The notes beneath the pieces were generated by a model. The model worked only from the letters and a program-made list of their open reading frames with translations. It was not told the origin of the DNA and ran no database searches. Positions 1-64,000 of a stretch of 64,000 bases of DNA are shown piece after piece. The stretch covers positions 1 to 64,000 of the forward strand of contig DASXUN010000010.1 in the NCBI GenBank assembly GCA_036504815.1, written 5' to 3'. Numbering within the stretch: the stretch's first letter is position 1; every line of letters begins with the position of its first letter. The DNA comes from Gemmatimonadaceae bacterium (lineage in GTDB: Bacteria; Gemmatimonadota; Gemmatimonadetes; Gemmatimonadales; Gemmatimonadaceae). The translations under genes and the position numbers were made by a program.

Positions 1-83
1 ACGGGCGCGGCCTCAGCCGCGCCCCTCTGTTGTCTCTCTGTTGTTTCTCTGTCGTTTCTCTGTTGTCTGTCTGTTGTTTCTCT
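1..83. repeat. Half of an inverted tandem-repeat element, cut by window edge
   Basis: Positions 3-11 and 16-24 form a perfect 9-bp GC stem (GGGCGCGGC / GCCGCGCCC, loop CTCA). It is followed to position 83 by a pyrimidine-rich tract of about 11-bp units of the type TGTTGTYTCTC, which ends at the ahcY stop codon. By analogy with the complete elements at 4601, 45116 and 51774, the reverse-complement arm should lie just left of the window. The unit is nearly the same as in the element at 51774-51892. A role as terminator for ahcY is inferred. Confidence 0.7.
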
Positions 84-1592
<1,509 letters not shown>

Positions 1593-1660
1593 AGAGCGAG
1601 CGGTTGGTTGGTGGGGAGGCGGAAGGATGGCGGAGGACGGATCACGGCGAACGGCTGACG

Positions 1661-1709
1661 GATGGCAGATGGCAGATGGCGGATGGCAGATGGCGGATGG
1701 CGGATGGCA
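1661..1709. repeat. 7-bp minisatellite, seven GATGGCR units
   Basis: Seven uninterrupted 7-bp units GATGGCA or GATGGCG lie in the gap between the ArsR-methyltransferase gene and ahcY. A degenerate copy continues leftward in the same gap. Two units of the same type (GATGGCC, GATGGCG) occur at 24773-24786 after the rhodanese gene. The 7-bp unit is not a multiple of three, and I see no gene on it. It may alter spacing or mRNA structure between the two cistrons, or be neutral slippage DNA. Confidence 0.85.
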
Positions 1710-1730
1710 GAACGCGCTAGCGACACTGCG

Positions 1731-2705
1731 CTACGGCCTCTTCCTCCGCGCCGGACTTACCGGCGTGGTGAGCACGGCGACAAACAGCGACGGACCCTTG
1801 GCGCCGGGAACGGCCGGCAGCGGCTGCACGCGCGTGGCAGCGAAACCGGCTGCGCACGCCCACTGTGTGAGCTGGGCACCGTCCACGCCGAGCCAGAGGT
1901 GGCCCATCGTCTGGCGGTAATCCTCGTGCTCGTGCGGCAGCATGTCCACGATGAGCGCCTTGCCGCCAGGCCGCAACACGCGGTGCGCCTCGGCGAGTGC
2001 GGGTACCGGATCGGCCACGTAGGGCAGGACGAGCGAAAGCACCGCCACGTCCACCGATCGCGTGTCGAGCGGCAGCGCCTCGAGCGTGCCCGGGCGCACC
2101 TCGGCGTTTTCCACGGCGTGCAGCCGGGCGCGCGCCGCGCGCAGCATGGCCGAGGACTCGTCCACGCCGATGACGCGCTGCACGAACGGCGCGATCGCCT
2201 CGGCCAGCTGGCCCGTGCCGCAGCCCAGGTCGGCGACGGTCCACGAGGCGTCGAGCAGGCCCAGCAGCGCGTAGAGTTCGGGACGCGCGCCGAAGAGTTC
2301 GCTGCGCATGCGATCCCATTGCCCGGCCGCCGATGCGAAGAACTCCTGCGACTTCACGTGACGCCGCGAGAGCACCTCGTGGACACGCGCGAGGTCGCGC
2401 TGCGACGCCGGATGCCGCACCACCTCGTCGCGCACCGAATGCCACAGGCGGCGCGCCCCCGCGTCCAGCTCGCGTCCGGCCATCCGGTAGCGGTTGCTCG
2501 GCCCCGCCTCTCGCGACGCCACCCAGCCGGCGTCGGCGAGCACCTTGAGATGGCGGCTCACCGTGGACTGCGGGAGCTGCAGGACATCCTGCAGCTCGCC
2601 GACGGTCAGCTCGTGCCGCTCGAGACAGGCGAGCAGCCGCGCGCGGGTGGCGTCGGAAATGGCGGCGAGGCGGTCAAAGACCGCAGGCGTGTCGAGGGTA
2701 CTCAT
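1731..2705 (-). CDS. ArsR-family regulator fused to SAM-dependent methyltransferase
   Basis: A 324-residue fusion. Residues about 5-90 form an ArsR winged helix with recognition helix QSTVSRHLKVLADAGW (46-61). Residues about 150-320 form a class I methyltransferase with glycine motif ADLGCGTGQL (158-167). No metal-binding cysteine pair typical of metal-sensing ArsR proteins is seen, so the ligand is more likely SAM or SAH bound by the second domain (inference). ArsR-type SahR regulators of the SAM cycle are known, and the neighbour downstream is ahcY, which fits a methionine-cycle role. The ATG was chosen because a consensus promoter with an overlapping palindrome ends just before it; longer upstream reading runs through the GH16 gene on another frame. 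The transcript would be almost leaderless. Whether the second domain still methylates anything is unknown. Confidence 0.88.
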   Translation of the reverse strand: MSTLDTPAVFDRLAAISDATRARLLACLERHELTVGELQDVLQLPQSTVSRHLKVLADAGWVASREAGPSNRYRMAGRELDAGARRLWHSVRDEVVRHPASQRDLARVHEVLSRRHVKSQEFFASAAGQWDRMRSELFGARPELYALLGLLDASWTVADLGCGTGQLAEAIAPFVQRVIGVDESSAMLRAARARLHAVENAEVRPGTLEALPLDTRSVDVAVLSLVLPYVADPVPALAEAHRVLRPGGKALIVDMLPHEHEDYRQTMGHLWLGVDGAQLTQWACAAGFAATRVQPLPAVPGAKGPSLFVAVLTTPVSPARRKRP

Positions 2706-2710
2706 CCGTA

Positions 2711-2746
2711 TATCCGGATAATAGAATGGAAGCTGGGGCCCGTCAA
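2711..2746 (-). promoter_or_regulatory. Sigma-70-type promoter with palindromic operator for the ArsR-methyltransferase/ahcY unit
   Basis: On the minus strand, TTGACG (2746-2741), a 17-bp spacer and TATTAT (2723-2718) make a near-consensus sigma-70 promoter. A perfect 10-bp palindrome TATCCGGATA (2711-2720) overlaps the 3' half of the -10 box and the expected start site, 6 bp upstream of the ATG. This is the placement expected of an autorepressor operator; the regulator encoded next is the natural candidate ligand-responsive repressor. Binding is inferred. Confidence 0.7.
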
Positions 2747-2809
2747 GCACCCATCCATACCGCAGCACCCCCCTACCCCGTGCACCCCACCGTGCCCGTG
2801 CCCCTGCCC

Positions 2810-3706
2810 TTAGAAGGGCCTGGCCCTCCGATACACCCTGACGTAATCGATGTCGTGGTACTGCGGGAATCGCGTCGTCGCATCCGGATTCCCCGGCCAG
2901 CCGCCGCCCACCGCCGTGTTGAGGATCAGGTAGTGCGGCGTGTGCGGAACGCCCGTCGCCGTCGCGTGCATCAGGTGGCCATCGATGTACCAGCGCAGCG
3001 AGTCGGACTCCCACTCGAGCACGTAGAGGTGGAAGTCGGCCGAGTAGTCGGCGTCGCCGCGCCACGTCCCCGACGTGGACTTCTTCTCCCCCTTGAACGT
3101 CGTGTAGTGCAGCGTTCCATAGAGCACGTTGGGCTCGTGGCCGAGGTACTCCATGATGTCGATCTCGCTGTACCACGGGCGTTCCTCGGGGATCAGGCGC
3201 TCGCGCCCCTCGGCGACCTCGCGCTGCATCAGCGCTTCCATTGGCCAGTTCCGGTTCTGCGGATAGAGCCAGTGGGCGGGCCACAGGCCCTTGCCCACGG
3301 GAAGCTTCGCCCGAATCTCGAAGCGGCCGTAGATGGGGGCGAACTTCCCGCGCGTGTCCAGGCGACCGCTGGTGTACTTCATCGTGCCGTAGGCCCGCTC
3401 CCGGCTGCGGATGCGCAGCGCGCCCCGCTCGAGGTACACTTCGTCGGGAAGGTAGTACTGGAGTTCGTCGTGCTTGCTCTGTTCGCGCAGCAACACGTTC
3501 CAGCGGGTCGTGTCGAGGGAGCGTCCATTGAACTCGTCGCGCCAGACGAGCGTCCAGCCGGCGGGTGCGGACGGCGCCGGCGCGGCCGAGCGTGCGGGGG
3601 CCGCGGAAGACGCAGCGGGTTTCGCCGGAGCGGCGGTCCGTCCCTGGGCCGGGAGGGTGACGGGAGCGAGGAGCCAAGCCAGCACGAGGGCGGTGCGGAA
3701 CTTCAT
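2810..3706 (-). CDS. Secreted GH16 family glycoside hydrolase (laminarinase-like)
   Basis: A 298-residue secreted endo-beta-glucanase. An N-terminal signal peptide (about 1-21) is followed by an Ala/Pro-rich linker (22-48) and a GH16 beta-jelly-roll. The catalytic block EIDIME (181-186) matches the ExDxxE signature of retaining GH16 enzymes without the bulge of agarase types, so a beta-1,3- or 1,3/1,4-glucan is the likely substrate. Conserved flanks include WRDEFNG near the N terminus, GRFEIRAKLP before the active site and HDIDYVRVY at the end. The start is the ATG beginning the signal peptide; upstream codons in the same frame run into the divergent promoter region. It is divergent from the rhomboid gene and not obviously in an operon. 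Confidence 0.93.
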   Translation of the reverse strand: MKFRTALVLAWLLAPVTLPAQGRTAAPAKPAASSAAPARSAAPAPSAPAGWTLVWRDEFNGRSLDTTRWNVLLREQSKHDELQYYLPDEVYLERGALRIRSRERAYGTMKYTSGRLDTRGKFAPIYGRFEIRAKLPVGKGLWPAHWLYPQNRNWPMEALMQREVAEGRERLIPEERPWYSEIDIMEYLGHEPNVLYGTLHYTTFKGEKKSTSGTWRGDADYSADFHLYVLEWESDSLRWYIDGHLMHATATGVPHTPHYLILNTAVGGGWPGNPDATTRFPQYHDIDYVRVYRRARPF

Positions 3707-3825
3707 AACGTCGTCCGGGTCAGGTAGTCTTCGTGAGGCCGGGGGGAACGCGTCCCCTAACCTTAGACGTTTCTTTCGGTCAGGGCGAGCGCCCGTGGGG
3801 TGCACGCCGCCGAATGTCACCGTGT

Positions 3826-3831
3826 GGAGGA
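3826..3831 (+). promoter_or_regulatory. Ribosome binding site fixing the rhomboid start
   Basis: GGAGGA followed by an 8-base spacer and GTG at 3840. No other start codon in this frame has a comparable site, so this decides the rhomboid start although the open frame extends far upstream over the GH16 gene. Confidence 0.8.
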
Positions 3832-3839
3832 GTCTTGTC

Positions 3840-4601
3840 GTGACCCCCTGGGTCCAGCGCCTGCTGATCGCCAACGTCGCCGCCTTCTTCGTGCAGCTGA
3901 CCGCACCGAGCCTGATGGAGCCGCTGGTCTTCGTCCCGATGCTCGTCTTCACGCATCCGTGGACGATCGTCACGTACATGTTCCTGCACGGCGGCTTCAC
4001 GCACCTGCTCTTCAACATGCTCGGGCTGTATTTCTTCGGCCCGCGCATCGAGGCGCGGCTCGGCGGCCAGCGCTTCCTCACGCTGTACTTCGTGGCGGGG
4101 ATCAGCGGCGCGCTCCTCTCGTTCGTCTTCGCGCCGTACGCCGGCGTCATTGGCGCGTCGGCCGGAATCTTCGGCATCATGCTCGCCTTCGCGCATTTCT
4201 GGCCGCGCGAGCAGATCTACATCTGGGGCATCCTCCCCCTCGAGGCGCGCTGGCTCGTGGTGATCACCACGGTGCTGGCCATCTGGAGCGGCATGGGCGG
4301 CTCGCGCAGCGGCGCCGCCGACTTCGCGCACCTCGGCGGCTACGCCGGCGCCTTCCTCTACCTGCGTTTCATCCGGTGGGGATCCGCCGCCGCGCGGTTC
4401 AAGAAGAAGGCCGAGGGCGCCGGCCGGGTGGTGGGCGCCATCGGCGATGTCCGCCGCGTCGACGTCTCCAAGGTCCACGAGGTCAACCGCGACGAGGTGA
4501 ACCGGATCCTCGACAAGATCAGCGCCACGGGGCTCGGCAGCCTCACCGATCAGGAACGCGTCTTCCTGTTGCACTTTGTCCCCATGGATGATAGGCAGTA
4601 A
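3840..4601 (+). CDS. Rhomboid family intramembrane serine protease
   Basis: A 253-residue polytopic inner-membrane protease that cleaves transmembrane helices. Catalytic serine lies in GASAG (S107) and catalytic histidine in DFAHLGGYAG (H164). The HGGFTHLLFNM block (about 50-60) supplies the conserved histidines and asparagine of the oxyanion region. About six hydrophobic helices are present. After the membrane core, a cytosolic tail ends in a helical domain (VNRDEVNRILDKISATGLGS) of the type often attached to bacterial rhomboids (DUF6576-like). GTG start supported by the strong GGAGGA site. Its stop codon runs directly into the first unit of the inverted tandem-repeat element, beyond which the cytochrome gene converges. 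Substrate unknown. Confidence 0.92.
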   Translation: MTPWVQRLLIANVAAFFVQLTAPSLMEPLVFVPMLVFTHPWTIVTYMFLHGGFTHLLFNMLGLYFFGPRIEARLGGQRFLTLYFVAGISGALLSFVFAPYAGVIGASAGIFGIMLAFAHFWPREQIYIWGILPLEARWLVVITTVLAIWSGMGGSRSGAADFAHLGGYAGAFLYLRFIRWGSAAARFKKKAEGAGRVVGAIGDVRRVDVSKVHEVNRDEVNRILDKISATGLGSLTDQERVFLLHFVPMDDRQ

Positions 4602-4770
4602 CGACAGAGTACGACGGAGTACGACAGAGTACGACAGAGTACGACAGAGGGGAGGATCCGCGTGCAGCGGTCCTCCCCTTTCGGCTGAGCACAGTGCGCT
4701 ACCGTGGTGCTCTGTGCCACTCTGTCGTACTCTGTCGTACTCTGTCGTACTCTGTCGTACTCTGTCGTAC
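4601..4770. repeat. Inverted tandem-repeat element of 10-bp units with GC-hairpin core
   Basis: Left arm: five 10-bp units ACGACAGAGT-like (4601-4650). Right arm: five exact units TCTGTCGTAC (4721-4770), the reverse complement of the left unit. Between them GGGGAGGA-CCGC (4649-4661, one bulged T) pairs with GCGG-TCCTCCCC (4667-4678) around a GTGCA loop and is followed by TTT, a typical intrinsic terminator shape. The element fills the whole space between the convergent rhomboid and cytochrome genes. The right arm ends 7 bp from the cytochrome stop. Not a CRISPR: no spacers and units only 10 bp. Confidence 0.93.
4649..4682 (+). terminator. Intrinsic terminator hairpin in the repeat core
   Basis: A 12-bp GC-rich stem with one bulged base and a 5-base loop, then TTT. 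It would end rhomboid transcription; read on the other strand it lacks a long U tract, but the surrounding repeat arms can also pair. Confidence 0.75.
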
Positions 4771-4777
4771 TCCGCCT

Positions 4778-7570
4778 CTAGGCGTACGAGAAAATCATCG
4801 CGTACAGGATCCCGATCACGATCAGCGTGCCGAGCGCCAGCGCGGTCCAGGCGAAGAAGCGAATCGCGCGGATCACGATGGGCTGGTAGGGCACCACGAG
4901 GTGTTCCTCCAGCTTGCCCGTGCGGACCAGCTCGGCGTACTCGTCCGGCTTGTCGTGCTCCAGCTCCTCCACCGTCATGCGCCCCGTGAAGACCACGAGG
5001 TCCATGGGGAACTTCTCCGGCCGCAGGTGCGTGTTGAAGAAGTGGATGGTGAAGATGAAGCCCGTGGCCAGGAGCGCCTCGTCGCTGTGCACGATCGTGG
5101 CGACGTTGATGAACCAGCCGGGGAGGAAGCGCGAGAAGAAGGTCGGGAACCAGAGCGTGAGCCCGGTGGAGCCGATGACGAAGATGCCCCAGAACACGGC
5201 GAAGTAGTCGAACTTCTCCCAGTAGGTCCACCGGCCGTACGCCGGCCGCTTGCCCTTGCCAAGGAACCACTTCACCGAGCCGATCAGCTCCATGAGGTCG
5301 CGCTTGTTGAACATCATCGACCCGGGGCCGAGCACCAGGTCCTTCCAGCTCGTGCCATCGCGCTGCTTGCGCTTCACGAGGTCGACCAGGTGCGTCACGA
5401 AGACGATCACCATGATCACCGCCGCGAAGCGATGGATGAAGCCCGCCGACTCGAAGCCGCCCAGCGTGCGCGACACGAACGCCGCCCACTGGGTGTACGA
5501 GAACTTCAGGGTCATGCCGGTGAGCGCCAGGCTGATGAAGCTGACGATCATCGCAATGTGCAGCATGCGGTTGAGCCGCGAGAACCGCTCGTATTCGAGT
5601 TCGCCTTCCTGGGCCGCCGGATGCCGCCCGAACTCCTGGCGCATCTTGAGCGCGCGCGGCAGCCACATGAGCGTGTGCGCGCCGCCGACGGTGAAGGTGA
5701 CGACCAGCAGCGAGGTCATCCCCCAGAAGACCCAGAAGAGCACCGGGTACTTGTGGAGGTCGTGGTGCGTGACGTGGGTCAGGTAGCCGGCGAAGCGCCG
5801 GTTGGCGCCCGCGTGGCACTTCTGGCACGTCTGCACCACGTTCTGCCGGCTGAGCTTCGACCGCACGTCGTCCACGCGCAGGATGTCGTGCGAGCCGTGG
5901 CAGTCGTAGCACTGCGCCGTCTTGGTGTAGCCCAGCCGCGAGACCTTGCCGTGGTACGTCTCGAAGTACGACTCGGTGATGTCCTTATGGCAGGTGCCGC
6001 ACTGCCCCATGATCTTGAGCTTGAACCCTTCGGCGTCGGTGCGCCCGATGGTGTGCGCCGAGTGGCAATCCTCGCAGACGGGGAGCTTCTGGTCGGTCTT
6101 GGTGACCAGTTCCGAGTGCACGCTGCGGGCGAACTGCTTGGCGATCCCCTCGTGGCAGCGTCCGCAGGTCTGCGGCAGGTTGTGGCGGTTGACGCTCGAA
6201 GTGGTGCTGTCGTGCGGGAGCACGCTGTGCGCGGTGTGGCAGCTGGTGCACGTCGCGGTGACGACGAGCCCGCTCTCCAGCAGCCCCTTGCCGTGGATGC
6301 TCTCGGCGTAGTTCTCGATGATCTGCTTTTCCGCGCCCCGGTAGTGGAGCGCGGCCTTCTGTCCGGTGCGGTGGCACTGGCCGCAGAGCGTCGGGATCTG
6401 GGTCGGGAAGATGGGCGACTGCGGGTTGGCCTTGCCCAGCACGCCGTGCGTGCCGTGGCACTGCTTGCACGATGGCCCGTTCGGGTCCTTCCGGGCCTCG
6501 AGCTGGCCGTGCGTGCTGACGCGGTAGAGGTCGCCGACCTCGGCGTGGCACGACGCGCAGTTGACCTTCGCGGTGATCGTCTCGCAGGGGCGCAGGCGCG
6601 AGGGCGAGACGCCGGTGTGGCACTGGCTGCAGCGGATCTTGTTGTGGATCGAGTTGGACAGCGAATCGAGCTTGACGCGCAGGGTGCGCCCGTCCTTGGA
6701 CGCCCGGATCCCCTCCTGCTCATGGCACCGCAGGCAGTCGCGGTCGGCCATCCCCTGGTCGTAGAAGACGCGGCGGGCCTTGTGCGGCTCGTGGCAGTCC
6801 ACGCAGGCCGGCAGGACGTGCCGCTCGCGCTCCCAGAGCCTGCCTTCGATGATCTTGCGGTGCACGTTCTCGATCGCGGCGTGGCAGGTGGAGCAGGTGG
6901 CCGCGATGTTGGCGCGCGCAATGGACGACTTCGGGTCGGTGTGCTTGCGGATCGAGTGCGCCGTGTGGCACGAGACGCACGTCGCGGCGACGGTGAGTCC
7001 CTTCGTCATCAGGGCCTCGCCGTGGATCGACTCCGTGTAGTTGTTGATGATGTTCGACTGGTGGATCGTGCGTTCCTTCTGCACGCGCCCGCCCTCGGAG
7101 TGGCACCGCCCGCACAGGTACGGGATGCGCGACGGCTGCACCGGCGACCGCGGGTCGCTGCGCCGCACCATCTCGTGGTTGCCGTGGCAGCTGCTGCACT
7201 TCGGCGCCAGCGGGTCGCCGCGCGCGATGGCCTTGCCGTGCAGCGACCCGTCGTGCTGCACCTGCTCCGCTTCGTGGCAGCTGCGGCACTGGGCCGGCTT
7301 CAGCGTCTCGTCGTGGGGGAGTTCCTTCCCCTTGAGGTCGGCGTGGCAGTCGGTGCAGCTCGTCTTGCCGTGCACCGAGCCCTTGAACTTCGTCTCGTCC
7401 ACGAAGAGCGACACCGTCCGGCCGTCGCGCTTCTTGGTGAGCCCCTTGTCGTTGTGGCAGGAGAGGCAGTCGTCGTTCCCCTGCGCCAGCGCCCGCGTGC
7501 CGCCCCCCGCGAGCAGGAGCAGCGCGCATGCGAGCAGGCCGGCGCGGAGCGCGGCCCTCAGTCTGGTCAT
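4778..7570 (-). CDS. Nineteen-haem cytochrome c fused to a cytochrome b561-like membrane domain
   Basis: A 930-residue protein with a signal peptide (about 1-30), then 19 CXXCH motifs between residues 35 and 588, then a membrane part (about 608-925) with five or more helices and histidines suited to b-type haems. In topology it resembles Geobacter CbcL, where a periplasmic multihaem c domain is fused to a di-haem b membrane domain that exchanges electrons with the quinone pool. The role in quinol oxidation or reduction is inferred. Residues about 125-230 and 368-473 are an obvious internal duplication (shared pattern CHG..H, P.IP.LCG.CH, NY.ESIHG, ATC.SCHTAHS). It is the last gene of a three-gene operon, 31 bp after the 13-haem paralogue, and ends at the repeat element. 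Electron partner and acceptor are not shown by the sequence. Confidence 0.9.
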   Translation of the reverse strand: MTRLRAALRAGLLACALLLLAGGGTRALAQGNDDCLSCHNDKGLTKKRDGRTVSLFVDETKFKGSVHGKTSCTDCHADLKGKELPHDETLKPAQCRSCHEAEQVQHDGSLHGKAIARGDPLAPKCSSCHGNHEMVRRSDPRSPVQPSRIPYLCGRCHSEGGRVQKERTIHQSNIINNYTESIHGEALMTKGLTVAATCVSCHTAHSIRKHTDPKSSIARANIAATCSTCHAAIENVHRKIIEGRLWERERHVLPACVDCHEPHKARRVFYDQGMADRDCLRCHEQEGIRASKDGRTLRVKLDSLSNSIHNKIRCSQCHTGVSPSRLRPCETITAKVNCASCHAEVGDLYRVSTHGQLEARKDPNGPSCKQCHGTHGVLGKANPQSPIFPTQIPTLCGQCHRTGQKAALHYRGAEKQIIENYAESIHGKGLLESGLVVTATCTSCHTAHSVLPHDSTTSSVNRHNLPQTCGRCHEGIAKQFARSVHSELVTKTDQKLPVCEDCHSAHTIGRTDAEGFKLKIMGQCGTCHKDITESYFETYHGKVSRLGYTKTAQCYDCHGSHDILRVDDVRSKLSRQNVVQTCQKCHAGANRRFAGYLTHVTHHDLHKYPVLFWVFWGMTSLLVVTFTVGGAHTLMWLPRALKMRQEFGRHPAAQEGELEYERFSRLNRMLHIAMIVSFISLALTGMTLKFSYTQWAAFVSRTLGGFESAGFIHRFAAVIMVIVFVTHLVDLVKRKQRDGTSWKDLVLGPGSMMFNKRDLMELIGSVKWFLGKGKRPAYGRWTYWEKFDYFAVFWGIFVIGSTGLTLWFPTFFSRFLPGWFINVATIVHSDEALLATGFIFTIHFFNTHLRPEKFPMDLVVFTGRMTVEELEHDKPDEYAELVRTGKLEEHLVVPYQPIVIRAIRFFAWTALALGTLIVIGILYAMIFSYA

Positions 7571-7601
7571 GGCACGGCCTTCATGCGGCTCGGTCTCTCG
7601 G

Positions 7602-9767
7602 CTACGCGGGCTTCACGCCCGGTTCGTCATCATCCTCGTCCTCGACGGCCTGGGCGCGGAGCTGCGAGAGCTCCAGCGGGTGCTCGTCGAGCATCTCGCG
7701 CTCGGTGAGCGTCCCCTTCCAGAACGCGAGGTTGATGGGATAGATGTCGGGGTTGAAGATCACGAAGTAGATGTGCCAGACGAGGATGGCGAGCGTCGCC
7801 AGCCACGCTTCGTAGTAGTGCACCGTGCGGGCAATGTCCCAGCCGAGCTTGGTCAGCAGGTTCATGAACGTGTTGTCGAACCACAGGATGATGCCCGTGG
7901 CGCCCATCACGATGTTGCCCCACACCAGCGCCCAGTACTCGCTCTTCTCGATGTAGCTGAAGCGCCCGAACTTTGGCCGCACCGACGACCAGCCCAGGTT
8001 GTACTTCACCATGTCGATGGCGTCGAACAGGTCCTGCGGCACCGGGAACAGGTCCTTGACCAGCTGCCGGCCGCGCGGGACGAAGGCGAGGTAGTACACG
8101 TGGTAGACGCTCGCCACCAGCATGATCACGCCGGCGATGCGGTGCACCAGGCTGCGCAGGTCGAAGACGCCCGGGAGGTTCCGGTGCAGCGGCGCCACCC
8201 ACCACGCCTCGGGGAACTTGAGCGCGAAGCCGGTGATCACCAGCGTGACGAAGCTGATGACCAGCGTGGCATGCTGCAGCCGCTCGTTGAGCGACATGCG
8301 CAGGTACAGCGTGTGGCCGCCATGCTCGGCGTCAATCAGCCCGCGGCGCACCTTGAGGTTGTGCTTCGACTTCTTGATGAAGTCGAGCAGGTTGTGCACC
8401 AGCATGCCGCCGATGATCAGCGCGATGAGGATGATGTAGCCCATCGCCACCCAGTACAGGATCGGTTCCTGCTCCTGGGTGAGCGTGATGTGCACCGAGC
8501 CCTGCGCAAAGCGCTCGCTCGCGCCCGGATGGCACCGGCCGCACGTGACCTTGAGGTTCGCCTTGCTGACGCGCGACGTCGAATCGGAGGACGGCTTGAT
8601 GTCGTGTCCGCCGTGGCAGCTGGCGCAGTTGGCGACCGAGAGCGAGCCGCCGCGGCTCGCGAGTCCGTGGTAGCTGTCGGTGAACGTCTTGAAGCGATCG
8701 CTGCGCAGCCCGTACTTGGCCGAGAGCGCGACCGACGCGTGGCAGGGCTGGCAGACCTGCGCCGAGACGTTGGTGGGCGCCGTGCGCGACTTGGGATCCT
8801 TCTTGCCGAGGATCGTGTGCTCGCCATGGCACGAGGTGCAGACCGGGGAGTCGTCGTTCCCCTTGGCCGCCTCGACCCCGTGCACGCTCGTCTTGTAGAC
8901 CGCGGCGATCTGCGTATGGCACTTGCCGCAGGTGTTCGGGATGTTCTGGCGGGCCACGAACGACGAGTTGTCGGAGCCGCGCTTCATGTCGTGGCTGCCG
9001 TGGCAGCTCACGCAGTTCGCGGCGTCGGCCATCCCCCTCTTCTCGAGCGCCTGGCCGTGCACGCTGTTGTCGTAGCCCGCGATGAAGCCGGCCGTCGGCG
9101 AGGTGCGCGCCCGCACGTCCGCGTTGTCGAGATGGCAGCCGAAGCAGAGCTTGTTCTGGTTCAGCTTCACCGTGAGCGAATCGGCGCTTCCGAAGACAAA
9201 GCCGACGCCGCGATGGCAGGTGAGGCAAGTCGGGGCGCCCTTGACGCCCTTCGCCAGGGCCTGGCCGTGCGCCGACGACGGGAAGTGCTCCGCCGCCTTC
9301 TGGTGGCACTGCCCGCAGTCCTGCGTCAGGCGCTCCCGGGAGAAGGGGGCGCCGGGCGTCTTCGGCGAGGCGACGTTGTGCCGGCCGTGGCAGGTCTGGC
9401 AGAGGGTCTTGGGCAGCTTCCCCTGCGAGACGGCCCGGTTGAGCTCGGGATGGAACGGGTGCTTGAGCGCCGCCTTGCCGTGGCAGCGCGCGCAGTTGAC
9501 CGGCGTGATCTCGGCCTTGTGCGGCAGCTCCTCGGGGTTGAACCCGACGTGGCAGGAGACGCAGGCGAGCTTCTCGTGCGTGGACTTGTTGAGGATCTTC
9601 TCGTCCACGAACAGCGAGATCGTCTTCTTGTTCGCGCCCTCTTTGGTGAGGGTCTTGTCGTTATGACACTGCAGGCAGTCCTCGCGCGTCTGCGCGAGGG
9701 CTGCCTGGGCACCCAGTTGAGTGAAGGTTCCGAGCACGAGGAACAGGACAAACAGACGGCGAATCAT
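7602..9767 (-). CDS. Thirteen-haem cytochrome c fused to a cytochrome b561-like membrane domain
   Basis: A 721-residue paralogue of the 930-residue neighbour. Signal peptide about 1-26, thirteen CXXCH motifs from residue 31 to about 413, then a helical membrane domain (about 436-675) with conserved histidines (LQHATLVISF, LVHRIAGVIML, VWHIYFVIF) suited to b-haem ligation, and an acidic C-terminal tail (VEDEDDDE). The two proteins share the N-terminal pattern DCLxCHNDKxLTK and SLFVDE and the membrane region WA..WG..V.G.TG..LWF, so one arose from the other with gain or loss of haem modules. Co-directional with the tetrahaem gene upstream (49-bp gap). Probably a membrane quinone:cytochrome oxidoreductase (inference). 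Confidence 0.9.
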   Translation of the reverse strand: MIRRLFVLFLVLGTFTQLGAQAALAQTREDCLQCHNDKTLTKEGANKKTISLFVDEKILNKSTHEKLACVSCHVGFNPEELPHKAEITPVNCARCHGKAALKHPFHPELNRAVSQGKLPKTLCQTCHGRHNVASPKTPGAPFSRERLTQDCGQCHQKAAEHFPSSAHGQALAKGVKGAPTCLTCHRGVGFVFGSADSLTVKLNQNKLCFGCHLDNADVRARTSPTAGFIAGYDNSVHGQALEKRGMADAANCVSCHGSHDMKRGSDNSSFVARQNIPNTCGKCHTQIAAVYKTSVHGVEAAKGNDDSPVCTSCHGEHTILGKKDPKSRTAPTNVSAQVCQPCHASVALSAKYGLRSDRFKTFTDSYHGLASRGGSLSVANCASCHGGHDIKPSSDSTSRVSKANLKVTCGRCHPGASERFAQGSVHITLTQEQEPILYWVAMGYIILIALIIGGMLVHNLLDFIKKSKHNLKVRRGLIDAEHGGHTLYLRMSLNERLQHATLVISFVTLVITGFALKFPEAWWVAPLHRNLPGVFDLRSLVHRIAGVIMLVASVYHVYYLAFVPRGRQLVKDLFPVPQDLFDAIDMVKYNLGWSSVRPKFGRFSYIEKSEYWALVWGNIVMGATGIILWFDNTFMNLLTKLGWDIARTVHYYEAWLATLAILVWHIYFVIFNPDIYPINLAFWKGTLTEREMLDEHPLELSQLRAQAVEDEDDDEPGVKPA

Positions 9768-9816
9768 ATGCTGGCTCTTCTCTCAACTGGGCGGGGTGGG
9801 GGGAGACTGAAGCCGC

Positions 9817-10347
9817 TTACGCGGCCGGCTTCTTGTGCGCGATTTCCTTCCAGCGCTCGTCGAAGTTGAACGGCTTGTTCGTCGGGCTCTTCTCGTTGTG
9901 GCAGGTCTTGCACATGGCTTCGATCGCGGCCTTGTCGGCCCACGCCGCGAGCCCGCCCTTCACCGCGAGATCCTTCGCCTTCATCGTCGCCATCGCCTTG
10001 TAGCCCGAGCCGGCGCCGTGGCAGCTCTCGCACTGCACGCCCTGCTTCGGATCAGCCGCATCCGGGCCGCCCTTGATCGTGTGGCACTCGAGGCACTCGG
10101 GCGACTCGGCCGCCGGCTTGGCCAGCCCCTTCGCCTTCGCAATCTCGTTCGCCTTGTCGGTCGTCAGCGTCGTGAAGGCGCCGGCGTGCTTCGACTTCTC
10201 CCAGATGGCGAGCTGCAGTCCCTGCTTCTCCGACTTGTGGCACATCGTGCAGCCCTTCACGCCGACATACGTGTTCTGTGCGCCGGCGACGCTGGGCACC
10301 ACGACGGCCGCGGCGATCAACGCCAGAAGACCAAACGTGCGCTTCAT
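9817..10347 (-). CDS. Periplasmic tetrahaem cytochrome c (cytochrome c554-like)
   Basis: A 176-residue exported protein with a signal peptide cleaved near AGA-QNT (about 23) and four CXXCH motifs at about 33, 85, 106 and 146. The pattern of one haem site, a long helical gap, then clustered sites fits small soluble c554/c3-type cytochromes. It is the first gene of the operon with the two membrane fusion cytochromes and is a natural periplasmic electron shuttle for them. The ATG was chosen because GGGGAG stands in the right place upstream and a signal peptide begins there; a longer reading lacks both. Confidence 0.88.
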   Translation of the reverse strand: MKRTFGLLALIAAAVVVPSVAGAQNTYVGVKGCTMCHKSEKQGLQLAIWEKSKHAGAFTTLTTDKANEIAKAKGLAKPAAESPECLECHTIKGGPDAADPKQGVQCESCHGAGSGYKAMATMKAKDLAVKGGLAAWADKAAIEAMCKTCHNEKSPTNKPFNFDERWKEIAHKKPAA

Positions 10348-10443
10348 GTAGTGCTCCCCTTGTTCGTCCTGCCGTGAACGATGAACCGAGCGTCCTGCTA
10401 CTTCTTTGTACCCACCTCGGTTGCGAAGAAATCTCAACATCTG

Positions 10444-10453
10444 CACAGCTGTG
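10444..10453. promoter_or_regulatory. Perfect palindrome CACAGCTGTG in the divergent cytochrome promoter region
   Basis: A 10-bp perfect dyad lies 97 bp from the tetrahaem gene start in the 274-bp gap between the two divergent cytochrome transcription units. It could be a regulator site or chance; no family is assigned. Confidence 0.35.
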
Positions 10454-10484
10454 TGAAATCCAGATAATGCGGTCTCTACGTACG

Positions 10485-10516
10485 GGAATCCCCCACAGCC
10501 GTGCGGGGGGAATTCC
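10485..10516. promoter_or_regulatory. Inverted repeat GGAATCCCCC / GGGGGGAATTCC
   Basis: Two arms of 10 and 12 bases separated by ACAGCCGTGC pair with single-base bulges. It lies mid-gap between divergent cytochrome genes. No T run follows, so it is more likely an operator or an mRNA 5' structure than a terminator. Confidence 0.35.
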
Positions 10517-10563
10517 GAAGCGAAAAAAGGGGATGCTTCTGCCTGTGCAACGGGCACTACGTA

Positions 10564-10575
10564 GGCAATATTGCC
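10564..10575. promoter_or_regulatory. Perfect 12-bp palindrome GGCAATATTGCC, candidate operator
   Basis: A perfect 12-bp dyad 46 bp before the ATG of the seven-haem NapC/NirT gene. CTACGTAG (10557-10564 region) abuts it. Position and symmetry suit a homodimeric regulator controlling the cytochrome locus. Regulator unknown. Confidence 0.5.
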
Positions 10576-10621
10576 GATCAGCTCGTCGGCTTTTGCGCGA
10601 CCACCCAGGAGCTCATCGCCT

Positions 10622-12178
10622 ATGCGTTCCAAACTGCCCGCATCGTTCACGAATCCGATCACGCTCCTCGGCGTCTCCATCACGTCGATCTGCTTCGTGA
10701 TCATCGGATTCCTCGCGATCAACGAGTGGCTGGCGAAGGATCCGAGCCCCTACGTCGGCGTGCTCGCATACATCATCGTGCCGGGCATTCTGCTGTTTGG
10801 CGTGGCCGTGGCAGTCTTCGGCATCCTGCGCGAGAACCGGCTGATCAAGCTCGGCAGGCACAAGGAACGCCACTTCCCCTCCATCGACCTCGCGAACCCG
10901 CAGCACCAGTCGGGGATCGCGATTGTCTTCGTGCTCGGCAGCATCCTCGTGCTGGCGACGGGCGTCGGCAGCTTCAAGGCCTACCACGCGATGGAGTCCG
11001 ACAAGTTCTGCGGCACGAGCTGCCACACGCCGATGGAGCCGGAGTACACCGCCTACCAGAACGGGCCGCACGCGCGCGTCGGCTGCGTGAAGTGCCATAT
11101 CGGCTCGGGCGCCGGCTGGTTCGTGAAGTCGAAGCTGTCGGGGAGCTACCAGCTCTACTCGGTGGCGTTCAACAAATTCCCGCGTCCCATCGAGACGCCG
11201 ATTCACAACCTGCGCCCGGCGCAACAGACCTGCGAGCAGTGCCACTGGCCGAGCCAGTTCTTCAGCCAGAAGCTGATGCGCCAGACGTATTTCCAGTCGG
11301 TCGGCAAGGAGAACGTGAAGTCCACCATCGACCTGCTCATCAAGGTCGGCGGCGGCAACAAGGAAGCGGGACCGACGTCCGGCATCCACTGGCACATGAA
11401 CATCCGGAACAAGGTCTACTACGTCGCCACGGACGATCGCCGGCAGATCATCCCGTGGGTCAAGAGCGTGGGGCCGGACGGCACGGAGCGGATCTTCAAG
11501 AGCACCGAGCTCGCCTTCACGCCGGCGGATTCGGCCCGGGGCGAGAGCCGCCGCATGGACTGCGTCGACTGCCACAACCGTCCAGCGCACCAGTATCGCA
11601 ATCCGTCGCGCATGGTCAACCACCTGATGACGCTCGGCTGGATCGACCCCGAGCTGCCCAGCGCGAAGGACCTGGCCGTGCACGTGCTCGAGGAGTCGTA
11701 CTCGACCGCCGCCATCGGCAAGGACAGCATCCGCACCGCGATCACCGAGTATTACCAGGCGAACTTCCCGGCCCTGCTCCAGACGAAGCCGGCGCAGATC
11801 GAGCGGATGATCACCGAGGTGCAGAACCTCTTCGCGAAGAACTACTTCCCCTCGATGCGGGCCGACTGGAAGAACTTCCCCGACAACATCGGGCACATGT
11901 ACTTCCTGGGCTGCTTCCGCTGCCACGACGGCAAGCACGTGGACCAGAACGGCAAGGTGCTCACGAAGGACTGCAACACCTGCCACTCCATCATTGGACA
12001 GCAGGTGGCGGGCAAGCCGGCGCAGACGTCCATCGAGGGGCTCAAGTACATCCATCCGGTGGACATCGGCAACGACTGGCAGGACGGGCCGTGCGCCGAC
12101 TGCCACAACACGCCGCCGGCGGAGAAGGAAGGCAAGAAAGAGAAGGTGAAGGCCGTGAGCCTGCGCCCCACGCCGTAG
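10622..12178 (+). CDS. Seven-haem NapC/NirT-family quinol-oxidising cytochrome (ImcH-like)
   Basis: A 518-residue inner-membrane protein with three helices (about 11-35, 45-67, 99-118) followed by a periplasmic c-type domain. The first haem site is CGTSCH (130-135), a CX3CH spacing, in the segment FCGTSCHTPMEPEYTAY typical of NapC/NirT quinol dehydrogenases. Six ordinary CXXCH sites follow at about 155, 204, 314, 431, 451 and 491. Seven sites and three N-terminal helices match the architecture of ImcH, the Geobacter inner-membrane cytochrome needed for high-potential acceptors; assignment is by architecture, not by a search. The ATG has AGGAG 10 bases upstream. It is divergent from the operon of the three other cytochromes and probably co-regulated through the palindrome-rich gap. 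The Lys-rich C terminus after the last haem is not family-diagnostic. Confidence 0.88.
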   Translation: MRSKLPASFTNPITLLGVSITSICFVIIGFLAINEWLAKDPSPYVGVLAYIIVPGILLFGVAVAVFGILRENRLIKLGRHKERHFPSIDLANPQHQSGIAIVFVLGSILVLATGVGSFKAYHAMESDKFCGTSCHTPMEPEYTAYQNGPHARVGCVKCHIGSGAGWFVKSKLSGSYQLYSVAFNKFPRPIETPIHNLRPAQQTCEQCHWPSQFFSQKLMRQTYFQSVGKENVKSTIDLLIKVGGGNKEAGPTSGIHWHMNIRNKVYYVATDDRRQIIPWVKSVGPDGTERIFKSTELAFTPADSARGESRRMDCVDCHNRPAHQYRNPSRMVNHLMTLGWIDPELPSAKDLAVHVLEESYSTAAIGKDSIRTAITEYYQANFPALLQTKPAQIERMITEVQNLFAKNYFPSMRADWKNFPDNIGHMYFLGCFRCHDGKHVDQNGKVLTKDCNTCHSIIGQQVAGKPAQTSIEGLKYIHPVDIGNDWQDGPCADCHNTPPAEKEGKKEKVKAVSLRPTP

Positions 12179-12231
12179 GCCGCACCACCGCATCGCGTCA
12201 ACAGGCTGTACTCGCTGGCCATAGCCGGACG

Positions 12232-12284
12232 GCCGGGTCCATGCGGGCCCGGCCCGCTGCTGACGGGGCGTTCACGCGCCCCGT
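12232..12284 (+). terminator. Two adjacent GC hairpins after the ImcH-like gene
   Basis: Hairpin one: GCCGGGTCC (12232-12240) with GGGCCCGGC (12245-12253), one G-U-type pair, loop ATGC. Hairpin two: ACGGGGCG (12263-12270) with CGCCCCGT (12277-12284). There is no long T run, so termination efficiency is uncertain. The second stem ends 39 bp before the DUF2339 start. Confidence 0.5.
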
Positions 12285-12323
12285 TGGACGGTCCGTTCGC
12301 TGCTGTCCGACGGAGGAAGCGCG

Positions 12324-14009
12324 ATGACGCATGCAGGCCCGCAGCTGCCGGACCCCGATCTCGTCGCGACCGTTCGGTCGCTCGAGCGGCGCCTCGCGCG
12401 GCTCGAGACGCACTGTGCCCTGCCACCGCTCGACGCGGCGACCCCGGATGGCGACGCGTCCGATATCGCGTTAGCTGATGACGCAAGTGTCTCGTCGGGC
12501 GCGCCGACAATCGCGAGCGAGCCGGACTTCGAGTTCGTCGTGGGACAGAACTGGCTGGCCAGCGTCGGCATTCTCGTGCTTGCGTGCGGGGTCGGCCTCA
12601 CGCTGCTGCTCCCCTTCCCCGGCCTGCCGTCCTGGCTGCCGTCAGCGGCGGGCGCGGCCATCGCGCTGACGCTCGCGGCGCTCGGATTCCGCTGGCACCG
12701 CACGTTCGAGCTCGTGGCCGGCTACTTCCGCGGCGCCGGCATGGCGCTGCTCTACTTCTCCATCCTGCGGCTCTACTTCTTCGGCGCCGAGCATGCGCTG
12801 TCGATCGACGGCAATGCCGGACGATTGCTGCTGCTGGCCATCGCCGTGGCCAACGTGGCCGGCGCGATGTACCGCCGCTCCGCCTGGCTGATGGCGCTCG
12901 CCATCGTGACGGGCGGCGTGACGGTGCTCGCCATCGGCGCGTCGTGGCTGCTGCTGGCGGGGACGGCGCTGCTGCTCGCGACCGGGGCATGGGCCGTGGT
13001 GGCGTGGGAATGGCCGTGGTTGCAGATCGTGCTCATCCCGGCCGGGTACCTCACCTTCGGATTGTGGCTCATCAACCGGCCGTGGCAGGGGCGCGCCGTG
13101 GCGCTCGAGACGAGGCCGACGGCCGCCGTCTTCTTCGTGCTGCTCTACGCCCTCATCAACGCGATGGCGTCGTACCGCCGGCGCACGCGCGGCGAGGAAG
13201 ACCTGGCCACGATCCTCGCCGTGCTGCTGAACTGCGGACTCGGCTATGCGCTATTCACGCTCGCGACGCTTGGCGCCGACCGCGCGCTCTTTGGCCCGGC
13301 GCATCTGGCGGCGACGGCCGCCTTCCTGGGACTCGGACTCGCCTTCTGGCAGAGCGAGGCAAGCCAGATCCCGACCTTCTTCTACGCGATGACCGGGTAT
13401 CTGGCGCTCACGGTGGCGCTGGCGCGGATGGTGCCGGTTCCGAATCTCTTCATCTGGCTCTCGGGGCAGAGCCTGGTGGTGGTCGCCACCGCGCTCTGGT
13501 TCCGCTCGAAGCTGATCGTCCTCGGCAACTTCTTCGTCTACCTAGGCATTGTCTTCGCGTATGTCCTCGTCGCCGATCGGGAGACGGGGATCAGCATTGG
13601 ATTCGGCATCGTGGCGCTGCTGACGGCGCGCATCCTGCACTGGCAGGCGGAGCGGCTGGACTTGAAGACGGAACTGATGCGCAACGCCTACCTCGCGAGC
13701 GCCTTCGTGATCTTCCCATACGCGCTCTACCACCTGGTGTCGCGCGCGTGGGTCCCGGTGTCGTGGGTGGCGATTGCCCTCGCGTACTATGCGATGAACC
13801 TGATTGTGCGCAGCCCCAAGTACCGCTGGATGGGACACTGCACGCTGCTGCTGACCGCGCTGTACATGATCGTGGTGGGGATCTTCCAACTCTCGCCGGC
13901 ATACCGGATTGCGTCATTCCTGGTGCTGGGCACCGTGCTGCTCGCGGTCTCGCTCATCTTCACGATGGCGCGGGCCCGCCGGCGCGGGACCACGCCGGAG
14001 CAGGCGTAG
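12324..14009 (+). CDS. DUF2339-family polytopic membrane protein
   Basis: A 561-residue integral membrane protein. Residues about 1-75 are a cytosolic tail with a short helix (ATVRSLERRLARLE) and an acidic linker. From residue 76 the protein is a long series of some 15 or more hydrophobic helices, beginning with GQNWLASVGILVLACG, the recognisable opening block of the DUF2339 family. Function of the family is unknown. GGAGGAAG lies just before the ATG. It sits between the ImcH-like cytochrome and the NrfJ-like lipoprotein, all on the plus strand, but the hairpins upstream suggest a separate transcript. Confidence 0.8.
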   Translation: MTHAGPQLPDPDLVATVRSLERRLARLETHCALPPLDAATPDGDASDIALADDASVSSGAPTIASEPDFEFVVGQNWLASVGILVLACGVGLTLLLPFPGLPSWLPSAAGAAIALTLAALGFRWHRTFELVAGYFRGAGMALLYFSILRLYFFGAEHALSIDGNAGRLLLLAIAVANVAGAMYRRSAWLMALAIVTGGVTVLAIGASWLLLAGTALLLATGAWAVVAWEWPWLQIVLIPAGYLTFGLWLINRPWQGRAVALETRPTAAVFFVLLYALINAMASYRRRTRGEEDLATILAVLLNCGLGYALFTLATLGADRALFGPAHLAATAAFLGLGLAFWQSEASQIPTFFYAMTGYLALTVALARMVPVPNLFIWLSGQSLVVVATALWFRSKLIVLGNFFVYLGIVFAYVLVADRETGISIGFGIVALLTARILHWQAERLDLKTELMRNAYLASAFVIFPYALYHLVSRAWVPVSWVAIALAYYAMNLIVRSPKYRWMGHCTLLLTALYMIVVGIFQLSPAYRIASFLVLGTVLLAVSLIFTMARARRRGTTPEQA

Positions 14010-14087
14010 CTTCGCCCGGGGGCCGCCGTTTACATTCAGGACGCTGGACCAGCAGGACTCAACTCGAACATTCCAGGAGTGCTTGGC

Positions 14088-14891
14088 ATGCGTGGCGCCC
14101 TTACCCTGCTGCTGGCGGCCGTCGTCGCCGGCTGCTATTCGTCGGACAAGAACGCGGACGCCGAGAAGGTGCCGCTCAATCAGGCGCCAGCGGCGCCGGG
14201 CGCCGCGGCCGCCGACGCGGCCGCGCCGGCCGGCGCGCTCGCCGGCCCGGTGCTCGAGAAGCTCGATGCGCCGCCGTACAGCTACCTGAAGGTGAAGACC
14301 ACGCAGGGCGAAACGTGGGCGGCCGTGCCGCAGACGAAGGTCGCCAAGGGCGAGACCGTCCGCGTGTACAATCCGATGCTGATGACGAAGTTCGAATCGA
14401 AGTCGCTCAAGCGCACCTTCGACGAGATCTACTTCGGCACGCTGACGCCCGACGGCAGTGATGCCGCCGCCAACGGCGCCGGCGCGGCCGCGCCGATGGG
14501 CGGCGCGGCGGGCGCGAATCCGCACGCCGGCGTGCCGGCGACGGCCGCCGAGCCGGTGACGGTGGGCAAGGTGGAGAAGGCCACGGGACCCGACGCCTAC
14601 ACCATCGCCGAAGCGTTCGCCAAGAAGGACGCGCTGGCCGGCAAGGTGGTGAGCATCCGCGGCACCGTCGTGAAGTACAATGCGCAGGTGATGGGGAAGA
14701 ACTGGATCCACCTGCAGGACGGCAGCGGCGACGCGGCGAAGGCGACGAACGACATCACCGTGACCACGATGGACGAGACGGCCAAGGGAAAGACGATCAC
14801 CATCCGCGGGACGGTGAAGACGAGCAAGGACTTCGGCGCGGGCTACAAGTACGCGGTCATCGTGGAAGATGCGAAGATCGTGAAGCCGTAA
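14088..14891 (+). CDS. Lipoprotein with NrfJ-like and OB-fold domains
   Basis: A 267-residue lipoprotein with lipobox AVVAGC (Cys16), an Ala/Pro-rich linker, then about residues 45-120 similar to NrfJ, the small protein found with cytochrome c nitrite reductases (pattern VLEKLDAPPYSYLKV, WAAVPQTKV, ESKSLKRTFDEIYFG). After a second Ala/Gly-rich linker, residues about 165-267 form an OB-fold-like domain (YTIAEAFAKKDALAGK, VSIRGTVVKYN, NWIHLQDGSGD). ATG 14088 was preferred over GTG 14079 because AGGAG at 14075-14079 is correctly spaced for it. Periplasmic, membrane-anchored. The nearby multihaem cytochromes make a redox or haem-protein accessory role plausible, but no nitrite reductase is in the window. 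Confidence 0.75.
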   Translation: MRGALTLLLAAVVAGCYSSDKNADAEKVPLNQAPAAPGAAAADAAAPAGALAGPVLEKLDAPPYSYLKVKTTQGETWAAVPQTKVAKGETVRVYNPMLMTKFESKSLKRTFDEIYFGTLTPDGSDAAANGAGAAAPMGGAAGANPHAGVPATAAEPVTVGKVEKATGPDAYTIAEAFAKKDALAGKVVSIRGTVVKYNAQVMGKNWIHLQDGSGDAAKATNDITVTTMDETAKGKTITIRGTVKTSKDFGAGYKYAVIVEDAKIVKP

Positions 14892-14916
14892 GCGGCGGCG
14901 ATCCGGCCGTGCACGA

Positions 14917-14943
14917 ACGGGCGCCTTTCGGGGCGCCCGTTTT
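14917..14943 (+). terminator. Intrinsic terminator of the NrfJ-like lipoprotein gene
   Basis: Perfect 9-bp stem ACGGGCGCC / GGCGCCCGT with a 6-base loop followed by TTT, starting 26 bp after the stop codon. A textbook rho-independent terminator, directly followed by the large inverted repeat element. Confidence 0.9.
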
Positions 14944-14955
14944 GCTTTCGGCTGA

Positions 14956-15130
14956 CTTCTTTCACCACGGAGACACGGAGGACTGCCTGAGGGCCACGGA
15001 GGACCTGCAAGTGCTTGGAGCAACCGCACGCGCCTCGCAGCGTACTGCTTGGCGCGCCGTCGTGACCCCCAGTTGTGGTAGTTCTCCGTGGCCCTCAGGT
15101 CGTGCTCCGTGCCTCCGTGGTGAAGAAATC
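14956..15130. repeat. Inverted repeat element of CCACGGAG-type units
   Basis: Left arm (14956-15004) and the reverse complement of the right arm (15081-15130) share the sequence TTCACCACGGAGRCACGGAG, then CCTGAGGGCCACGGAG, with few mismatches over about 48 bases. Each arm contains three copies of CACGGAG or its complement. The 76-base loop contains a further CGCGCC/GGCGCG pairing (15029-15034, 15051-15056). It fills the gap between the convergent lipoprotein gene and pdxH, whose stop lies 12 bp beyond. Similar organisation to the elements at 4601, 45116 and 51774 but with different unit sequence. Confidence 0.9.
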
Positions 15131-15141
15131 CGCCGAAGCCG

Positions 15142-15777
15142 CTACGGAGCCAGCCGCTCGATCACCCAGCGCCCGTCATGCCGCGTGTACTGGAACCGGT
15201 CGTGCAGGCGGTTGATGCGCCCCTGCCAGAACTCGAACGTCTCGGGGATGACGCGATAGCCGCCCCAGAACGACGGGAGGGGAATCTTGCCGTCGGCAAA
15301 CTTGCGCTTCATCTCGTCCCATTTCATCTCGAGCAATTGCCGCGACGAGATGACGGAACTTTGCGGCGAGGCCCACGCCGCCAGCTGACTGCCGACGGGC
15401 CGCGTGAGGAAGTACGCCGTCGCATCCGCCACCGAGACCCGCTCGACGGGACCGGTGATGAGGACCTGACGCTCGAGCGCCACCCACGGGAAGAGCAGCG
15501 CCGCGTGCGGATTCTCCGCGAGCTGCTTCGCCTTGCGACTCTCGAGGTTCGTGAAGAAGACGAAGCCGCGCCGGTCGTACTGCTTGAGCAGCACCGTGCG
15601 CGCCACCGGGCGGCCGTCGCGCCCGGCCGTGGCGAGCGACATCGCATTCGGCTCGGGAATGCCCGACTGGCATGCCTGGTCGAACCAGGCGCGGAACTGT
15701 TCCACCGGATCGTCGTGCAGTTCCTCGCGGGACACGCCCACGGTGGAGTACTGCTTGCGCATGTCGGCGAGGTTCAT
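15142..15777 (-). CDS. pdxH: Pyridoxamine 5'-phosphate oxidase
   Basis: FMN-dependent cytosolic enzyme making pyridoxal 5'-phosphate from PNP or PMP. The 211-residue length is standard. Family blocks in order: MRKQYSTVGV near the N terminus, PNAMSLATAGRDGRP, RTVLLKQYDRRGFVFFTN (FMN binding), ESRKAKQLAENPHAALLFPW, ERQVLITGPVERV, SVISSRQLLE, and the C-terminal PSFWGGYRVIPETFEFWQGRIN and RLHDRF that bind substrate phosphate and FMN. The final RLAP tail is typical. First reading to the repeat element from the right; the TrpF homologue is 30 bp upstream in the same direction. Confidence 0.96.
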   Translation of the reverse strand: MNLADMRKQYSTVGVSREELHDDPVEQFRAWFDQACQSGIPEPNAMSLATAGRDGRPVARTVLLKQYDRRGFVFFTNLESRKAKQLAENPHAALLFPWVALERQVLITGPVERVSVADATAYFLTRPVGSQLAAWASPQSSVISSRQLLEMKWDEMKRKFADGKIPLPSFWGGYRVIPETFEFWQGRINRLHDRFQYTRHDGRWVIERLAP

Positions 15778-15807
15778 GAAGCGAGGTGTGAGAGTGGCTC
15801 CCTGAAG

Positions 15808-16473
15808 CTAACGCTCGACGACCGCCGCGCGCAGCGCCGTCGTGAACGCGTGCAACTTGGCGGCGTCCAGGGCGCCGCCGGTGCGAACGCCCGAGCAGAT
15901 GTCGATGCCCGCGGGGCGCACCTCCCGCACCGCTCGCGCGACGTTGTCCGCACGCAACCCGCCTGCCAGGAAGACCTGCCGCGGGGCGACAGCGCGCACC
16001 AGCTCGGCGCTCACCGACCAATCGTGCGTGCGTCCGGTGCCGCCGAGTTCGCGCACGGCGCCCGCGGGGTTGCCCGAATCCAGGAGCAGGGCGTCGGCGT
16101 CTTCGGCGAGTGCCAGCGCCGTCTCGATGGCCTCGGGTCCGCGCACGTGAATGACCGGAACGAGCGACACGCCCGGCAGCAGCGCGCGCAGGGCGCGCAC
16201 GGCCTGCGGCGTCGGCGTGTCCACCAATTGCACGGTATCGGTGCCGGCCTCGCGCACCTGTGGCGCGATTTCCGCCGGATCGGTGCGGCTGGTCAGGAGA
16301 AATCGCCGCGCACGTCCCGCCATCGCGCGGGCGATCACGCGAATGTCGAGGTCGGGAATCGGGCCGGGACCGCTCGGCATGGCCGACACCAGGCCGAGCG
16401 CGGTGGCGCCATGGGCAAGGGCAAGCTCGGCTTCCTGCACCGAGGCGATGCAGCAGATCTTCAGCTCCATCAC
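15808..16473 (-). CDS. Phosphoribosylanthranilate isomerase family protein (TrpF-like)
   Basis: A 221-residue TIM barrel of the TrpF family, which catalyses the Amadori rearrangement of phosphoribosylanthranilate in tryptophan synthesis. The catalytic Cys lies in LKICCIAS (canonical form KICG, here KICC), the catalytic Asp in ALLLDSGN, and the [10 protein letters not shown] segment follows. The phosphate-binding end has [11 protein letters not shown] and GIDICSGV. The loop after strand 1 ([13 protein letters not shown]) differs from the usual F-SPR substrate loop, so a paralogue with a changed substrate cannot be excluded. No other trp gene is in the window; neighbours are pdxH and a methyltransferase. 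The second Met of the opening MM may be the true start. Confidence 0.78.
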
Positions 16474-16512
16474 GGCCGTCCGGGGCGAAGGCCTGCCGCG
16501 CGGTGCATGCCG

Positions 16513-17112
16513 CTACTCCGCGCGCTCGAGCGCGAGCGTCGATCCGCGCAGCGCGTCACCGACGTAGCAGTGCATGCCCATCGCGGTCAGGCCGGCATCG
16601 CGAAAGGCATGCCGGTACCAGTCCGGCGTCCGGTGATGCCAGTGCCGCTTGTCGCCCTCGAGTTCGTCGCCGCTCGTGAAGGCCTCGAGGTAGGCGACGC
16701 CAGCGAGCAGTCCGGCGACGGCGCGCAGCCCCGGTCCGAGTTCCTCGGCGGGGATGTACTGCAGCACGTCGCAGCAGACGATCACGTCGAAGCGTTCGGT
16801 GAGGCCCAGTTGTCCCAACGTGCCCAACGTCCCGGTGCGAATGCCGCGCGTGCGCCCGAAGCGCGCGACGGCGTACTCACTGGAGTCGATCCCCACGTAC
16901 TCGGCCTTGGGACGCTCGTCGAGGAAATGCGACCGCCAGGCGGCCTCGCCGCAGCCGACGTCGAGGATCGAGCGCACGGGCCGCTCGAGCAGGGCCTCGG
17001 CGATGCCGAGCACCAGGCGCACCTTGCGTCGCACACCGGCCGGCGTGTTCACGCGGTGCCGCGGATCGCGATACCAGCGGTCGAAGTACTCCTGATCGTA
17101 GCGCTTGCTCAT
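16513..17112 (-). CDS. Class I SAM-dependent methyltransferase
   Basis: A 199-residue cytosolic protein with motif I ILDVGCGEAAWR (about 49-60), an acidic motif II VGIDSSEYA, and motif IV FDVIVCCDVLQYI. The N-terminal DQEYFDRWYRDPRHRV resembles small methyltransferases with unknown small-molecule substrates. A C-terminal HWHHRTPDWYRHAF block is consistent with that group. It overlaps the NAD-binding gene by 4 bases (stop/start), so the two are translationally coupled. Substrate unknown. Confidence 0.82.
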   Translation of the reverse strand: MSKRYDQEYFDRWYRDPRHRVNTPAGVRRKVRLVLGIAEALLERPVRSILDVGCGEAAWRSHFLDERPKAEYVGIDSSEYAVARFGRTRGIRTGTLGTLGQLGLTERFDVIVCCDVLQYIPAEELGPGLRAVAGLLAGVAYLEAFTSGDELEGDKRHWHHRTPDWYRHAFRDAGLTAMGMHCYVGDALRGSTLALERAE

Positions 17113-17837
17113 GCGGCGGCGGTCCGCAGCGCGCGCCGGACGTCGGCGGCGTCGGCAATCACGCGTCCGTCGGGAGCGTCGAGCGCGAGGCGCACCATTC
17201 CGGCCGCGAGGGCATCGCCGGAGAGCGTCGCCCAGCGGTCGTGCAGCTGGTGCGCGCCCAGTCCGGCGACGGCCCGCAGCAGCGCATCTGCGGCGACCGA
17301 CGCCACGCGCTCGGCGACGCGCCGTTCGTCGCGATCGCTCCCCGAGATGAACGAAGGCCGCACGATGAGATACGGCAGGCCGCTCTCCTGCAGTTCGCGC
17401 TCGAAGCGTCCGCGCACCGCGAGATAGGGATTGCGGCTCGACTCCCGGGCGCCGATGGACGAGAGGTAGGCGAATCGGGGGCGAATGCCGGCCGCCAGCA
17501 CCGCGCGCAGCAGCAACGCCGACAGCCCGTAGTCCACGGCCTCGTAGCCGGCCGCGACGCCCGTCGCACGCTCATCGCGCGCGGCCCGCGCCCGGGTGGT
17601 GCCGAGCAGGGCAAAGACCAGGTCCGGGCGCAGGCGCGCCATCGTGCGCGCCAAGTCGTCGGTCCACGGCGTCGCGTCGACGGCGGCGCCCGCGGCGGCA
17701 AAGCGCGACGTCCACGCGCCAAGCGCCGGCGAATCCGGGCGGACATGCGCCACCGTGCGCACGCCTTCGCGCGCCAGTCGTTCGGTGACATGGCGGCCCG
17801 TGTAGCCAGTGGCCCCCGCAATGAAGGCGGTCGTCAT
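17109..17837 (-). CDS. NAD(P)-binding protein, atypical short-chain dehydrogenase fold
   Basis: A 242-residue Rossmann protein with the N-terminal dinucleotide motif FIAGATGYTGRHV, an LVFALLGTTRA second-strand region and a YLSSIGA block followed by the NPYLAVRGRFERELQ segment. These match the atypical SDR group (NAD(P)H-binding, NmrA/HIM-like) that often lacks a full YxxxK pair. Such proteins can be reductases, isomerases or redox sensors; nothing here selects one. Translationally coupled to the methyltransferase that follows. Confidence 0.8.
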   Translation of the reverse strand: MTTAFIAGATGYTGRHVTERLAREGVRTVAHVRPDSPALGAWTSRFAAAGAAVDATPWTDDLARTMARLRPDLVFALLGTTRARAARDERATGVAAGYEAVDYGLSALLLRAVLAAGIRPRFAYLSSIGARESSRNPYLAVRGRFERELQESGLPYLIVRPSFISGSDRDERRVAERVASVAADALLRAVAGLGAHQLHDRWATLSGDALAAGMVRLALDAPDGRVIADAADVRRALRTAAA

Positions 17838-17881
17838 GCGGCGAATCTATGCCGCGCGCCGTCGCGCGGAGAGGCGGTGCA

Positions 17882-18406
17882 TCACGCCGGCGGCGGCGCG
17901 TCCTCGTCCTTGGGCGCCACGGCATCGGCGGCCACGGGTTCGCGCCACGTCAGGATCGCGAGGATCACGGCGCCCACCGTCACGCCCGAATCGGCCACGT
18001 TGAACGTCCAGAAGCGCGCGCTGCCGATGCCGACGTCAATGAAGTCCACCACGCCCTGTGCGCTGCGCAGGCGATCGACGAGGTTGCCGGCCGCGCCGGC
18101 GACGATCATCCCCAGCGACGCCGCGAGCCACGTGGACGTCGGCGGCAGGCCGCGCCACATGCGCACGATCACCGCGATCATCACGATGGCGACGACCGAG
18201 AAGATCACCCGCGACGACGGGCCCAGGTGCATGTTCATCGCCGCGCCGGTGTTGTACGTCAGCGTCCAGCGCAGGACGTCGCCGATGACCGCCTGCGGCT
18301 GGTGCAGCGGCAGCGACGCCTCGGCGATCCGCTTGGTGACGATGTCACCGGCGAGGACGCCGAGCGTGATGGAGACGAAGAGGCGGTCGCGAATGTTGGA
18401 GAACAT
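17882..18406 (-). CDS. lspA: Lipoprotein signal peptidase (signal peptidase II)
   Basis: A 174-residue inner-membrane aspartic protease that removes signal peptides from diacylglyceryl-modified prolipoproteins. The four-helix layout is present, with the catalytic aspartates in GNLVDRLR and FNVADS and the conserved LTYNTGAA block before helix 2. The C-terminal tail (APKDEDAPPPA) is a low-complexity extension. Several lipoproteins in this window (the NrfJ-like and TatT proteins) are its expected substrates. First gene of the leftward run that ends at pdxH, divergent from hrpB. Confidence 0.95.
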   Translation of the reverse strand: MFSNIRDRLFVSITLGVLAGDIVTKRIAEASLPLHQPQAVIGDVLRWTLTYNTGAAMNMHLGPSSRVIFSVVAIVMIAVIVRMWRGLPPTSTWLAASLGMIVAGAAGNLVDRLRSAQGVVDFIDVGIGSARFWTFNVADSGVTVGAVILAILTWREPVAADAVAPKDEDAPPPA

Positions 18407-18464
18407 GCGAAGGGAGGGGAGCGTCGTGGACTGCGTGGTGACCCCACCCTAAGTTACCGCGGCG

Positions 18465-21038
18465 ATGCCCGTGACGGGAACCCGCCCCGGTGCGATCCTT
18501 CCCCTGGCCGTGAGCGCGCCCCGACTTCCCATCGACGACGTCATTCCCGCGCTGCGCGAAGCCTTGCGCACCGTGGGCCGTGCCGTGCTGGTCGCACCGC
18601 CCGGCGCGGGCAAGACGACGCGCGTGCCGCTGGCGCTGATGGACGAACCGTGGTGCACCGGCCGGCTGCTCGTGCTCGAACCGCGTCGCCTGGCCGCGCG
18701 CGCCGCCGCGCACCACATGGCCCGCCTGCTGGGCGAGGACGTGGGCGGCACGGTGGGCTATCGGGTGCGCCTCGAGTCACGGGTCTCGTCGCGCACGCGG
18801 GTGGAGGTGGTCACCGAGGGCGTGCTGACCCGCATGCTGCGCGATGACGCGATGCTCGACGGCGTCGCCGCGGTGCTGTTCGATGAGTTCCACGAACGAA
18901 ACCTCCACGCCGACCTCGGGCTTGCGCTGACGCTGCACGCGCGGGCCCTGGTGCGCGACGACCTGCGCCTCGCGGTGATGTCGGCGACCATCGATGCGGG
19001 ACCCATCGCGGCGCTGCTCGGGGAGGCTCCGGTCATCCGCAGCGAGGGACGCCTGCATCCGGTGACGACACGGTACCGGCCAGCGCGCGACGGTGAACGC
19101 ATCGAGGGCGCCGCAGCGGCGGCGGCGCGCGCCGCGCTCGCCGCGGACGAAGGCGACGTGCTTGTTTTCCTCCCCGGCCAGGGTGAGATCGCGCGCGCCG
19201 CCGTGCTGCTCGACGCGCTCGACCCCACGGTGGACGTGATTCCGCTCTATGGTGCGATGCCGCTCGAGGCACAGGATCGCGCCATTCGCCCCAGCGCGCC
19301 GGGCCGCCGCAAGGTGGTGCTGGCGACGGCCATCGCCGAGACCAGCTTGACCATCGAGGGCGTGCGCGTCGTGATCGACAGCGGACTGTCGCGCGTGCCG
19401 CGCTTTGACGCCCGCAGCGGCATGGCGCGGCTGGTGACGACGCGCGTCTCGCGCGCTTCGGCGGACCAGCGCCGCGGGCGCGCGGGGCGGGTTGCACCGG
19501 GAACCTGCGTGCGACTCTGGGCCGTGGGCGAGGACGCGCAACTGCTGGCGCAGCGCACGCCGGAGATTCTCGAGGCCGATCTCGCGCCGCTGGCGCTGGA
19601 GCTCGCGGCCGCCGGCATCGAGAATGCCGGCTCGTTGCGCTGGCTCGACGCTCCCCCCGAGGGGGCGCTGCAGCAGGCGCAGGGGCTGCTGCGTGATCTC
19701 GATGCGCTCGACGACCGCGGGCGGATCACGGCGCATGGACGGCGGATCGCGGCGCTCGGGGCGCATCCACGCCTGGCGCACCTCGTCGCGCGCGGACACG
19801 ACCTGGGCCACGGCGCGCTGGCCTGTGACGTGGCGGCGCTGCTGGGGGAGCGCGACATTTTCGACCGCGAGTCCGCCGCGGGCGATGCCGACCTCGCCGA
19901 CCGGGTGCGCGCCCTGCGTGACCCCGACTTCGCTCGCGCCCGTCGCACGGACCGCGCGCGGGCACAGCGCGTGCGGCAGGAGGCCGACGCGCTCGGGCGC
20001 GGACTCGGATTGTCGCGTGGCGACGGACAAGATGGTTCGCGGGCGCGGCCGTGGACCGATGCGATGACCGACGCAGTGGGACTGTTGGTGGCCTTCGCGT
20101 ATCCCGACCGCCTCGCCCGCCAGCGCATCGGCGAGCCCGGGCGCTACCTGCTGCGCAACGGGCGCGGCGCCGCATTTGCGGTTCCCCAGACGCTCGGCGC
20201 CGCCGAGTGGCTCGCCGTGGCCGACGTGGACGGCGATCCGCGCGAGAGCCGTATCTGGATGGCCGCGGCGGTGACCGCCGCCGACGTGACGACGCACTTC
20301 ATGCCGCACGCCGTGGACGAGATCGTCCGCCACTGGGACGGCGCGCGGCGCGTGCTGCGACTGTCGCGGGTGACGCGCCTGGGCGCGATATCCCTGCGCG
20401 AGCGCCGCCTCGACGCGCCCTCGGCCGACGAGGCGGCCGCGGCGCTCGCGGCCGTGGTGCGGGACGAAGGTCTCGCCGTGCTGCGATGGGATGAACGCGC
20501 CAAGCGACTCCGCGAACGCCTCGCCTTCGCGCGCGGGTGCGACCCGGAGTTTCCAGACGTCAGCGACGCGTCGCTGCACGCCACGCTCGACGACTGGCTG
20601 CTCCCTGCCCTGCAGGCGAATGGTCGGCTGGACGCTCTGGCCCGCGTGGACGTCGCCGATGCCCTGATATCGCGCCTTCCTTGGAAGTTGCGGGAGCGTC
20701 TGGACGCTTTGGCGCCGACCCATTGCGTGGTGCCCAGCGGGTCACGACTGCCGATCGACTACGCGGATGCCGCGGCGCCGGCGCTTGCCGTGCGCCTGCA
20801 GGAGCTCTTCGGGTTGGCCGACACGCCGCGCATTGGCGGCGGGCGCGTGCCGCTCACGCTGCACCTGCTCTCACCGGCGCACCGCCCAGTGCAGGTGACG
20901 CGGGACCTCGCCGGCTTTTGGGCACGCTCATACTTTGACGTGCGCAAGGACCTGCGCGGCCGCTACCCCAAGCATCACTGGCCCGAGAATCCACTCGAGG
21001 CGGCACCCACCGCGCGGGCCAAGCGACGCGGCGAATAG
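18465..21038 (+). CDS. hrpB: ATP-dependent DEAH-box helicase HrpB
   Basis: An 857-residue DEAH/DExH helicase. Walker A APPGAGKTTRVPL and the box LFDEFHERN (a DEFH variant typical of HrpB) lie in the first RecA domain; SATID is motif III; AETSLTIEGV and QRRGRAGR are motifs V and VI. The long C-terminal part carries the winged-helix/HA2 region and the HrpB-specific C terminus ending FWARSYFDVRKDLRGRYPKH and WPENP, which is diagnostic. HrpB is a bacterial RNA helicase of poorly defined role. The ATG chosen gives a 20-residue extension before the conserved ISDDVIP-like start; a GTG about 15 codons in is an alternative. Divergent from lspA. Confidence 0.95.
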   Translation: MPVTGTRPGAILPLAVSAPRLPIDDVIPALREALRTVGRAVLVAPPGAGKTTRVPLALMDEPWCTGRLLVLEPRRLAARAAAHHMARLLGEDVGGTVGYRVRLESRVSSRTRVEVVTEGVLTRMLRDDAMLDGVAAVLFDEFHERNLHADLGLALTLHARALVRDDLRLAVMSATIDAGPIAALLGEAPVIRSEGRLHPVTTRYRPARDGERIEGAAAAAARAALAADEGDVLVFLPGQGEIARAAVLLDALDPTVDVIPLYGAMPLEAQDRAIRPSAPGRRKVVLATAIAETSLTIEGVRVVIDSGLSRVPRFDARSGMARLVTTRVSRASADQRRGRAGRVAPGTCVRLWAVGEDAQLLAQRTPEILEADLAPLALELAAAGIENAGSLRWLDAPPEGALQQAQGLLRDLDALDDRGRITAHGRRIAALGAHPRLAHLVARGHDLGHGALACDVAALLGERDIFDRESAAGDADLADRVRALRDPDFARARRTDRARAQRVRQEADALGRGLGLSRGDGQDGSRARPWTDAMTDAVGLLVAFAYPDRLARQRIGEPGRYLLRNGRGAAFAVPQTLGAAEWLAVADVDGDPRESRIWMAAAVTAADVTTHFMPHAVDEIVRHWDGARRVLRLSRVTRLGAISLRERRLDAPSADEAAAALAAVVRDEGLAVLRWDERAKRLRERLAFARGCDPEFPDVSDASLHATLDDWLLPALQANGRLDALARVDVADALISRLPWKLRERLDALAPTHCVVPSGSRLPIDYADAAAPALAVRLQELFGLADTPRIGGGRVPLTLHLLSPAHRPVQVTRDLAGFWARSYFDVRKDLRGRYPKHHWPENPLEAAPTARAKRRGE

Positions 21039-21182
21039 GCACTTTGGCGCCACACGGCGTCACGCCAGCCAGCGCCTGTTACGTTATCTTCCGTGCGCCA
21101 GTCGGTCACGCCGTGGCAGGCTGGCGTCGCGGCGCCGGTCGTTCTGCCGCGCACTGTCGGTCGCACTCGGAAGTGAGGAGCA

Positions 21183-23441
21183 GTGCCGCAACTCTCATTA
21201 CTCCGTCGGATCGCTTCGGAGCGGCGTCTGTTCGTGACGCTGGTCGCGGTGATGGTGGTTGCCGAATTCGGCATCATGCGGTTTCTCGACTCGCGCTCCA
21301 CCCTGCCGTGGACCCTCCACGCGTTGCTCGACGTGGGATTGCTGGTGCTGCTGGTCTTTCCGCTCGTCACCCTGGTCTTCCTGCGCCCGCTGAAGACCCA
21401 CAGCGTGGATATTGCCAAGTCCAACTCGCTGCTGCGCGAGCGCGAGGCGGAGTTGCGGGCGAGCCTGGAGGCCACGGTGGACGGTCTCCTGGTCGTGGAC
21501 GACCAAGGCAAGATCGTGCAGGCGAACCGACGCTTCGCTGAGCTCTGGGGCATTCCGGCGTCGCTGCTGGCGCGCGGCGACGACCGCGCGCTGCTGCAGT
21601 TCGTACTGGATCAGCTTGTCGACCCGGCGGCGTTCCTGGCAAAGGTCGAGGAGCTGTATGCCACCAGCGCCGAGGACGAGGACGAGCTGCATTTCAAGGA
21701 CGGCCGCGTCTTCGAGCGCTACTCGCTGCCGATGATCGCCGACGGCGCACGCATCGGCCGGGTCTGGTCGTTCCGCGACGTCTCCGAGCGCCGCCGCGCC
21801 GATCTCGAACGCGACGTGATGCGTGAGATCGCCCAGAGCATTGCCTCCTCATCCGACCTCAGCGGGCTGCTGCGGCTGATGCACCAGTCGCTGCGACGCG
21901 TCTTGAGCGCCGAGAATTGTTTCGTCGCGTTGTACGATCGCGATTCAGGGCGCTTCAGCTTCCCGTATTTCGCGGATGAGCGCGGCGAGGCGCCCACGCA
22001 GCCGGTGGCGATTCCGCTGAGTGGCACGGCCTACGTCTATCGAACCGACAGGCCGGCACTGATCACCCCTTCGGTCTTTCGCGACCTTGTCGCGCGGGGC
22101 GAGGTCGAACTCACCGGCCCGTTCTCGCCGGCCTGGATGGGTGTTCCCGTTCGCACGCCCGCCGGCGTGATCGGCGTGCTGGTGGTGCAGCATTACGAGC
22201 GCGAGGATGCCTACTCCGAACGCGACCTGGCGTTTCTCGCCGCCGTGGGCAATCAGGCGGGACTGGTCATCGAACGGCGCCTCGCGGTGGAACGCCTGCG
22301 GGAGAGTGAGCGGCGGCTCCGGGAGGCGGAAGAACTCGCGGAGCTGGGCAGCTGGGAGATGGACATGCGCACTCGGCAGGTCATCGTGTCCGAGGGGCTC
22401 TGCCGGATGATGGGGCGCGATCCGACGCGGACCAACCTCACCCTGGACGAACTTGCCGCCTATTTCCCGGCGGACGACTGGCGACAGCTCGAAGCCGGCT
22501 TCCGGACCACCGCCATCGACGGATCCCGGTTTGAGATGGTCCTGCAGGTGTTGCGCGAAGATGGCGCACGCCGGACGCAGCAGGGGACCTGCATTGCCGT
22601 GCGCGCGCCCAACGGGGACATCGTGCGACTGCGCGGCACGGTGTTCGACATCACCGCGCGCCGCGAGGCGGAGGAGGCCATCACCGCCTACGAAGCGCGA
22701 CTGGAACAGGCACGACGGATGGAAAGCATCGGCCGTCTGGCGGGCGGGATCGCGCACGACCTCAACAATGCGCTCACCGTCATCCTCGGCAACACGGAGT
22801 TCGCCCTGACGAGCGAGAACTCGACGTCCCCGCTCCGCGAGAACCTCACGGAGGTCCAGACCGCGGCGCGGCGTTCGGCGCGGCTCACCCGCCAGCTGCT
22901 CGCGTACGCGCAGCGACAGACGGTGGTGCCCGCCGCGCTCGATCTCGACCGAGTCATCACGAGCGAGCAGCCGGCGCTGCAGCGCGCGCTGGGCGACGCG
23001 ATCAGCCTGCGCTGGCAACCCTACGGTTCGTTGTGGCCGGTGCGAATGGACGCCGCGCAGTTCTGCGCAATGCTCGTGAACCTGTGCGTCAACGCGCGGG
23101 AGGCGGGGGCCGACGCCGTCACGCTCCTGGCTGACAACCTGACCGTCGACGCCGCGCGCGCTGCCTCACATCCCGATGCGACGCGGGGCGACTTCGTGCG
23201 GCTGCGCGTCCGTGACAACGGTGCGGGCATGGACGCGACCACGCTCGGGCGGGCCTTCGAGCCGTTCTTCACCACCAAGGGCGTCGGCGAAGGACCGGGA
23301 TTGGGTCTCGCCGAGGTCTATGGAGTCGTGCGCCAGCATGGCGGCTTCGTGTACGCGTCGAGCGCCGTTGGCCAAGGCACGACGGTCGAAGTGTTCCTGC
23401 CGAGGCATGCGGCCGGCGCGGCCGCACCACCGATCGCCTAG
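21183..23441 (+). CDS. PAS/GAF membrane sensor histidine kinase
   Basis: A 752-residue sensor with two N-terminal membrane helices (about 16-35 and 43-66) and a short linker. A PAS domain spans about 85-200 (LEATVDGLLVVDDQGKI), a GAF domain about 215-365 (LRRVLSAENCFVALYDRD), and a second PAS about 385-500. The kinase core has H-box RLAGGIAHDLNNALTV, N-box NLCVNAREA, G1 VRDNGAGMD and G2 GPGLGLAEVYG. It is of the HWE/NtrB-like type common in orphan kinases; no response regulator is adjacent. GTG start with GAGGAG upstream. Its stop codon shares the palindrome CTAG with the stop of the convergent DinB gene. Confidence 0.93.
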   Translation: MPQLSLLRRIASERRLFVTLVAVMVVAEFGIMRFLDSRSTLPWTLHALLDVGLLVLLVFPLVTLVFLRPLKTHSVDIAKSNSLLREREAELRASLEATVDGLLVVDDQGKIVQANRRFAELWGIPASLLARGDDRALLQFVLDQLVDPAAFLAKVEELYATSAEDEDELHFKDGRVFERYSLPMIADGARIGRVWSFRDVSERRRADLERDVMREIAQSIASSSDLSGLLRLMHQSLRRVLSAENCFVALYDRDSGRFSFPYFADERGEAPTQPVAIPLSGTAYVYRTDRPALITPSVFRDLVARGEVELTGPFSPAWMGVPVRTPAGVIGVLVVQHYEREDAYSERDLAFLAAVGNQAGLVIERRLAVERLRESERRLREAEELAELGSWEMDMRTRQVIVSEGLCRMMGRDPTRTNLTLDELAAYFPADDWRQLEAGFRTTAIDGSRFEMVLQVLREDGARRTQQGTCIAVRAPNGDIVRLRGTVFDITARREAEEAITAYEARLEQARRMESIGRLAGGIAHDLNNALTVILGNTEFALTSENSTSPLRENLTEVQTAARRSARLTRQLLAYAQRQTVVPAALDLDRVITSEQPALQRALGDAISLRWQPYGSLWPVRMDAAQFCAMLVNLCVNAREAGADAVTLLADNLTVDAARAASHPDATRGDFVRLRVRDNGAGMDATTLGRAFEPFFTTKGVGEGPGLGLAEVYGVVRQHGGFVYASSAVGQGTTVEVFLPRHAAGAAAPPIA

Positions 23442-23914
23442 GACGACTCGCTGCGACGTTCGGCCCGGGCCAGTATCGCGATCTGACCGGCGTGATAGGC
23501 GAGATGTTGCGCGATGCCATCCACCATGAACGTGTGCGAGTAGCCGCGGTCACCCACCGGCGCATCGAGCGCGGCGTCGGGCATGCGCTCGACGCGCACC
23601 GCGAGGCGCTCGATGACCTCGCCAAGCGCGGCGACGTCGCGCTGCCAGTCCGCATCCGTCGTCGACGACGGCGGCGCGAAGTTCTGTTCCTCCGTGGCGG
23701 CCGCTGCGGCATCGTCGAAGCGCCGCAGCGGGACCTCGGCCCAGAGCGTGAGGTGCTTCAGCAATTCCCAGGCGGTGTGCGAGCCACGGGCCCGCCGGGA
23801 CGCGGCCTCCTGCGCCGTGAGGCGCGTGAGGATCTCGTGCACCGACGGACCATGCCACGGCGCGCCGTTCCAGGCGCGCCGCAGCTGGTCCGCGAGTCGC
23901 TCGCCAGTCGTCAC
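23438..23914 (-). CDS. DinB-family metal-binding protein
   Basis: A 158-residue four-helix bundle of the DinB/YfiT type. The usual three-histidine metal site is visible: HTAWELLKHLTLW (helix 2) and HLAYHAGQIAIL (helix 4, second and third ligands). Proteins of this group include thiol-S-transferases and hydrolases acting with bacillithiol or mycothiol, and many of unknown function. Same strand as the short MscL gene, 17 bp apart. Overlaps the histidine kinase by one CTAG at the 3' ends, leaving no room for a terminator between them. Confidence 0.82.
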   Translation of the reverse strand: MTTGERLADQLRRAWNGAPWHGPSVHEILTRLTAQEAASRRARGSHTAWELLKHLTLWAEVPLRRFDDAAAAATEEQNFAPPSSTTDADWQRDVAALGEVIERLAVRVERMPDAALDAPVGDRGYSHTFMVDGIAQHLAYHAGQIAILARAERRSESS

Positions 23915-23931
23915 GATGGCCTCGCGATGAA

Positions 23932-24237
23932 CTACTTCTTGGCGACCACTTCTTCCTTCAGGATCTTCTTCGCCATCCAGAAGACGATGAGGGCGACGAT
24001 GATGAAGTCGATGCCCGCGCCCAGCACCTTGCCGAATTCAAAGTTGATGCCGCCAATCGGCACAACGAGCGTCCGCCAGTCGCCGCCGGCGACCGAGGTG
24101 ATGCGGCCGACGATCGGCATCAGCAGGCCGCCCACGACGGCGGTGACCAGGTCGTTGAGCTTCCCGCCGATGATGACCGCGATGGCGAGCCCGACCACGC
24201 CGTACTGCTTGAGGAACGCAACGAATTCCTTGATCAC
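23932..24237 (-). CDS. mscL: Short large-conductance mechanosensitive channel (MscL family)
   Basis: A 101-residue inner-membrane protein with two helices. The first (VGLAIAVIIGGKLNDLVTAVVGGLLMPIVG) matches the pore-lining helix of MscL with its glycine-rich packing and the conserved LMPIVG end. A short periplasmic loop follows, then the second helix FIIVALIVFWMAKKI and a short basic tail. Ordinary MscL is 130-150 residues, so the periplasmic loop and the C-terminal helical bundle are shortened. MscL opens under membrane tension and releases solutes in hypo-osmotic shock. The short form may gate differently. Confidence 0.8.
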   Translation of the reverse strand: MIKEFVAFLKQYGVVGLAIAVIIGGKLNDLVTAVVGGLLMPIVGRITSVAGGDWRTLVVPIGGINFEFGKVLGAGIDFIIVALIVFWMAKKILKEEVVAKK

Positions 24238-24264
24238 GGGTTGCTCCGGGTTGGGGACGAAGGT

Positions 24265-24711
24265 TCAGGCACCGAACTGCGAAAGATGATGCGCGGTGTG
24301 ACGGTAAATGAGCACGCCCCAGTCGTCGTCGGAGAGGATGCCGAAAACCGGATGCGGCTGCCAGACACCGTGCGGCGGATGCGCGGCGGCACGGTCGATC
24401 AGCGTCTTGAGCGTGGCGATGTCCGACGCCCACGATGCGGGCGCTCGGGCGAGCAGTTCCCCGGCCGTCGGCGCCCCCCGGGGAAAGGGGAGTACATGAA
24501 TCACGAGAGCGCGCACCAGCCGATTGCCGAGTATGGACCGCCGGCGCCGCACCGGCAACTCGCCAAGCGCCATGCGAACCGACTCGATCAGGTGCGAGAC
24601 CATCCGGGGCGCCGTAAACCGTCCCCAGCGCGCTGGGGTCGCGGGGTCGAGCTGGTCAATCCGCGCCAGCAGGCCGGCGCGCGAACGCGGATCGAGGATG
24701 CTGTTCGGCAT
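24265..24711 (-). CDS. DUF1569/DinB-superfamily protein
   Basis: A 148-residue protein with a four-helix bundle layout and the C-terminal signature WGVLIYRHTAHHLSQFGA, typical of DUF1569, plus a histidine in APRMVSHLIESVRMAL in the early helix. These histidines match the metal site of DinB-clan proteins. Function unknown. It and the other DinB protein flank mscL on the same strand. Confidence 0.75.
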   Translation of the reverse strand: MPNSILDPRSRAGLLARIDQLDPATPARWGRFTAPRMVSHLIESVRMALGELPVRRRRSILGNRLVRALVIHVLPFPRGAPTAGELLARAPASWASDIATLKTLIDRAAAHPPHGVWQPHPVFGILSDDDWGVLIYRHTAHHLSQFGA

Positions 24712-24772
24712 ACCGTGTATAGTTAGGGCTGGTGTTCGCGGCGTCCAGTCGGTGCGGCGGGGGAAGTCGGCG

Positions 24773-24786
24773 GATGGCCGATGGCG
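24773..24786. repeat. Short copy of the GATGGC 7-bp repeat
   Basis: Two units GATGGCC and GATGGCG followed by a decayed third unit, between the rhodanese stop codon and the DUF1569 start. Same unit as the seven-copy tract at 1661-1709. Confidence 0.6.
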
Positions 24787-24790
24787 GATG

Positions 24791-25150
24791 CTATTCCGTT
24801 GGAGCGCCGCTGGCGCTCCACTCGCGCCAGCCGCCCATCATCGAGCTGACCTTCGTGTAACCCATCTTTTGCAGCGAGTCGGCAGCGATGACGGAGCGGT
24901 AGCCGCCGCCGCAGTACAGGATGATCTCGGCATCCTTGTCGGGAATCGTCGCCTCGATGTCGCGCTCGATGACGCCCTTGCCCAGATATGTCGCGCCCGC
25001 CGCGTGCCCCGCGGCCCACTCACTCTGCTCGCGAATGTCCACGAGGTGGGCGCCCGCCGCCTGACGCGCGCGCGCCTGGGCGAGCGTCACTTCCGTGACG
25101 TGCGGACGCAGGGACTCGATGAGGGCCAGAAAGCCAGGTGCGTGCGACAC
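24791..25150 (-). CDS. Single-domain rhodanese-like protein
   Basis: A 119-residue rhodanese domain. The active-site loop is ILYCGGGYRSV with the catalytic cysteine in YCGGGYRS. The usual VDIREQSEWAAGHAAGA block (CH2A-type) precedes it and MGGWREW follows. Such proteins transfer or accept sulfane sulfur. It lies 94 bp after hypE on the same strand and could be the last gene of the hydrogenase transcript, although no functional link is known. Confidence 0.88.
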   Translation of the reverse strand: MSHAPGFLALIESLRPHVTEVTLAQARARQAAGAHLVDIREQSEWAAGHAAGATYLGKGVIERDIEATIPDKDAEIILYCGGGYRSVIAADSLQKMGYTKVSSMMGGWREWSASGAPTE

Positions 25151-25244
25151 GGATCCTCCGGATCAGGCGGTGTCACGGAAGCTCGCCCGCTGACGGCACC
25201 CGCTCAAGGCCCGCCGATTGCGAACGCGCCGACCGCTCCGACCG

Positions 25245-26309
25245 CTAGCAGATGCGCGGCAGCTGATCGCCGGGCAGCAGGTCCACGACGCGCGTCCCGC
25301 CGAGCGGGGTTCGCAGCGCGACGATGCGCGGGTGCGCCGTCACGACGCGGCCGATGCGCACGGCGTCGGCGCCCACGGGGTGGGAGCGCAAGGCACGCAG
25401 CGCCGCCTCGGCCTGGGCCTCGGCGACGAACACCACCATCACGCCTTCGTTGGCCACGTACAGCGGATCGAGGCCGAGCATCTCGCACGCCGCGCGCACG
25501 TCCCCCGGCACCGGCAGGGCCGTCTCGTCGATCTCGATCCCCACATTCGACGAGACGGCGATCTCATTGAGCGTGCTGGCGACGCCGCCACGGGTGGGAT
25601 CACGCAACACGTGCACGTCCCCACCCAGTGGGCGAAGCGCGTCGACGAGCGGCGCGAGCGACGCCGTGTCGCTCGTGATCGCGCTCTCGAAGGCGAGTCC
25701 CTCGCGCGCCGCCATGATGGCCATGCCATGCCGTGCGATGGCGCCGCTGACCAGGATCGCGTCCCCGCCCTCCGCGCGGGCCGGCGCCGGCCGGAACGTC
25801 GGATCGAGGACGCCGATGCCGGTGGTGTTGATGTACAGGCCATCAGCCTTCCCGCGATCGACGACCTTGGTGTCCCCAGCGACAATTGGCACCCCCGCCG
25901 CGCGCGCCGCGCGCGCCATCTCGTCAATCACGCGATCGAGCAGGGTGAGCGAGAGTCCCTCTTCGAGCACGAAGCCCGCGGTGAGGCAGACCGGACGCGC
26001 CCCCATCATCGCGACGTCGTTCAGCGTGCCGTGCACGGCGAGCGTGCCGATGTTGCCACCCGGAAACTCCACCGGGTGCACCACGAACGAGTCCGTGGAG
26101 ACGGCCAGCTCCGCGCCGCCGACGGTGACGACGGAGGCATCGCCCAGCTGTGACAGCGCGGCATTCTCGAAATGCGGCAGGAAATGGCGCGCGACCAGCT
26201 GTGCGCTCAGCTTGCCGCCCGATCCATGACCCAGCTGCACGCGGTCGGACTGCTCGAGGGGCACCGGACAGCTGAGCTGCGCGGGATTGACCGGCGGGCG
26301 CTTGGTCAC
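25245..26309 (-). CDS. hypE: Hydrogenase maturation factor HypE
   Basis: A 354-residue cytosolic ATPase of the PurM/AIR-synthase fold that dehydrates a C-terminal thiocarboxamide to thiocyanate, supplying the CN ligands of the NiFe site. The C terminus is PRIC, so the essential terminal cysteine is present. Other family blocks are [10 protein letters not shown] near the N terminus, [36 protein letters not shown] and [12 protein letters not shown] start chosen because it overlaps the hypD stop as GTGA. It receives the carbamoyl group from HypF, encoded in the same operon. Confidence 0.96.
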
Positions 26310-27421
26310 GACGTCGCCTCCGCCGCGTCGGTGGCCCGATACTTGGCGAGGTTGTAGTACGCGGAGCAGGCACCCTCGGTGGACACCATCGGAGCGCCAA
26401 GCGGCCGTTCGGGCGTGCAGATCGTGCCGAACGCCGCGCACTGCGGCGGCTTGATGCGTCCCGTGAGGACATCGCCCGCCCGGCAGTCGGCGGGCTCGGT
26501 GACCTTGAGCCCGCCGACGCCGAACTTCCGTTCCGCGTCGTACTCCGCGAATTCTTCGCGCAGGCGCAGTCCGCTCATCGGGATCTCGCCAATGCCCCGC
26601 CACTGCCGGTCGGCGAGCTCGAACACCTGCGCCACGAGCGCGCGCGCCGGCGGAGTGCCCTGCCGGCGCACCGAGCGCACGTACTGGTTCATCACCTCGT
26701 GCCGCCCCGCCTCGAGCTGGTCGACCGCCATCCAGATCCCTTCGAGGATGTCCACCGGCTCGAATCCCGTCACGATGATCGGCACGCGGTGCTTCGTGGC
26801 GATGGGCTCGTATTCCTCCCACCCCATCACGGCACAGACGTGCCCCGCCGCGAGAAAACCCTGCACGCGATTGTCGCTCGACTCGAGGATGGCGGTGATC
26901 GCGGGCGGCACGGTGACGTGCGAGACGAGCACGCTGAAGTTCTTCACGCCGAGATCCCGGGCGCGCCAGACCGCCATCGCGTTGGCCGGCGCCGTCGTCT
27001 CGAAGCCGACGGCGAAGAAGACGACTTCCTTGTCAAGGTGCTGCTGGGCGAGCGCCAGCGCGTCGAGCGGCGAGTAGACGACCCGCACCGCGCCGCCGCG
27101 CGCGCGCACCTGCTGCAGGTCGCAGTCGCTGCCGGGGACGCGCAGCATGTCGCCGAACGAAGTGAAGATCACCTCGGGACGCGCGGCGATGGCGAGCGCC
27201 TTGTCGATCTGCTCGAGCGGCGTGACGCAGACCGGGCAGCCCGGGCCGTGGATCATCTCGACGGCGCCCTCGAGCAGCTCGTCGAGTCCCTGGCGCACGA
27301 TCGTGTGCGTCTGCCCGCCGCAGACCTCCATCAGCGTCCAGCGGCGCGTCGCCCGCGCCTTGATACGCGCGATCAGTGACTTGGCGATGTCGGCGTCGCG
27401 GTACTCCGAGAGGTACTTCAC
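26306..27421 (-). CDS. hypD: Hydrogenase maturation factor HypD
   Basis: A 371-residue iron-sulfur protein that, with HypC, scaffolds the Fe(CN)2CO unit of NiFe hydrogenase. Conserved cysteine blocks are present: [27 protein letters not shown] and VGFETTAPA, then [14 protein letters not shown], and toward the C terminus [20 protein letters not shown] and [10 protein letters not shown] for the 4Fe-4S cluster. GTG start (KYLSEYRD) is taken because it overlaps the hypC stop by GTGA; codons further upstream are in another gene. Confidence 0.96.
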
Positions 27422-27735
27422 AACGACTCCCCTGCACCCTGCACATCCGGCTTCTGCGTGCGGCTGAGCGACGCGTCGGCCACCTCCGCCATCCACTCGA
27501 GCTCCTCGAGCTGGCTCATCTCCTTGAGCACCTCGAAGGTGCGGCGCGCCTCCTCCTCGTCCACCTTCGTGATGGCAAAGCCCACGTGCACGATCACGTA
27601 ATCACCGACCGCCACCTCGTCGGCCACGTACTGCAGGCAGACCTCACGGCGCACGCCGCCAAAGTCGACGACGCCCATCGTGAGGCCCGCATCATCGCGG
27701 ATCGAAGCGATCCTTCCGGGGATTCCGAGGCACAT
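27418..27735 (-). CDS. hypC: Hydrogenase maturation chaperone HypC
   Basis: A 105-residue HypC/HybG chaperone beginning MCLGIPGRI, in which Cys2 (after loss of Met1) binds the iron complex and the large subunit precursor. The beta-barrel ([28 protein letters not shown]) and C-terminal helix ([14 protein letters not shown]) are standard. It is about 20 residues longer than usual at the C terminus ([20 protein letters not shown]). A longer in-frame reading upstream was rejected because the conserved MCLGIPG marks the start. A 95-bp gap separates it from hypF. Confidence 0.95.
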
Positions 27736-27830
27736 GTGAGTGAGGAACGGGGAGGAGGTAGAGGCGTGGGGACGGGGGATGAGTGCAGGAACGGGACAGA
27801 ACCGACGGGAAGCGAGACAATACCTGCTGC

Positions 27831-30119
27831 TCACTCCCGGGACAACGTCCAGGCGGCGATGGCGGCCTGGCCGTAGCTGATGGCGCCATCATTGGGGCCC
27901 AGCGTCCGCGGCACGAGCACGCGGAGGCGCGCTTCGGAGAGCCGGCGGGCGACGTTGGTCAGCAACCTCGCGTTCTGGAACGCGCCGCCGCTCAGCACCA
28001 CCGTGTCGACGCCGAAGCTGCCCGCGATGAGGCGCGCGAGGTCCACCATGGCCTCGATGATGCTTTCGTGGAACCGGGCCGACAGCAGCGCGACGTCCAC
28101 GCCGTGCTTGCGCCCTTCGCCCAGCGCCATGAGCAACGGCACCGGGTCGAGCTGCATCCGGCCGTCTTCCTCGTACGTCGGAAACGGCAGCGGCGCGGCG
28201 TGCAGGTCGCCGGCCAGCGCCTCGAGTTCCATGGCCGCCTGCCCCTCGAACGAGGCGTGTTGCCGCACGCCGAGTACGGCGGCGGCGGCATCGAACAGGC
28301 GCCCCACGGATGAGGCGAGCGGCGCGTTGACCTTGCGGGTGACCTGCTGCCGCACGCCCGCGCGCAGCGAAAGCGGGATGCCCTGGTAGGCGAGCGAGAA
28401 GGCGTCCGACTGACCTCCGGCCAGCGATTCGTAGCCGACCGCCACGCGCCACGGCTCGCGGGCCGCAACGTCTCCGCCGGGAAGCGGCACATACCGCAGC
28501 TGCGCGACGCGCTGGTAGCCCGCGAGGTCGGCAACGAGCACTTCCGCGCCCCAGGTATGCCCGTCGTCGCCGTAACCGGTGCCATCGAAGGCCAATCCGA
28601 CCACCGGCGAGGTCACGCCGTGCTCGGCGGCCACCGCGGCGACGTGCGCATGGTGGTGCTGCACCGCGATGACGCGCGCCAGGCCCAGCTCCTCGGCCAG
28701 GCGCGTGGAGAGATACCCCGGATGCAAGTCGCGCACGGCCACCGTGGGATCGACGCGGAACAGATCACGATACCGGGCGTACGTCTGCTGCCAGTGCTCG
28801 ATGGCCTCGAGCCCGTCGAGGTCGGCGATGTGCGGACTGACGAACGCCTGTCCGTCGCGCGCCAGCGTGAACGTGTTCTTGAGGTGCGGTCCCACGGCGA
28901 CCAGCGGCGCCGGCGTGGCCACCGGCAGCGCGATGGGGAGTGGCGCGTAGCCGCGCGCGCGTCGCATCAGGATCGCGTGCGGCCCTGCGATCCGAACGAC
29001 CGAGTCGTCGCAGCGCGACAGGATCTCCCGATCGTGCAGCAGGAAGGCGTCCACCAGCGGACGCAGCCGCACGCGCCCCTCGGCGAGCCCAATGGCGATG
29101 GGTTCCTCGCTCAGGTTGCCACTCGTCATCACGAGCGGACGGTCCACGGCCGAGAGCAGCAGGTGGTGCAGCGGCGTATAGGCAAGCATCACGCCCAGCC
29201 GGTCGAGTCCGGGGGCCAGCGACGGTGCGAGCGGCGCGCCGTCGCGCGGCCGCAGCAGCACGATGGGCGCGGCGCTCGACTTCAGCGCCGCCGCCTCCCG
29301 CTCGCTCACATGCGCCAGGGCGCGCGCGTCGTCCAGCGTGCGAACCATCACCGCCAGCGGCTTCGCATCTCGCTGCTTGCGAAGGCGCAGCCGGCGCACC
29401 GCGGCATCGTTGCTCGCATCCACCGCCAGGTGGAAACCGCCCAGTCCGCGCAGTCCGACGACCGCGCCCGTGCGCAGCGCGGTGGCCGCCCGCAGTATGG
29501 CCGCGTCGCTCTCCGCGCGCGCCTCGCCATCCGTCTCCTCAAACCAGACCCGCGGACCGCAGTCCGGGCAGGCGACGGTCTCGGCGTGAAAGCGGCGGTC
29601 ATCGGGTGTCGCGTACTCTGCCGCACAGCGGGGACAGGCCGCGAACGCCTTCATCGAGGTGCGTTCGCGGTCGTACGGCAGGCGGTCGACGATGGTGTAG
29701 CGCGGTCCGCAATCGGTGCACGTGATGAACGGATGCCGGTAGCGTCGATCGTTCGGATCGAACAGCTCGCGCTCGCACGGCGCGCAGGTGGCGATGTCCG
29801 GCGGCACCGGCCGCAGCGTGTCGGCGTCCTCGCTCGCCACGATCGCGAACGCCGTCGCGCCGTCCGCATCGACCGTCGCCGAGTGCACGATGTCGATGCG
29901 GGCCACGGGCGGGGCCTCGGCGCGCAGGGCCGCCTCGAAGGCGTCGCACTGGTCCGAGGATCCCTCGAGCCGGATCTCCACCGTGCCAGCGACATTGCGC
30001 ACCCAGCCAAACAGCCCGAAGCGCGCCGCCAGCCGATGCACGAAGGGCCGGAAGCCGACGCCCTGTACGACGCCGGTCACCGTGAGGTGCCGCGCCGAGA
30101 GCGCGGGGGAGGCGGTCAT
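27831..30119 (-). CDS. hypF: Carbamoyltransferase HypF
   Basis: A 762-residue maturation enzyme that makes the CN precursor from carbamoyl phosphate and ATP. Domains in order: acylphosphatase (GVVQGVGFRPFVHRLA, about 10-90), two zinc fingers (CAPCEREL with CTDCGPRYT, CPRCAAEY with CPDCGPRVW), a YrdC-like domain (KQRDAKPLAVMVR), and a Kae1/carbamoyltransferase domain (HHHAHVAAVAAEHG, GLAFDGTGYGDDGHTWGAE, LSGGAFQNARLL). The ATG overlaps the hypB stop by one base (TGATG), which fixes the start; a longer reading enters hypB. Confidence 0.96.
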   Translation of the reverse strand: MTASPALSARHLTVTGVVQGVGFRPFVHRLAARFGLFGWVRNVAGTVEIRLEGSSDQCDAFEAALRAEAPPVARIDIVHSATVDADGATAFAIVASEDADTLRPVPPDIATCAPCERELFDPNDRRYRHPFITCTDCGPRYTIVDRLPYDRERTSMKAFAACPRCAAEYATPDDRRFHAETVACPDCGPRVWFEETDGEARAESDAAILRAATALRTGAVVGLRGLGGFHLAVDASNDAAVRRLRLRKQRDAKPLAVMVRTLDDARALAHVSEREAAALKSSAAPIVLLRPRDGAPLAPSLAPGLDRLGVMLAYTPLHHLLLSAVDRPLVMTSGNLSEEPIAIGLAEGRVRLRPLVDAFLLHDREILSRCDDSVVRIAGPHAILMRRARGYAPLPIALPVATPAPLVAVGPHLKNTFTLARDGQAFVSPHIADLDGLEAIEHWQQTYARYRDLFRVDPTVAVRDLHPGYLSTRLAEELGLARVIAVQHHHAHVAAVAAEHGVTSPVVGLAFDGTGYGDDGHTWGAEVLVADLAGYQRVAQLRYVPLPGGDVAAREPWRVAVGYESLAGGQSDAFSLAYQGIPLSLRAGVRQQVTRKVNAPLASSVGRLFDAAAAVLGVRQHASFEGQAAMELEALAGDLHAAPLPFPTYEEDGRMQLDPVPLLMALGEGRKHGVDVALLSARFHESIIEAMVDLARLIAGSFGVDTVVLSGGAFQNARLLTNVARRLSEARLRVLVPRTLGPNDGAISYGQAAIAAWTLSRE

Positions 30120-30790
30120 CAGATGTTCGCCAGCGGCGCGACCGATTGACGGAGGAAGTCGAACCACTCGTTCATCCCGTCCCCGGACATCGCCGACACA
30201 TGAATGAAGCGCAGTCGTGGATTCACCTGCAGGCAGTAGCGTACCGCGCGCTCGGCGTCGAACGGCACATACGGAAGCAGGTCGGTCTTGGTGAGCACCA
30301 CCCAGTCGGCCTTCTCGAACATCTTCGGGTACTTGAGGGGCTTGTCCTCGCCCTCCGTGACCGTGAACAGCACCACGCGCGCCTTCTCGCCCAGGTCCCA
30401 CGAGGCCGGGCAAACGAGGTTGCCGACGTTCTCGATGATCAGCAGGCGCGTCCGGTCGAGATCAATGTGGTCGAGCGCGTCGTTGACCTGCAGCGCGTCG
30501 AGGTGGCACGCGCCGCCCGTGACGATGGCCTGCACGAGGCGCCCCGTGTGGGCGGCCAGCCGGTCGGCGTCGTTCTGTGTCTGGCAGTCGCCAGCGACCA
30601 CCGCGATATCGAGTGACTCGGCCAGCTCGCCGAGGGTGCGCTCGAGGAGCGTCGTCTTTCCCGCCCCGGGCGACGACATCAGGTTGATGGCCGTGACGCC
30701 ATGGGCGGCGAGCCGGGCGCGAACCTGCGCCGCGAGTTCGTCGTTGCGGGCCATCACGCGCTCGCGGACTTCAATCTTGCGGACTGTCAT
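30119..30790 (-). CDS. hypB: Hydrogenase nickel-insertion GTPase HypB
   Basis: A 223-residue SIMIBI GTPase that delivers nickel to the hydrogenase large subunit with HypA. P-loop SSPGAGKTT, switch GDCQTQNDADR, metal site TGGACHLDA (the dimer-interface Cys and His), LIIENVGNLVCPA and KTDLLPYVP are all present. The N terminus is short: no CXXCGC high-affinity nickel motif and no histidine-rich stretch, so it is a chaperone-type, non-storage HypB. Overlaps hypA by 20 bases. Confidence 0.96.
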   Translation of the reverse strand: MTVRKIEVRERVMARNDELAAQVRARLAAHGVTAINLMSSPGAGKTTLLERTLGELAESLDIAVVAGDCQTQNDADRLAAHTGRLVQAIVTGGACHLDALQVNDALDHIDLDRTRLLIIENVGNLVCPASWDLGEKARVVLFTVTEGEDKPLKYPKMFEKADWVVLTKTDLLPYVPFDAERAVRYCLQVNPRLRFIHVSAMSGDGMNEWFDFLRQSVAPLANI

Positions 30791-31031
30791 CGTCCTCGAT
30801 CTCGAACCAGGTCACCTGAAAAATGTCGCCGGGCGGCCGCTCGAGCACGGGCCGGGCGCCGGCCCACGGGGGGTGGCTGAAGACGGCCTCCAGGCAGAAC
30901 TCGAGCGCGGAAGGTTCCACGCCGCTCTCCGTTCCCACCTCCACCCCCACCGCGACACAGCGCGACGTCGACGCGCCGAGTTTCTCCTCGGCGAGGCGAC
31001 CGATCTCGATAGCCAAGCTCAGTTCATGCAT
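30771..31031 (-). CDS. hypA: HypA-like nickel chaperone lacking the zinc-ribbon domain
   Basis: An 86-residue protein that begins MHELSLAIEIGRL, so His2 and Glu3, the nickel site of HypA, are present, and the alpha/beta core (VGVEVGTESGVEPSALEFCLEAVF) is recognisable. Ordinary HypA is about 115 residues and carries a zinc ribbon with two CXXC pairs; here no CXXC exists and the chain passes from ARPVLERPP directly to the terminal strand DIFQVTWFEIEDD. This reads as a clean excision of the zinc domain, since the final strand is kept and the reading frame and overlaps with both neighbours are intact. Nickel relay to HypB is still likely; how it works without zinc is unknown. Confidence 0.85.
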   Translation of the reverse strand: MHELSLAIEIGRLAEEKLGASTSRCVAVGVEVGTESGVEPSALEFCLEAVFSHPPWAGARPVLERPPGDIFQVTWFEIEDDDSPQD

Positions 31032-31539
31032 CGGATGGGACGTCGGCCCGTGCGCGGCGCGTGCAGGTGTGCCCCCATGATGTTAGCCGCTGGATCACCT
31101 GGGCGATACAGGCATCCACGCCCGACTGGACCACCGGCGAGAGCTCGGTGGCGATGTCTACCACATGGGGGACCACCCCCACCGCGCACGTCTCGTCGGG
31201 CAGCGTGCCCCGGAATTCGGCCACCGCCAGCACCTCGCGGAGGTCCACTTGATGGGGGGACAGCTTGTTGTGGTCGGTGACCAGCGGGATCGCGTCGCGC
31301 TCGAGCAGCAGCACCGTCCCGGGCGGATGCCGCTGGGTGTTGATGGCATCCAGGAACATCAGGCGCGCGGCATCCTCGATGTCCGGCAGCAGCGCGATCC
31401 CCCAGGTGCCGCCGTCAATCAGGCGGACTTCGGGGGCGAAGACCCACTCGGCCTGCAGGCGCTCGAGCACATGCAGGCCGAGTCCGTCGTCCCCCATCAC
31501 GGGGGAGCCGACGCCAATGACTACGGTTCCTTCACCCAA
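31024..31539 (-). CDS. Hydrogenase maturation endopeptidase (HyaD/HupD family)
   Basis: A 171-residue cytosolic protease that removes the C-terminal extension of the hydrogenase large subunit after nickel insertion. GVGSPVMGDDGLGLHVLERL carries the first nickel-binding Asp, IDGGTWGIAL and MFLDAI the following conserved region, and CAVGVVPHV a later one. The first acceptable codon giving a complete fold is TTG 31539, within the cytochrome b gene (19-base overlap); a GTG further up would add about 9 residues. Its target is the tail after DPCLACGVH in the large subunit two genes upstream. Confidence 0.9.
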   Translation of the reverse strand: MGEGTVVIGVGSPVMGDDGLGLHVLERLQAEWVFAPEVRLIDGGTWGIALLPDIEDAARLMFLDAINTQRHPPGTVLLLERDAIPLVTDHNKLSPHQVDLREVLAVAEFRGTLPDETCAVGVVPHVVDIATELSPVVQSGVDACIAQVIQRLTSWGHTCTRRARADVPSDA

Positions 31540-32333
31540 ACGGGATGCTCTCCGGTGTGCCACGGGACCGCCGGCTGGTCGCCAAGGTCGCAGTCCTCGA
31601 ACTTCTCGTGCGACGCGACGAAGCGGCCCCCCGTGAGCATGGACGACACGACGCCGGCCCGCTCCAGGTAGTCGGAGCGAATGGCCAGGTAGATGTGAAT
31701 GCAGAAGAAGATCGGGTAGAACCACGCGATCGAGTGGTGCAGGAGCCGCACGTGCTGCAGCCCGCCCAGCAGCGACGGCACCCACCCGAACATCGTGTAG
31801 AAGAACCCGCCCGGATTCGACTGCCCGTACATGGCGAACCCGGTGAAGATCATGATGGTGGTGAGCACGTAGATCGTCGTGTACGCGCCCTGCGCCAGCG
31901 GATTGTGCCCCACGAAGTGCGGCTGGATGTCCGCGTTGAGCGTCGCGTACGACTTCAGCATCGTCAGCGCATGGCGCAGGTTCGTGCGCGTGAACGGCCA
32001 CAGCGCCGGCCAGCGCTCGAACTGGTTGCCCGCGAACATCCAGTAGACGCGAATGATCCCGCCGAAGACCAGGAAGGCGGCGGCCGTGTAGTGGATGAAG
32101 CGGAACCGCCCCATCAGGAAGTGCGAACTCGCCTCCCCCGCCGTGACCCACATCGGGAAGCTGATGAACAGTCCGGTGACGAAGAGGATGAGCAGGGTCA
32201 CGGCCGACAGCCAGTGCGAGAAGCGCAGCGGCGCACCCCAGAGGTAGATCCACGTGATGTCCCCGCGGGCCCGCGGCAGCTTGGTGTCAAACCACGACGG
32301 GCGGACCGGCGGCCTTGGCTTGCCAGTCGTCAT
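31521..32333 (-). CDS. Ni/Fe-hydrogenase b-type cytochrome subunit
   Basis: A 270-residue inner-membrane di-haem cytochrome b of the HyaC/HupC family that passes electrons from the small subunit to the quinone pool. About four helices carry histidines placed for haem ligation: LRFSHWLSAVTLL, FRFIHYTAAAFLV, VRLLHHSIAWFYPIFFCIHIYL. The start codon overlaps the large-subunit stop as ATGA. Its presence makes the hydrogenase a membrane-bound uptake enzyme. A C-terminal soluble tail (EDCDLGDQPAVPWHTGEH) is of unknown role. Confidence 0.95.
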   Translation of the reverse strand: MTTGKPRPPVRPSWFDTKLPRARGDITWIYLWGAPLRFSHWLSAVTLLILFVTGLFISFPMWVTAGEASSHFLMGRFRFIHYTAAAFLVFGGIIRVYWMFAGNQFERWPALWPFTRTNLRHALTMLKSYATLNADIQPHFVGHNPLAQGAYTTIYVLTTIMIFTGFAMYGQSNPGGFFYTMFGWVPSLLGGLQHVRLLHHSIAWFYPIFFCIHIYLAIRSDYLERAGVVSSMLTGGRFVASHEKFEDCDLGDQPAVPWHTGEHPVWVKEP

Positions 32334-34042
32334 TGAACCTTGACCTCCGCGAGCAGACCTCCGTCCGCGTCGAGCACGTGCACGCCGCAGGCGAGGCACG
32401 GATCGAAGGAATGGATGGTGCGCAGGATCTCGAGCGGCTGATCCGGCCTGGCCAGCGGATGGTTGTCCACCAGCGCCGCCTCGTACGCCCCCATCTGACC
32501 CTGCGCATCACGCGGCGAGCAGTTCCACGTGCTCGGCACGACGCACTGATAGCGCGCGATCTTCTCGTTCTCGATCTGCACCCAGTGGCCGAGCGCGCCG
32601 CGCGGGGCGTCGAGGTACCCGTAGCCCTGCGCCGTCTTCGGCCACGAGTGCGGCTCCCACTTGTCCTTGGTAAACGTGGCCGTCTGCCCCTGCTTCACGT
32701 TGGAGATGAGCTGGTTGAACCACTCCTGCATCTTGTGGGCGAGCAGCACCGTCTCGATGCCCCGCGCCGCCGTGCGGCCGAGGGTGGAGAAGAGCACGGC
32801 AGGACCGACCTGCAGCTTGCCGAGCGCCTGCCCCACGAGCTCCTTGATGTCCTTGTGCCCGGAGGCATAGCCCACGAGCATGCGCGCCAGCGGCCCCACC
32901 TGCATCGGCTTCCCCTCGTACCGCGGCGCCTTCATCCACGTGTACTTCTTCTCGCCCTGCAGGAAGTCGTACTTCGCGGCGCCCGTGTACTTGGGCGTCG
33001 TCTCGCCTTCCCACGGGTGCAGCCCCTTGTCGTCGCCGCCTTCGTACGTGTACCACGACGACGTGATGTACTCGGCCACCTTCTTGTGGTCGTACTCGAC
33101 GACCTTGGAGAGATCCTTCCCCATGATGATGCCGCGCGGGAAGTAGAGCGAGCCCAGGTCGCGCGCGTCGGTCTCGGGGAATTCGCCGCAGGCGAGGAAG
33201 TTCGGCACGCCGCCGCCGATCGCCCCCCAGTCCTTGTAGAAGGAGGCGATGGCCACGAGGTCCGGCCAGTACACCTGCTCCACGAAATCCTTGGCCTTCT
33301 TGATCATTCCCATCACGTCGGCCAGGCGCACCGCGTTGATGGTCGCGACCTCATCGAGGTTGATGGCGCTGGCCATGCCGCCGACGAGGAAGTTCGGGTG
33401 CGGGTTCTTGCCGCCAAAGACCGTGTGCAGGCGGATGACATCGCGCTGCCAGTCGAGCGCCTCGAGATAGTGCGAGACCGCCATGAGGTTCGCTTCGGGC
33501 GGCAGCTTGTAGGCCGGATGGCCCCAGTAGCCATTGGCGAAGATGCCCAGCTGGCCCGACGCGACGAACTTCTTGAGGCGCGCCTGCACGGCGGCGAAGT
33601 GCGCCGCGTCGTTGTTGGGCCACGGCGAGATGGACCGCGCCAGCGCCGCCGCCTTGTTGGGATCGGCGCCGACGGCGCTCACCACGTCCACCCAGTCGAG
33701 CGCATGCAGGTGGTAGAAGTGGATGACGTGGTCCTGGATGAACTGCATCCCGTGGACCAGGTTGCGAATGATGTTGGCGTTGGCGGGAATCCGGATGTCG
33801 AGCGCGTCCTCGACGGCGCGCACGGACGCCAGCGCATGCACCGTGGTGCAGACGCCGCAGATGCGCTGCGTGAACGCCCAGGCGTCGCGCGGGTCGCGTC
33901 CGGTCATGATGGTCTCGATGCCGCGGAACATCGTGGCCGTCGCCCACGAGCCGCTGATCTTCCCCGCCTCCGCCTGCACTTCGATGCGCAGGTGGCCTTC
34001 GATGCGGGTGATCGGATCAACGACGACTTTCGTGCTAGCCAT
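32330..34042 (-). CDS. [NiFe]-hydrogenase large subunit, group 1
   Basis: A 570-residue catalytic subunit. The N-terminal nickel ligands lie in RICGVC (60-65), preceded by ITRIEGHLRIE, and the C-terminal pair in DPCLACGVH (547-555). The 15 residues after His555 are the extension cut off by the maturation protease encoded two genes downstream. Length and motifs fit a group 1 respiratory H2-uptake enzyme. ATG chosen because GGAGGAG stands 7 bases before it; a 10-residue longer reading lacks a ribosome site. Overlaps the small subunit gene by 8 bases. Subgroup cannot be assigned by eye. Confidence 0.96.
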   Translation of the reverse strand: MASTKVVVDPITRIEGHLRIEVQAEAGKISGSWATATMFRGIETIMTGRDPRDAWAFTQRICGVCTTVHALASVRAVEDALDIRIPANANIIRNLVHGMQFIQDHVIHFYHLHALDWVDVVSAVGADPNKAAALARSISPWPNNDAAHFAAVQARLKKFVASGQLGIFANGYWGHPAYKLPPEANLMAVSHYLEALDWQRDVIRLHTVFGGKNPHPNFLVGGMASAINLDEVATINAVRLADVMGMIKKAKDFVEQVYWPDLVAIASFYKDWGAIGGGVPNFLACGEFPETDARDLGSLYFPRGIIMGKDLSKVVEYDHKKVAEYITSSWYTYEGGDDKGLHPWEGETTPKYTGAAKYDFLQGEKKYTWMKAPRYEGKPMQVGPLARMLVGYASGHKDIKELVGQALGKLQVGPAVLFSTLGRTAARGIETVLLAHKMQEWFNQLISNVKQGQTATFTKDKWEPHSWPKTAQGYGYLDAPRGALGHWVQIENEKIARYQCVVPSTWNCSPRDAQGQMGAYEAALVDNHPLARPDQPLEILRTIHSFDPCLACGVHVLDADGGLLAEVKVQ

Positions 34043-35186
34043 TGTGGCTCTCCTCCGTCGCGGGGTGCTCATGTTCCGGGACCTGCTTCATCGACTTGCG
34101 GCGGCGGATCTGGTGGAGCACGGTCATCCCCGCGTGCGTCAGCACGCCGGCGGCGGCGCCGATGGCGAGCGAGGCGCCGATGGTGTCCACGCGCTCTTCC
34201 ACGCCGAAACCGCCGACCTCGGGGAGGCGGCGATAGAACGGCGTCATCGTGTCCCAGAAGTACGGTTCGGTGCAGCCGATGCACGGGTGACCGGCGCCAA
34301 TGGGCCAACTGGTCCGGTTGTTCCACTGCACGATCGGGCACGGCGAGTAGGTCGCCGGTCCCTTGCATCCCATCTGGTAGAGGCACCAGCCGCGGCGCGC
34401 CGCGTCATCGTCGAAATTCTCGACGTACTGGCCGGCGTCGTAGTGCGCCCGGCGCGGACAATCATCGTGAATGCGATTGCCGTAGGCGAACAGCGGGCGC
34501 CCCTCGCGGTCGGTGGATGGCAGACGCCCGAAGGTCAGGAAGTGCACCACCGACGCCGTGACCACGTCGCCGATGGGCGGGCAGCCCGCGATGTTGATGA
34601 TCGGCTTGTTCTTGATGATGTCGCGCACACCCACGGCGCCGGTGGGATTGGGACGCGCCGCCTGCACCGAACCCCAGTGCGCGCAGGCGCCGAGCGCGAT
34701 GATCGCGGCCGCACCCTCGGCCGCCTCTTCCAGGTGCTCGCGGATGGTGCGGCCCGCCACCATGCAATAGATGCCGTCTTCCTTGGTGGGGACCGAGCCG
34801 GTGACGATCAGCACGTAGCCGCCCTTGTTCTTGGCCATCGAGTCGGCCTTGGCCTTCTCCACGGCGTGCCCGGCGGCGGCCATGAGCGTCTCGCTGTAAT
34901 CGAGCGAGACGACGTCCAGCACCAGGTCGCCGATGGTCGGCGCCTCGGTGCGCAGGACGCTCTCGACGCACCCCGTGCACTCCTGCATCTCGAGCCAGAT
35001 CACGGTCGGGCGCTTCTGCGCCTCGAGCGCCTTGGCGACCGATGGCGCGGCCGCACTGCCGAGGCCGAGGATGACGGCCATCTCCGTGCAGAACTCCAGG
35101 AAGCTGCGGCGCGACACGCCGCTCTCCTCGAGATGCTCACCCAGCGTCGAGCCATCCATCCACGGCTCTGCGTTACGAAGGAACAT
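34035..35186 (-). CDS. [NiFe]-hydrogenase small subunit with Tat signal and C-terminal anchor
   Basis: A 383-residue iron-sulfur subunit. A twin-arginine signal SRRSFLEFC (RR at 26-27) with hydrophobic stretch AVILGLGSAA exports the folded dimer. Cluster ligands are visible: ECTGC, GACAHWG and AGCPPIG for the proximal cluster, and HDDCPRR, GWCLYQMGCKG and CPIVQWN with HPCIGC for the others. The positions that carry extra cysteines in O2-tolerant group 1d enzymes hold Gly (ECTGCVES) and Ser (WGSVQAA), so a standard 4Fe-4S proximal cluster is expected. A C-terminal helix (IGASLAIGAAAGVLTHAG) anchors it in the membrane. First gene of the hydrogenase operon; ATG at the MFLRNAEPW start chosen for its upstream G-rich site. 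Confidence 0.95.
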   Translation of the reverse strand: MFLRNAEPWMDGSTLGEHLEESGVSRRSFLEFCTEMAVILGLGSAAAPSVAKALEAQKRPTVIWLEMQECTGCVESVLRTEAPTIGDLVLDVVSLDYSETLMAAAGHAVEKAKADSMAKNKGGYVLIVTGSVPTKEDGIYCMVAGRTIREHLEEAAEGAAAIIALGACAHWGSVQAARPNPTGAVGVRDIIKNKPIINIAGCPPIGDVVTASVVHFLTFGRLPSTDREGRPLFAYGNRIHDDCPRRAHYDAGQYVENFDDDAARRGWCLYQMGCKGPATYSPCPIVQWNNRTSWPIGAGHPCIGCTEPYFWDTMTPFYRRLPEVGGFGVEERVDTIGASLAIGAAAGVLTHAGMTVLHQIRRRKSMKQVPEHEHPATEESHNG

Positions 35187-35296
35187 GCCGGCTAGCCCCC
35201 CTTTCGAGGTGTCCCGTTCCGATCGCGGGCGAGGCGGCCCCAGATGACGGGCCGCGAAAGAGCCGGCCACACGCCTGGGCACACGCGATCCACCTG

Positions 35297-35316
35297 ATCC
35301 GGCAACGGCGCCGGAT
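35297..35316. promoter_or_regulatory. Inverted repeat ATCCGGC / GCCGGAT upstream of the hydrogenase operon
   Basis: Perfect 7-bp arms with a 6-base centre lie 111 bp before the small subunit ATG in a 250-bp gap. It may be an operator of the hydrogenase promoter or the end signal of the glycosidase gene transcribed toward it; there is no T run. I could not find a convincing sigma-54 or sigma-70 promoter in the gap. Confidence 0.4.
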
Positions 35317-35436
35317 TGGGGCGAAAGTGAGGTAACTACAGGATGCCTACAAGGGCAATTTTCCTGCACGCTTGTGCGGGATTCTACCTACGCTCGCCCT
35401 TAAGGAACGCTCGCGACGCGAAACGGACGAGATGTC

Positions 35437-36627
35437 CTAGGGCGAGTGGCGCCTGGCCTCGATCAGCAGCGCATTGGCCACGGGTCGCTCGCCGCCCGTG
35501 TCGCTCGGGGAATTCACCACCCGGCCGTCGATGATGAGCACGGTGGACCCGCCGCCGTCGAGGTTGAGCGCATGCTCCACCCCCTGCCCTCGCAGGAACT
35601 CCGCCGCCTCGGCGAGGGTCATGCCCACGCTGGCCGTGCTGCGACCGTCGACCGTCACGAGGAATAGATGGCTCGAATCGGCGTCGAACCCGATGAGGCT
35701 GCGCGGGTGTCGCACGTCGGTGTTGCTGGCGCCGGTGAATTCCTGCGTCGCGGAACGCTCGACCATCGGGACGCCGTCGCGCAGGATCACGGGCCAGCCC
35801 CCGACGAGCTGGTCCACCGCGCCCACCGACGGCACCCAGGACGGATGCACATCGAACGCGCGCGGCACACGGGCAATTGAGTCGAGGCGGGACGCCGAGG
35901 CGCCGTACGCCACCAGCGCGCCCTCACCCGGGCGCAGCGGCGTCGAGTCGGCCGCCGTCACCGGACCTCGCGGCCGCAACATCAGCGAATCGCGCCAGCT
36001 GCCGCGCACGATCGTCACCCGCAACTGGCGCGCGGTGCGGGCAGAGTCGGCGCGCGGCTTCCCCGCCGACTCCGGCCCCCAGAGCACGAGCCCCTGCCCG
36101 TTGGCGGGCACGGTGTTGACGCCATCGAGCGCCCACGACACGCGCGCCGCGTGGACCGTTCCGGCGAACACGAACCGGTCGATCACCGGACGGCCGTCGC
36201 GCGTGATGCCGAACTGGCCGCGGGCGCTGCGCATCGGCGAGCGCGCCGACCCGCTCCACGACAGCGCCCGCCAGATGCGGCCATCGCTGACCTGATTGTT
36301 GATGCTCTCGCCGGTCTTGAGGTCGAAGAAATCGGCGTTGATCGCCACGCGCACCTCGGCACCGGCGCGCTGCGCCCGCGCGACCATGCCACTCACCGTC
36401 TCGCGGCCGCGGAGCGAGTCGAGCGCACGCACGCTGCGCACCGCGTACGCGCCGTCGCGCAGGTCGATCCGGACGACATGCACCCGCCACGGCCCCGACT
36501 GGCGCACGAGGTACGTGTGCACGATGCCGGGAGCGACCGTGTCCACGACCGTGGAATCCGGCGCGGGCGCCTGGGCCAGGAGCGGGACGGCGGCAAGACT
36601 CGACAGCAGGAGCGAGCGAAGCATCAT
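35437..36627 (-). CDS. Secreted phosphodiester glycosidase family protein (NAGPA-like)
   Basis: A 396-residue secreted protein with a signal peptide (about 1-18). The conserved NAGPA/DUF2233 core is clear: VRVAINADFFDL near the middle, RHPRSLIGFD and ALNLDGGGSTVLII toward the C terminus, the last being the family's signature glycine/aspartate block. Bacterial members are predicted to cleave phosphodiester-linked sugars, for example on polysaccharide or exopolysaccharide. No neighbouring polysaccharide operon is visible. A gap of 250 bp separates its end from the hydrogenase start, both read leftwards. Confidence 0.88.
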   Translation of the reverse strand: MMLRSLLLSSLAAVPLLAQAPAPDSTVVDTVAPGIVHTYLVRQSGPWRVHVVRIDLRDGAYAVRSVRALDSLRGRETVSGMVARAQRAGAEVRVAINADFFDLKTGESINNQVSDGRIWRALSWSGSARSPMRSARGQFGITRDGRPVIDRFVFAGTVHAARVSWALDGVNTVPANGQGLVLWGPESAGKPRADSARTARQLRVTIVRGSWRDSLMLRPRGPVTAADSTPLRPGEGALVAYGASASRLDSIARVPRAFDVHPSWVPSVGAVDQLVGGWPVILRDGVPMVERSATQEFTGASNTDVRHPRSLIGFDADSSHLFLVTVDGRSTASVGMTLAEAAEFLRGQGVEHALNLDGGGSTVLIIDGRVVNSPSDTGGERPVANALLIEARRHSP

Positions 36628-36666
36628 CCTCTCACGCAGGGGGACGATGCAATCTACACCGCCGGC

Positions 36667-37362
36667 TCACCCGAGGTGCGCGTGCCGATGGGCGGCGTGG
36701 CGCCACTCTTCGGGCAGGCGCGCGGCGGCCTGTTCCAGCAGCAGACGCACCTGCGCATCCTCGAGCTGTTCGAAGTCGCGATACCACGCCCCCACGGCGA
36801 TGAACTGGCGTGGCAAGCGAACGACAATCACTTCGTCGGCGACGCGCGCGAGTTCCCGCTCGCTGTCGACCGCGGCCACCGGGCTCGCCACGATCACCCG
36901 GCGCGCCCCTTGCGCCCGCAGCGCCGCCACGGCGGCCCGCGCCGTCGCTCCCGTCGCGATGCCGTCGTCCACGAGGATCACCGTGCTGCCGTGCACGTCC
37001 ACCGGCGGCCGCTCGCCCCGGAACTTCCGGTCATTCACGCGCACATCCGACTCGGCGACGCGCACGCGCCGCTCGAGCTCCGGCGGCGTGACGTGAAAGG
37101 CCGCCACGATGGCCTCGTTGAGCACGAGCACGTCACCCGTGGCCACGGCGCCCATCGCCAGTTCCTCGTGGCCCGGCACCCCGATCTTGCGGGCGATGAA
37201 GACATCGAGGGGAAGGCCGAGCGCCATCGCGACCTCGAACGCGACGGGAACGCCGCCGCGCGGCAGGCCGAAGACAAGCACTCCCGGCTGTCCTTCGTAG
37301 GCCGACAGTCGTTCGGCCAACTGGCGTCCGGCTTCGGCACGGTTCTCGAAGACCTCGTGCAT
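36667..37362 (-). CDS. Phosphoribosyltransferase family protein
   Basis: A 231-residue PRTase-fold protein with the PRPP loop VILVDDGIATGATARAAV and the N-terminal GLPRGGVPVAFEVA block with IARKIGVPGHEELAMGA. This group acts on unknown substrates and often occurs in stress or hydrolase contexts. ATG 37362 was preferred over a GTG six codons upstream because GGAGG lies just before it, although the spacing is short. Same strand as msrB with a 99-bp gap. Confidence 0.85.
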   Translation of the reverse strand: MHEVFENRAEAGRQLAERLSAYEGQPGVLVFGLPRGGVPVAFEVAMALGLPLDVFIARKIGVPGHEELAMGAVATGDVLVLNEAIVAAFHVTPPELERRVRVAESDVRVNDRKFRGERPPVDVHGSTVILVDDGIATGATARAAVAALRAQGARRVIVASPVAAVDSERELARVADEVIVVRLPRQFIAVGAWYRDFEQLEDAQVRLLLEQAAARLPEEWRHAAHRHAHLG

Positions 37363-37461
37363 GACGCCTCCTGCCCGCACCAGGCGGGCGGCGCGCCGTG
37401 CGGCGCGCGGGATGCATTCTACGCTACGGGCGGTCGCCGTGGCCTGTAAGAGGCGTTCCCC

Positions 37462-37902
37462 TCACGCGAAGAGCGATCGGTACTTCCCGTATCCCTCTGC
37501 CTCGAGCCGATCCACGGGAATGAAGCGCAGGGCCGCGGAGTTGATGCAGTACCGCATGCCCGAAGGGCCGGGACCATCGGGGAAGAGATGCCCGAGATGC
37601 GAGTCCCCTTGGGCCGAGCGCACTTCCACGCGGCGCATGCCGTGGCTGCGGTCTTCGTGCTCACTGACCTGCGCGGGCTCGATGGGGCGCGTGAAGGACG
37701 GCCATCCCGTCCCCGAATCGAACTTGTCCGTGGACGCAAAGAGCGGCTCCCCCGAGACGACATCCACGTAGATGCCGGCTTCGTGATGGTTCCAGAACTC
37801 GTTGCGGAAGGCGGGCTCGGTGGCACTGCACTGCGTCACTTCGTACTGCAGCGGCGTCAGCTGGGCGCGCAGCGCCGGGTTCTCGGGCTTCGAATCGGGC
37901 AT
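37462..37902 (-). CDS. msrB: Peptide-methionine (R)-S-oxide reductase
   Basis: A 146-residue MsrB, which reduces methionine-R-sulfoxide in proteins. The catalytic Cys is in [11 protein letters not shown]. The structural zinc CXXC pairs of many MsrBs are absent, and the usual recycling Cys position in SGCGWPSF is Thr (DSGTGWPSF). A cysteine at VTQCSATE near the N terminus is in the position used as an alternative resolving Cys in some bacterial MsrBs, so thioredoxin recycling through it is likely (inference). No signal peptide: cytosolic. Confidence 0.95.
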
Positions 37903-37985
37903 GGGGGGCCTCCGGAAGGGGGGGCTGGGCGTATCCGTTCAACCATCGGGGACGTCGCGAGGTTCCGTCATCGCCACGCGCCCAC

Positions 37986-38930
37986 TCAGCGCGTTGGCCG
38001 CCACGAGAGCGCGAGGGTGGACCAATCGTGCGGTCGCGTGCGGCCCCGGTGCTCCGCGCCGGTCTGGTGCGCCAGCCACGAAGCCTCGAGGGAGCGCCAT
38101 TGCAGGCGCAGGCCCGCCGTGAGCTCGCTGACCAGCGGGCGCAGCGCCACGCTCGGACTTGGCCGGAAGAAAGTGCCGCTCAGCATCGCGTTGCGCGCCA
38201 CGCCGCGCACCTGCGCATCGCCGGCGAATTCCAGCGAGACCGCGCCGGCCTTGCGCGGCAGCTGCCACGACAGCACGCCACTGCTCGGATAGCGCAGGCC
38301 GATGCCGGCGCGCGCCTCGGTCAGCAGCGTCCCCAGCGAGGCGCCGCCGTGCGGCTGCAATTCCAGCGATCCCGCGGCGATCAGGCGACGCCGATCGAAG
38401 GCTACCGAGAAGACCGGCTCCGCGGGCATCTGCGGCCCCCAGGTGATGGGGCGGTTCAGGCGCGGCGCGATGTCATGGAACATTCGTTGCATCGGCTCGG
38501 CGAGACTGGGCTTGCCGGTCACGCCAATCGTCAGGCGCAGTTCATTGATGGCGCCCGGATGCGCGACACGACTGGTCGACGCCATCCAGAGAAGACCGGC
38601 GTCGGGGCGCTCGCCCGGCAGTGCCACCGACCATCCCTTCGGCCGTGACGCGGTGTAGATGTCCTGTCCCAGTTCGAAGGTGTGCGACGCGCACTGCTGG
38701 CCGTTCGCGCATCGGCCGAGCGCCCAACCCAGCCGCCGCGACCAGCCGGCGCCGTCGCGCTCGACGGCCAGGCGCACACCGCTGGTGTACTCCTCGTCGG
38801 GACGCGCCCAGGGCATCTGCCAGAAATTGAACGCATCGTTGTCGGCTTGCACCGTCACGGCGCGCTGCGCGCGCGCCGCTCGCGACAGCAGGCAGAGGCC
38901 CGCCGCGACCAGGCACAGGCGGCGCATCAC
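37986..38930 (-). CDS. LpxR-family outer membrane lipid A deacylase-like protein
   Basis: A 314-residue exported beta-barrel candidate (signal peptide about 1-21). The LpxR/DUF2219 signature is seen: QADNDAFNFW with the catalytic Asn-Asp pair, EYTSGVRLAVE with the conserved serine, FELGQDIYTA, and FHDIAPRLNRPITWGPQMP. LpxR removes the 3'-acyloxyacyl chain from lipid A in the outer membrane. This implies a diderm envelope. The barrel strands toward the C terminus end in LALSWRPTR. Overlaps the serine hydrolase stop/start by 4 bases, so the two are co-transcribed. Confidence 0.8.
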   Translation of the reverse strand: MMRRLCLVAAGLCLLSRAARAQRAVTVQADNDAFNFWQMPWARPDEEYTSGVRLAVERDGAGWSRRLGWALGRCANGQQCASHTFELGQDIYTASRPKGWSVALPGERPDAGLLWMASTSRVAHPGAINELRLTIGVTGKPSLAEPMQRMFHDIAPRLNRPITWGPQMPAEPVFSVAFDRRRLIAAGSLELQPHGGASLGTLLTEARAGIGLRYPSSGVLSWQLPRKAGAVSLEFAGDAQVRGVARNAMLSGTFFRPSPSVALRPLVSELTAGLRLQWRSLEASWLAHQTGAEHRGRTRPHDWSTLALSWRPTR

Positions 38931-40471
38931 CGCGCGCGCTTGGGCTTGAGCAGGAGATCCTGGAAGTCGAACGAGAAGTCCGTCTCCGGATCGGCCGCGC
39001 GCAGCTTCACCTGGTCAATGGTGCCGTCGGGGTTGAGCTGGAAGGTCACGAACGCGTCGGCGCGCATCTCGCGATCGTCCCAGCGTGCCACGAAGGTGTC
39101 GTGCTGCCAGTGCACCAGCTTCCCCTGCAACTGCGGTGTGTGGCCGAACGCGATGCGCAGCGCGCCATTGACCATCGCGACGGTGATGTCGCCGTACCAC
39201 GCGTCTTCGTAGGTGCCGGCGTACTTGTCGAGCGCGAGCGAAGGCTTGCTCAGCGAATCGCGCCCCGCCGACACCACGGTGCGCATCATCGTCAATTCGT
39301 CCTGCTGGCGCTTGGCGAGCATCGCGCGCCCGCCCACGAAATCGAACGGCGGCTTCGTCCCCAGGGCGTAGTCGAGCAGCGACCAGCCGAGCGCGGCGTA
39401 CATCGGCGTCTCGGTATTGGTCAGCACCGCCACGGCCACGCGCGCGTCGGGGATGAAGCCGAGCCACGACAGGTAGCCCGGCAGTCCGCCGGTGTGCCAC
39501 ATCATCTTCCGGCCGCGAAAGTCGTTGGTCTGGAAGCCGAGCGCATAGAGGTTGAACTGCCTGCCGAGCGGGGCGAGTTCCGGCGCGGCCGGGCCGGCGG
39601 CCATCGGCGTCACGCCGGTCCAGATCTCGCGTGCGGTGCGCGCGGCGATGAGCCGCGAACCGTCAGCCAGCCGGCCGCTGTCGAGTTGCACGAGCAGCCA
39701 CTTGGCGATGTCGCGCGCCCCGGCGTTGATGCCGCCCGCCGGGTTGGTGTTGTCGCTCGTCAGCGGCGCGATGGCGCGCACCGTGCCCTCGATGTCGGCG
39801 TGGGTCGTGGCGACGTCGTCCTCACCGGCCGCGTCGCTGTGCCGGACCGTGCTGTGCGTCATCCCGACCTTGTCGAGGATCCGCTCCTTCACGAACTGCT
39901 CCCACGTGCGGCCGCTCACGCGTTCGATGACTTCGCCGGCCACGAGGTAGAGCACGTTGTCGTACGCGTACGCCGTGCGGAAGCTTGCCTCGGGCCTGAT
40001 GTAGCGCAGCCGGCGCACGATCTCCTTCCGGTCGTACGTCGACGCCGGCCACCAGAGCAGGTCGCCGGCCCCGAGCCCGAGCCCCGAGCGATGCACGAGC
40101 AGGTCGCGGATGGTGAGTTCGCGCGTGACGTACGGATCGTACATCGCGAACTCCGGCAGATAGCGGATCACGGGGGCGTCCCAGGCGAGCTTCCCTTCCT
40201 CGACGAGAATGCCGATGGCGGTCGCCGTGAACGCCTTGCTGTTCGACGCAATGCCGAAGCGCGTGTCGGGCCCGACCCGGTCCGGCGCGCCAATCTTCTT
40301 GATGCCGTATCCCCTGGCGACGACGACCTTCCCATCCTTGATGACCACGACGGCCGCGCCCTGGTTGCCGAAGGTCGTCAGGGCGCGTTCGACGATGCTG
40401 TCGATGGCGGCGGGCGTCTGCGCCGCGGTGATCGCGGGCGCGAGCAGGAGGGAAAGCAGCAGTGGGCGCAT
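38927..40471 (-). CDS. Secreted serine hydrolase, class C beta-lactamase/esterase family
   Basis: A 514-residue protein with signal peptide (about 1-17), a beta-lactamase class C-type domain, and a C-terminal DUF3471-like domain. Catalytic SxxK is SNSK (in RFGIASNSKAFTATAIG), the YxN element is YDN in YAYDNVLYLVAGE, and the KTG equivalent is HTG in WHTGGLPGYLSW. The DUF3471-like C terminus starts near LDKYAGTYEDAWYGD. Such enzymes are mostly peptidases or esterases, not antibiotic-destroying beta-lactamases. Coupled to the LpxR-like gene. Confidence 0.9.
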   Translation of the reverse strand: MRPLLLSLLLAPAITAAQTPAAIDSIVERALTTFGNQGAAVVVIKDGKVVVARGYGIKKIGAPDRVGPDTRFGIASNSKAFTATAIGILVEEGKLAWDAPVIRYLPEFAMYDPYVTRELTIRDLLVHRSGLGLGAGDLLWWPASTYDRKEIVRRLRYIRPEASFRTAYAYDNVLYLVAGEVIERVSGRTWEQFVKERILDKVGMTHSTVRHSDAAGEDDVATTHADIEGTVRAIAPLTSDNTNPAGGINAGARDIAKWLLVQLDSGRLADGSRLIAARTAREIWTGVTPMAAGPAAPELAPLGRQFNLYALGFQTNDFRGRKMMWHTGGLPGYLSWLGFIPDARVAVAVLTNTETPMYAALGWSLLDYALGTKPPFDFVGGRAMLAKRQQDELTMMRTVVSAGRDSLSKPSLALDKYAGTYEDAWYGDITVAMVNGALRIAFGHTPQLQGKLVHWQHDTFVARWDDREMRADAFVTFQLNPDGTIDQVKLRAADPETDFSFDFQDLLLKPKRAR

Positions 40472-40536
40472 GGTCGGCCTCGGAAGGGAATCATTCAAGA
40501 TGACGCATCCCCCCGCACCGCGGCAGTCCGCGACGA

Positions 40537-42564
40537 TCAGCGCGCCATGGCCATTGCCGTGATCAACCGGGCGAGCGCCGCCGTGTCGCGCAGGTCGAAG
40601 ATCTCCGCGGGCCCGTGCGAGTAGCGGCCCGGCCATCCGAGTCCCACGTTGGGCGCGCCCCACGGCGAGACCGCCGATCCGTCGGTGCTCCCCTGCGTGG
40701 CGCCGACCTGGATGGGGATGCCGTGCGCCCGCGCCACGCGCAGCACACGCTCGCGCTCCGCGCGCGGCGCGACCGAGCCATCGTCCACGCCGCGCAGCAC
40801 GGCCCCCTTGCCCAGCGGCGCGAACGCAAACTGCGGCGACTCCAGCGGCGAGTCGGAACTGACGAAGGTGTCCACGGCGTACACGCGCTGCAGCAACGAT
40901 CCATACCGGTTGCCGAAGGCGCGCGCGCCGTTCAGTCCGCCTTCCTCGCGCACGGTCCAGACGAAATAGACGCGCCGCGGCAGGGCGTCGGGCTTGATGG
41001 CGGCAATCGCCGTCAGCAGCGCGGTGCTCCCGGTGCGATCATCGCTGGCGCGCCCCGTGATGCGCGTGCCGGCCAGACGCTCGGCGCGCTTGTAAGCCGT
41101 GAGGCTGAGTCCCGGCCGCACGCCGCGCGCCACCAGCGCCGCTGAGTCGAGACCAAACCAGGCGGTGAGGGCCGGCGGCACACGCAGGCGCGCCGTGTCG
41201 CGCGGCACAAAGACTCCGCGCAATGACTCGACACCCGGGGCATCGAAGTGCAGGTACGCCGGCACGCCCTCCCACGACGGGAGCACGGCGCCGCCCACGG
41301 AGCGCAGCGTCACCTGTCCGTCGGCGAGAACGCGCACGACCTCGAATCCGACCTCGTCCATGTGCGCGATCATCGCAATGGCATCGCGATCGGGGCCGGC
41401 CGCGACCACGACGTTCCCGGCCGAATCTACCTGCGCTCGCTGCCGCGCCCACGCGGGCAGCCGCGAAAGCACCACCTCGCGAATGCGCTGTTCGTGCCCG
41501 GCAACCCCGTGCACGTCCGCGAGGTCGGTGAAGAGCTTCTCCATCGCGCCGTAGCCGTCACGTCGCGGCGCGAGCCGGTGGGTCGTGTCGGCGGGAATCG
41601 CCACCCACGCTGGCGAGTGCACGAGACCGGCCGCCGACGCCACCCACTGTCGCAGCGCATTGGCCTCGGTGCTGTCGATGGACTCGACGGTCGCGCCTGG
41701 CCACCGTACTGCGGGCGTGTACACCGCCACTGAGTCGGGACGCACGCGGCCGTTGAGGGCACGGAACGCCTGCGGCAGGCGCGCGCTGCCAAACGTGGCG
41801 GTACCGCGCGTCGCTCGGCCCGCGTCCACGATCGACACCTCGTCCACCGGCCCGAGCGCGGCGAGCACCGTTGAGAGTCCCACCCAACCCACCGCGCGCT
41901 GCGTGGAGAGCACGAACGTCGTCGTGCCGCTCGCCGGGGCCTGTGCGGCCGCTGACGCCACCGCCGCGCAGCCCGCGCGGGCGCCGGCCGCCGGGCCAGT
42001 CGCGAACGCGGCGAAGGTCCAGAGCGGACGGTCCGGAAGCACCGGATCGAGCATCGCCACGCCGAGCGCCTCGACCTCGGCGCGCGACGACGCGCCGAGA
42101 TCCACCCACAGCTGGCCGTCCGTGACCACCAGGCTGTCGGCCGCGTGTTGGCGCGCGAAGTGTCCGTTCGGGACGGCCACGACGCCGGGCACGCGGCCGC
42201 GCGCCGTCATGACCGCCACGCGCTGCGCTTCCTGGAACTGGTTCCACAGCGGATGCGCCGGCACGCCGGTGCGGCGCAGGCGGATGTACCCCGCGTCGGT
42301 GATGTGGGACACCACGTACGCCGAGTAATCGAGCGCGCAGGCCACGACGCGATGCGGCGCGCCCGAGCCGGCGCGCTTCACGAGGTTCCCCCACTGGTCC
42401 GCGCGCCAGCCGGTGAGTGCCGTGGTCAGCACCTTTGCCGTGGAGGCCTCCGTCCCGGGCACCGCGTCCAAGTGGATCCACGACGCAACCGCAGCGGTCG
42501 CCTGGGCGCCGAGGGGCTGCGCGGTGAGCGAGAGGGGAAGCAGCACGACGGCGAGGCGACGCAT
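40537..42564 (-). CDS. Secreted M42-family aminopeptidase with degenerate duplicated N-terminal half
   Basis: A 675-residue protein with signal peptide (about 1-20). The C-terminal half (about 340-675) is a full M42/M28-type metallopeptidase: IAMIAHMDEVGF, ASDDRTGS, VREEGGLNG, YAVDTFVSSD and YSHGPAEIFD supply the metal ligands and catalytic Glu. The N-terminal half (about 22-330) follows the same fold order (SWIHLDAVPGTEASTAK, DQWGNLVKRAGSG, VVACALDYSAYVV) but the ligand positions are replaced, so it is probably an inactive paralogous copy acting in oligomerisation or substrate selection. Alternative: an extracellular glucanase-like M42 misannotation, unlikely given the intact ligands. Confidence 0.82.
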   Translation of the reverse strand: MRRLAVVLLPLSLTAQPLGAQATAAVASWIHLDAVPGTEASTAKVLTTALTGWRADQWGNLVKRAGSGAPHRVVACALDYSAYVVSHITDAGYIRLRRTGVPAHPLWNQFQEAQRVAVMTARGRVPGVVAVPNGHFARQHAADSLVVTDGQLWVDLGASSRAEVEALGVAMLDPVLPDRPLWTFAAFATGPAAGARAGCAAVASAAAQAPASGTTTFVLSTQRAVGWVGLSTVLAALGPVDEVSIVDAGRATRGTATFGSARLPQAFRALNGRVRPDSVAVYTPAVRWPGATVESIDSTEANALRQWVASAAGLVHSPAWVAIPADTTHRLAPRRDGYGAMEKLFTDLADVHGVAGHEQRIREVVLSRLPAWARQRAQVDSAGNVVVAAGPDRDAIAMIAHMDEVGFEVVRVLADGQVTLRSVGGAVLPSWEGVPAYLHFDAPGVESLRGVFVPRDTARLRVPPALTAWFGLDSAALVARGVRPGLSLTAYKRAERLAGTRITGRASDDRTGSTALLTAIAAIKPDALPRRVYFVWTVREEGGLNGARAFGNRYGSLLQRVYAVDTFVSSDSPLESPQFAFAPLGKGAVLRGVDDGSVAPRAERERVLRVARAHGIPIQVGATQGSTDGSAVSPWGAPNVGLGWPGRYSHGPAEIFDLRDTAALARLITAMAMAR

Positions 42565-42634
42565 GGCAGGCTCGGAAGAAATGACGCCCTAAGCTACTGC
42601 CCACCGCCGGCAACTCAAGCAACGCGCGCCGGCG

Positions 42635-43126
42635 TCAGCTTTCGTTGGCCTCGAAGACGCCGAGGATGCGGTTCTTCCGCACCTTGTTCCACGGGAAGAA
42701 ACGTCCGTTCATCGCCACGTAGACGCCGGGGGGAAGCGTCTGGGCAAACGACAGGGCGCTGCCGAGGTTGAAGAGTCCGTCGGAACTGCCGAAGGCGTAC
42801 GGCACCATCGCCCCGGTGAGGACGATCGTCTTGTCCGGCACGCCGGCGGCAATGGCCTGCGCGGTTTCCACCATGGTATCCGTGCCGTGCGTGATGACCA
42901 CGCGGGTCTCCTCACAGGCGCGGCAGGCCTGCACGATGCGCGCGCGGTCCGCGTCGGACATCTCGAGTGAATCGACCATCATCAGCACGTCGATCGACAC
43001 GGGCAGCTTGCAGCGTCCGCGCTGCAGCATGTCTTCGAGATGCGTGCGGTGGAACGCGAGCGTGCCGTTGAGCTCGTTGTACTCCTTGTCGAACGTGCCG
43101 CCGGTCACGAGGATGCGAATGGTCAT
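42635..43126 (-). CDS. Single-domain asparaginase-like protein
   Basis: A 163-residue protein matching only the N-terminal catalytic domain of L-asparaginase. The first active-site Thr is in ILVTGGTFDKEY, the second in VITHGTDTMVETA, and TGAMVPYAFGSSDGLFNLG follows. Full-length bacterial enzymes are about 330 residues with a second domain contributing to the dimer. Here the chain ends in RFFPWNKVRKNRILGVFEANES with no break, and a 70-bp gap separates it from the next gene, so it looks complete, not truncated. Cytosolic, no signal peptide. Substrate may differ from asparagine. Confidence 0.8.
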   Translation of the reverse strand: MTIRILVTGGTFDKEYNELNGTLAFHRTHLEDMLQRGRCKLPVSIDVLMMVDSLEMSDADRARIVQACRACEETRVVITHGTDTMVETAQAIAAGVPDKTIVLTGAMVPYAFGSSDGLFNLGSALSFAQTLPPGVYVAMNGRFFPWNKVRKNRILGVFEANES

Positions 43127-43227
43127 GGGGGAAGAATAAATCCTCGCGCCCCGCGAGCGCGACCTCGCGCGCCATGGCCCGCTGTCGCGACCTCGCGGCC
43201 GCCGGCGCCGTGCGGCACATTCGGGGC

Positions 43228-45117
43228 ATGAAGCCACTCGCTGCCGCGGTCATCCTGGCCCTCGTCACTTCCGCTTCCGCGCCGGCGCAGGCGCCGACGC
43301 CGGCGCGCCACACCTTTTCGCTGTCGGCGACGGACTTCCTGCTCGACGGCAAGCCGCTTCAGATCCGATCGGGCGAGATGCACCCGGCACGTATTCCCGC
43401 CGAGTATTGGCGGCATCGCATCCGGATGGCGAAGGCGATGGGCCTCAACACCATCGCGGCCTACGTCTTCTGGAACTATCACGAGGAAACCGAAGGGCGT
43501 TTTGACTTCGCCACGGGCAATCGCGACATCGCGCGTTTCGTGCGCATCGCGCAGGAAGAGGGGATGTGGGTGATCCTGCGCCCGGGTCCGTACGTCTGCG
43601 CCGAGTGGGACTTTGGCGGCCTGCCGCCGTATCTGCTGCGCGACCCCGAGCTGCGTATTCGTTCGATGTACCCGCGGTACATTGCGGCCGCCGAACGCTA
43701 CATCGCGCGGCTGGCCGATCAGGTGCGCCCGCTGCTGGTGACCAAGGGCGGCCCCATCCTGATGGTGCAGATCGAGAACGAATACGGGAGCTACGGCAAC
43801 GATCGCCGGTACATGTCGCACCTCAGGGACGTGTGGCGCCGAAATGGGGTGGACGTGCCGTTCTTCACCGCCGATGGGCCAACCCCGTACATGCTCGAAG
43901 CCGGGCACGTCGCCGGCGCCGCCGTGGGACTCGACAGCGGGTCGGATGAGAAGCACTGGGACCTGGCGCGTTCCATCGTCCCCGGCGTCCCCGTCTTCTC
44001 GTCCGAGACTTATCCCGGCTGGCTGACGCACTGGGGCGAGAAGTGGGCGGCGCCGTCGGTGGACGAGTTGCGGAAGGAAGTGGATTTCCTCCTGTCCGCG
44101 AAGAAGTCGTTCAACTTCTACGTGGTCCACGGCGGCACGAACTTCGGCTTCACGGCCGGCGCCAACTCGGGCGGCAAGGGCTACGAGCCGGATGTCACCA
44201 GCTACGACTACGACGCGCCGATCGACGAACAGGGACGCGCCACGGCGAAGTACGAGATGCTGCGCGCGCAGATTGCGGCGTCGCTGCCGCCCGGCGAGAC
44301 CGTGCCGCCCGTGCCTGTGCCCGTGCCCTCCATCCGCATTCCAGAGTTCCCGATGCGCCCCTTCGCGTCGCTCTGGAACAACATGCCCCGTCCCATCGCG
44401 GCGGTGCATCCCCGTCCGTTCGAGCATTACGGCCAGAATCAGGGGCTGGTGCTCTATCGCACGACGCTCGTCGGCCGGAAGAGCGGCCGGCTCGTCGTCA
44501 CCGAACTGCACGACTACGCGACGGTCTTCGTCGATGGCGCCTTCGTCGGCACCATCGACCGCCGACTGGGTGAGACGGGACTCGATCTCCCGAAGGTGAG
44601 CGCACCAAACCCCGTGCTCGAGATTCTGGTCGAGGGAATGGGACACATCAACTTCGCGCAGGCGATGATCGACCGAAAAGGGATCACCGACCGCGTGACG
44701 CTCTCCGGCATGACGCTTTTCAACTGGGAGGTGCAGCTGCTCCCGCTGGCGTCGTCGTGGGTGACCGCGCTGCGCGACGAGGCGTCGTTGCGCGACCATG
44801 CGACCCGGCGCGACCAATCGGCGCCGCGCGCGGACGCCGGCGTCGCGTCCCTCGCGACGCGCCCCGGCCTCTTCTTTCGCGGCGAGTTCACGCTCGACAA
44901 GCCGGCCGACACCTTCATCGACATGAGCGGCTACAAGAAGGGCGTCGTCTGGGTGAACGGGCACAACCTCGGCCGCTACTGGGAGATCGGGCCGCAGTTC
45001 CGCCTGTACTGCCCCGCGTCGTTCCTCAAGACGGGCCGCAACGAGGTGATCGTGCTCGACCTGCTGAAGACCGACGCGTCACCGCTCCGGGGAGCCGAGA
45101 CGCTAAAAGCAGAGTAA
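43228..45117 (+). CDS. Secreted GH35 beta-galactosidase
   Basis: A 629-residue exported glycosidase (signal peptide about 1-21). The GH35 TIM-barrel opens HTFSLSATDFLLDGKP; GPYVCAEWDFGGLP is the conserved loop; IENEYGSYG holds the acid/base Glu; VFSSETYPGWLTHWGE holds the nucleophile Glu; YVVHGGTNFGFTAGAN closes the barrel. C-terminal beta domains follow, ending in WVNGHNLGRYWEIGPQ. It cleaves terminal beta-galactosyl units, for example from plant polysaccharide. Convergent with the GH2 gene across an inverted repeat element. Confidence 0.95.
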   Translation: MKPLAAAVILALVTSASAPAQAPTPARHTFSLSATDFLLDGKPLQIRSGEMHPARIPAEYWRHRIRMAKAMGLNTIAAYVFWNYHEETEGRFDFATGNRDIARFVRIAQEEGMWVILRPGPYVCAEWDFGGLPPYLLRDPELRIRSMYPRYIAAAERYIARLADQVRPLLVTKGGPILMVQIENEYGSYGNDRRYMSHLRDVWRRNGVDVPFFTADGPTPYMLEAGHVAGAAVGLDSGSDEKHWDLARSIVPGVPVFSSETYPGWLTHWGEKWAAPSVDELRKEVDFLLSAKKSFNFYVVHGGTNFGFTAGANSGGKGYEPDVTSYDYDAPIDEQGRATAKYEMLRAQIAASLPPGETVPPVPVPVPSIRIPEFPMRPFASLWNNMPRPIAAVHPRPFEHYGQNQGLVLYRTTLVGRKSGRLVVTELHDYATVFVDGAFVGTIDRRLGETGLDLPKVSAPNPVLEILVEGMGHINFAQAMIDRKGITDRVTLSGMTLFNWEVQLLPLASSWVTALRDEASLRDHATRRDQSAPRADAGVASLATRPGLFFRGEFTLDKPADTFIDMSGYKKGVVWVNGHNLGRYWEIGPQFRLYCPASFLKTGRNEVIVLDLLKTDASPLRGAETLKAE

Positions 45118-45240
45118 CACAGAAGAACACAGAAGAACACAGAGTGGCACAGAACAACACGGATGGCGCCCTGGGCAAGACCCATGGCATCATCCGCGTT
45201 GTTCTGTGCCACTCTGTGCTTTCTGTGTTCCTCTGTGTTC
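45116..45240. repeat. Inverted repeat element of AACACAGAAG-type units
   Basis: Left arm 45116-45170 and right arm 45186-45240 are near-perfect inverted copies over about 55 bases; the inner 30 bases (CACAGAGTGGCACAGAACAAC core) differ at only a few positions. The loop is CTGGGCAAGACCCAT, itself able to form TGGG/CCCA. Units of the type AACACAGAAG repeat in the outer arms. The left arm begins at the GH35 stop codon and the right arm ends 8 bp before the GH2 stop, so the whole convergent intergenic space is one giant hairpin. Confidence 0.93.
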
Positions 45241-45247
45241 CGCCAGC

Positions 45248-47788
45248 TTACCTCGCCTTCACCGCCGCGTTCGTCCCCGCCAGCCCGTCGGCCGTCGCCG
45301 CGAGCGTGAGCAGCGCGCCGGCGCGCGGTGCGCGAAGAACCACGAGCGCCAGGCCGTTGAATGCGCGGTGCTGCGCCGCGGCCGGCGTCGCCCCCACGAA
45401 CCGCTCGTGATTGGTGGGATCGCCGTTGTCCAGCGCCGCAATCGCACCGCCGCCCGTCAGCGTGAAGCGCACCAGGTTGTTGCCCCCAGCGCGCACCAGC
45501 CGCCCCTGCGCGTCCAGCACGCGCACCGTCACGAAGGCCAGGTCCTGTCCGTCGGCGCGAATGATCGGACGGTCCACCGTCATTTCAAGCTTCGCCGGCG
45601 CGCCCGTCGTCTCCACGCGATCCTCAGCCACCACACGGCCCCCGCGCCACGCCACCGCGCGCAGCGCCCCCGGCGCGTACGGCACCTGCCACGCAAGATG
45701 GAAATCCGTCACGCCGCGCCACGTGCGCACGCCCTGCGAGCGGCCGTTCAGGAAGAGCTCCACGGAATCGGCGTTGGTGTACGTCCAGACCGGAATCGGC
45801 TTTCCCTCATACGTCGCCGGCCAGTTCCAGTGCGGCAACAGGTGCACCATCGGCTCGGCGCGCCACTGGCTCTGATACAGGAAGAAGCGGTCCTTCGGGA
45901 AGCCGGTGATGTCGACAATGCCGAATGACGAGCTGCGGTTGGGCCACTCGAACGGCGTCGGCTCGCCAATGTAGTCGATCCCGGTCCAGACGAACTCGCC
46001 CGCGATCCACGGATACTCGCGCATCGCCTTGAACTGCGCCTCGGCGTTGTTCCCCCACGACGGCCCTTCGAAATCGTACGACGTGACATGGTGGTTCAGC
46101 CGGTTGACCACCTGCAGGGTGTCGAGGTTCAGCACCAGGTTGTACTGGTCGCGCGAACTGTAGTCCGACGACGACTCCGAACTGAACGCCTTCATCCCGC
46201 GCACCGTCGGGTAGACGTTCAGGTGGTAGTTGATGCCGAACAGGTCGAGCGGCTTGGCGAAGCCGGTGCGCAAGGCGCCGTTGGGATTGTCCATTCCCGC
46301 GGTCACGAACCGCGTGGGATCCTCCTCGCGCACGAATGTCGCGAGGCGCGTCGCCATCGCCTCCGCCCGCAGCGAGTCGCCCTGCTCGGGAATCTCGTTC
46401 CCGATGCTCCACATCACCACGCTCGGATGGTTGCGGTCGCGCCGCACCATGTCGCGCGCGTCGCGCTCGCTCCACGCGTCGAAATAGAGGCCGTAGCCGA
46501 ACCGCGTCTTGTTGATCTTCCATTCGTCAAAGACTTCGTCCATCACGACAAAGCCCATCCGGTCGGCCAGGTCGAGGAGCGCCGGCGCCGGCGGATTGTG
46601 GCTCGTGCGAATGGCGTTGACGCCCATCCGCTTCATGATCTCCAACTGGCGCTCGATGCCGCGGTCGAAGGCGGCGGCGCCCAGCGGCCCCAGGTCGTGA
46701 TGCAGGCAGACGCCCCGCAGCGGCAGCCGCGCGCCATTGAGCAGGAAGCCGCTGTCGGGTGAGAAGGCAATGGTGCGAATGCCGTACGGAATGTGCTCCG
46801 CGTCCACCACGCGACCGCGCACCCGCACCAGCGCCTCCACTTCATACAGGTACGGATCGGCCACGGACCAGCGGCGCGGCTGCGGCACCGCGAGCGCCAC
46901 CTCGGCGCGCGCGCGCCCGTCCGCGCCGATCGCCACCGGTGTGTCGGCGGTGGCGATCACGCGTCCCGCCGCATCGCGCACGCTCACCTCGGCGCGCCCA
47001 GTCACGGCCACCGGCGACTGGTTGCGCACGTCGAGCCGCACCGACAGGTCGGCGCGTTCGCCGGACGCGCTGGCGGTGCGCACCACGGTGCCCCATTGGT
47101 CGATGTGCACGGGATCGGTGATCGTCAGCCAGACGTGCCGGTAGATGCCGGCCCCCGAGTACCAGCGCGACGACGGCTGCTTCACCTGCACGCGCACGGC
47201 CACCACGTTCGCCGACCCCGCCGGCCTGAGATACGGCGTCGCGTCGTAGATGAACGTCGAATACCCGTACGGGCGCACGCCGAGCGACTGGCCGTTGAGC
47301 CAGACCTCGGCGTTCATGTAGGCCCCCTCGAACTCGAGGAAGACCCGCCTGCCGTCGCTCGCCGGCGGGAGGGTGAACGACTTCCGGTACCAGCCGATGC
47401 CGCCGTTCAGGTAGCCGTGCGACGAGCCGCCGGGACTGCGAGCATCGAACGGCCCCTCGACAGCTGCCGGCAAGTGCTGGCCGCTCGGGGCGTGTCCGGC
47501 CGTCGCCACCTCACGGTCGCCCTTGCCCAGGACCATGAAGTCGTGCGGCAGGTCCACGCGCTCCCAGGCGCCGTCGTCGAGGCCGTTCTGCTGCCCGCTC
47601 GCCACCTCCCCGGCGCGGAATCGCCAGTCGAAGTCGAACAGGGTGCGTTGGCGGGGCCCTGCCTCGACGCGGCGCGGGGCGGAGGCGGTGGTGGTCGCAT
47701 CGCGGCGGACGGGGGCGACGGCGGTGGGGGCGGCTGGCCAGAGCAGGAGCGCCAGGCCGGCGATGATGGATGGCTGGAGTGCGGGCAT
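45248..47788 (-). CDS. Secreted GH2 beta-galactosidase/glycosidase
   Basis: An 846-residue exported enzyme with a signal peptide (about 1-25). The sugar-binding domain (FDFDWRFRAGE, WYRKSFTLPP, FEGAYMNAEVWLNG) leads into an immunoglobulin-like domain and the TIM barrel with GVCLHHDLGP, VNAIRTSHNPP and VVMDEVFDEW. The acid/base Glu is in WSIGNEIPEQ and the nucleophile Glu in IAGEFVWTGIDYIGEPTP. C-terminal beta domains include a DUF4982-like region (WPATYEGKPIPVWTYTNADSVELFLNG). Probably releases beta-linked galactose or another beta-sugar. Confidence 0.92.
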   Translation of the reverse strand: MPALQPSIIAGLALLLWPAAPTAVAPVRRDATTTASAPRRVEAGPRQRTLFDFDWRFRAGEVASGQQNGLDDGAWERVDLPHDFMVLGKGDREVATAGHAPSGQHLPAAVEGPFDARSPGGSSHGYLNGGIGWYRKSFTLPPASDGRRVFLEFEGAYMNAEVWLNGQSLGVRPYGYSTFIYDATPYLRPAGSANVVAVRVQVKQPSSRWYSGAGIYRHVWLTITDPVHIDQWGTVVRTASASGERADLSVRLDVRNQSPVAVTGRAEVSVRDAAGRVIATADTPVAIGADGRARAEVALAVPQPRRWSVADPYLYEVEALVRVRGRVVDAEHIPYGIRTIAFSPDSGFLLNGARLPLRGVCLHHDLGPLGAAAFDRGIERQLEIMKRMGVNAIRTSHNPPAPALLDLADRMGFVVMDEVFDEWKINKTRFGYGLYFDAWSERDARDMVRRDRNHPSVVMWSIGNEIPEQGDSLRAEAMATRLATFVREEDPTRFVTAGMDNPNGALRTGFAKPLDLFGINYHLNVYPTVRGMKAFSSESSSDYSSRDQYNLVLNLDTLQVVNRLNHHVTSYDFEGPSWGNNAEAQFKAMREYPWIAGEFVWTGIDYIGEPTPFEWPNRSSSFGIVDITGFPKDRFFLYQSQWRAEPMVHLLPHWNWPATYEGKPIPVWTYTNADSVELFLNGRSQGVRTWRGVTDFHLAWQVPYAPGALRAVAWRGGRVVAEDRVETTGAPAKLEMTVDRPIIRADGQDLAFVTVRVLDAQGRLVRAGGNNLVRFTLTGGGAIAALDNGDPTNHERFVGATPAAAQHRAFNGLALVVLRAPRAGALLTLAATADGLAGTNAAVKAR

Positions 47789-47848
47789 AACCTATTCTAA
47801 GAAATGGAGATGCTCGACGCGAACGTCTGAATCCTTGCGGTGTAGAAA

Positions 47849-47873
47849 TGCGTACTGTATCGCACGTTACGCA
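47849..47873. promoter_or_regulatory. Short inverted repeat TGCGTA / TACGCA in the GH2-TPAT divergent gap
   Basis: Six-base perfect arms with a 13-base centre lie in the 213-bp divergent gap between GH2 and tatT. It may be an operator for either gene; nothing else in the gap is clear apart from C-rich low-complexity sequence near 47900-47930. Confidence 0.25.
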
Positions 47874-48001
47874 GCATTCGGGCCCGCCAGTTGCAGTCCG
47901 TGCCTGTGCCCCTTCCCGCCCTTCCCGGGTCGCTTTAGGGCCTTCACGCAGACATACTTAAGGGCCGCAGACGAATTCACGGCTGGAGACACCTACCCGC
48001 G

Positions 48002-48916
48002 ATGTTCCGCACACCCTTCCGCGCGGCCGCGCTCGCTGGAATGACCCTGACCCTGTCGGGGTGCTCCATCAAGCGGATGGCCATCAACTCGTTGGGCGAC
48101 GCCCTGTCTTCGGGGAGTTCGTCGACGTTTGCGAAGGATGACGACCCGGAACTGGTTCGGGACGCGATTCCGTTTGCCCTCAAGACGATCGAGAGCCTCA
48201 TTGACGCCTCGCCGCGGCATCAGGGATTGCTGACCGCGGCGGCCAGCGGGTTCACGCAGTACGGCTTCGCGTTCATCCAGCAGGAAGCCGATTTCACCGA
48301 GGCCCAGGACCTGGACCGCGCCACGCAGATGCGGCAGCGGGCCAAGCGGCTGTACCTGCGGGCGTCGGACTACGGGCTGCGCGGGCTGGAGCTCGACATC
48401 CCCGGCTTCCGCGAGCGCATCATCCGCGACGCCGACGCGACCGTGGCGAAGGCGACCCGGAAGGACGTGCCCCTGCTCTACTGGACGGCGGCCGCGTGGG
48501 GCGCAGCCCTCGCGATCGACGTGAATGATGCAGAACTGGCCATCCGCCAGACGGCCATCGAGAAGATGATGCACCGCGCGCTGGTGCTCGACGAGTCGTT
48601 CGAGATGGGCGCACTGCACGATTTCTTCATCACGTGGGAAGCGGCGCACGCGAGCGCCGGCGGGTCGGTGGCCAAGGCCCGCGAACACTTCGCGCGAGCG
48701 ACGCAGCTCGCCGACGGACGGCGCGCCGCGCCGTATGTCGGCCTCGCCGAGGCGGTGTCCATCACCGAGAACAACAAGAAGGAATTCGAGTCCCTGCTCA
48801 AGCAGGCGCTCGCGGTGGACATCAACAAGGCCCCCGAACAGCGGCTGGCCAATGTCATCAACCAGCGGCGTGCCCGCTGGCTGCTCAGCCGCATCGACGA
48901 CCTGTTCGTCGACTAA
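48002..48916 (+). CDS. tatT: TRAP-associated lipoprotein TatT (TPAT T-component)
   Basis: A 304-residue lipoprotein: lipobox TLSGC near residue 20, then an all-helical TPR-like repeat protein whose order matches TatT, the TPR component of TPAT transporters described in Treponema. Recognisable family blocks include DPELVRDAIPFALKTIESL near the N terminus, LDIPGFRERI, LYWTAAAWGAALAI and GALHDFFITWEAA. TatT forms a trimer with the binding protein and is thought to hand over a hydrophobic ligand. It is the first gene of the operon, 12 bp from dctP. Confidence 0.9.
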   Translation: MFRTPFRAAALAGMTLTLSGCSIKRMAINSLGDALSSGSSSTFAKDDDPELVRDAIPFALKTIESLIDASPRHQGLLTAAASGFTQYGFAFIQQEADFTEAQDLDRATQMRQRAKRLYLRASDYGLRGLELDIPGFRERIIRDADATVAKATRKDVPLLYWTAAAWGAALAIDVNDAELAIRQTAIEKMMHRALVLDESFEMGALHDFFITWEAAHASAGGSVAKAREHFARATQLADGRRAAPYVGLAEAVSITENNKKEFESLLKQALAVDINKAPEQRLANVINQRRARWLLSRIDDLFVD

Positions 48917-48928
48917 CCTGCCTACTCA

Positions 48929-49954
48929 ATGATTCGCACATACCGTCCCATCGTCTTCGTCCTCACCCTCCTCGCCGCGTTCGCGCTGCCCCTGCGCGCG
49001 CAGGCGCCGGTGACGGTGAAGATGGCCACGCTCGTTCCCGAGAACTCGTCCTGGTTCCTCGTCCTGAAGGAGGTTGCCGATCAGTGGGGCAAGATCTCCG
49101 GCGGCAAGGTGCGCGTGCTGCTGTATCCCGGCGGTCGCCAGGGTGACGATCCGGATGTGGTGCGCAAGATGAACCTGGGCACCCTCAACGCCGGCGTGCT
49201 GACCTCCGCCGGGTTGGGAGAGATTGACCGCAGCATCTACGCCCTGAGCATCCCGATGGCCTTCAATGACTACGAAGAGGTCTACGCGGTGCTCGAGAAG
49301 ATGCGCCCCGAACTGGAGGCCACGTTCGCGGCCAAGGGCTTCGTCGTGCTCAACTGGGCGGACGGCGGGTGGAACCATTTCTTCACGAAGTCGGCGGCCG
49401 CGACGCCGGAACAGATGAAGAAGCTCAAGCTCTTCAGCTGGGCGGGCGATACCAAGACGACGGAGGCGTACAAGAAGATGGGGTTCGATCCGCGCCCCGC
49501 GCCGTCCACCGAACTCGTGACGGGGCTGCAGACCGGCCTCTTCGAGGCCTTCCTCGCCCCGCCGCAAGTGGCGCTCATCACGCGCTACTACGAGCAGACG
49601 AAGTACATGACCGACATGAAGGTCCAGATCCTCATGGGCGCCACCGTGATCCGCAAGGAGACGTGGGAGCGCATTCCGGCGGACCTGCGTCCGAAGCTGC
49701 TGGACGCCGCGCGCAGCGCGGGGGCGAAGCTGCAGCGGTCCATTCGCGACAGCTATCAGCGCGACGTGGATGCCATGAAGAAGACGGGCCTGACCGTCGT
49801 GCCGGTGGACGCGCGCACGCGGGACCAGTGGCGGCGCTCGGTGGAGGCGGGCTATCCCATCATCCGCGGCGGCGTGATGCCGGCGGACGCGTTTGACGAC
49901 GCGCTGCGCTTCCGCGACGAGTATCGGCGGCAGCAGGGCGCGGCCAAGAAGTGA
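48929..49954 (+). CDS. TRAP transporter substrate-binding protein DctP (TatP)
   Basis: A 341-residue periplasmic binding protein with signal peptide (about 1-24). DctP family features: VTVKMATLVPENSSW at the start of the mature chain, LLYPGGRQGDDPDVVRKM, the central LNWADGGWNHFFTKS hinge, and LQTGLFEAFLAPPQVALITRYYEQTKYM. In most DctP proteins a conserved Arg in the binding cleft salt-bridges a carboxylate. TPAT P-subunits are thought to bind more hydrophobic ligands; here the ligand is unknown. Overlaps the permease start by 4 bases (GTGA). Confidence 0.93.
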   Translation: MIRTYRPIVFVLTLLAAFALPLRAQAPVTVKMATLVPENSSWFLVLKEVADQWGKISGGKVRVLLYPGGRQGDDPDVVRKMNLGTLNAGVLTSAGLGEIDRSIYALSIPMAFNDYEEVYAVLEKMRPELEATFAAKGFVVLNWADGGWNHFFTKSAAATPEQMKKLKLFSWAGDTKTTEAYKKMGFDPRPAPSTELVTGLQTGLFEAFLAPPQVALITRYYEQTKYMTDMKVQILMGATVIRKETWERIPADLRPKLLDAARSAGAKLQRSIRDSYQRDVDAMKKTGLTVVPVDARTRDQWRRSVEAGYPIIRGGVMPADAFDDALRFRDEYRRQQGAAKK

Positions 49955-51774
49955 GCCGCGTCTTCACGGCGTTCCGTCGCACCGAACAGGCCATCCTGGT
50001 TGTCACGCTCGGGCTGGCCACCACGCTTCCGCTGATCGACATGCTTGGCCGTCCGCTGGGCGGCTTTCACCTGGTCGGCACCGCGGAATACGTGCAGCAG
50101 CTCACGCTCTGGCTGGCCTTCGTGGGCGGCATGGCGGCGACGGGGCAGGCCAAGCACCTGACGCTTTCCACCGCCGAGTTCTTCGGCGAGGGCATCTGGC
50201 GGCAGGTCACGCGCCTGCTGTCGTATTCGGTGGCCGCGGCCGTCGTCGGCATCCTCGCATATGCCAGCGCCAAGGTCGTCATCGCCAACCGGCTCGAGCC
50301 GAAGATGCTCTCCATCGGCATTCCCGAATGGATGAGCGAGATCATCATGCCGGTGGCGATGGGCGTGATGGCCCTGCAGTTCACGTGGTTCGCGTCGGAC
50401 AAGTGGTGGGGACGCGCCATCGCGCTCGCCTGCGTCGGCGGCGCCTTCGCCGTCGGCCTGCTCCCGGCCGAGCACGCACACTACGTCTGGCCGCTGGCTC
50501 TGCTGGTGCTCGCCGCCTCGCTCCTCGGCGCACCGGTCTTCGTGGCGATGGGTGGCGTGGCGCTCGTCTTCTTCTTCACCGAAGGCACGCCGGTCGCCGC
50601 CGTCTCGGCGGAAGTGTACCGCCTCATCGCGTCGCCGACGCTCCCCGCCATCCCGCTGCTGACCGCCGCGGGCTACGTGCTGGCCGAGAGCGCGGCGGCC
50701 GAACGCCTGGTGCGCTTCTTCCGCGCGGTGTTTGGCTGGATGCCGGGCGGCATCGCGGTGATGGTGGCCGCCGTCTGCGCGCTCTTCACCACATTCACCG
50801 GCGGTTCGGGCGTGACGATCATCGCGCTCGGCGGGCTGGTGTATCCCATCCTGAAGAAGGACGGCTATTCCGAGGGCTTCTCGCTCGGCCTCGTGACGGC
50901 CGCCGGCTCACTCGGCCTGCTCTTCCCTCCCAGCCTGCCGGTGATCCTGTACAGCGTGGTCGCGAGCTCCCGCGAGGCGTCGGTGCCCGCCGACCAGCTT
51001 TTCCTCGCCGGCCTGCTGCCGGGGCTCCTGCTGGTCGTGCTCACGGCAGGCTACGGCATCATCGTGGGCCGGCGCATCGTGCGGGAACGGAAGCCGTTCG
51101 CCTGGCGCGAGGTGGGCGCCTCGGCGTGGGGCGCCAAGTGGGAACTGCTGCTGCCGGTGCTGATCGTCTCGCTGTTCGTCACCGGGACTGCCACGATGAT
51201 CGAAACGGCGGCCGCGGCGCTCGCGTACACGATCATCATCGAGTGCTTTGTCACCCGCGACATCAAGGTCTTCTCGGCGCTCCCCGAGGTGTTGCTCAAG
51301 TCCGCGGCGCTGATGGGCGCGGTGCTGACGCTGCTCGCGGTCGCGATGGGGCTGACGAACTACCTCGTGGACGCGATGATCCCCGACGCGATCCTCGCGT
51401 GGGTGCAACAGCACATCCACTCGCCGGTGGTCTTTCTGCTGGCGTTGAACGTGCTGCTGCTCATTCTCGGCAGCGTGCTCGAGATCTACTCGGCGATCAT
51501 CATCCTCGCGCCGCTCATCGCGCCGATGGGCACGGCCTTCGGCATCGACCCCGTGCACCTGGGCGTGATCTTCCTCGCGAATCTGGAGATGGGCTTCCTG
51601 CTCCCGCCCGTGGGGCTGAACCTGTTCTTGAGCTCGTCGCGCTTCAACCAGCCGCTGACGGCGCTGTACCGGCACGTGCTGCCGTTCCTGATCATCACGG
51701 GGATCGGCGTGCTGCTGATCACGTACCTGCCGTGGATGAGCTTGGGGATCCTTGAACTGGTAGGGAAGAGATAA
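49951..51774 (+). CDS. Fused DctQM TRAP transporter permease
   Basis: A 607-residue inner-membrane protein joining the small (Q, about 1-180, four helices; QQLTLWLAFVGGMAATGQAKHL is a Q-subunit block) and large (M, about 185-607) subunits of a TRAP transporter. The M part has conserved GGSGVTIIALGGLVYPIL, LGLLFPPSLPVILYSV and the C-terminal EMGFLLPPVGLNLFLSSSRF. TRAP permeases are sodium- or proton-driven elevator transporters. GTG start overlaps the dctP stop as GTGA. The whole set of three genes is one TPAT operon ending at a repeat element. Confidence 0.95.
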   Translation: MSRVFTAFRRTEQAILVVTLGLATTLPLIDMLGRPLGGFHLVGTAEYVQQLTLWLAFVGGMAATGQAKHLTLSTAEFFGEGIWRQVTRLLSYSVAAAVVGILAYASAKVVIANRLEPKMLSIGIPEWMSEIIMPVAMGVMALQFTWFASDKWWGRAIALACVGGAFAVGLLPAEHAHYVWPLALLVLAASLLGAPVFVAMGGVALVFFFTEGTPVAAVSAEVYRLIASPTLPAIPLLTAAGYVLAESAAAERLVRFFRAVFGWMPGGIAVMVAAVCALFTTFTGGSGVTIIALGGLVYPILKKDGYSEGFSLGLVTAAGSLGLLFPPSLPVILYSVVASSREASVPADQLFLAGLLPGLLLVVLTAGYGIIVGRRIVRERKPFAWREVGASAWGAKWELLLPVLIVSLFVTGTATMIETAAAALAYTIIIECFVTRDIKVFSALPEVLLKSAALMGAVLTLLAVAMGLTNYLVDAMIPDAILAWVQQHIHSPVVFLLALNVLLLILGSVLEIYSAIIILAPLIAPMGTAFGIDPVHLGVIFLANLEMGFLLPPVGLNLFLSSSRFNQPLTALYRHVLPFLIITGIGVLLITYLPWMSLGILELVGKR

Positions 51775-51892
51775 ACAACAGAGAAACAACGGAAATACAA
51801 CAGAGAGACAACAGTACTCGTGGGATCCACCTCCCTCGCTCTGTTGTCTCTCTGTTGTTTCTCTGTTGTCTCTCTGTTGTTTCTCTCTGTAG
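51774..51892. repeat. Inverted tandem-repeat element of ACAACAGAGA-type units
   Basis: Left arm 51774-51814 and right arm 51837-51892 are inverted copies built of units ACAACAGAGA / TCTCTGTTGT. The centre 51815-51836 contains GTGG-GAT-CCAC (51820-51830). The element begins at the TRAP permease stop codon. Unit sequence matches the partial element at 1-83 closely. The next gene (52048) is on the same strand, so here the element lies between tandem, not convergent, genes. The rest of this 273-bp gap (51893-52047) shows no further feature beyond a ribosome site. Confidence 0.9.
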
Positions 51893-52047
51893 TCCCTCTT
51901 TCGTACTATTTCTAGGGCCTTTCCTTACTGCGGCTCGTACCGCCTGACCGCACAATTTCAGTACGGGTCCGGCGTTCCCCACCGTCTTGGCGCGCGTGGG
52001 CGCGCCCGTGCGGGATGCGTCGCGGTACCCGGCATCGGGAGGAATCC

Positions 52048-52647
52048 ATGTCGAATCGTTCAGTGTTCGCGGCCTTCGCCGTCCTGCTCCTGGCGGCCCC
52101 GGCCACCCTCCGGGCGCAGGAGGAGGACATTGACTTCGTGAAGGCGCGGCGGGAGTTCGTCGCCGGACAGCCTCGCGCCGCCGCCAATACGCTCGTGCTC
52201 GCCAGCCTTGGCGTCCGCCAACAGGTGGGGCGCTGCCGAGATGAAACGGTGGGGACCGAGTTGCTGAATTCAGAGAGCAATCTCGAGAAACTCGCGGGCG
52301 ACCTGCGCAATGGCAGCCTCAAGGACGTCAAGGTCCTCGACGCACAGCTCACCAAGATCGATCGCAACCTTGCGCGCCATCACCTGCTCCTCGTGAAGGC
52401 GGTGCTGCAGCGGCCGCGCGCGGACAATATCCCGCCGACGGCCCGCGACCTGGATCGTCTCGCGTACCACTATGAGCGGTCGTTCACGCTCAACGGCAAG
52501 AAGCCGAACGCCGAGCAGGCGCAGGCGATCGCCGACGCGCAGAAGCTCGGGAAGGACATCGAAGCGACGAACGCCATTCCGGCGACGGCCGCCGCGGTGG
52601 TGGCGTCCATCGAGAAGCAGCTGCTGGCGGAGCCCGCGGCGCCGTAA
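52048..52647 (+). CDS. Hypothetical secreted helical protein
   Basis: A 199-residue protein with a signal peptide (about 1-23, cleaved near LRAQ). The mature part is predicted mostly helical with charged repeats (FVKARREFVAGQPRAAANTL, LEKLAGDLRNGSLKD, QAQAIADAQKLGKDIEATN). There is one internal Cys (VGRCRDETVG). I do not recognise the family; helical solenoid or TPR-like behaviour would fit. GGGAGGA precedes the ATG, which is why a GTG-less in-frame start 11 codons upstream was not used. Followed by a GC terminator and the convergent CDF gene. Confidence 0.65.
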   Translation: MSNRSVFAAFAVLLLAAPATLRAQEEDIDFVKARREFVAGQPRAAANTLVLASLGVRQQVGRCRDETVGTELLNSESNLEKLAGDLRNGSLKDVKVLDAQLTKIDRNLARHHLLLVKAVLQRPRADNIPPTARDLDRLAYHYERSFTLNGKKPNAEQAQAIADAQKLGKDIEATNAIPATAAAVVASIEKQLLAEPAAP

Positions 52648-52688
52648 GCGCTCGCGGCCACCCGGCGATGGGCGCCGGGCGATGGACC

Positions 52689-52728
52689 AACGCCGGGCTC
52701 GCGCGAACTCGCGCCGGCCCGGCGTTTG
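52689..52728. terminator. Bidirectional terminator between the hypothetical and CDF genes
   Basis: Stem AACGCCGGGC (52689-52698) with GCCCGGCGTT (52717-52726), 10 perfect base pairs, loop 18 bases with an inner CGCG/CGCG, followed by TGG on plus. The AA start gives a short U tail on the minus transcript as well, so it can serve both convergent genes. Confidence 0.75.
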
Positions 52729-52744
52729 GCATCACTCCCCTCGC

Positions 52745-53389
52745 TCAGTCGTGACAGCAGTCGGTGCAGGGCGGCTCGCCGCGCAACCCTTCGAAACCTT
52801 CCTTGGCGATGATCGGCACCATGGCCAGCGCGGCCACGGGGTCGGCCCACCACCAGCCGAGCACCGCGTTCAGCAGCAGCCCCGCGAGCAGGATCACCGA
52901 CAGCCACATGCAGAGCGAAGTTTGCGTGGCTTCCGCGGTCAGGGCCCGGCTCCCCAGCGCAATGCCCACGCGCCGCTTGGCGCGCGCGAGCAGCGGCATG
53001 ATGAGCACGGACGCGGCGGCCAGCGCGATGCCGACGGGGCTCTCGCTCGGCGCTTCGCGCTGCCAGAGCGCGAGGCCGGCATCCACCAGTACATAGAGCG
53101 CGAGCGCCATGAACAGGGCGCCGATGAGGCGGTGCGCCGTGCGCTCGGCCCGATCCCGCCGCGCGTGATCGGCGTCGGCCCCGAGTCGCCACAGGGCGAT
53201 GCACGAGGCGGTGAGTTCGATGCCGCTGTCGATGCCGAATCCGATCAGCGCCACCGAGCCGGCCGCCGTGCCCGCGGCGATGGCCACCACGCCCTCGAGA
53301 CTGTTGTAGCCCAGCGTGGCAAGGTTCAGCCGACGGCTGCGGGAGACGAGTTCCGCGCGGGTGTCAGTGGTCAGAAGGGTGGCGCCCAT
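52745..53389 (-). CDS. Cation diffusion facilitator family transporter, no C-terminal domain
   Basis: A 214-residue six-helix membrane protein of the cation-efflux (CDF) fold. Helix 2 has GFGIDSGIELTASCIALWRL with the conserved DxxxE/D-type metal site region, and helix 5 has WADPVAALAMV with the second Asp. The usual cytosolic metal-binding C-terminal domain is absent; the chain ends GEPPCTDCCHD, a small Cys/His tail that could bind metal. Start at the MGATLL ATG; a longer in-frame reading upstream is out of character. Substrate probably Zn, Co or a similar divalent ion (inference). Confidence 0.85.
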   Translation of the reverse strand: MGATLLTTDTRAELVSRSRRLNLATLGYNSLEGVVAIAAGTAAGSVALIGFGIDSGIELTASCIALWRLGADADHARRDRAERTAHRLIGALFMALALYVLVDAGLALWQREAPSESPVGIALAAASVLIMPLLARAKRRVGIALGSRALTAEATQTSLCMWLSVILLAGLLLNAVLGWWWADPVAALAMVPIIAKEGFEGLRGEPPCTDCCHD

Positions 53390-53483
53390 GCGCTGAAAGC
53401 TACCTACGGAGCATCCGCCATAACCAGTACAGCAGGACGCGAAATGGTGGCGGGTCCGCGCCGGCGCCCGCCATCTTAGTCGC

Positions 53484-55064
53484 ATGTCCACTTCGCCTCA
53501 CCCGACGGGGTTCGCGCCGCTGACCCGCTCCGGCGCCGTCGCCAGCTTGCTGCTGGCCGCCACCGTCTCGCTGGCTGCGCAGCAGTTGCCGCCCATCACC
53601 TTCACGATCCGCGTCCCAGATCCTGCCTCGCATCTCGCGCGCATCGAAGCTCGCATTCCGGCGCGTGGCAAGGACACCCTCGAACTGATGATGCCCGTCT
53701 GGTCCCCCGGGTTCTATCGCGTCGAGGACTATGCGGGCAAGGTGCAAGACTTCGCGGCCATTGGTCGCCGCGGAGCGCCGCTCGCGGTCGCGCATCCGCA
53801 GCCGAACCGGTGGCGGGTGGCGACGGGAGGCGCCCGCGAAGTGACGGTGACCTACACGCTGCTCTGTGCCAGCCGTTCCGTGACAACCAACTGGGTCGGC
53901 GACGATCTTGGCGTCTTCAATGGCAGCGCCACGTACATCACGCTTGCCGAGCGGGCACGGCGCCCGCACGAGGTGCGCCTCGAATTGCCACCGCAGTGGA
54001 CGGCGTCGGCGACGGCGCTCGCACGGGTTCGACCCGGCGTGGCGAATCAATACCGGGCGGACGACTACGATACGCTCAACGATTCGCCCATCGTCGCGGG
54101 ATCGCTGTCAACACACGAATTCACCGTGGCCGGCAGCCGGCATGTGCTCGTCGATGCCGGCAATATCGCGGGCTGGGACGGTGAGCTCGCGGCCCGGAAC
54201 ATTCGGCAGTTCGTGCGCGCGGATTCGGCGCTGTGGGGATCCCTGCCCTTCCGGCGTTACGTCTTCCTGAACCTGTTCCGGCCGGGTGGCGGCGGCCTCG
54301 AGCACCTCAACTCGACGCTGCTCACCTCGCGCGTCAGTCCGGACGCGCCGGGTGGCAACCTGCGCTGGCTGAATTTCGTGAGCCACGAGTACTTCCACGC
54401 GTTCAACGTGAAGCGCCTGCGCCCGGTGGAACTCGGCCCGTTCGACTACGAGCATCCGCCGAGCACCGAGAGCCTGTGGATTTCGGAGGGACTCACCTCG
54501 TACTACGGTGAACTGCTCGTGGCGCGCGCCGGCCTCGGCTCACCCGGCGACTTTCTGGCGACGCTCTCGTCGCACATCCGCAGCGTGCAGCGCTCACCCG
54601 GGCGGCTGCGGCAGACACTCGCGCAGTCGTCGCAGCAGGTCTGGACGGCCGGCACGTCGGGCGTCGGGCAGGATCCGGCCACCACGGTGAGCTACTACGA
54701 CAAGGGACCGATTGTCGGTTTCCTGCTCGACGCGCACATCCGTCGATCCAGCCGCGGCGCCCGGAGTCTCGACGACGTGATGCGGCAGGCGTACGCAGAG
54801 TACTCGGGCGCGCGGGGCTTCACGCATGACGAATTCGTGGCCGTCGCCGAGTCGGTCGCCGGACACTCGCTGCGCGAGTTCTTCCGTCGCGCGGTCTTCT
54901 CCACGGAGGAGCTCGACTACGCCGAGGCGCTCGAGTGGTTCGGACTTCGTTTTGTGACGGCTGATGCCGTTCGCGAGTGGCAACTGGAGCCGCTCCCCGA
55001 GGCGACGCCGGAACAGCGGGCGCACCTGACAGCGCTTGTTGCCGTGACGATCGGAGATCGCTAG
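53484..55064 (+). CDS. M61-family metallopeptidase without PDZ domain
   Basis: A 526-residue exported protein (signal peptide about 1-32). M61 N-terminal beta domain, then the active site SHEYFHAFNVKRLRP with HExxH (HEYFH) and the downstream Glu in WISEGLTSYYGEL. GGGLEHLNS marks the substrate region. Typical M61 glycyl aminopeptidases are about 600 residues with a C-terminal PDZ domain; here the chain ends soon after the helical domain (EALEWFGLRFV), so the PDZ is missing. Its stop shares CTAG with the stop of the convergent SGNH-like gene. Confidence 0.9.
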   Translation: MSTSPHPTGFAPLTRSGAVASLLLAATVSLAAQQLPPITFTIRVPDPASHLARIEARIPARGKDTLELMMPVWSPGFYRVEDYAGKVQDFAAIGRRGAPLAVAHPQPNRWRVATGGAREVTVTYTLLCASRSVTTNWVGDDLGVFNGSATYITLAERARRPHEVRLELPPQWTASATALARVRPGVANQYRADDYDTLNDSPIVAGSLSTHEFTVAGSRHVLVDAGNIAGWDGELAARNIRQFVRADSALWGSLPFRRYVFLNLFRPGGGGLEHLNSTLLTSRVSPDAPGGNLRWLNFVSHEYFHAFNVKRLRPVELGPFDYEHPPSTESLWISEGLTSYYGELLVARAGLGSPGDFLATLSSHIRSVQRSPGRLRQTLAQSSQQVWTAGTSGVGQDPATTVSYYDKGPIVGFLLDAHIRRSSRGARSLDDVMRQAYAEYSGARGFTHDEFVAVAESVAGHSLREFFRRAVFSTEELDYAEALEWFGLRFVTADAVREWQLEPLPEATPEQRAHLTALVAVTIGDR

Positions 55065-56131
55065 CAGGCGCGGCCGGCCACGAACCAGCAGCTGGCTTGG
55101 GGCGATGCCTTCATGAAGTCGAGGAGCATCGCCCCGACCTTTTGCCGGGCGCCGGTGCCGGGGTGCGTGTTGTCCGTGGCAAAGTCCGATGGCACCCACG
55201 TGAGGCCGTCCGACCGCGGCGTCGCGCCGTTGGCCCACAGGTAAGGTCCCCACGCCAGCCACGGCGCCACGATGCCAGGGCGCAAGTCGCCGGCGCGCGC
55301 ATCAGGAACCCCATCCGTCCCCTGCTTGATCTGCGCCTCGATGAGCCATTTGACGGCGTAGCCCGTCTCGTACGCGAACGGCTCCGGATTCAGCGTGCCG
55401 GATTGCGCGTACCCCGCGTAGATGCGGCTGGAGAGGAAGACCATCTGCAGGTTCGGATAGCGCACCTTCAGCGTGCGCACGAGCTTGCCGAGGCCCGTGA
55501 CGATCGCGTACGCGTCCGCATTCGCCGCCGGCAGCGAGACGCTCGGTCCGGGCGTGGCCTGCTTGAGCCAGACGGCCTGCACCTGCGCCTCGGTGACGCC
55601 GAGGGCGGCGAGGCGCTGGTCGCGCACGGTGGCATAGGTGGCGTCGGTCGGCTCATCCCAGTTGACGATGACCATTCCGCCCTGCGCGCCATCCGCGAGC
55701 ACCACGCGCGCCCGGTTGAACGACGGATCGGCGAGCGCCTGCCCCACAAACGAGAAGGACTGGCACGCGGTGGGCCCGCCACCGCAGTACTCCTGCGTGG
55801 TGTTGGACATGCCGACGGAGAGCAGGACGATCTTGCCGTTGGCGTCGGGCTGCCCCGCGGCGTTGAGCGGCCGGATGTTCCGCGCGAACGTGGCGCCGAG
55901 CGCGGCATGCACGCTCGGCATCGTGTTCGCGCCATTCGGATACAGTCCGCCCTGGAAGCCGCGATAGGTGCGCGCGCCCAAGTCAGTGAGAGGTACCTTC
56001 GCAGTGTCTGGCAGGAGCGAAGTGTCGGGACCGGACGGCGAGGTGGAGGAGGTGCAGGTCGCCAGGACCGCGACAACTCCCGGCAGCAGGACGAAGCGGA
56101 CGCGCCGCGCCGACCGAACCGCTACTCGCAC
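55061..56131 (-). CDS. Secreted SGNH-hydrolase-like lipoprotein candidate
   Basis: A 356-residue exported protein. Hydrophobic segment FVLLPGVVAVLATC is followed by a Ser/Pro-rich linker; Cys26 may be a lipobox cysteine although Thr at -1 is atypical. VLLSVGMSNTTQEYC could be a variant block I, with Ser in GMSN, and DNTHPGTGARQKVG near the C terminus fits the Asp-His of block V, which together suggest an SGNH/GDSL-type esterase. Several Cys pairs (YCGGGPTAC, SCWFVAGRAC) suggest disulfides. GTG start overlaps the M1 peptidase stop by 10 bases. Family assignment is uncertain. Confidence 0.6.
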   Translation of the reverse strand: MRVAVRSARRVRFVLLPGVVAVLATCTSSTSPSGPDTSLLPDTAKVPLTDLGARTYRGFQGGLYPNGANTMPSVHAALGATFARNIRPLNAAGQPDANGKIVLLSVGMSNTTQEYCGGGPTACQSFSFVGQALADPSFNRARVVLADGAQGGMVIVNWDEPTDATYATVRDQRLAALGVTEAQVQAVWLKQATPGPSVSLPAANADAYAIVTGLGKLVRTLKVRYPNLQMVFLSSRIYAGYAQSGTLNPEPFAYETGYAVKWLIEAQIKQGTDGVPDARAGDLRPGIVAPWLAWGPYLWANGATPRSDGLTWVPSDFATDNTHPGTGARQKVGAMLLDFMKASPQASCWFVAGRAC

Positions 56132-58167
56132 CGCGGCCGTCCGAATCCGGGTGGACCGCCCGCGGCCGGCGCCGCCTGCACCGTCGGCTTGGGCCACGTG
56201 TTGTCGGACGGATCGCGATCCGGGAACCGGCAGTACGGATCGAGCGTGATCTTCTCGATGGGGCGCGGTCCGAAGTCGAGCACAGCATTGAACGTGCGAT
56301 TGCCGTTGAACCAGACGTCCACCGGCCACGTCACCACGGCGGTCGTGCCGTCGGTCATCACCGCGTTCTTCATCGGCCGGATGTCCGGCCCTTCCGCCGC
56401 GAATTTCACGCGCAGCACCACCGGCGACGGCATCTGGCCGTCCTGCCGCACGGTCACCGTCGTCGTGCCGTGGGCGCTGCGCACCCCGGTAATCGATCCG
56501 TCCACCGATTCCGTCGTGAACAGCCAGTAGTACCAGAACCAGCCCAGCTCCTTCTTGAGCGCGCGGCTCATCAAGAAGGCGTAGTCCCACGGCGCGGGAT
56601 GCTTGAACAGCCAGGCCTTGGCGAACTCGCTCTGCGCGCGCCAGACCGCGGTGTCGCCCACGAGGCCGCCGAGCATCGAGAGCATCAGCGGCGCCTTGCT
56701 GTACGCCTGGAAGCGATACATCGGGCCGCCGTAGTTGGCGTCCCACATCAGCGGCGCCTCGGTCTCGTCGCCGCTGGTGCGCCCGTACGACTGCCCCAGC
56801 CCGTCGAGGTTCGCGGCCTGCCGGTTGCGATCCGCGCCGGAGAGGATGTTCATGTACTGGTTGAACCCCTCATCCATGAAGCCGTACCACGTCTCATTGT
56901 TGCCGACCATCATCGGCCACCACTGATGGCCCGTCTCATGATCGGCGGCGCCGGCGGCCGACCCGATGAACATCGGGAACTCCATTCCCGTGTCCGGACC
57001 GTCGGTAAGCGTGAGCTGCGGGAACTCGTACGGAATCCACAGCTTCGAGTAGAACTCCAGGGCATGCTTGGCCAGCGGACCGGCCTGCACGTACTGCGGG
57101 GCGTGGCCCGGCTCGTAGAACAGATGGACCGGGATCACGCCCTTGCCCGGAATCGTCGCGCGCGTGACGTCCCAGACGAAACGATCGGAGCTCGACCAGG
57201 CGAAATCGCTCACGAGGTCGGCGACCCAGTGCCAGGTGAGCCGCGTGCCATCGGCGGTGGACTTTCCGGGGCCGCGTTCCGCGGCGGTGACCACCGGCCG
57301 GATGCTGTCGGACTCGAGCGCGTGCGACAACCGCTCGCGGGCCGTGGGCGTCAGCACCTCGGCGGGGTTCTGCAGCAAACCCGTGGCGGCCACCAGCCAT
57401 CCGGCGGGCGCATCGATGGTGACGTCGAAGTGGCCGAAGTTGTTGTAGAACTCTGACGGGCCCAGATACGGGTCGGTGTCCCAGCCTCTCAGGTCGTCGT
57501 AGACCGCGACGCGCGGGTACCACTCGGCCACCTGCACCAGGCTGTCGCCCCACGCGCCCATGCGCAGGCCGCGTCCGTTCTCCGCGTTGGGCGCCTTGAA
57601 GTTCCACTCCGCCTCGAGCGTCGCCGTGCTGCGCGGCGCGATGGGCGTGGGGAGCGTGATGCGCGCGGAGGTCGTGTTCATTCCCGTGGCCGCGAGCCGC
57701 ACCGGCGGCGGCGCCCCCTGCGCGCCCGGCCCGCCTGGACGCCGCTGCGGCGCCGGCGGGTTGAGATCCACCGTCTCGCCGTTGAAGGTGATGCGCGTGA
57801 CGCGCATGCCGTCGGTGATCTCGGGGACCGTCTGCGCCCGCGCGACGTTGGCGGCGTAGATGTTCTGGTCGAGGCGCAGCTGGATGCTGCGCATCGCCGA
57901 GTCGCTGTTGTTGTGGATGACCACCGTCTCGCGGCCGCTGATCCGCATGGCGGGCACATCCAACCGCGCCTGAATGGTGTAGTCCACGCGCGTCTGCCAG
58001 TAGCTCTTTCCGGGCCGGCCCGTGGAATCACGCGTTCCGGCGGCGAAGGCGCGTCGGATCATGTTGGTCAGCGGAATGTCGCGCCGGATGGCGCGCGTCG
58101 GCGCCTGCGCGGTGGCGGCCAGCGGGAGGACGAGCGCGGTGAACGCGAGCAGCCGGGTTGCGCGCAT
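56122..58167 (-). CDS. M1-family metallopeptidase
   Basis: A 681-residue exported aminopeptidase-type enzyme (signal peptide about 1-20). Zinc site HETGHQWW with the third ligand in MDEGFNQYMN. The substrate-binding exopeptidase motif appears as GMEFPMFIGS in place of the usual G-M-E-N, which changes one key residue. N-terminal beta-saddle with Pro/Gly-rich insert (PPAPQRRPGGPGAQGAPPP). Ends with low-complexity PAAGGPPGFGRP. First gene of a pair with the SGNH-like gene. Likely scavenges peptides outside the cytoplasm. Confidence 0.9.
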   Translation of the reverse strand: MRATRLLAFTALVLPLAATAQAPTRAIRRDIPLTNMIRRAFAAGTRDSTGRPGKSYWQTRVDYTIQARLDVPAMRISGRETVVIHNNSDSAMRSIQLRLDQNIYAANVARAQTVPEITDGMRVTRITFNGETVDLNPPAPQRRPGGPGAQGAPPPVRLAATGMNTTSARITLPTPIAPRSTATLEAEWNFKAPNAENGRGLRMGAWGDSLVQVAEWYPRVAVYDDLRGWDTDPYLGPSEFYNNFGHFDVTIDAPAGWLVAATGLLQNPAEVLTPTARERLSHALESDSIRPVVTAAERGPGKSTADGTRLTWHWVADLVSDFAWSSSDRFVWDVTRATIPGKGVIPVHLFYEPGHAPQYVQAGPLAKHALEFYSKLWIPYEFPQLTLTDGPDTGMEFPMFIGSAAGAADHETGHQWWPMMVGNNETWYGFMDEGFNQYMNILSGADRNRQAANLDGLGQSYGRTSGDETEAPLMWDANYGGPMYRFQAYSKAPLMLSMLGGLVGDTAVWRAQSEFAKAWLFKHPAPWDYAFLMSRALKKELGWFWYYWLFTTESVDGSITGVRSAHGTTTVTVRQDGQMPSPVVLRVKFAAEGPDIRPMKNAVMTDGTTAVVTWPVDVWFNGNRTFNAVLDFGPRPIEKITLDPYCRFPDRDPSDNTWPKPTVQAAPAAGGPPGFGRPRCE

Positions 58168-58213
58168 GCGGAGATCCTGTTGAAGGTGGCGCCGCGATCA
58201 CGCGGCACTTCTG

Positions 58214-58384
58214 TTACGCGCCGCGGTGCCCCGACGTTTTGGGCAGGTGTGCCTTCGGCACGGGCGGCGGCGCCGGATGCGCGGCCAGCGGCGGCGGCGG
58301 CTGGTCCTTGTCCGCCTTGGGGAGTCGCGTCTGCGTCTTGTGCGACGCGAAATCGGGAACCTTGGTGTTGTGCTTCTTTGACAT
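58214..58384 (-). CDS. Small basic proline-rich protein, 56 residues
   Basis: ATG at 58384 preceded by AGGG at a good distance, ending TAA at 58214. The 56-residue product starts MSKKHNTKVPDF, is rich in Lys, His and Pro (KDQPPPPLAAHPAPPPVPK), and has no signal peptide, Cys or membrane helix. Codon use is as GC-rich in third positions as the neighbours, which supports coding. I recognise no family. It sits alone between the M1 gene and the PAS gene, on their strand. May be nucleic-acid binding by its charge (inference), or a false positive. Confidence 0.6.
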   Translation of the reverse strand: MSKKHNTKVPDFASHKTQTRLPKADKDQPPPPLAAHPAPPPVPKAHLPKTSGHRGA

Positions 58385-58508
58385 AGAGAGGCCCTCCGTG
58401 TCCTCTGGGCGGGGAAGTCGCTCGGAGCGAGCGCCGCATCGTCCTGTATGATTCTCTCGCGCATCACACAGGTGCGCAATGCCGCGGAGTCGTACGAACC
58501 CCGTCGCT

Positions 58509-59189
58509 CTACGGTTGCCTGGGGAACACCGTGTCCAGGTGCCGCATCTGATCCTCGTAGCACGCCGGGCAGATCCCGTGGCTGAACACCACGTCCGAAT
58601 GGTCGGTGACGTAATGCTCGACCTGCTGCCAGGCGTCGTCGCTCGTTCTTACCTTCTTGCAGTACGAGCAGATCGAGAGGATCCCTTCGAGCCGTGAGAC
58701 GCGGTCGAGCGTCGCCTGCAGTTCCGCCTTCTGGAGCGTGAGTGTCTGGTTGAGCTGCTGCAGCACGAGGTTGGCTTGCGCGAGGTCGCGCTGCGCGCCC
58801 GCGTAGTCCCGGTTGAGCATCAGCACGACCTCATTGAGCCGCGTGAGCTCCTCGATGTCATGCTCCGCGATGATGCGCAGCTCCCGTCCCGCGCGAGTGA
58901 CCACGCCGCGCAGTGAACAGGTGCGCCCCTGGAAATCGCCGATGGTCAACAGGCCGCGATAGACGTCGCCAGCATCACTGGCGGCCGTCCCCGCGGCCGT
59001 CCCGGCGAGCGTCTCGAACGTCGGCTGCAGAAAGCAGTGGGCGACGTTGGCGCCGGGATGGCCGTCCGACGCCGGCTCGATCAATCGCCGGAAGCCCGCT
59101 TTCGCCCACCGCAGCGTGCCGTCTTCGTCGACGTTCGCCACCGCGACCGCGGTCAGCGACTCCAGCTCAGGAAAAGGGTGATCCATCAC
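58509..59189 (-). CDS. PAS-like sensor protein with coiled coil and C-terminal CXXC-CXXC motif
   Basis: A 226-residue cytosolic protein. Residues about 8-110 resemble a PAS domain (VAVANVDEDGTLRWAKAGF, LRGVVTRAGRELRIIAEHD). A coiled coil (about 113-168; LAQANLVLQQLNQTLTLQKA) follows. The C terminus has ILSICSYCKKVR (Cys 174, 177) and HGICPACYE (Cys 207, 210), a zinc-type module found at the ends of many sensor kinases and regulators. No kinase or HTH domain exists, so it must signal through another protein. Overlaps the cobalamin-binding gene by ATGA, which argues that they act together. Confidence 0.8.
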   Translation of the reverse strand: MMDHPFPELESLTAVAVANVDEDGTLRWAKAGFRRLIEPASDGHPGANVAHCFLQPTFETLAGTAAGTAASDAGDVYRGLLTIGDFQGRTCSLRGVVTRAGRELRIIAEHDIEELTRLNEVVLMLNRDYAGAQRDLAQANLVLQQLNQTLTLQKAELQATLDRVSRLEGILSICSYCKKVRTSDDAWQQVEHYVTDHSDVVFSHGICPACYEDQMRHLDTVFPRQP

Positions 59190-60301
59190 GATACGCCACC
59201 CACCATTGCCTCGGCGCGCTCGAGCGCCGCCCGGGCGTCAACGCCGACCGCATCCGCGTGCACTCGCTCGGCAATAGGTGCGAAGTTGTTGATCGCAAGC
59301 CCGCCCACGATCACGCCGGGACGCCGCAGGCCAAGGCGCGCGTCGAGCTGCGCGATGACGTCGCGAACCACCGGCAGCTGTTGCGCAAACGAGACCGACA
59401 GGCCGAGCAGGTGGGGCTGCCATTCGATGACCTGGCCGATGAGCGCCGGCGTCGGCACGTTTGGCCCGAGATAGCGCACGTCCCATCCGCCCAGCAGAAA
59501 GGCATCCGCGACAATGCGCAGTCCGATGGCGTGGTCGTTGCCCGCGACGCAGGCCAGCAGCACCTTCTTGCCGTTCGCGGCACGCGGCGACGCCTGCAGC
59601 AGGGCGATGGTCATCACCGACTGCACGATGGCGCTCGCCATGTGCTCCTGAGCGACGGACACTTCGTTTGCCTGCCAGCGCTCCCCGATGCGATACAGCG
59701 CCGACTGGATGACGTGGAGCTCGACGTCGACCAGCGAACGCCCGTCATTCATGCAGCGTAGCACGACCGCGAGCGCGTCCTGCTGGCTGCCGGCCAGGAG
59801 GGCGGCCTCGAATTCCCGCGCTTCAGGCCACGCCTCCCGCGTCATGCGCGGCGCCGGTGGCGCGGCGCCGGCATCCATAAATTCTCCGCGCGCCGCCCGC
59901 AGCGCCGTGACGACCACCGCGGCATCGGCTGCGTTCAACCGTTCCGCAAAGAACTCGGCCAGCCACTCGAGCGACAGCGGCAGATGCTCGGCGGGGACGC
60001 CGCGCGCCGCCAGCACGCTGGCCAGCCAGCGCAGGTAGTCCACCATCGGTTGCAGCAGCCCGAACTCGAGGACGGGGCGCAGGAACTCCAGGTGGAAAGC
60101 CAGGTCCTCGCGCGTCGCCTCCCGGCCGCGCGCGCCGAAGCGCTCGAGCGCCTTCGGGAAGGTCGCATAGAACCGCTCCGCGACGGCGTTCACCGCGTCG
60201 GACCTCAGCGCATGGAAGCGCTCGAGACCCGACTGGTCAAGCAACCGCCGTTCGGAGCCGGTGGACACGGAGCGTCTCACAGTGGGAGAGGCATGCTGCA
60301 C
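59186..60301 (-). CDS. Cobalamin-binding sensor, candidate B12 photoreceptor without DNA-binding domain
   Basis: A 371-residue cytosolic protein. Residues about 20-145 are an unassigned helical domain; about 155-235 form a B12-binding helical bundle with W209 and E219-H220 in the W-x9-EH spacing that marks AdoCbl light sensors of the CarH type (WQANEVSVAQEH); about 245-365 are a Rossmann B12-binding domain with GNDHAIG, where His257 is the expected lower cobalt ligand (the usual D of DxHxxG is Asn255). CarH proteins carry an N-terminal MerR domain; here none exists, as in AerR-type proteins. Light-dependent behaviour is inferred. Coupled to the PAS gene; its own start is ATG with no clear alternative. 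Confidence 0.82.
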   Translation of the reverse strand: MQHASPTVRRSVSTGSERRLLDQSGLERFHALRSDAVNAVAERFYATFPKALERFGARGREATREDLAFHLEFLRPVLEFGLLQPMVDYLRWLASVLAARGVPAEHLPLSLEWLAEFFAERLNAADAAVVVTALRAARGEFMDAGAAPPAPRMTREAWPEAREFEAALLAGSQQDALAVVLRCMNDGRSLVDVELHVIQSALYRIGERWQANEVSVAQEHMASAIVQSVMTIALLQASPRAANGKKVLLACVAGNDHAIGLRIVADAFLLGGWDVRYLGPNVPTPALIGQVIEWQPHLLGLSVSFAQQLPVVRDVIAQLDARLGLRRPGVIVGGLAINNFAPIAERVHADAVGVDARAALERAEAMVGGVS

Positions 60302-60382
60302 TACGGTCCTGCGCAGGGAATCTCGGCGGCGGTGTGCGCGCCCGCAATGCCGCGCACCCGGGGAGAGACCCGCTGGCGCGTT

Positions 60383-61216
60383 CTATCGATCGTCCAGGAA
60401 GAACCCGTCCGCGTCGAGATGCGCCGGGAACCGCCGCCGGTGCTCCCGCAGCCGCTCCAGCGACAGCACCGCCTTCGCGGTCTGCGCCGTCGCGTCGCAT
60501 TCCACGAGGGTTTGCCCCACCGGATCGGCGGCAATCGATCCCCCTTGGTACGGATGGCCATTGCCGTCCGTGCCGGTGCGGTTCACGCCCACCACGTAGC
60601 AGAGGTTTTCCATCGCCCGCGCGCGCAGCAACGTGCGCCACGCCTCGTGGCGCGCCGCCGGCCAATTGGCGACGTAGAGCAGAAGATCATATTCGAGTTC
60701 GTCGCCCCGCGTTGGGTCGGGGCGGTTGCGCGCAAAGACCGGGAAGCGCAGGTCGTAGCAGACCATTGGGCAGATGCGCCAGCCGTGAAATTCCACGATG
60801 AGCCGCCCGCGGCCCGCCGCGTACCACTGCTGCTCGCGCGCCATGCGGAACAGGTGCCGCTTGTCGTAGTGGCGCACCGCGCCGTCTGGTGTCGCGAACA
60901 GCAGGCGGTTGAAAACGGCCTCGCCGTCGCGGATCTGCACGCTCGCGGTCACGGCCGCGTCACGCGCGCGCGCCAAATCCCGCATCCAGGCGACCGTCTC
61001 ACCCTCCATCGTTTCGGCCCGCGACACGGCGTCGTTGGAGAAACCGGTGGTGAAGGTCTCCGGCAGCACGATCAGCTGTGGATCGTTGCCGACATCCGTA
61101 GCAGCCGCGGCCCCCGCCGCGCCGAGCATCCGCTCCACTTGCGCGCGGTTTGCCGCTGGATCGTGCCAGCGCGTGTCGGGTTGCACCAGCGTCACGCGCA
61201 GATCGGGCTCGCTCAT
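60383..61216 (-). CDS. Carbon-nitrogen hydrolase, omega-amidase YafV-like
   Basis: A 277-residue nitrilase-superfamily amidase. Catalytic triad Glu in VLPETFTTGFS, Lys in YDKRHLFRMA, and Cys in ICPMVCYDLRFPVF are all present. The closest recognisable group is YafV/Nit2, omega-amidases of 2-oxo-acid amides such as 2-oxoglutaramate and the keto-methylthiobutyramate formed in methionine salvage. This fits the aminotransferase of the same operon two genes upstream, since glutamine-dependent transamination creates that kind of product. Starts one base before the kinase stop ends, so strictly adjacent. Confidence 0.9.
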   Translation of the reverse strand: MSEPDLRVTLVQPDTRWHDPAANRAQVERMLGAAGAAAATDVGNDPQLIVLPETFTTGFSNDAVSRAETMEGETVAWMRDLARARDAAVTASVQIRDGEAVFNRLLFATPDGAVRHYDKRHLFRMAREQQWYAAGRGRLIVEFHGWRICPMVCYDLRFPVFARNRPDPTRGDELEYDLLLYVANWPAARHEAWRTLLRARAMENLCYVVGVNRTGTDGNGHPYQGGSIAADPVGQTLVECDATAQTAKAVLSLERLREHRRRFPAHLDADGFFLDDR

Positions 61217-63526
61217 CTAGACTCCGTCCAGCGCGCTGCGTACGGTCGCGAGCAGCGTGCGGGTGTCGAACGGTTTCTGCAGGAATTTCGCCCCGTGCTG
61301 AAACGCGCCACGGCTGGCAAAGACGTCCGCCGCGTGTCCCGACATGAAGACGGGTCGAAGGGTGGGGAGCAGTTCCAGCAACGCCGCCGCCAGGTCGCGT
61401 CCATTCATGACCGGCATCACCAAGTCGGCGAGCAACAGGTGCACCGCCCCCGGATGTTCACTGGCAATCCGCAGCGCCTCCACCGGTCCGCTCGCGGCGA
61501 GCACCTCGTAGCCCTCGTTCTGGAGCACGCGCTGGGCCAGCCGAAGCAGCGCGGGCTCGTCCTCGACCACGAGGATGGTCTCGTGACCGCGTGACACCGG
61601 GACCGCGGGCTCGACGGGCCGCCTGGGCGGCACTTCACCTTCAAAGCGCGGCAGGTAGATGGCAAACACCGCCCCCGCGCCCGGCTCGCTCTCGACGGTG
61701 ATGAAGCCCTCGTTCTGCCGCACGGCGCCGTAGACCGAGGCCAGCCCGAGCCCGGTTCCTTCGCCGAGCGCCTTGGTCGTGAAGAACGGCTCGAAGATGC
61801 GCGCGCGCGTCGCCTCATCCATTCCGCGGCCCGTATCGCGGACGGAGAGGCAGACGTACTCACCGGGCGCCGCGTCCACGTGCGCCTCGCAGAACGCGGC
61901 ATCCACCGAACAATTGCCGGTGGCAATCGTCACGTGGCCCACGTCGGCGATTGCGTGGCGCGCGTTCAGGGCGAGGTTGGTCAGGATGCTGGCCACTTGC
62001 GTCGGATCCACCTTCACCGGCCAGACGGAGTCCGCTGGCTCGAACGTGACGTCGACGCTCTCCCCCAGCAGCCGCTGCAGCATGCGCATCTCGCCGGCAA
62101 CGGTATCGTTGAGGTCGAGCACCACCGGGTCGGCGTGCTGCCGCCGTGCAAACGCCAGCAACTGGCGCGTCAGCGCGGCCGACCGCTCCGCCGACTTCCG
62201 GATTTCGACGAGTTCTTCGTAGAGGGGATCGCTGGGGGCCACCTTCATCAGCGCCAGCTCCGCCGACGCGAGGATCACGCCGAGCATGTTGTTGAAGTCG
62301 TGTGCGACGCCGCCCGCCAGGCGGCCCACCGACTCCATTCTCTGGATCTGCTCCACCTGGGCCTGCAGCCGGAGCCGCGCATCCTCCTCGCGCTTGCGGT
62401 CGGTGACATCCTGCACGGTCGAGATCATCAGGTCCTGCTCCGGCAGCGGGATGTTGCTCGCCGAGATCACGCGCTGCTCGCCACTGGCGGTCGTGATCGG
62501 GATGTCCTCCCAGTGCATCCGGTCGATGTCCCCGGACATGAGGTCTGCCATGATCCGCGTCCGCATCTGCTCGCGGAAGATCGGATCGCGGTAGACCTTC
62601 TCGAAGAAGTCGTCGACGCCTTCGATGCTCCCCGGCTCCACCCCGTAGGTGCGCTCGAACTTCGTGCCGATGTAGAGCTGCCGCCCCGTGGAGATCTCAT
62701 TGACGGCGAGTCCGAGCGGCAGGTGCTCCAGCAGCGTCTCCACGAAGCGGCTGCGCCGGCGCAACTCCTCCTCGGCCCGCCGTTGCCGGCTGACGTCGCG
62801 GATCACCAGGAACTGCACGGGCCGGCCGCCGAGCGTGGTCGGGACCACGCTCACGTCCACGGCGGTGCTGCCGCCGTCGAGCCGCCGCAGGGTGAGCGGC
62901 CGCGGTGCGGCCGGTCCATCCTCAGCGGACGGGCTGCGCATCAACGCCTGCACGTCGTCCCACGACTCCGGGACAAAGCGATCGCGCAGCGGATGACCGA
63001 TCAGCTCGGCCTTGCCCGCCGCCCCAGACATCCGCAGGGCCATCGCGTTCGCGTAGGTGACCTCCCCCTCGTCCACGATGAACACACAATTCGGGGCCAG
63101 TTCGACGACGGCCCGAAAGCGCTCCTCGCTTTCCCGCAGGTTCTCCGTGATGCGCCGCATCGCGGTGATGTCGCGGCGCGTCACCACGACGCCCAGTATC
63201 TCCCCGTCCGTGCCGCGGAGCGGCCACGCGCTGGAGAGCATCACCCGCTCGGGATCCACCGCCACCGGCAGCTCAAGGTCGCTGAAGCTCTCGCCCTGCT
63301 CGGTGACGCGGCGCAGGAGCGGCTCGATAATCGCCCAGACGTCGGGGCGCACGATCTCGCGCACGGATCGGCCGAGATGGGCGTCGGACGGCAGCCCGTT
63401 GGCCGCGGCGGCCGGGGCATTGATGCGCACGTAGCGGAGGTCGCGATCGAGCACGGCGATGCCCAGCGGACTCATGCCCATCAGGCTGTCGAGGATCACC
63501 TCGTCCAGACGATCCGCAGGGGTCAT
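61217..63526 (-). CDS. Multi-PAS hybrid histidine kinase with receiver domain
   Basis: A 769-residue soluble hybrid kinase (no membrane helix). PAS 1 about 15-125 (DSLMGMSPLGIAVLDRDLRY), PAS 2 about 140-255, PAS 3 about 265-385, then the kinase core with H-box RLAGGVAHDFNNMLGV, N-box NLALNARHAI, G1 VRDTGRGMD, G2 GTGLGLASVYG, then a C-terminal receiver (about 640-769) with phospho-acceptor Asp in LLLADLVMPVMNG and Lys in LQKPFD. The start is ATG 63526, overlapping the aminotransferase stop as ATGA. It sits inside a metabolic operon, between aminotransferase and omega-amidase. Confidence 0.93.
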   Translation of the reverse strand: MTPADRLDEVILDSLMGMSPLGIAVLDRDLRYVRINAPAAAANGLPSDAHLGRSVREIVRPDVWAIIEPLLRRVTEQGESFSDLELPVAVDPERVMLSSAWPLRGTDGEILGVVVTRRDITAMRRITENLRESEERFRAVVELAPNCVFIVDEGEVTYANAMALRMSGAAGKAELIGHPLRDRFVPESWDDVQALMRSPSAEDGPAAPRPLTLRRLDGGSTAVDVSVVPTTLGGRPVQFLVIRDVSRQRRAEEELRRRSRFVETLLEHLPLGLAVNEISTGRQLYIGTKFERTYGVEPGSIEGVDDFFEKVYRDPIFREQMRTRIMADLMSGDIDRMHWEDIPITTASGEQRVISASNIPLPEQDLMISTVQDVTDRKREEDARLRLQAQVEQIQRMESVGRLAGGVAHDFNNMLGVILASAELALMKVAPSDPLYEELVEIRKSAERSAALTRQLLAFARRQHADPVVLDLNDTVAGEMRMLQRLLGESVDVTFEPADSVWPVKVDPTQVASILTNLALNARHAIADVGHVTIATGNCSVDAAFCEAHVDAAPGEYVCLSVRDTGRGMDEATRARIFEPFFTTKALGEGTGLGLASVYGAVRQNEGFITVESEPGAGAVFAIYLPRFEGEVPPRRPVEPAVPVSRGHETILVVEDEPALLRLAQRVLQNEGYEVLAASGPVEALRIASEHPGAVHLLLADLVMPVMNGRDLAAALLELLPTLRPVFMSGHAADVFASRGAFQHGAKFLQKPFDTRTLLATVRSALDGV

Positions 63527-64000
63527 ATGCGCTCCAGTCGCTCGATGGCGGCGTCGAGCGTCGACGCGTGCTTCGCGAAACAGAGCCGCACGATGCGCTG
63601 CGCCGGCGGAGACGCGGCATAGAAGGGCGAGAGCGGGATGGACGTGACGCCGTGCGTGGTGCACAGCCAATGCGCAAACGCCGCGTCGCCCAGGTCCGAG
63701 ACGGCCGAATAGTCCACGAGTTGAAAGTAGCTGCCGCCCACCGGCAGCGCGCGCAGCCGGGTGCGTCCCAGCTGGGCGCGGAAGCGGTCGCGCTTGGCCT
63801 GGTAGAACGCGCTTAGTGACGCGTGATGCTCGGGATGCTCGCGCAGCATCCCCGCGAAGGCCCACTGCGCCGGCGTGGACGTGGCAAACGTGTTGTACTG
63901 GTGCACCTTCCGAAACTCGGTGGTGAGCGCCGGCGGGGCGACGCAATACCCCACCTTCCACCCCGTGCAGTGATACGTCTTGCCGAACGAGGAGACGACG
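63523..64000 (-). CDS. PLP-dependent aminotransferase, YbdL-like (partial, 5' end outside window)
   Basis: The C-terminal 158 residues of a class I/II aminotransferase. The visible part begins at the edge with VVSSFGKTYHCTGWKVGY, in which the Lys of FGKT binds PLP, then RKVHQYNTFATSTPAQWAF and LPVGGSYFQLVDYS and GVTSIPLSPFY, ending CFAKHASTLDAAIERLERI. These blocks match the YbdL/kynurenine aminotransferase group, which uses methionine and other hydrophobic amino acids. The neighbouring YafV-like amidase supports a role in methionine keto-acid recycling. The N terminus lies beyond position 64000. Confidence 0.9.
   Translation of the reverse strand, partial: VVSSFGKTYHCTGWKVGYCVAPPALTTEFRKVHQYNTFATSTPAQWAFAGMLREHPEHHASLSAFYQAKRDRFRAQLGRTRLRALPVGGSYFQLVDYSAVSDLGDAAFAHWLCTTHGVTSIPLSPFYAASPPAQRIVRLCFAKHASTLDAAIERLERI

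Follow-up and report, generated by a model that had tools for sequence, protein, structure and literature searches.

A putative SahR-type repressor and its conserved operator at the ahcY locus of Gemmatimonadota

Introduction

The SahR regulator was reportedly described in Proteobacteria by Novichkov et al. in 2014. Passages of PMC4239095 describe SahR as a SAH-responsive regulator of the ArsR family, whose core targets are sahR, ahcY, metH, metF, and metK, and whose operator is a 20-bp palindrome, with autoregulation predicted. In the same passages, SamR of the Xanthomonadales is presented as a distant SahR homologue with a 24-bp palindrome; its effector was left undetermined by the authors, metK is the sole SAM-cycle gene in its regulons, and ATC-10 nt-GAT is common to the SamR and gamma-SahR motifs. 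Passages of PMC8877191 also describe SahR as SAH-responsive, and give a length of 1023 bp for the sahR gene of Ensifer aridi. A further relative is ArsRM of Brevundimonas sp. M20, which, according to passages of PMC10190100, is encoded at the head of a met operon, bound its own promoter in a gel shift assay, and had an activity on arsenite in a kit assay. In our literature search, which was not exhaustive and was partly swamped by words starting with "sahr", nothing was found joining SahR and Gemmatimonadota, nor anything on Gemmatimonad- together with SAM-II. Here, we compare these systems with a locus from a Gemmatimonadaceae bacterium (assembly GCA_036504815.1), located in a stretch of 64,000 nucleotides from contig DASXUN010000010.1, hereafter called the window.

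Results

The regulator gene of the window (positions 1731-2705, minus strand, with its ATG at 2705-2703) encodes a SahR-like protein of 324 aa composed of an ArsR-type winged helix and a class I methyltransferase domain. The helix-turn-helix spans codons 17-62 (2520-2657, minus strand; PF12840 at 17-60 and PF01022 at 18-62), and PF01022, PF12840, and NF033788 all scored above their cut-offs, while none of the NCBIfam equivalog models exceeded its own cut-off. The methyltransferase fold (Methyltransf_11/25) was found by profile match at codons 157-252 (1950-2237, minus strand), with an E-value of 7.4e-23 for PF08241. It contains the SAM/SAH-binding motif I, DLGCGTG, at codons 159-165 (2211-2231, minus strand), whose residues D159, G161, G163, and G165 are conserved in 62/62 fusions of Gemmatimonadales and in 6/6 other fusions; in the fusion alignment, motif I and a DxxPH..H..G stretch are retained across phyla. 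We built an AlphaFold2 model from a 16-row alignment (pLDDT 88.2, pTM 0.69), in which a winged helix (about residues 6-75) is followed by a pair of long helices (82-138) and, starting near residue 142, by a methyltransferase of the Rossmann type. This second domain aligned with solved methyltransferases over about 200 residues (116-320), with VIA-align Z scores of up to 22.8. The pocket of the regulator may bind SAM or SAH in the source organism, and by analogy with its family the protein would be a dimer.

A consensus scan of positions 1500-2900 gave a single promoter-like site (shuffle mean 0.1), TTGACG-N17-TATTAT at 2746-2718 on the minus strand, with the -35 element at 2741-2746 and the -10 element at 2718-2723, and none before ahcY. 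The first-pass annotation had placed this promoter before an ArsR-methyltransferase fusion with ahcY as the next gene, and all of these parts were found on the minus strand. It had also placed a palindrome, TATCCGGATA, over the -10 and start region. This palindrome is present as one exact copy in the whole window (2711-2720, with no strand assigned), but it is the inner part of the conserved element, which is a larger, 16-bp dyad, ATCCGGATATACGGAT, at 2719-2704 on the minus strand, reaching up to 24 bp with its flanks in relatives. The dyad runs into the ATG and thus spans the last part of the -10 element, the predicted start site, and the ATG up to its second base. Its geometry in the window is ATC-CGGATATACG-GAT, that is, ATC-N10-GAT. 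The leader of only a few bases that had been expected agrees with a predicted length of about 6 nt, if transcription starts 7 nt past the -10 element. An Rfam search before the regulator and ahcY gave no SAH riboswitch and no other credible match; mir-641, on a tandem-repeat hairpin, and snoU82P were the sole matches at E<1, and both were judged false.

The second gene of the presumed operon, ahcY (84-1592, minus strand), encodes S-adenosylhomocysteine hydrolase, and scored 607 bits against TIGR00936 (cut-off 498). The gap between the two genes (1593-1730, minus strand) is 138 nt long, and its scan gave no promoter-like or terminator-like site; across 62 loci the gap length varies from 8 to 259 nt. 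GATGGCA tandem repeats lie in this gap at 1659-1711. Intergenic short tandem repeats were also observed at 25-83, 4601-4649, and 4719-4772, the four arrays having periods of 11, 7, 10, and 10 in the order of their positions. The last two are mutually inverted, with about 70 bases between them, and might fold into a long hairpin behind a rhomboid-like gene. Further along the minus strand, adjacent genes at 4778-7570 and 7602-9767 encode long multihaem proteins that resemble cytochromes, are rich in CxxCH, and have membrane parts.

The fusion is present in 169 of the 288 genomes of the order (E<=1e-20). We analyzed 62 loci from these 169 genomes, namely the 30 best matches and 32 spread over genera, and found that ahcY adjoins the fusion downstream in 62/62 loci. 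The best ATCCG-N6-CGGAT core between -70 and +25 of the ATG matched at 10/10 positions in 47 loci, 9/10 in 13, and 8/10 in 2. The dyad, whose absence from relatives keeping the fusion and ahcY had been named as a refuting observation, stands there at no fewer than 9/10 positions in 60/62 loci, compared with 63/6200 dinucleotide shuffles and 3/496 coding windows. One of the two poor sites (L101) has an 8/10 core, and the other (L083) has a 9/10 site nearer the aligned start, its poor score probably being due to a start codon wrongly chosen by the script. The operator overlaps the ATG in 38/62 loci. An 18-bp form, CATCCGNATATNCGGATG, occurred with at most one mismatch in 83/288 genomes of the order, and the reversed control pattern in 3/288. 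Covariation of the operator flanks was modest: of four pairs, one was clear (23 seen, 14.8 expected, 0/2000 shuffles) and a second was weak (p 0.028); no palindromy was seen in the six bases at the centre. In several genera, a second half-site stands on the opposite side of the ATCCGGAT core, so that ATCC/GGAT units at a distance of eight bases are a possible reading of the operator.

Among the same-genus loci, TTGAC or TTGCC followed by N17 and TATTAT or TATAAT was found in 9/9, and the -10 element ends 12 nt before the ATG in all nine, while the letters of the spacer vary. Hexamers, a 17-base spacing, and a 12-base distance that are kept while the spacer drifts point to a real promoter, whose leader in this genus would be very short. 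The -10 element of other genera is weaker, and the predicted leader there is about 10-20 nt. Taken with the conservation of dyad and gene order, a putative autoregulated promoter driving the regulator and ahcY, as the first-pass annotation had proposed, is well supported.

To compare the fusion with those of other phyla, we located the Sinorhizobium meliloti gene by tblastn. It is 1023 nt long and lies upstream of metF. The E. aridi sahR primers B and C matched the ends of this gene (one mismatch and exact, respectively); for primers A and D on S. meliloti, A gave only an unrelated 3-mismatch match and D none. The best match of the S. meliloti fusion in the source genome was the window gene (5.5e-39; the next, 2.7e-9). 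By these matches with S. meliloti, the window gene appears orthologous to the fusion at the rhizobial sahR locus. The window regulator is 32-38% identical to the proteobacterial fusions. Among alphaproteobacteria, the fusion precedes metF in 11/13 loci, and a 20-bp palindrome (at least 16/20 positions) was found in 13/13. In Leptospira interrogans, a perfect 24-bp palindrome precedes the fusion, ahcY, a 4Fe-4S ferredoxin-like gene, and metH, which stand one after another, and in a Latescibacterota MAG ATCCGGATGGACGGAT is followed by the fusion and ahcY. A Phycisphaeraceae fusion with 48% identity lies directly behind another reading frame, and neither operator nor ahcY was seen on its short contig. 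In a tree of Gemmatimonadota, Latescibacterota, Phycisphaeraceae, alphaproteobacterial, and Leptospira rows, the first three formed a group (99/96), separate from the alphaproteobacterial rows (100/100), which contain the Brevundimonas relative; Leptospira forms a long branch. Given the identity of 32-38% and the separate group, the effector could have changed.

We searched the source genome for further copies of the dyad, as it had been expected before other methionine-cycle genes. This expectation failed at the sites examined in the source genome and held in relatives, where the dyad precedes metF and metH. The source genome has the dyad at no other methionine gene among the listed matches and metH; matches with 3 mismatches were likewise judged among those listed. 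Exact or near dyads at C6:33813, C12:11460, C4:141611/141619, C21:322076, and C23:868 were rejected because each falls within a reading frame with another function. So was the intergenic dyad at C19:3049, which precedes a putative secreted protein and no methionine gene. This copy, with 1 mismatch, lies between that gene and a sensor-kinase-like gene, with no methionine link seen. A metF query gave no match in the source genome at 1e-50, and no dyad stands up to 400 bases from metH on contig C30, where the closest match is 8/10. The metH leader (G000:C30:245911-245984) is SAM-II-like with 29.7 bits, and the metY leader (G000:C3:29207-29280) with 32.4 bits, both below the gathering score of 36.

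For metF, we fetched 30 loci (L123-L152) of the 40 genomes with that metF, and found the dyad core before metF in 29/30. Close before metH, the core stands in 3/30. A further 9/10 match at -217 of metH seems to belong to the coding region of the preceding gene, and additional dyads in L110, L112, L113, L114, and L115 (five of the eight examined) were rejected as lying inside coding sequence or having no methionine neighbour. The Rfam SAM-II element (SAM_alpha, RF00521) scored above the gathering score in 27/30 metF loci, and in 26 of these 27 it begins 13-18 bases after the end of the dyad. Across the family, SAM-II was found in 164/178 genomes at E<=0.001, and above the cut-off in 144. In many of these loci the layout is TTGCC-ATCCGTTCATCCGGAT-GATAGAAT with SAM-II at about +1, which means that the operator fills the spacer between -35 and -10.

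Discussion

The regulatory unit described here is real and well conserved, and is of a known kind in another phylum. The fusion, its promoter, the dyad, and the gene order recur across genera, and the same dyad stands at metF and metH in relatives. On comparison of these features with the published systems, the window gene is probably the SahR of Gemmatimonadota, a SAH-responsive ArsR-type repressor of sahR-ahcY. It shares with SahR the placement in the ArsR family as a SAM-cycle regulator, a regulon of sahR, ahcY, metH, and metF, a palindromic operator, and predicted autoregulation, and has the fusion architecture found at the rhizobial sahR locus. The operator stands before its own gene and ahcY, and in relatives before metF and metH, at the frequencies given above (60/62, 29/30, and 3/30). 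The palindrome is about 20 bp long and shows the ATC-10 nt-GAT pattern, as expected for SahR, but its letters differ from the alphaproteobacterial motif: ATCCG-N6-CGGAT in the window against the A/T-rich ATATAAAGATATCTTTATAT type. The source genome also differs from the SahR systems in having no target found beyond the own operon.

We propose that the regulator acts as a dimeric repressor of the ArsR type, with the domain of methyltransferase fold as its ligand pocket. At low SAH, it would occupy the dyad, which covers the -10 and start region, and keep the sahR-ahcY transcript off. Accumulating SAH, which is inhibitory and arises from methylation, would fill the pocket, and the regulator would leave the DNA; AhcY would then be made, SAH hydrolysed, and repression restored. 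Repression rather than activation is suggested by the position of the operator, and SAH as the effector by the published relative SahR together with ahcY as the constant target.

The first-pass annotation had suggested that the fusion may sense the ratio of SAM to SAH. Ratio sensing by the fusion protein itself is not supported, and the published relative SahR is SAH-responsive in the passages of PMC4239095 and PMC8877191. A SamR-like regulator, whose pocket would respond to SAM as a co-repressor or to the ratio rather than to SAH, nevertheless has several points in its favour: the pocket has the canonical form of a class I site for SAM/SAH, binding of both ligands is common among methyltransferases, and SamR, as a distant SahR homologue, has a similar ATC-N10-GAT operator (passages of PMC4239095). 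We consider it unlikely, as SAH-consuming ahcY is the one constant target in 62/62 loci, whereas SamR regulons lack ahcY and, in the passages of PMC4239095, hold no SAM-cycle gene except metK. Moreover, SAM already has readers of its own in the SAM-II-like leaders, which stand before metH and metY in the source genome and before metF in relatives.

Another reading is that the regulator is bifunctional, at once an ArsR and an arsenite methyltransferase, which is the claim made for ArsRM of Brevundimonas. Both are ArsR-methyltransferase fusions, ArsRM heads a methionine operon and has a gel shift with its own promoter and arsenite activity reported for it (passages of PMC10190100), and a Brevundimonas relative is among the alphaproteobacterial rows of our tree. 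The neighbours of ArsRM are metF and metH, not ahcY, and the residues claimed for arsenite are not conserved in Gemmatimonadales: outside motif I no cysteine is conserved (C at 27 in 9/62 loci; 284 not conserved), which makes arsenic unlikely as a conserved role, and the cysteine within motif I, C162, is replaced by T in 5/6 fusions from outside the order. The score with the arsenite methyltransferase model was 61 bits (cut-off 263), and the neighbour in the window is ahcY, with no ars genes, so we regard this reading as very improbable. These observations suggest that arsenite methylation by met-operon ArsR-methyltransferase fusions deserves to be tested again with SAH. A metal-sensing ArsR/SmtB repressor lying beside ahcY by chance has in its favour that the regulator passed NF033788 ("metalloregulator ArsR/SmtB family") with 65 bits against 55, but this name is family-wide. 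We find this reading hardly credible, since no cysteine ligands are conserved (cysteines being the residues examined), the protein carries a fused domain, and the targets belong to the methionine cycle.

With SahR as the preferred identity of the regulator, the metF loci suggest how the ratio might be read. We lean towards a two-input switch on one metF(-metH) transcript in two genera of the family, in which SahR in the -35/-10 spacer would read SAH at initiation and the SAM-II leader would read SAM, so that the SAM/SAH ratio would be read by the promoter and leader as a pair and not by the fusion alone; the genus of the window may have split the inputs, with SahR on ahcY and SAM-II-like elements on metH and metY. 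SAM-II is an RNA sensor of SAM, distinct from the protein and complementary to it. The pairing of SahR with SAM_alpha has a precedent in the hom-metXC operon of Oceanicaulis alexandrii, which is under both according to passages of PMC4239095. Beyond this precedent, the pairing is systematic in two genera and occurs at metF.

The switch type itself is ordinary; the new details are the conserved DNA site and the operator-riboswitch pairing in relatives. The finding would extend a proteobacterial family of SAH-sensing repressors, with its operator and targets, to Gemmatimonadota and to a Latescibacterota genome. The operator logo marks SAM-cycle promoters in a phylum with few assigned regulators, and the tandem of operator and SAM-II at metF makes the separate reading of SAM and SAH on one promoter directly testable.

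Follow-up and report, generated by a model that had tools for sequence, protein, structure and literature searches.

Two overlapping genes in the window (the whole 64,000-nucleotide stretch of a Gemmatimonadaceae contig that was analysed here) raise the question of how a putative B12-dependent light sensor that has no output domain could pass its signal to the cell. The original prediction had placed two such genes here, and both their positions and their overlap were confirmed, with open reading frames at 59186-60301 and 58509-59189. All the window features described below are on the minus strand. The host of the pair is a lake-type bacterium (genome G000).

The B12-binding protein and its N-terminal globin

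The first gene (59186..60301) encodes a protein of 371 aa with globin and B12-binding domains. The B12-binding part consists of a B12-binding_2 four-helix cap (residues 162-232, 59606..59818, Pfam E 4.5e-14) and a B12-binding Rossmann domain (residues 246-359, 59225..59566, Pfam E 2.9e-15). The light-response motif W209-x9-E219-H220 (59642..59677) and H257 (59531..59533), the predicted lower axial cobalt ligand, are exactly as had been claimed from the sequence, and W209, E219, H220, H257 and P283 were all found in 35/35 homologues. The GNDH that ends in H257 is the GxxH motif of the full GxxW/EH/GxxH/GxxxP signature of light-responsive B12 domains (PMC11796333), which is present in the window protein as IGERW, EH, GNDH and GPNVP; the roles of the W-x9-EH residues have been described previously (PMC11796333, PMC10979010). 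With this signature complete and no MerR/HTH or other output domain above the Pfam cut-off, the protein is predicted to be an AdoCbl-type light sensor without a DNA-binding domain, as originally proposed. Its AlphaFold model has a pLDDT of 91.5, and the modelled B12 part matches those of CtMerR (2.2 A) and SasPcob (1.5 A). The genome also encodes an AdoCbl-forming adenosyltransferase.

A phmmer search of the PDB with the window protein gave the photocobilins 8j2w, 8j2x and 8j2y as the top or near-top matches. The SasPcob entry 8j2w was matched twice, its B12 domain by window residues 162-359 and its C-terminal globin by residues 30-117. The N-terminal third, previously taken for an unknown helical domain, is thus the bilin-binding globin of photocobilins (photoglobin/biliverdin-binding-like, residues 21-144, 59870..60241), as was also found with profile A6, made from this domain in 35 homologues, which matches the 8j2y and 8j2w globins at E 5e-7, with phycocyanin alpha chains next, from E 0.0015.

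In SasPcob, Asp270 and Trp296 are the key biliverdin contacts, the latter touching the D ring and the corrin (Zhang et al. 2024, PMC10979010). Counting along the phmmer alignment, in which the lower-ligand His108 sets an offset of 6, these residues correspond to D66 (60104..60106) and W92 (60026..60028) of the window protein, which are present in 34/35 and 35/35 homologues, respectively; the sole exception at D66 is a His in L098, as in AbPcob. Position 63, where photoglobins have a Cys, is Cys in 25/35 homologues and Thr in the window copy. The three copies found in the window genome and a congener (G002) all have Thr at this position and all retain D66 and W92. SasPcob also has Thr at the aligned site, and binds biliverdin without a covalent bond (PMC10979010).

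Because the N-terminal domain is a bilin-type globin in which D66 and W92 are kept, the product of 59186-60301 is, by sequence criteria, very probably a photocobilin rather than a CarH protein. Of the earlier wording, "CarH-like without MerR", the lack of MerR holds and the likeness to CarH is better read as photocobilin. Membership of the CarH family itself was rejected, because there is no MerR domain and the NCBIfam CarH score, 55 bits, is far below the cut-off of 400. The globin-first order is not new, since photocobilins were already divided in 2024 by the position of the B12 domain, which is N-terminal in some and C-terminal in others (PMC10979010).

The PAS-helix partner and its exchangeable outputs

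The second gene (58509..59189) encodes a protein of 226 aa and overlaps the photocobilin stop codon; with GTG as its start codon the overlap is 4 bases (GTGA), and with the next ATG it is 1 base (TGATG). Its predicted fold bears out the earlier description of a PAS, helix and CxxC protein. The PAS domain (about residues 12-110, 58860..59156; 15-110 in the AlphaFold model m723e9d368f51) resembles the PAS domains of NifL, PpsR and PYP in PDB fold matches, and would be followed by a single long signalling helix (residues 112-168, 58686..58856) and a small CxxC domain (58527..58682; Cys 174, 177, 207 and 210) that may be a zinc-binding output domain. No HTH was found in the partner with Pfam, and a PDB sequence search with the PAS-helix family returned no homologue, PpsR included. 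The first part of the helix, to about residue 145, is conserved in all output variants; conservation is stronger in residues 112-145 (mean entropy 1.19) than in the PAS core (1.52), and N126, Y129, Q133, Q138, N140 and L143 are conserved across all output types.

A total of 59 photocobilin-family loci turned up in a scan of 84,980 genomes. Close relatives, at 41-65% identity, account for about 26 of these and come from Pseudomonadota and allied MAGs. As the original prediction had anticipated, the pair recurs in relatives: the PAS-helix gene lies directly downstream of the photocobilin in all 26 close proteobacterial loci with sequence there, as well as in both loci of a congener (L064/L087 and L065/L095), and the 4-base overlap of the two genes is frequent. 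The pairing extends across phyla in homologues of 53-65% identity, far beyond chance.

What follows the conserved PAS-helix differs among these loci. It leads to GGDEF in L073, L074, L075, L080, L083, L086, L088, L091, L092, L096, L098, L099 and L100, to a histidine kinase (HisKA-HATPase) in L065/L095, L076, L079, L081, L082, L084, L085, L089, L090, L093 and L094, and to the CxxC domain in the window, L064/L087 and the second partner of L086, where a GGDEF version and a CxxC version are in tandem. The PAS-helix is also present in L077, L078 and L097, cut off or frameshifted before the output. Since one conserved PAS-helix is fused to GGDEF, kinase or CxxC, the partner looks like a common receiver with interchangeable outputs. 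L073, L083 and L086, which are among the closest relatives found, are labelled Bordetella parapertussis or Klebsiella pneumoniae in their records. These labels do not match the sequences, and the records are probably mislabelled environmental Betaproteobacteria MAGs.

The CxxC domain has no Pfam match, and the same tail is C-terminal in proteins of about half of 99 related genomes (L036-L063), at the ends of REC, REC-PAS, PAS, CHASE-PAS and TPR proteins. Its location in the REC, PAS and TPR proteins is the usual place of output domains. A literature search for its signature SHGICP found no papers. The chances that this domain is an output module appear to be about even; it could instead be sensory or structural.

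Gene neighbourhood, origin and chromophore supply

The original prediction had also suggested that the pair feeds the hybrid kinase encoded upstream. This PAS-PAS-PAS-HisKA-HATPase-REC histidine kinase (61217..about 63526, start approximate; open reading frame and Pfam) is a possible downstream partner, and an omega-amidase/nitrilase-like gene (60383..61216), probably unrelated judging from domain matches and neighbourhood comparison, lies between it and the photocobilin. Signalling to a kinase gains indirect backing from the relatives, in which the PAS-helix is fused to histidine kinases, whereas the evidence for this particular kinase is circumstantial. In the window it lies between aminotransferase and omega-amidase genes that are adjacent to each other without a kinase in the congeners L150 and L151, so a fixed partnership is not supported as a rule, and the fusion of a kinase or cyclase to the partner itself in close relatives also disfavours it. 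The hybrid kinase is nevertheless still a possible partner, because in G007, another congener, the aminotransferase/omega-amidase pair is followed by a 1266-aa hybrid kinase and then by a decayed photocobilin (L070, about 8075-8547).

In a tree of 35 photocobilins the window copy falls inside a 26-row, otherwise almost wholly proteobacterial clade (100/100), and the other Gemmatimonadota copies form a separate deep clade. The aminotransferase and omega-amidase encoded in the flanks share 72-84% identity with their counterparts in congeneric genomes, from which the contig is taken to be native. Given its nesting among proteobacterial photocobilins, the window pair was probably acquired by horizontal transfer. 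Rfam and tRNA scans of the window gave no matches, and a promoter and terminator scan of 58300-61400 gave none above shuffles. Downstream of the pair, on the same strand, there is a large open reading frame (56122-58167) with a weak M1-peptidase match (E 0.0056).

Most photocobilin carriers have a gene of about 100 aa for an ABM protein (IsdG/HmoB-like) just upstream of the photocobilin (L073 5491-5787, L074 5660-5959, L069 4972-5292, L068 about 7097-7417, and others); the more distant carriers have it as a fusion with the PAS-CxxC protein or close to the globin gene. The ABM profile A2 matches MhuD and HmoB (both 8e-15), IsdI (2e-9) and IsdG (5e-9). The catalytic triad of IsdG-type heme oxygenases is Asn-Trp-His. 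The relatives' ABM proteins all carry the catalytic-type His, and those from proteobacteria also the Trp, but 18/18 aligned copies have Ser at the Asn position. No papers were found in a literature search for ABM together with B12-binding and globin domains.

The carrier genomes were searched for canonical heme oxygenase (PF01126), and those without ABM at the photocobilin locus were searched genome-wide for it. With ABM counts that include fragments or fusions at L086, L088, L097, L101 and L110, and with one ABM-negative case (L084) cut by a contig end, 33 genomes have ABM without heme oxygenase, 4 have both, 7 have heme oxygenase without ABM, and 2, the window genome and its congener G002, have neither. 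The two genes are anti-associated (Fisher p = 1.8e-4; p = 2.2e-4 with strict heme oxygenase calls; 0.02 in the close clade only), in tests that ignore shared ancestry and MAG gaps. The occurrence of ABM mainly where canonical heme oxygenase is missing suggests, though with somewhat less than even probability, that it stands in for this enzyme and makes bilin in the relatives. The genome-wide search of G000 for these two enzyme classes found neither a PF01126 heme oxygenase nor an ABM relative, and neither was found in G002; for this reason the chromophore supply is the weak point of the window locus. A bilin source in the genome does not belong to the published definition of photocobilins, but would be expected of a working one. 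The window globin may be empty, or may take bilin from outside or from another enzyme class, for instance a HugZ-type one.

Some loci have other arrangements of these modules. These include a globin-B12-REC fusion in an Acidobacteriia MAG (L107 1807-3249), an ABM-PAS-histidine kinase fusion in a Chloroflexi MAG (L109 7035-8645), and, in Corallococcus, Archangium and relatives (L113-L121), a B12 gene upstream of a separate globin gene and a histidine kinase gene. Both searched genomes of this last group (n=2) have heme oxygenase.

A candidate photocobilin relay and its relation to known systems

The window pair is reasonably likely to be a two-protein photocobilin relay, and a dedicated line from the photocobilin to the PAS-helix partner is, if anything, slightly more probable. 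In this proposal the first protein would be a photocobilin that stands alone, its bilin-binding globin preceding a CarH-type domain that binds AdoCbl. By analogy with SasPcob and AbDPcob, it would bind AdoCbl and undergo light-driven Co-C cleavage with a quaternary change. In the dark, AdoCbl would keep the four-helix cap dimer-competent; green light, or red light through the bilin if one is bound, would break the Co-C bond, and release of the adenosyl group would let the W209/E219/H220 cap move. The second protein would be the dedicated receiver, made up of a PAS domain and a long dimeric helix. The B12 protein would dock on this helix, by analogy with the AerR-like SCHIC domain, which in PpsR occupies the helix that follows a PAS domain (PMC9144470). 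A light-dependent change in docking would then travel down the helix to the C-terminal module, a diguanylate cyclase or histidine kinase in the relatives and the CxxC domain in the window, which as output or adaptor could bring in another protein, perhaps the hybrid kinase encoded nearby. A broader version is doubtful, namely a mobile modular operon in which a dedicated ABM enzyme takes the place of heme oxygenase and makes the bilin on site, the sensor docks on the PAS-helix, outputs are exchangeable, the CxxC domain, common in bacterial signalling proteins, is a novel type of output, and scavenged bilin serves the window copy.

The main competing explanation is that the window protein responds to green light through AdoCbl only, with the globin as a structural or allosteric leftover without bilin in this lineage. 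The lack of PF01126 heme oxygenase and ABM in G000 and G002, and Thr at position 63 in their copies where 25/35 homologues have Cys, are in its favour, as is the precedent of AbDPcob, with its weak biliverdin occupancy (PMC10979010). However, none of these three copies has lost D66 or W92, SasPcob binds biliverdin with the same Thr, and uptake of biliverdin from outside is possible, all of which leave this explanation a serious but unlikely one.

Two further explanations do without light. B12-binding proteins without a light function are common, and PAS domains often sense redox or ligands. A sensor of cobalamin status or redox, reporting AdoCbl availability to the PAS partner like the metabolic corrinoid sensors, would fit both facts, and the CxxC motif could be redox-active; but the protein has every light-response motif that tells photoreceptor B12 domains apart from those of enzymes, and the fused globin is a photopigment-type domain, which makes such a sensor improbable. 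A corrinoid methyltransferase-type carrier mis-read as a sensor is disfavoured to the point of being negligible, because the weak NCBIfam matches that hint at it (MtgC, MtbC and MtaC, about 20-47 bits) are far under their cut-offs of 215-450, there is no methyltransferase partner gene, W-x9-EH is retained, and the partner proteins of the relatives carry GGDEF or kinase domains.

The two-protein photocobilin relay, although the reading preferred here, has forerunners. AerR-CrtJ is an older relay from a B12 protein to a PAS protein. With that relay and standalone photocobilins already known, the "undescribed type" of the original prediction was too strong. One standalone photocobilin, proposed to act by protein contact, alters diguanylate cyclase activity (PMC10979010). 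The less expected part is the operon with a PAS-helix partner, which looks like a modular variant of the photocobilin photoreceptors. Photocobilins were described in 2024 as acting by fusion or by unspecified protein contacts (PMC10979010); the window locus and related loci provide a standalone one with a natural cognate partner, and receivers fused to a diguanylate cyclase or kinase offer a direct enzymatic read-out. If ABM makes bilin, it would be a new chromophore route for photoreceptors in bacteria without heme oxygenase, and the separate sensor, receiver and output would be a useful layout for green/red optogenetics.

The window protein shares with the photocobilins SasPcob (8J2W/8J2X) and AbDPcob (8J2Y; PMC10979010) the CarH-type B12 domain with its motifs, the bilin-type globin and the biliverdin-contact Asp and Trp. 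It differs from them in its N-terminal globin, in the obligate PAS-helix partner gene with swappable outputs, and in the IsdG/HmoB-like ABM gene of its relatives. The Pre-2/BBAG-2 clusters also encode a bilin-binding globin beside a B12-binding protein, but there the genes are separate and are associated with bilin reductase and heme oxygenase, and the main text of their description mentions no ABM gene or histidine kinase (PMC10151467). The relatives' ABM proteins share the fold by profile, the catalytic-type His and, in most, the Trp with the IsdG/MhuD/HmoB enzymes, and depart from IsdG/IsdI in having Ser for the catalytic Asn; the window lacks the gene. With CarH the window protein has in common the B12 domain, W-x9-EH and the lower His ligand, whereas a globin takes the place of the MerR DNA-binding domain. 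Photoglobin-B12 proteins were reportedly treated by Schneider and colleagues in 2022. As in AerR-CrtJ/PpsR and AppA-PpsR, a standalone B12 (or heme) protein would act on a long-helix PAS protein; however, AerR has no globin, the helix of the window partner has no sequence match to PpsR, and this partner has no DNA-binding domain, its type of helix leading instead to CxxC, GGDEF or a kinase.
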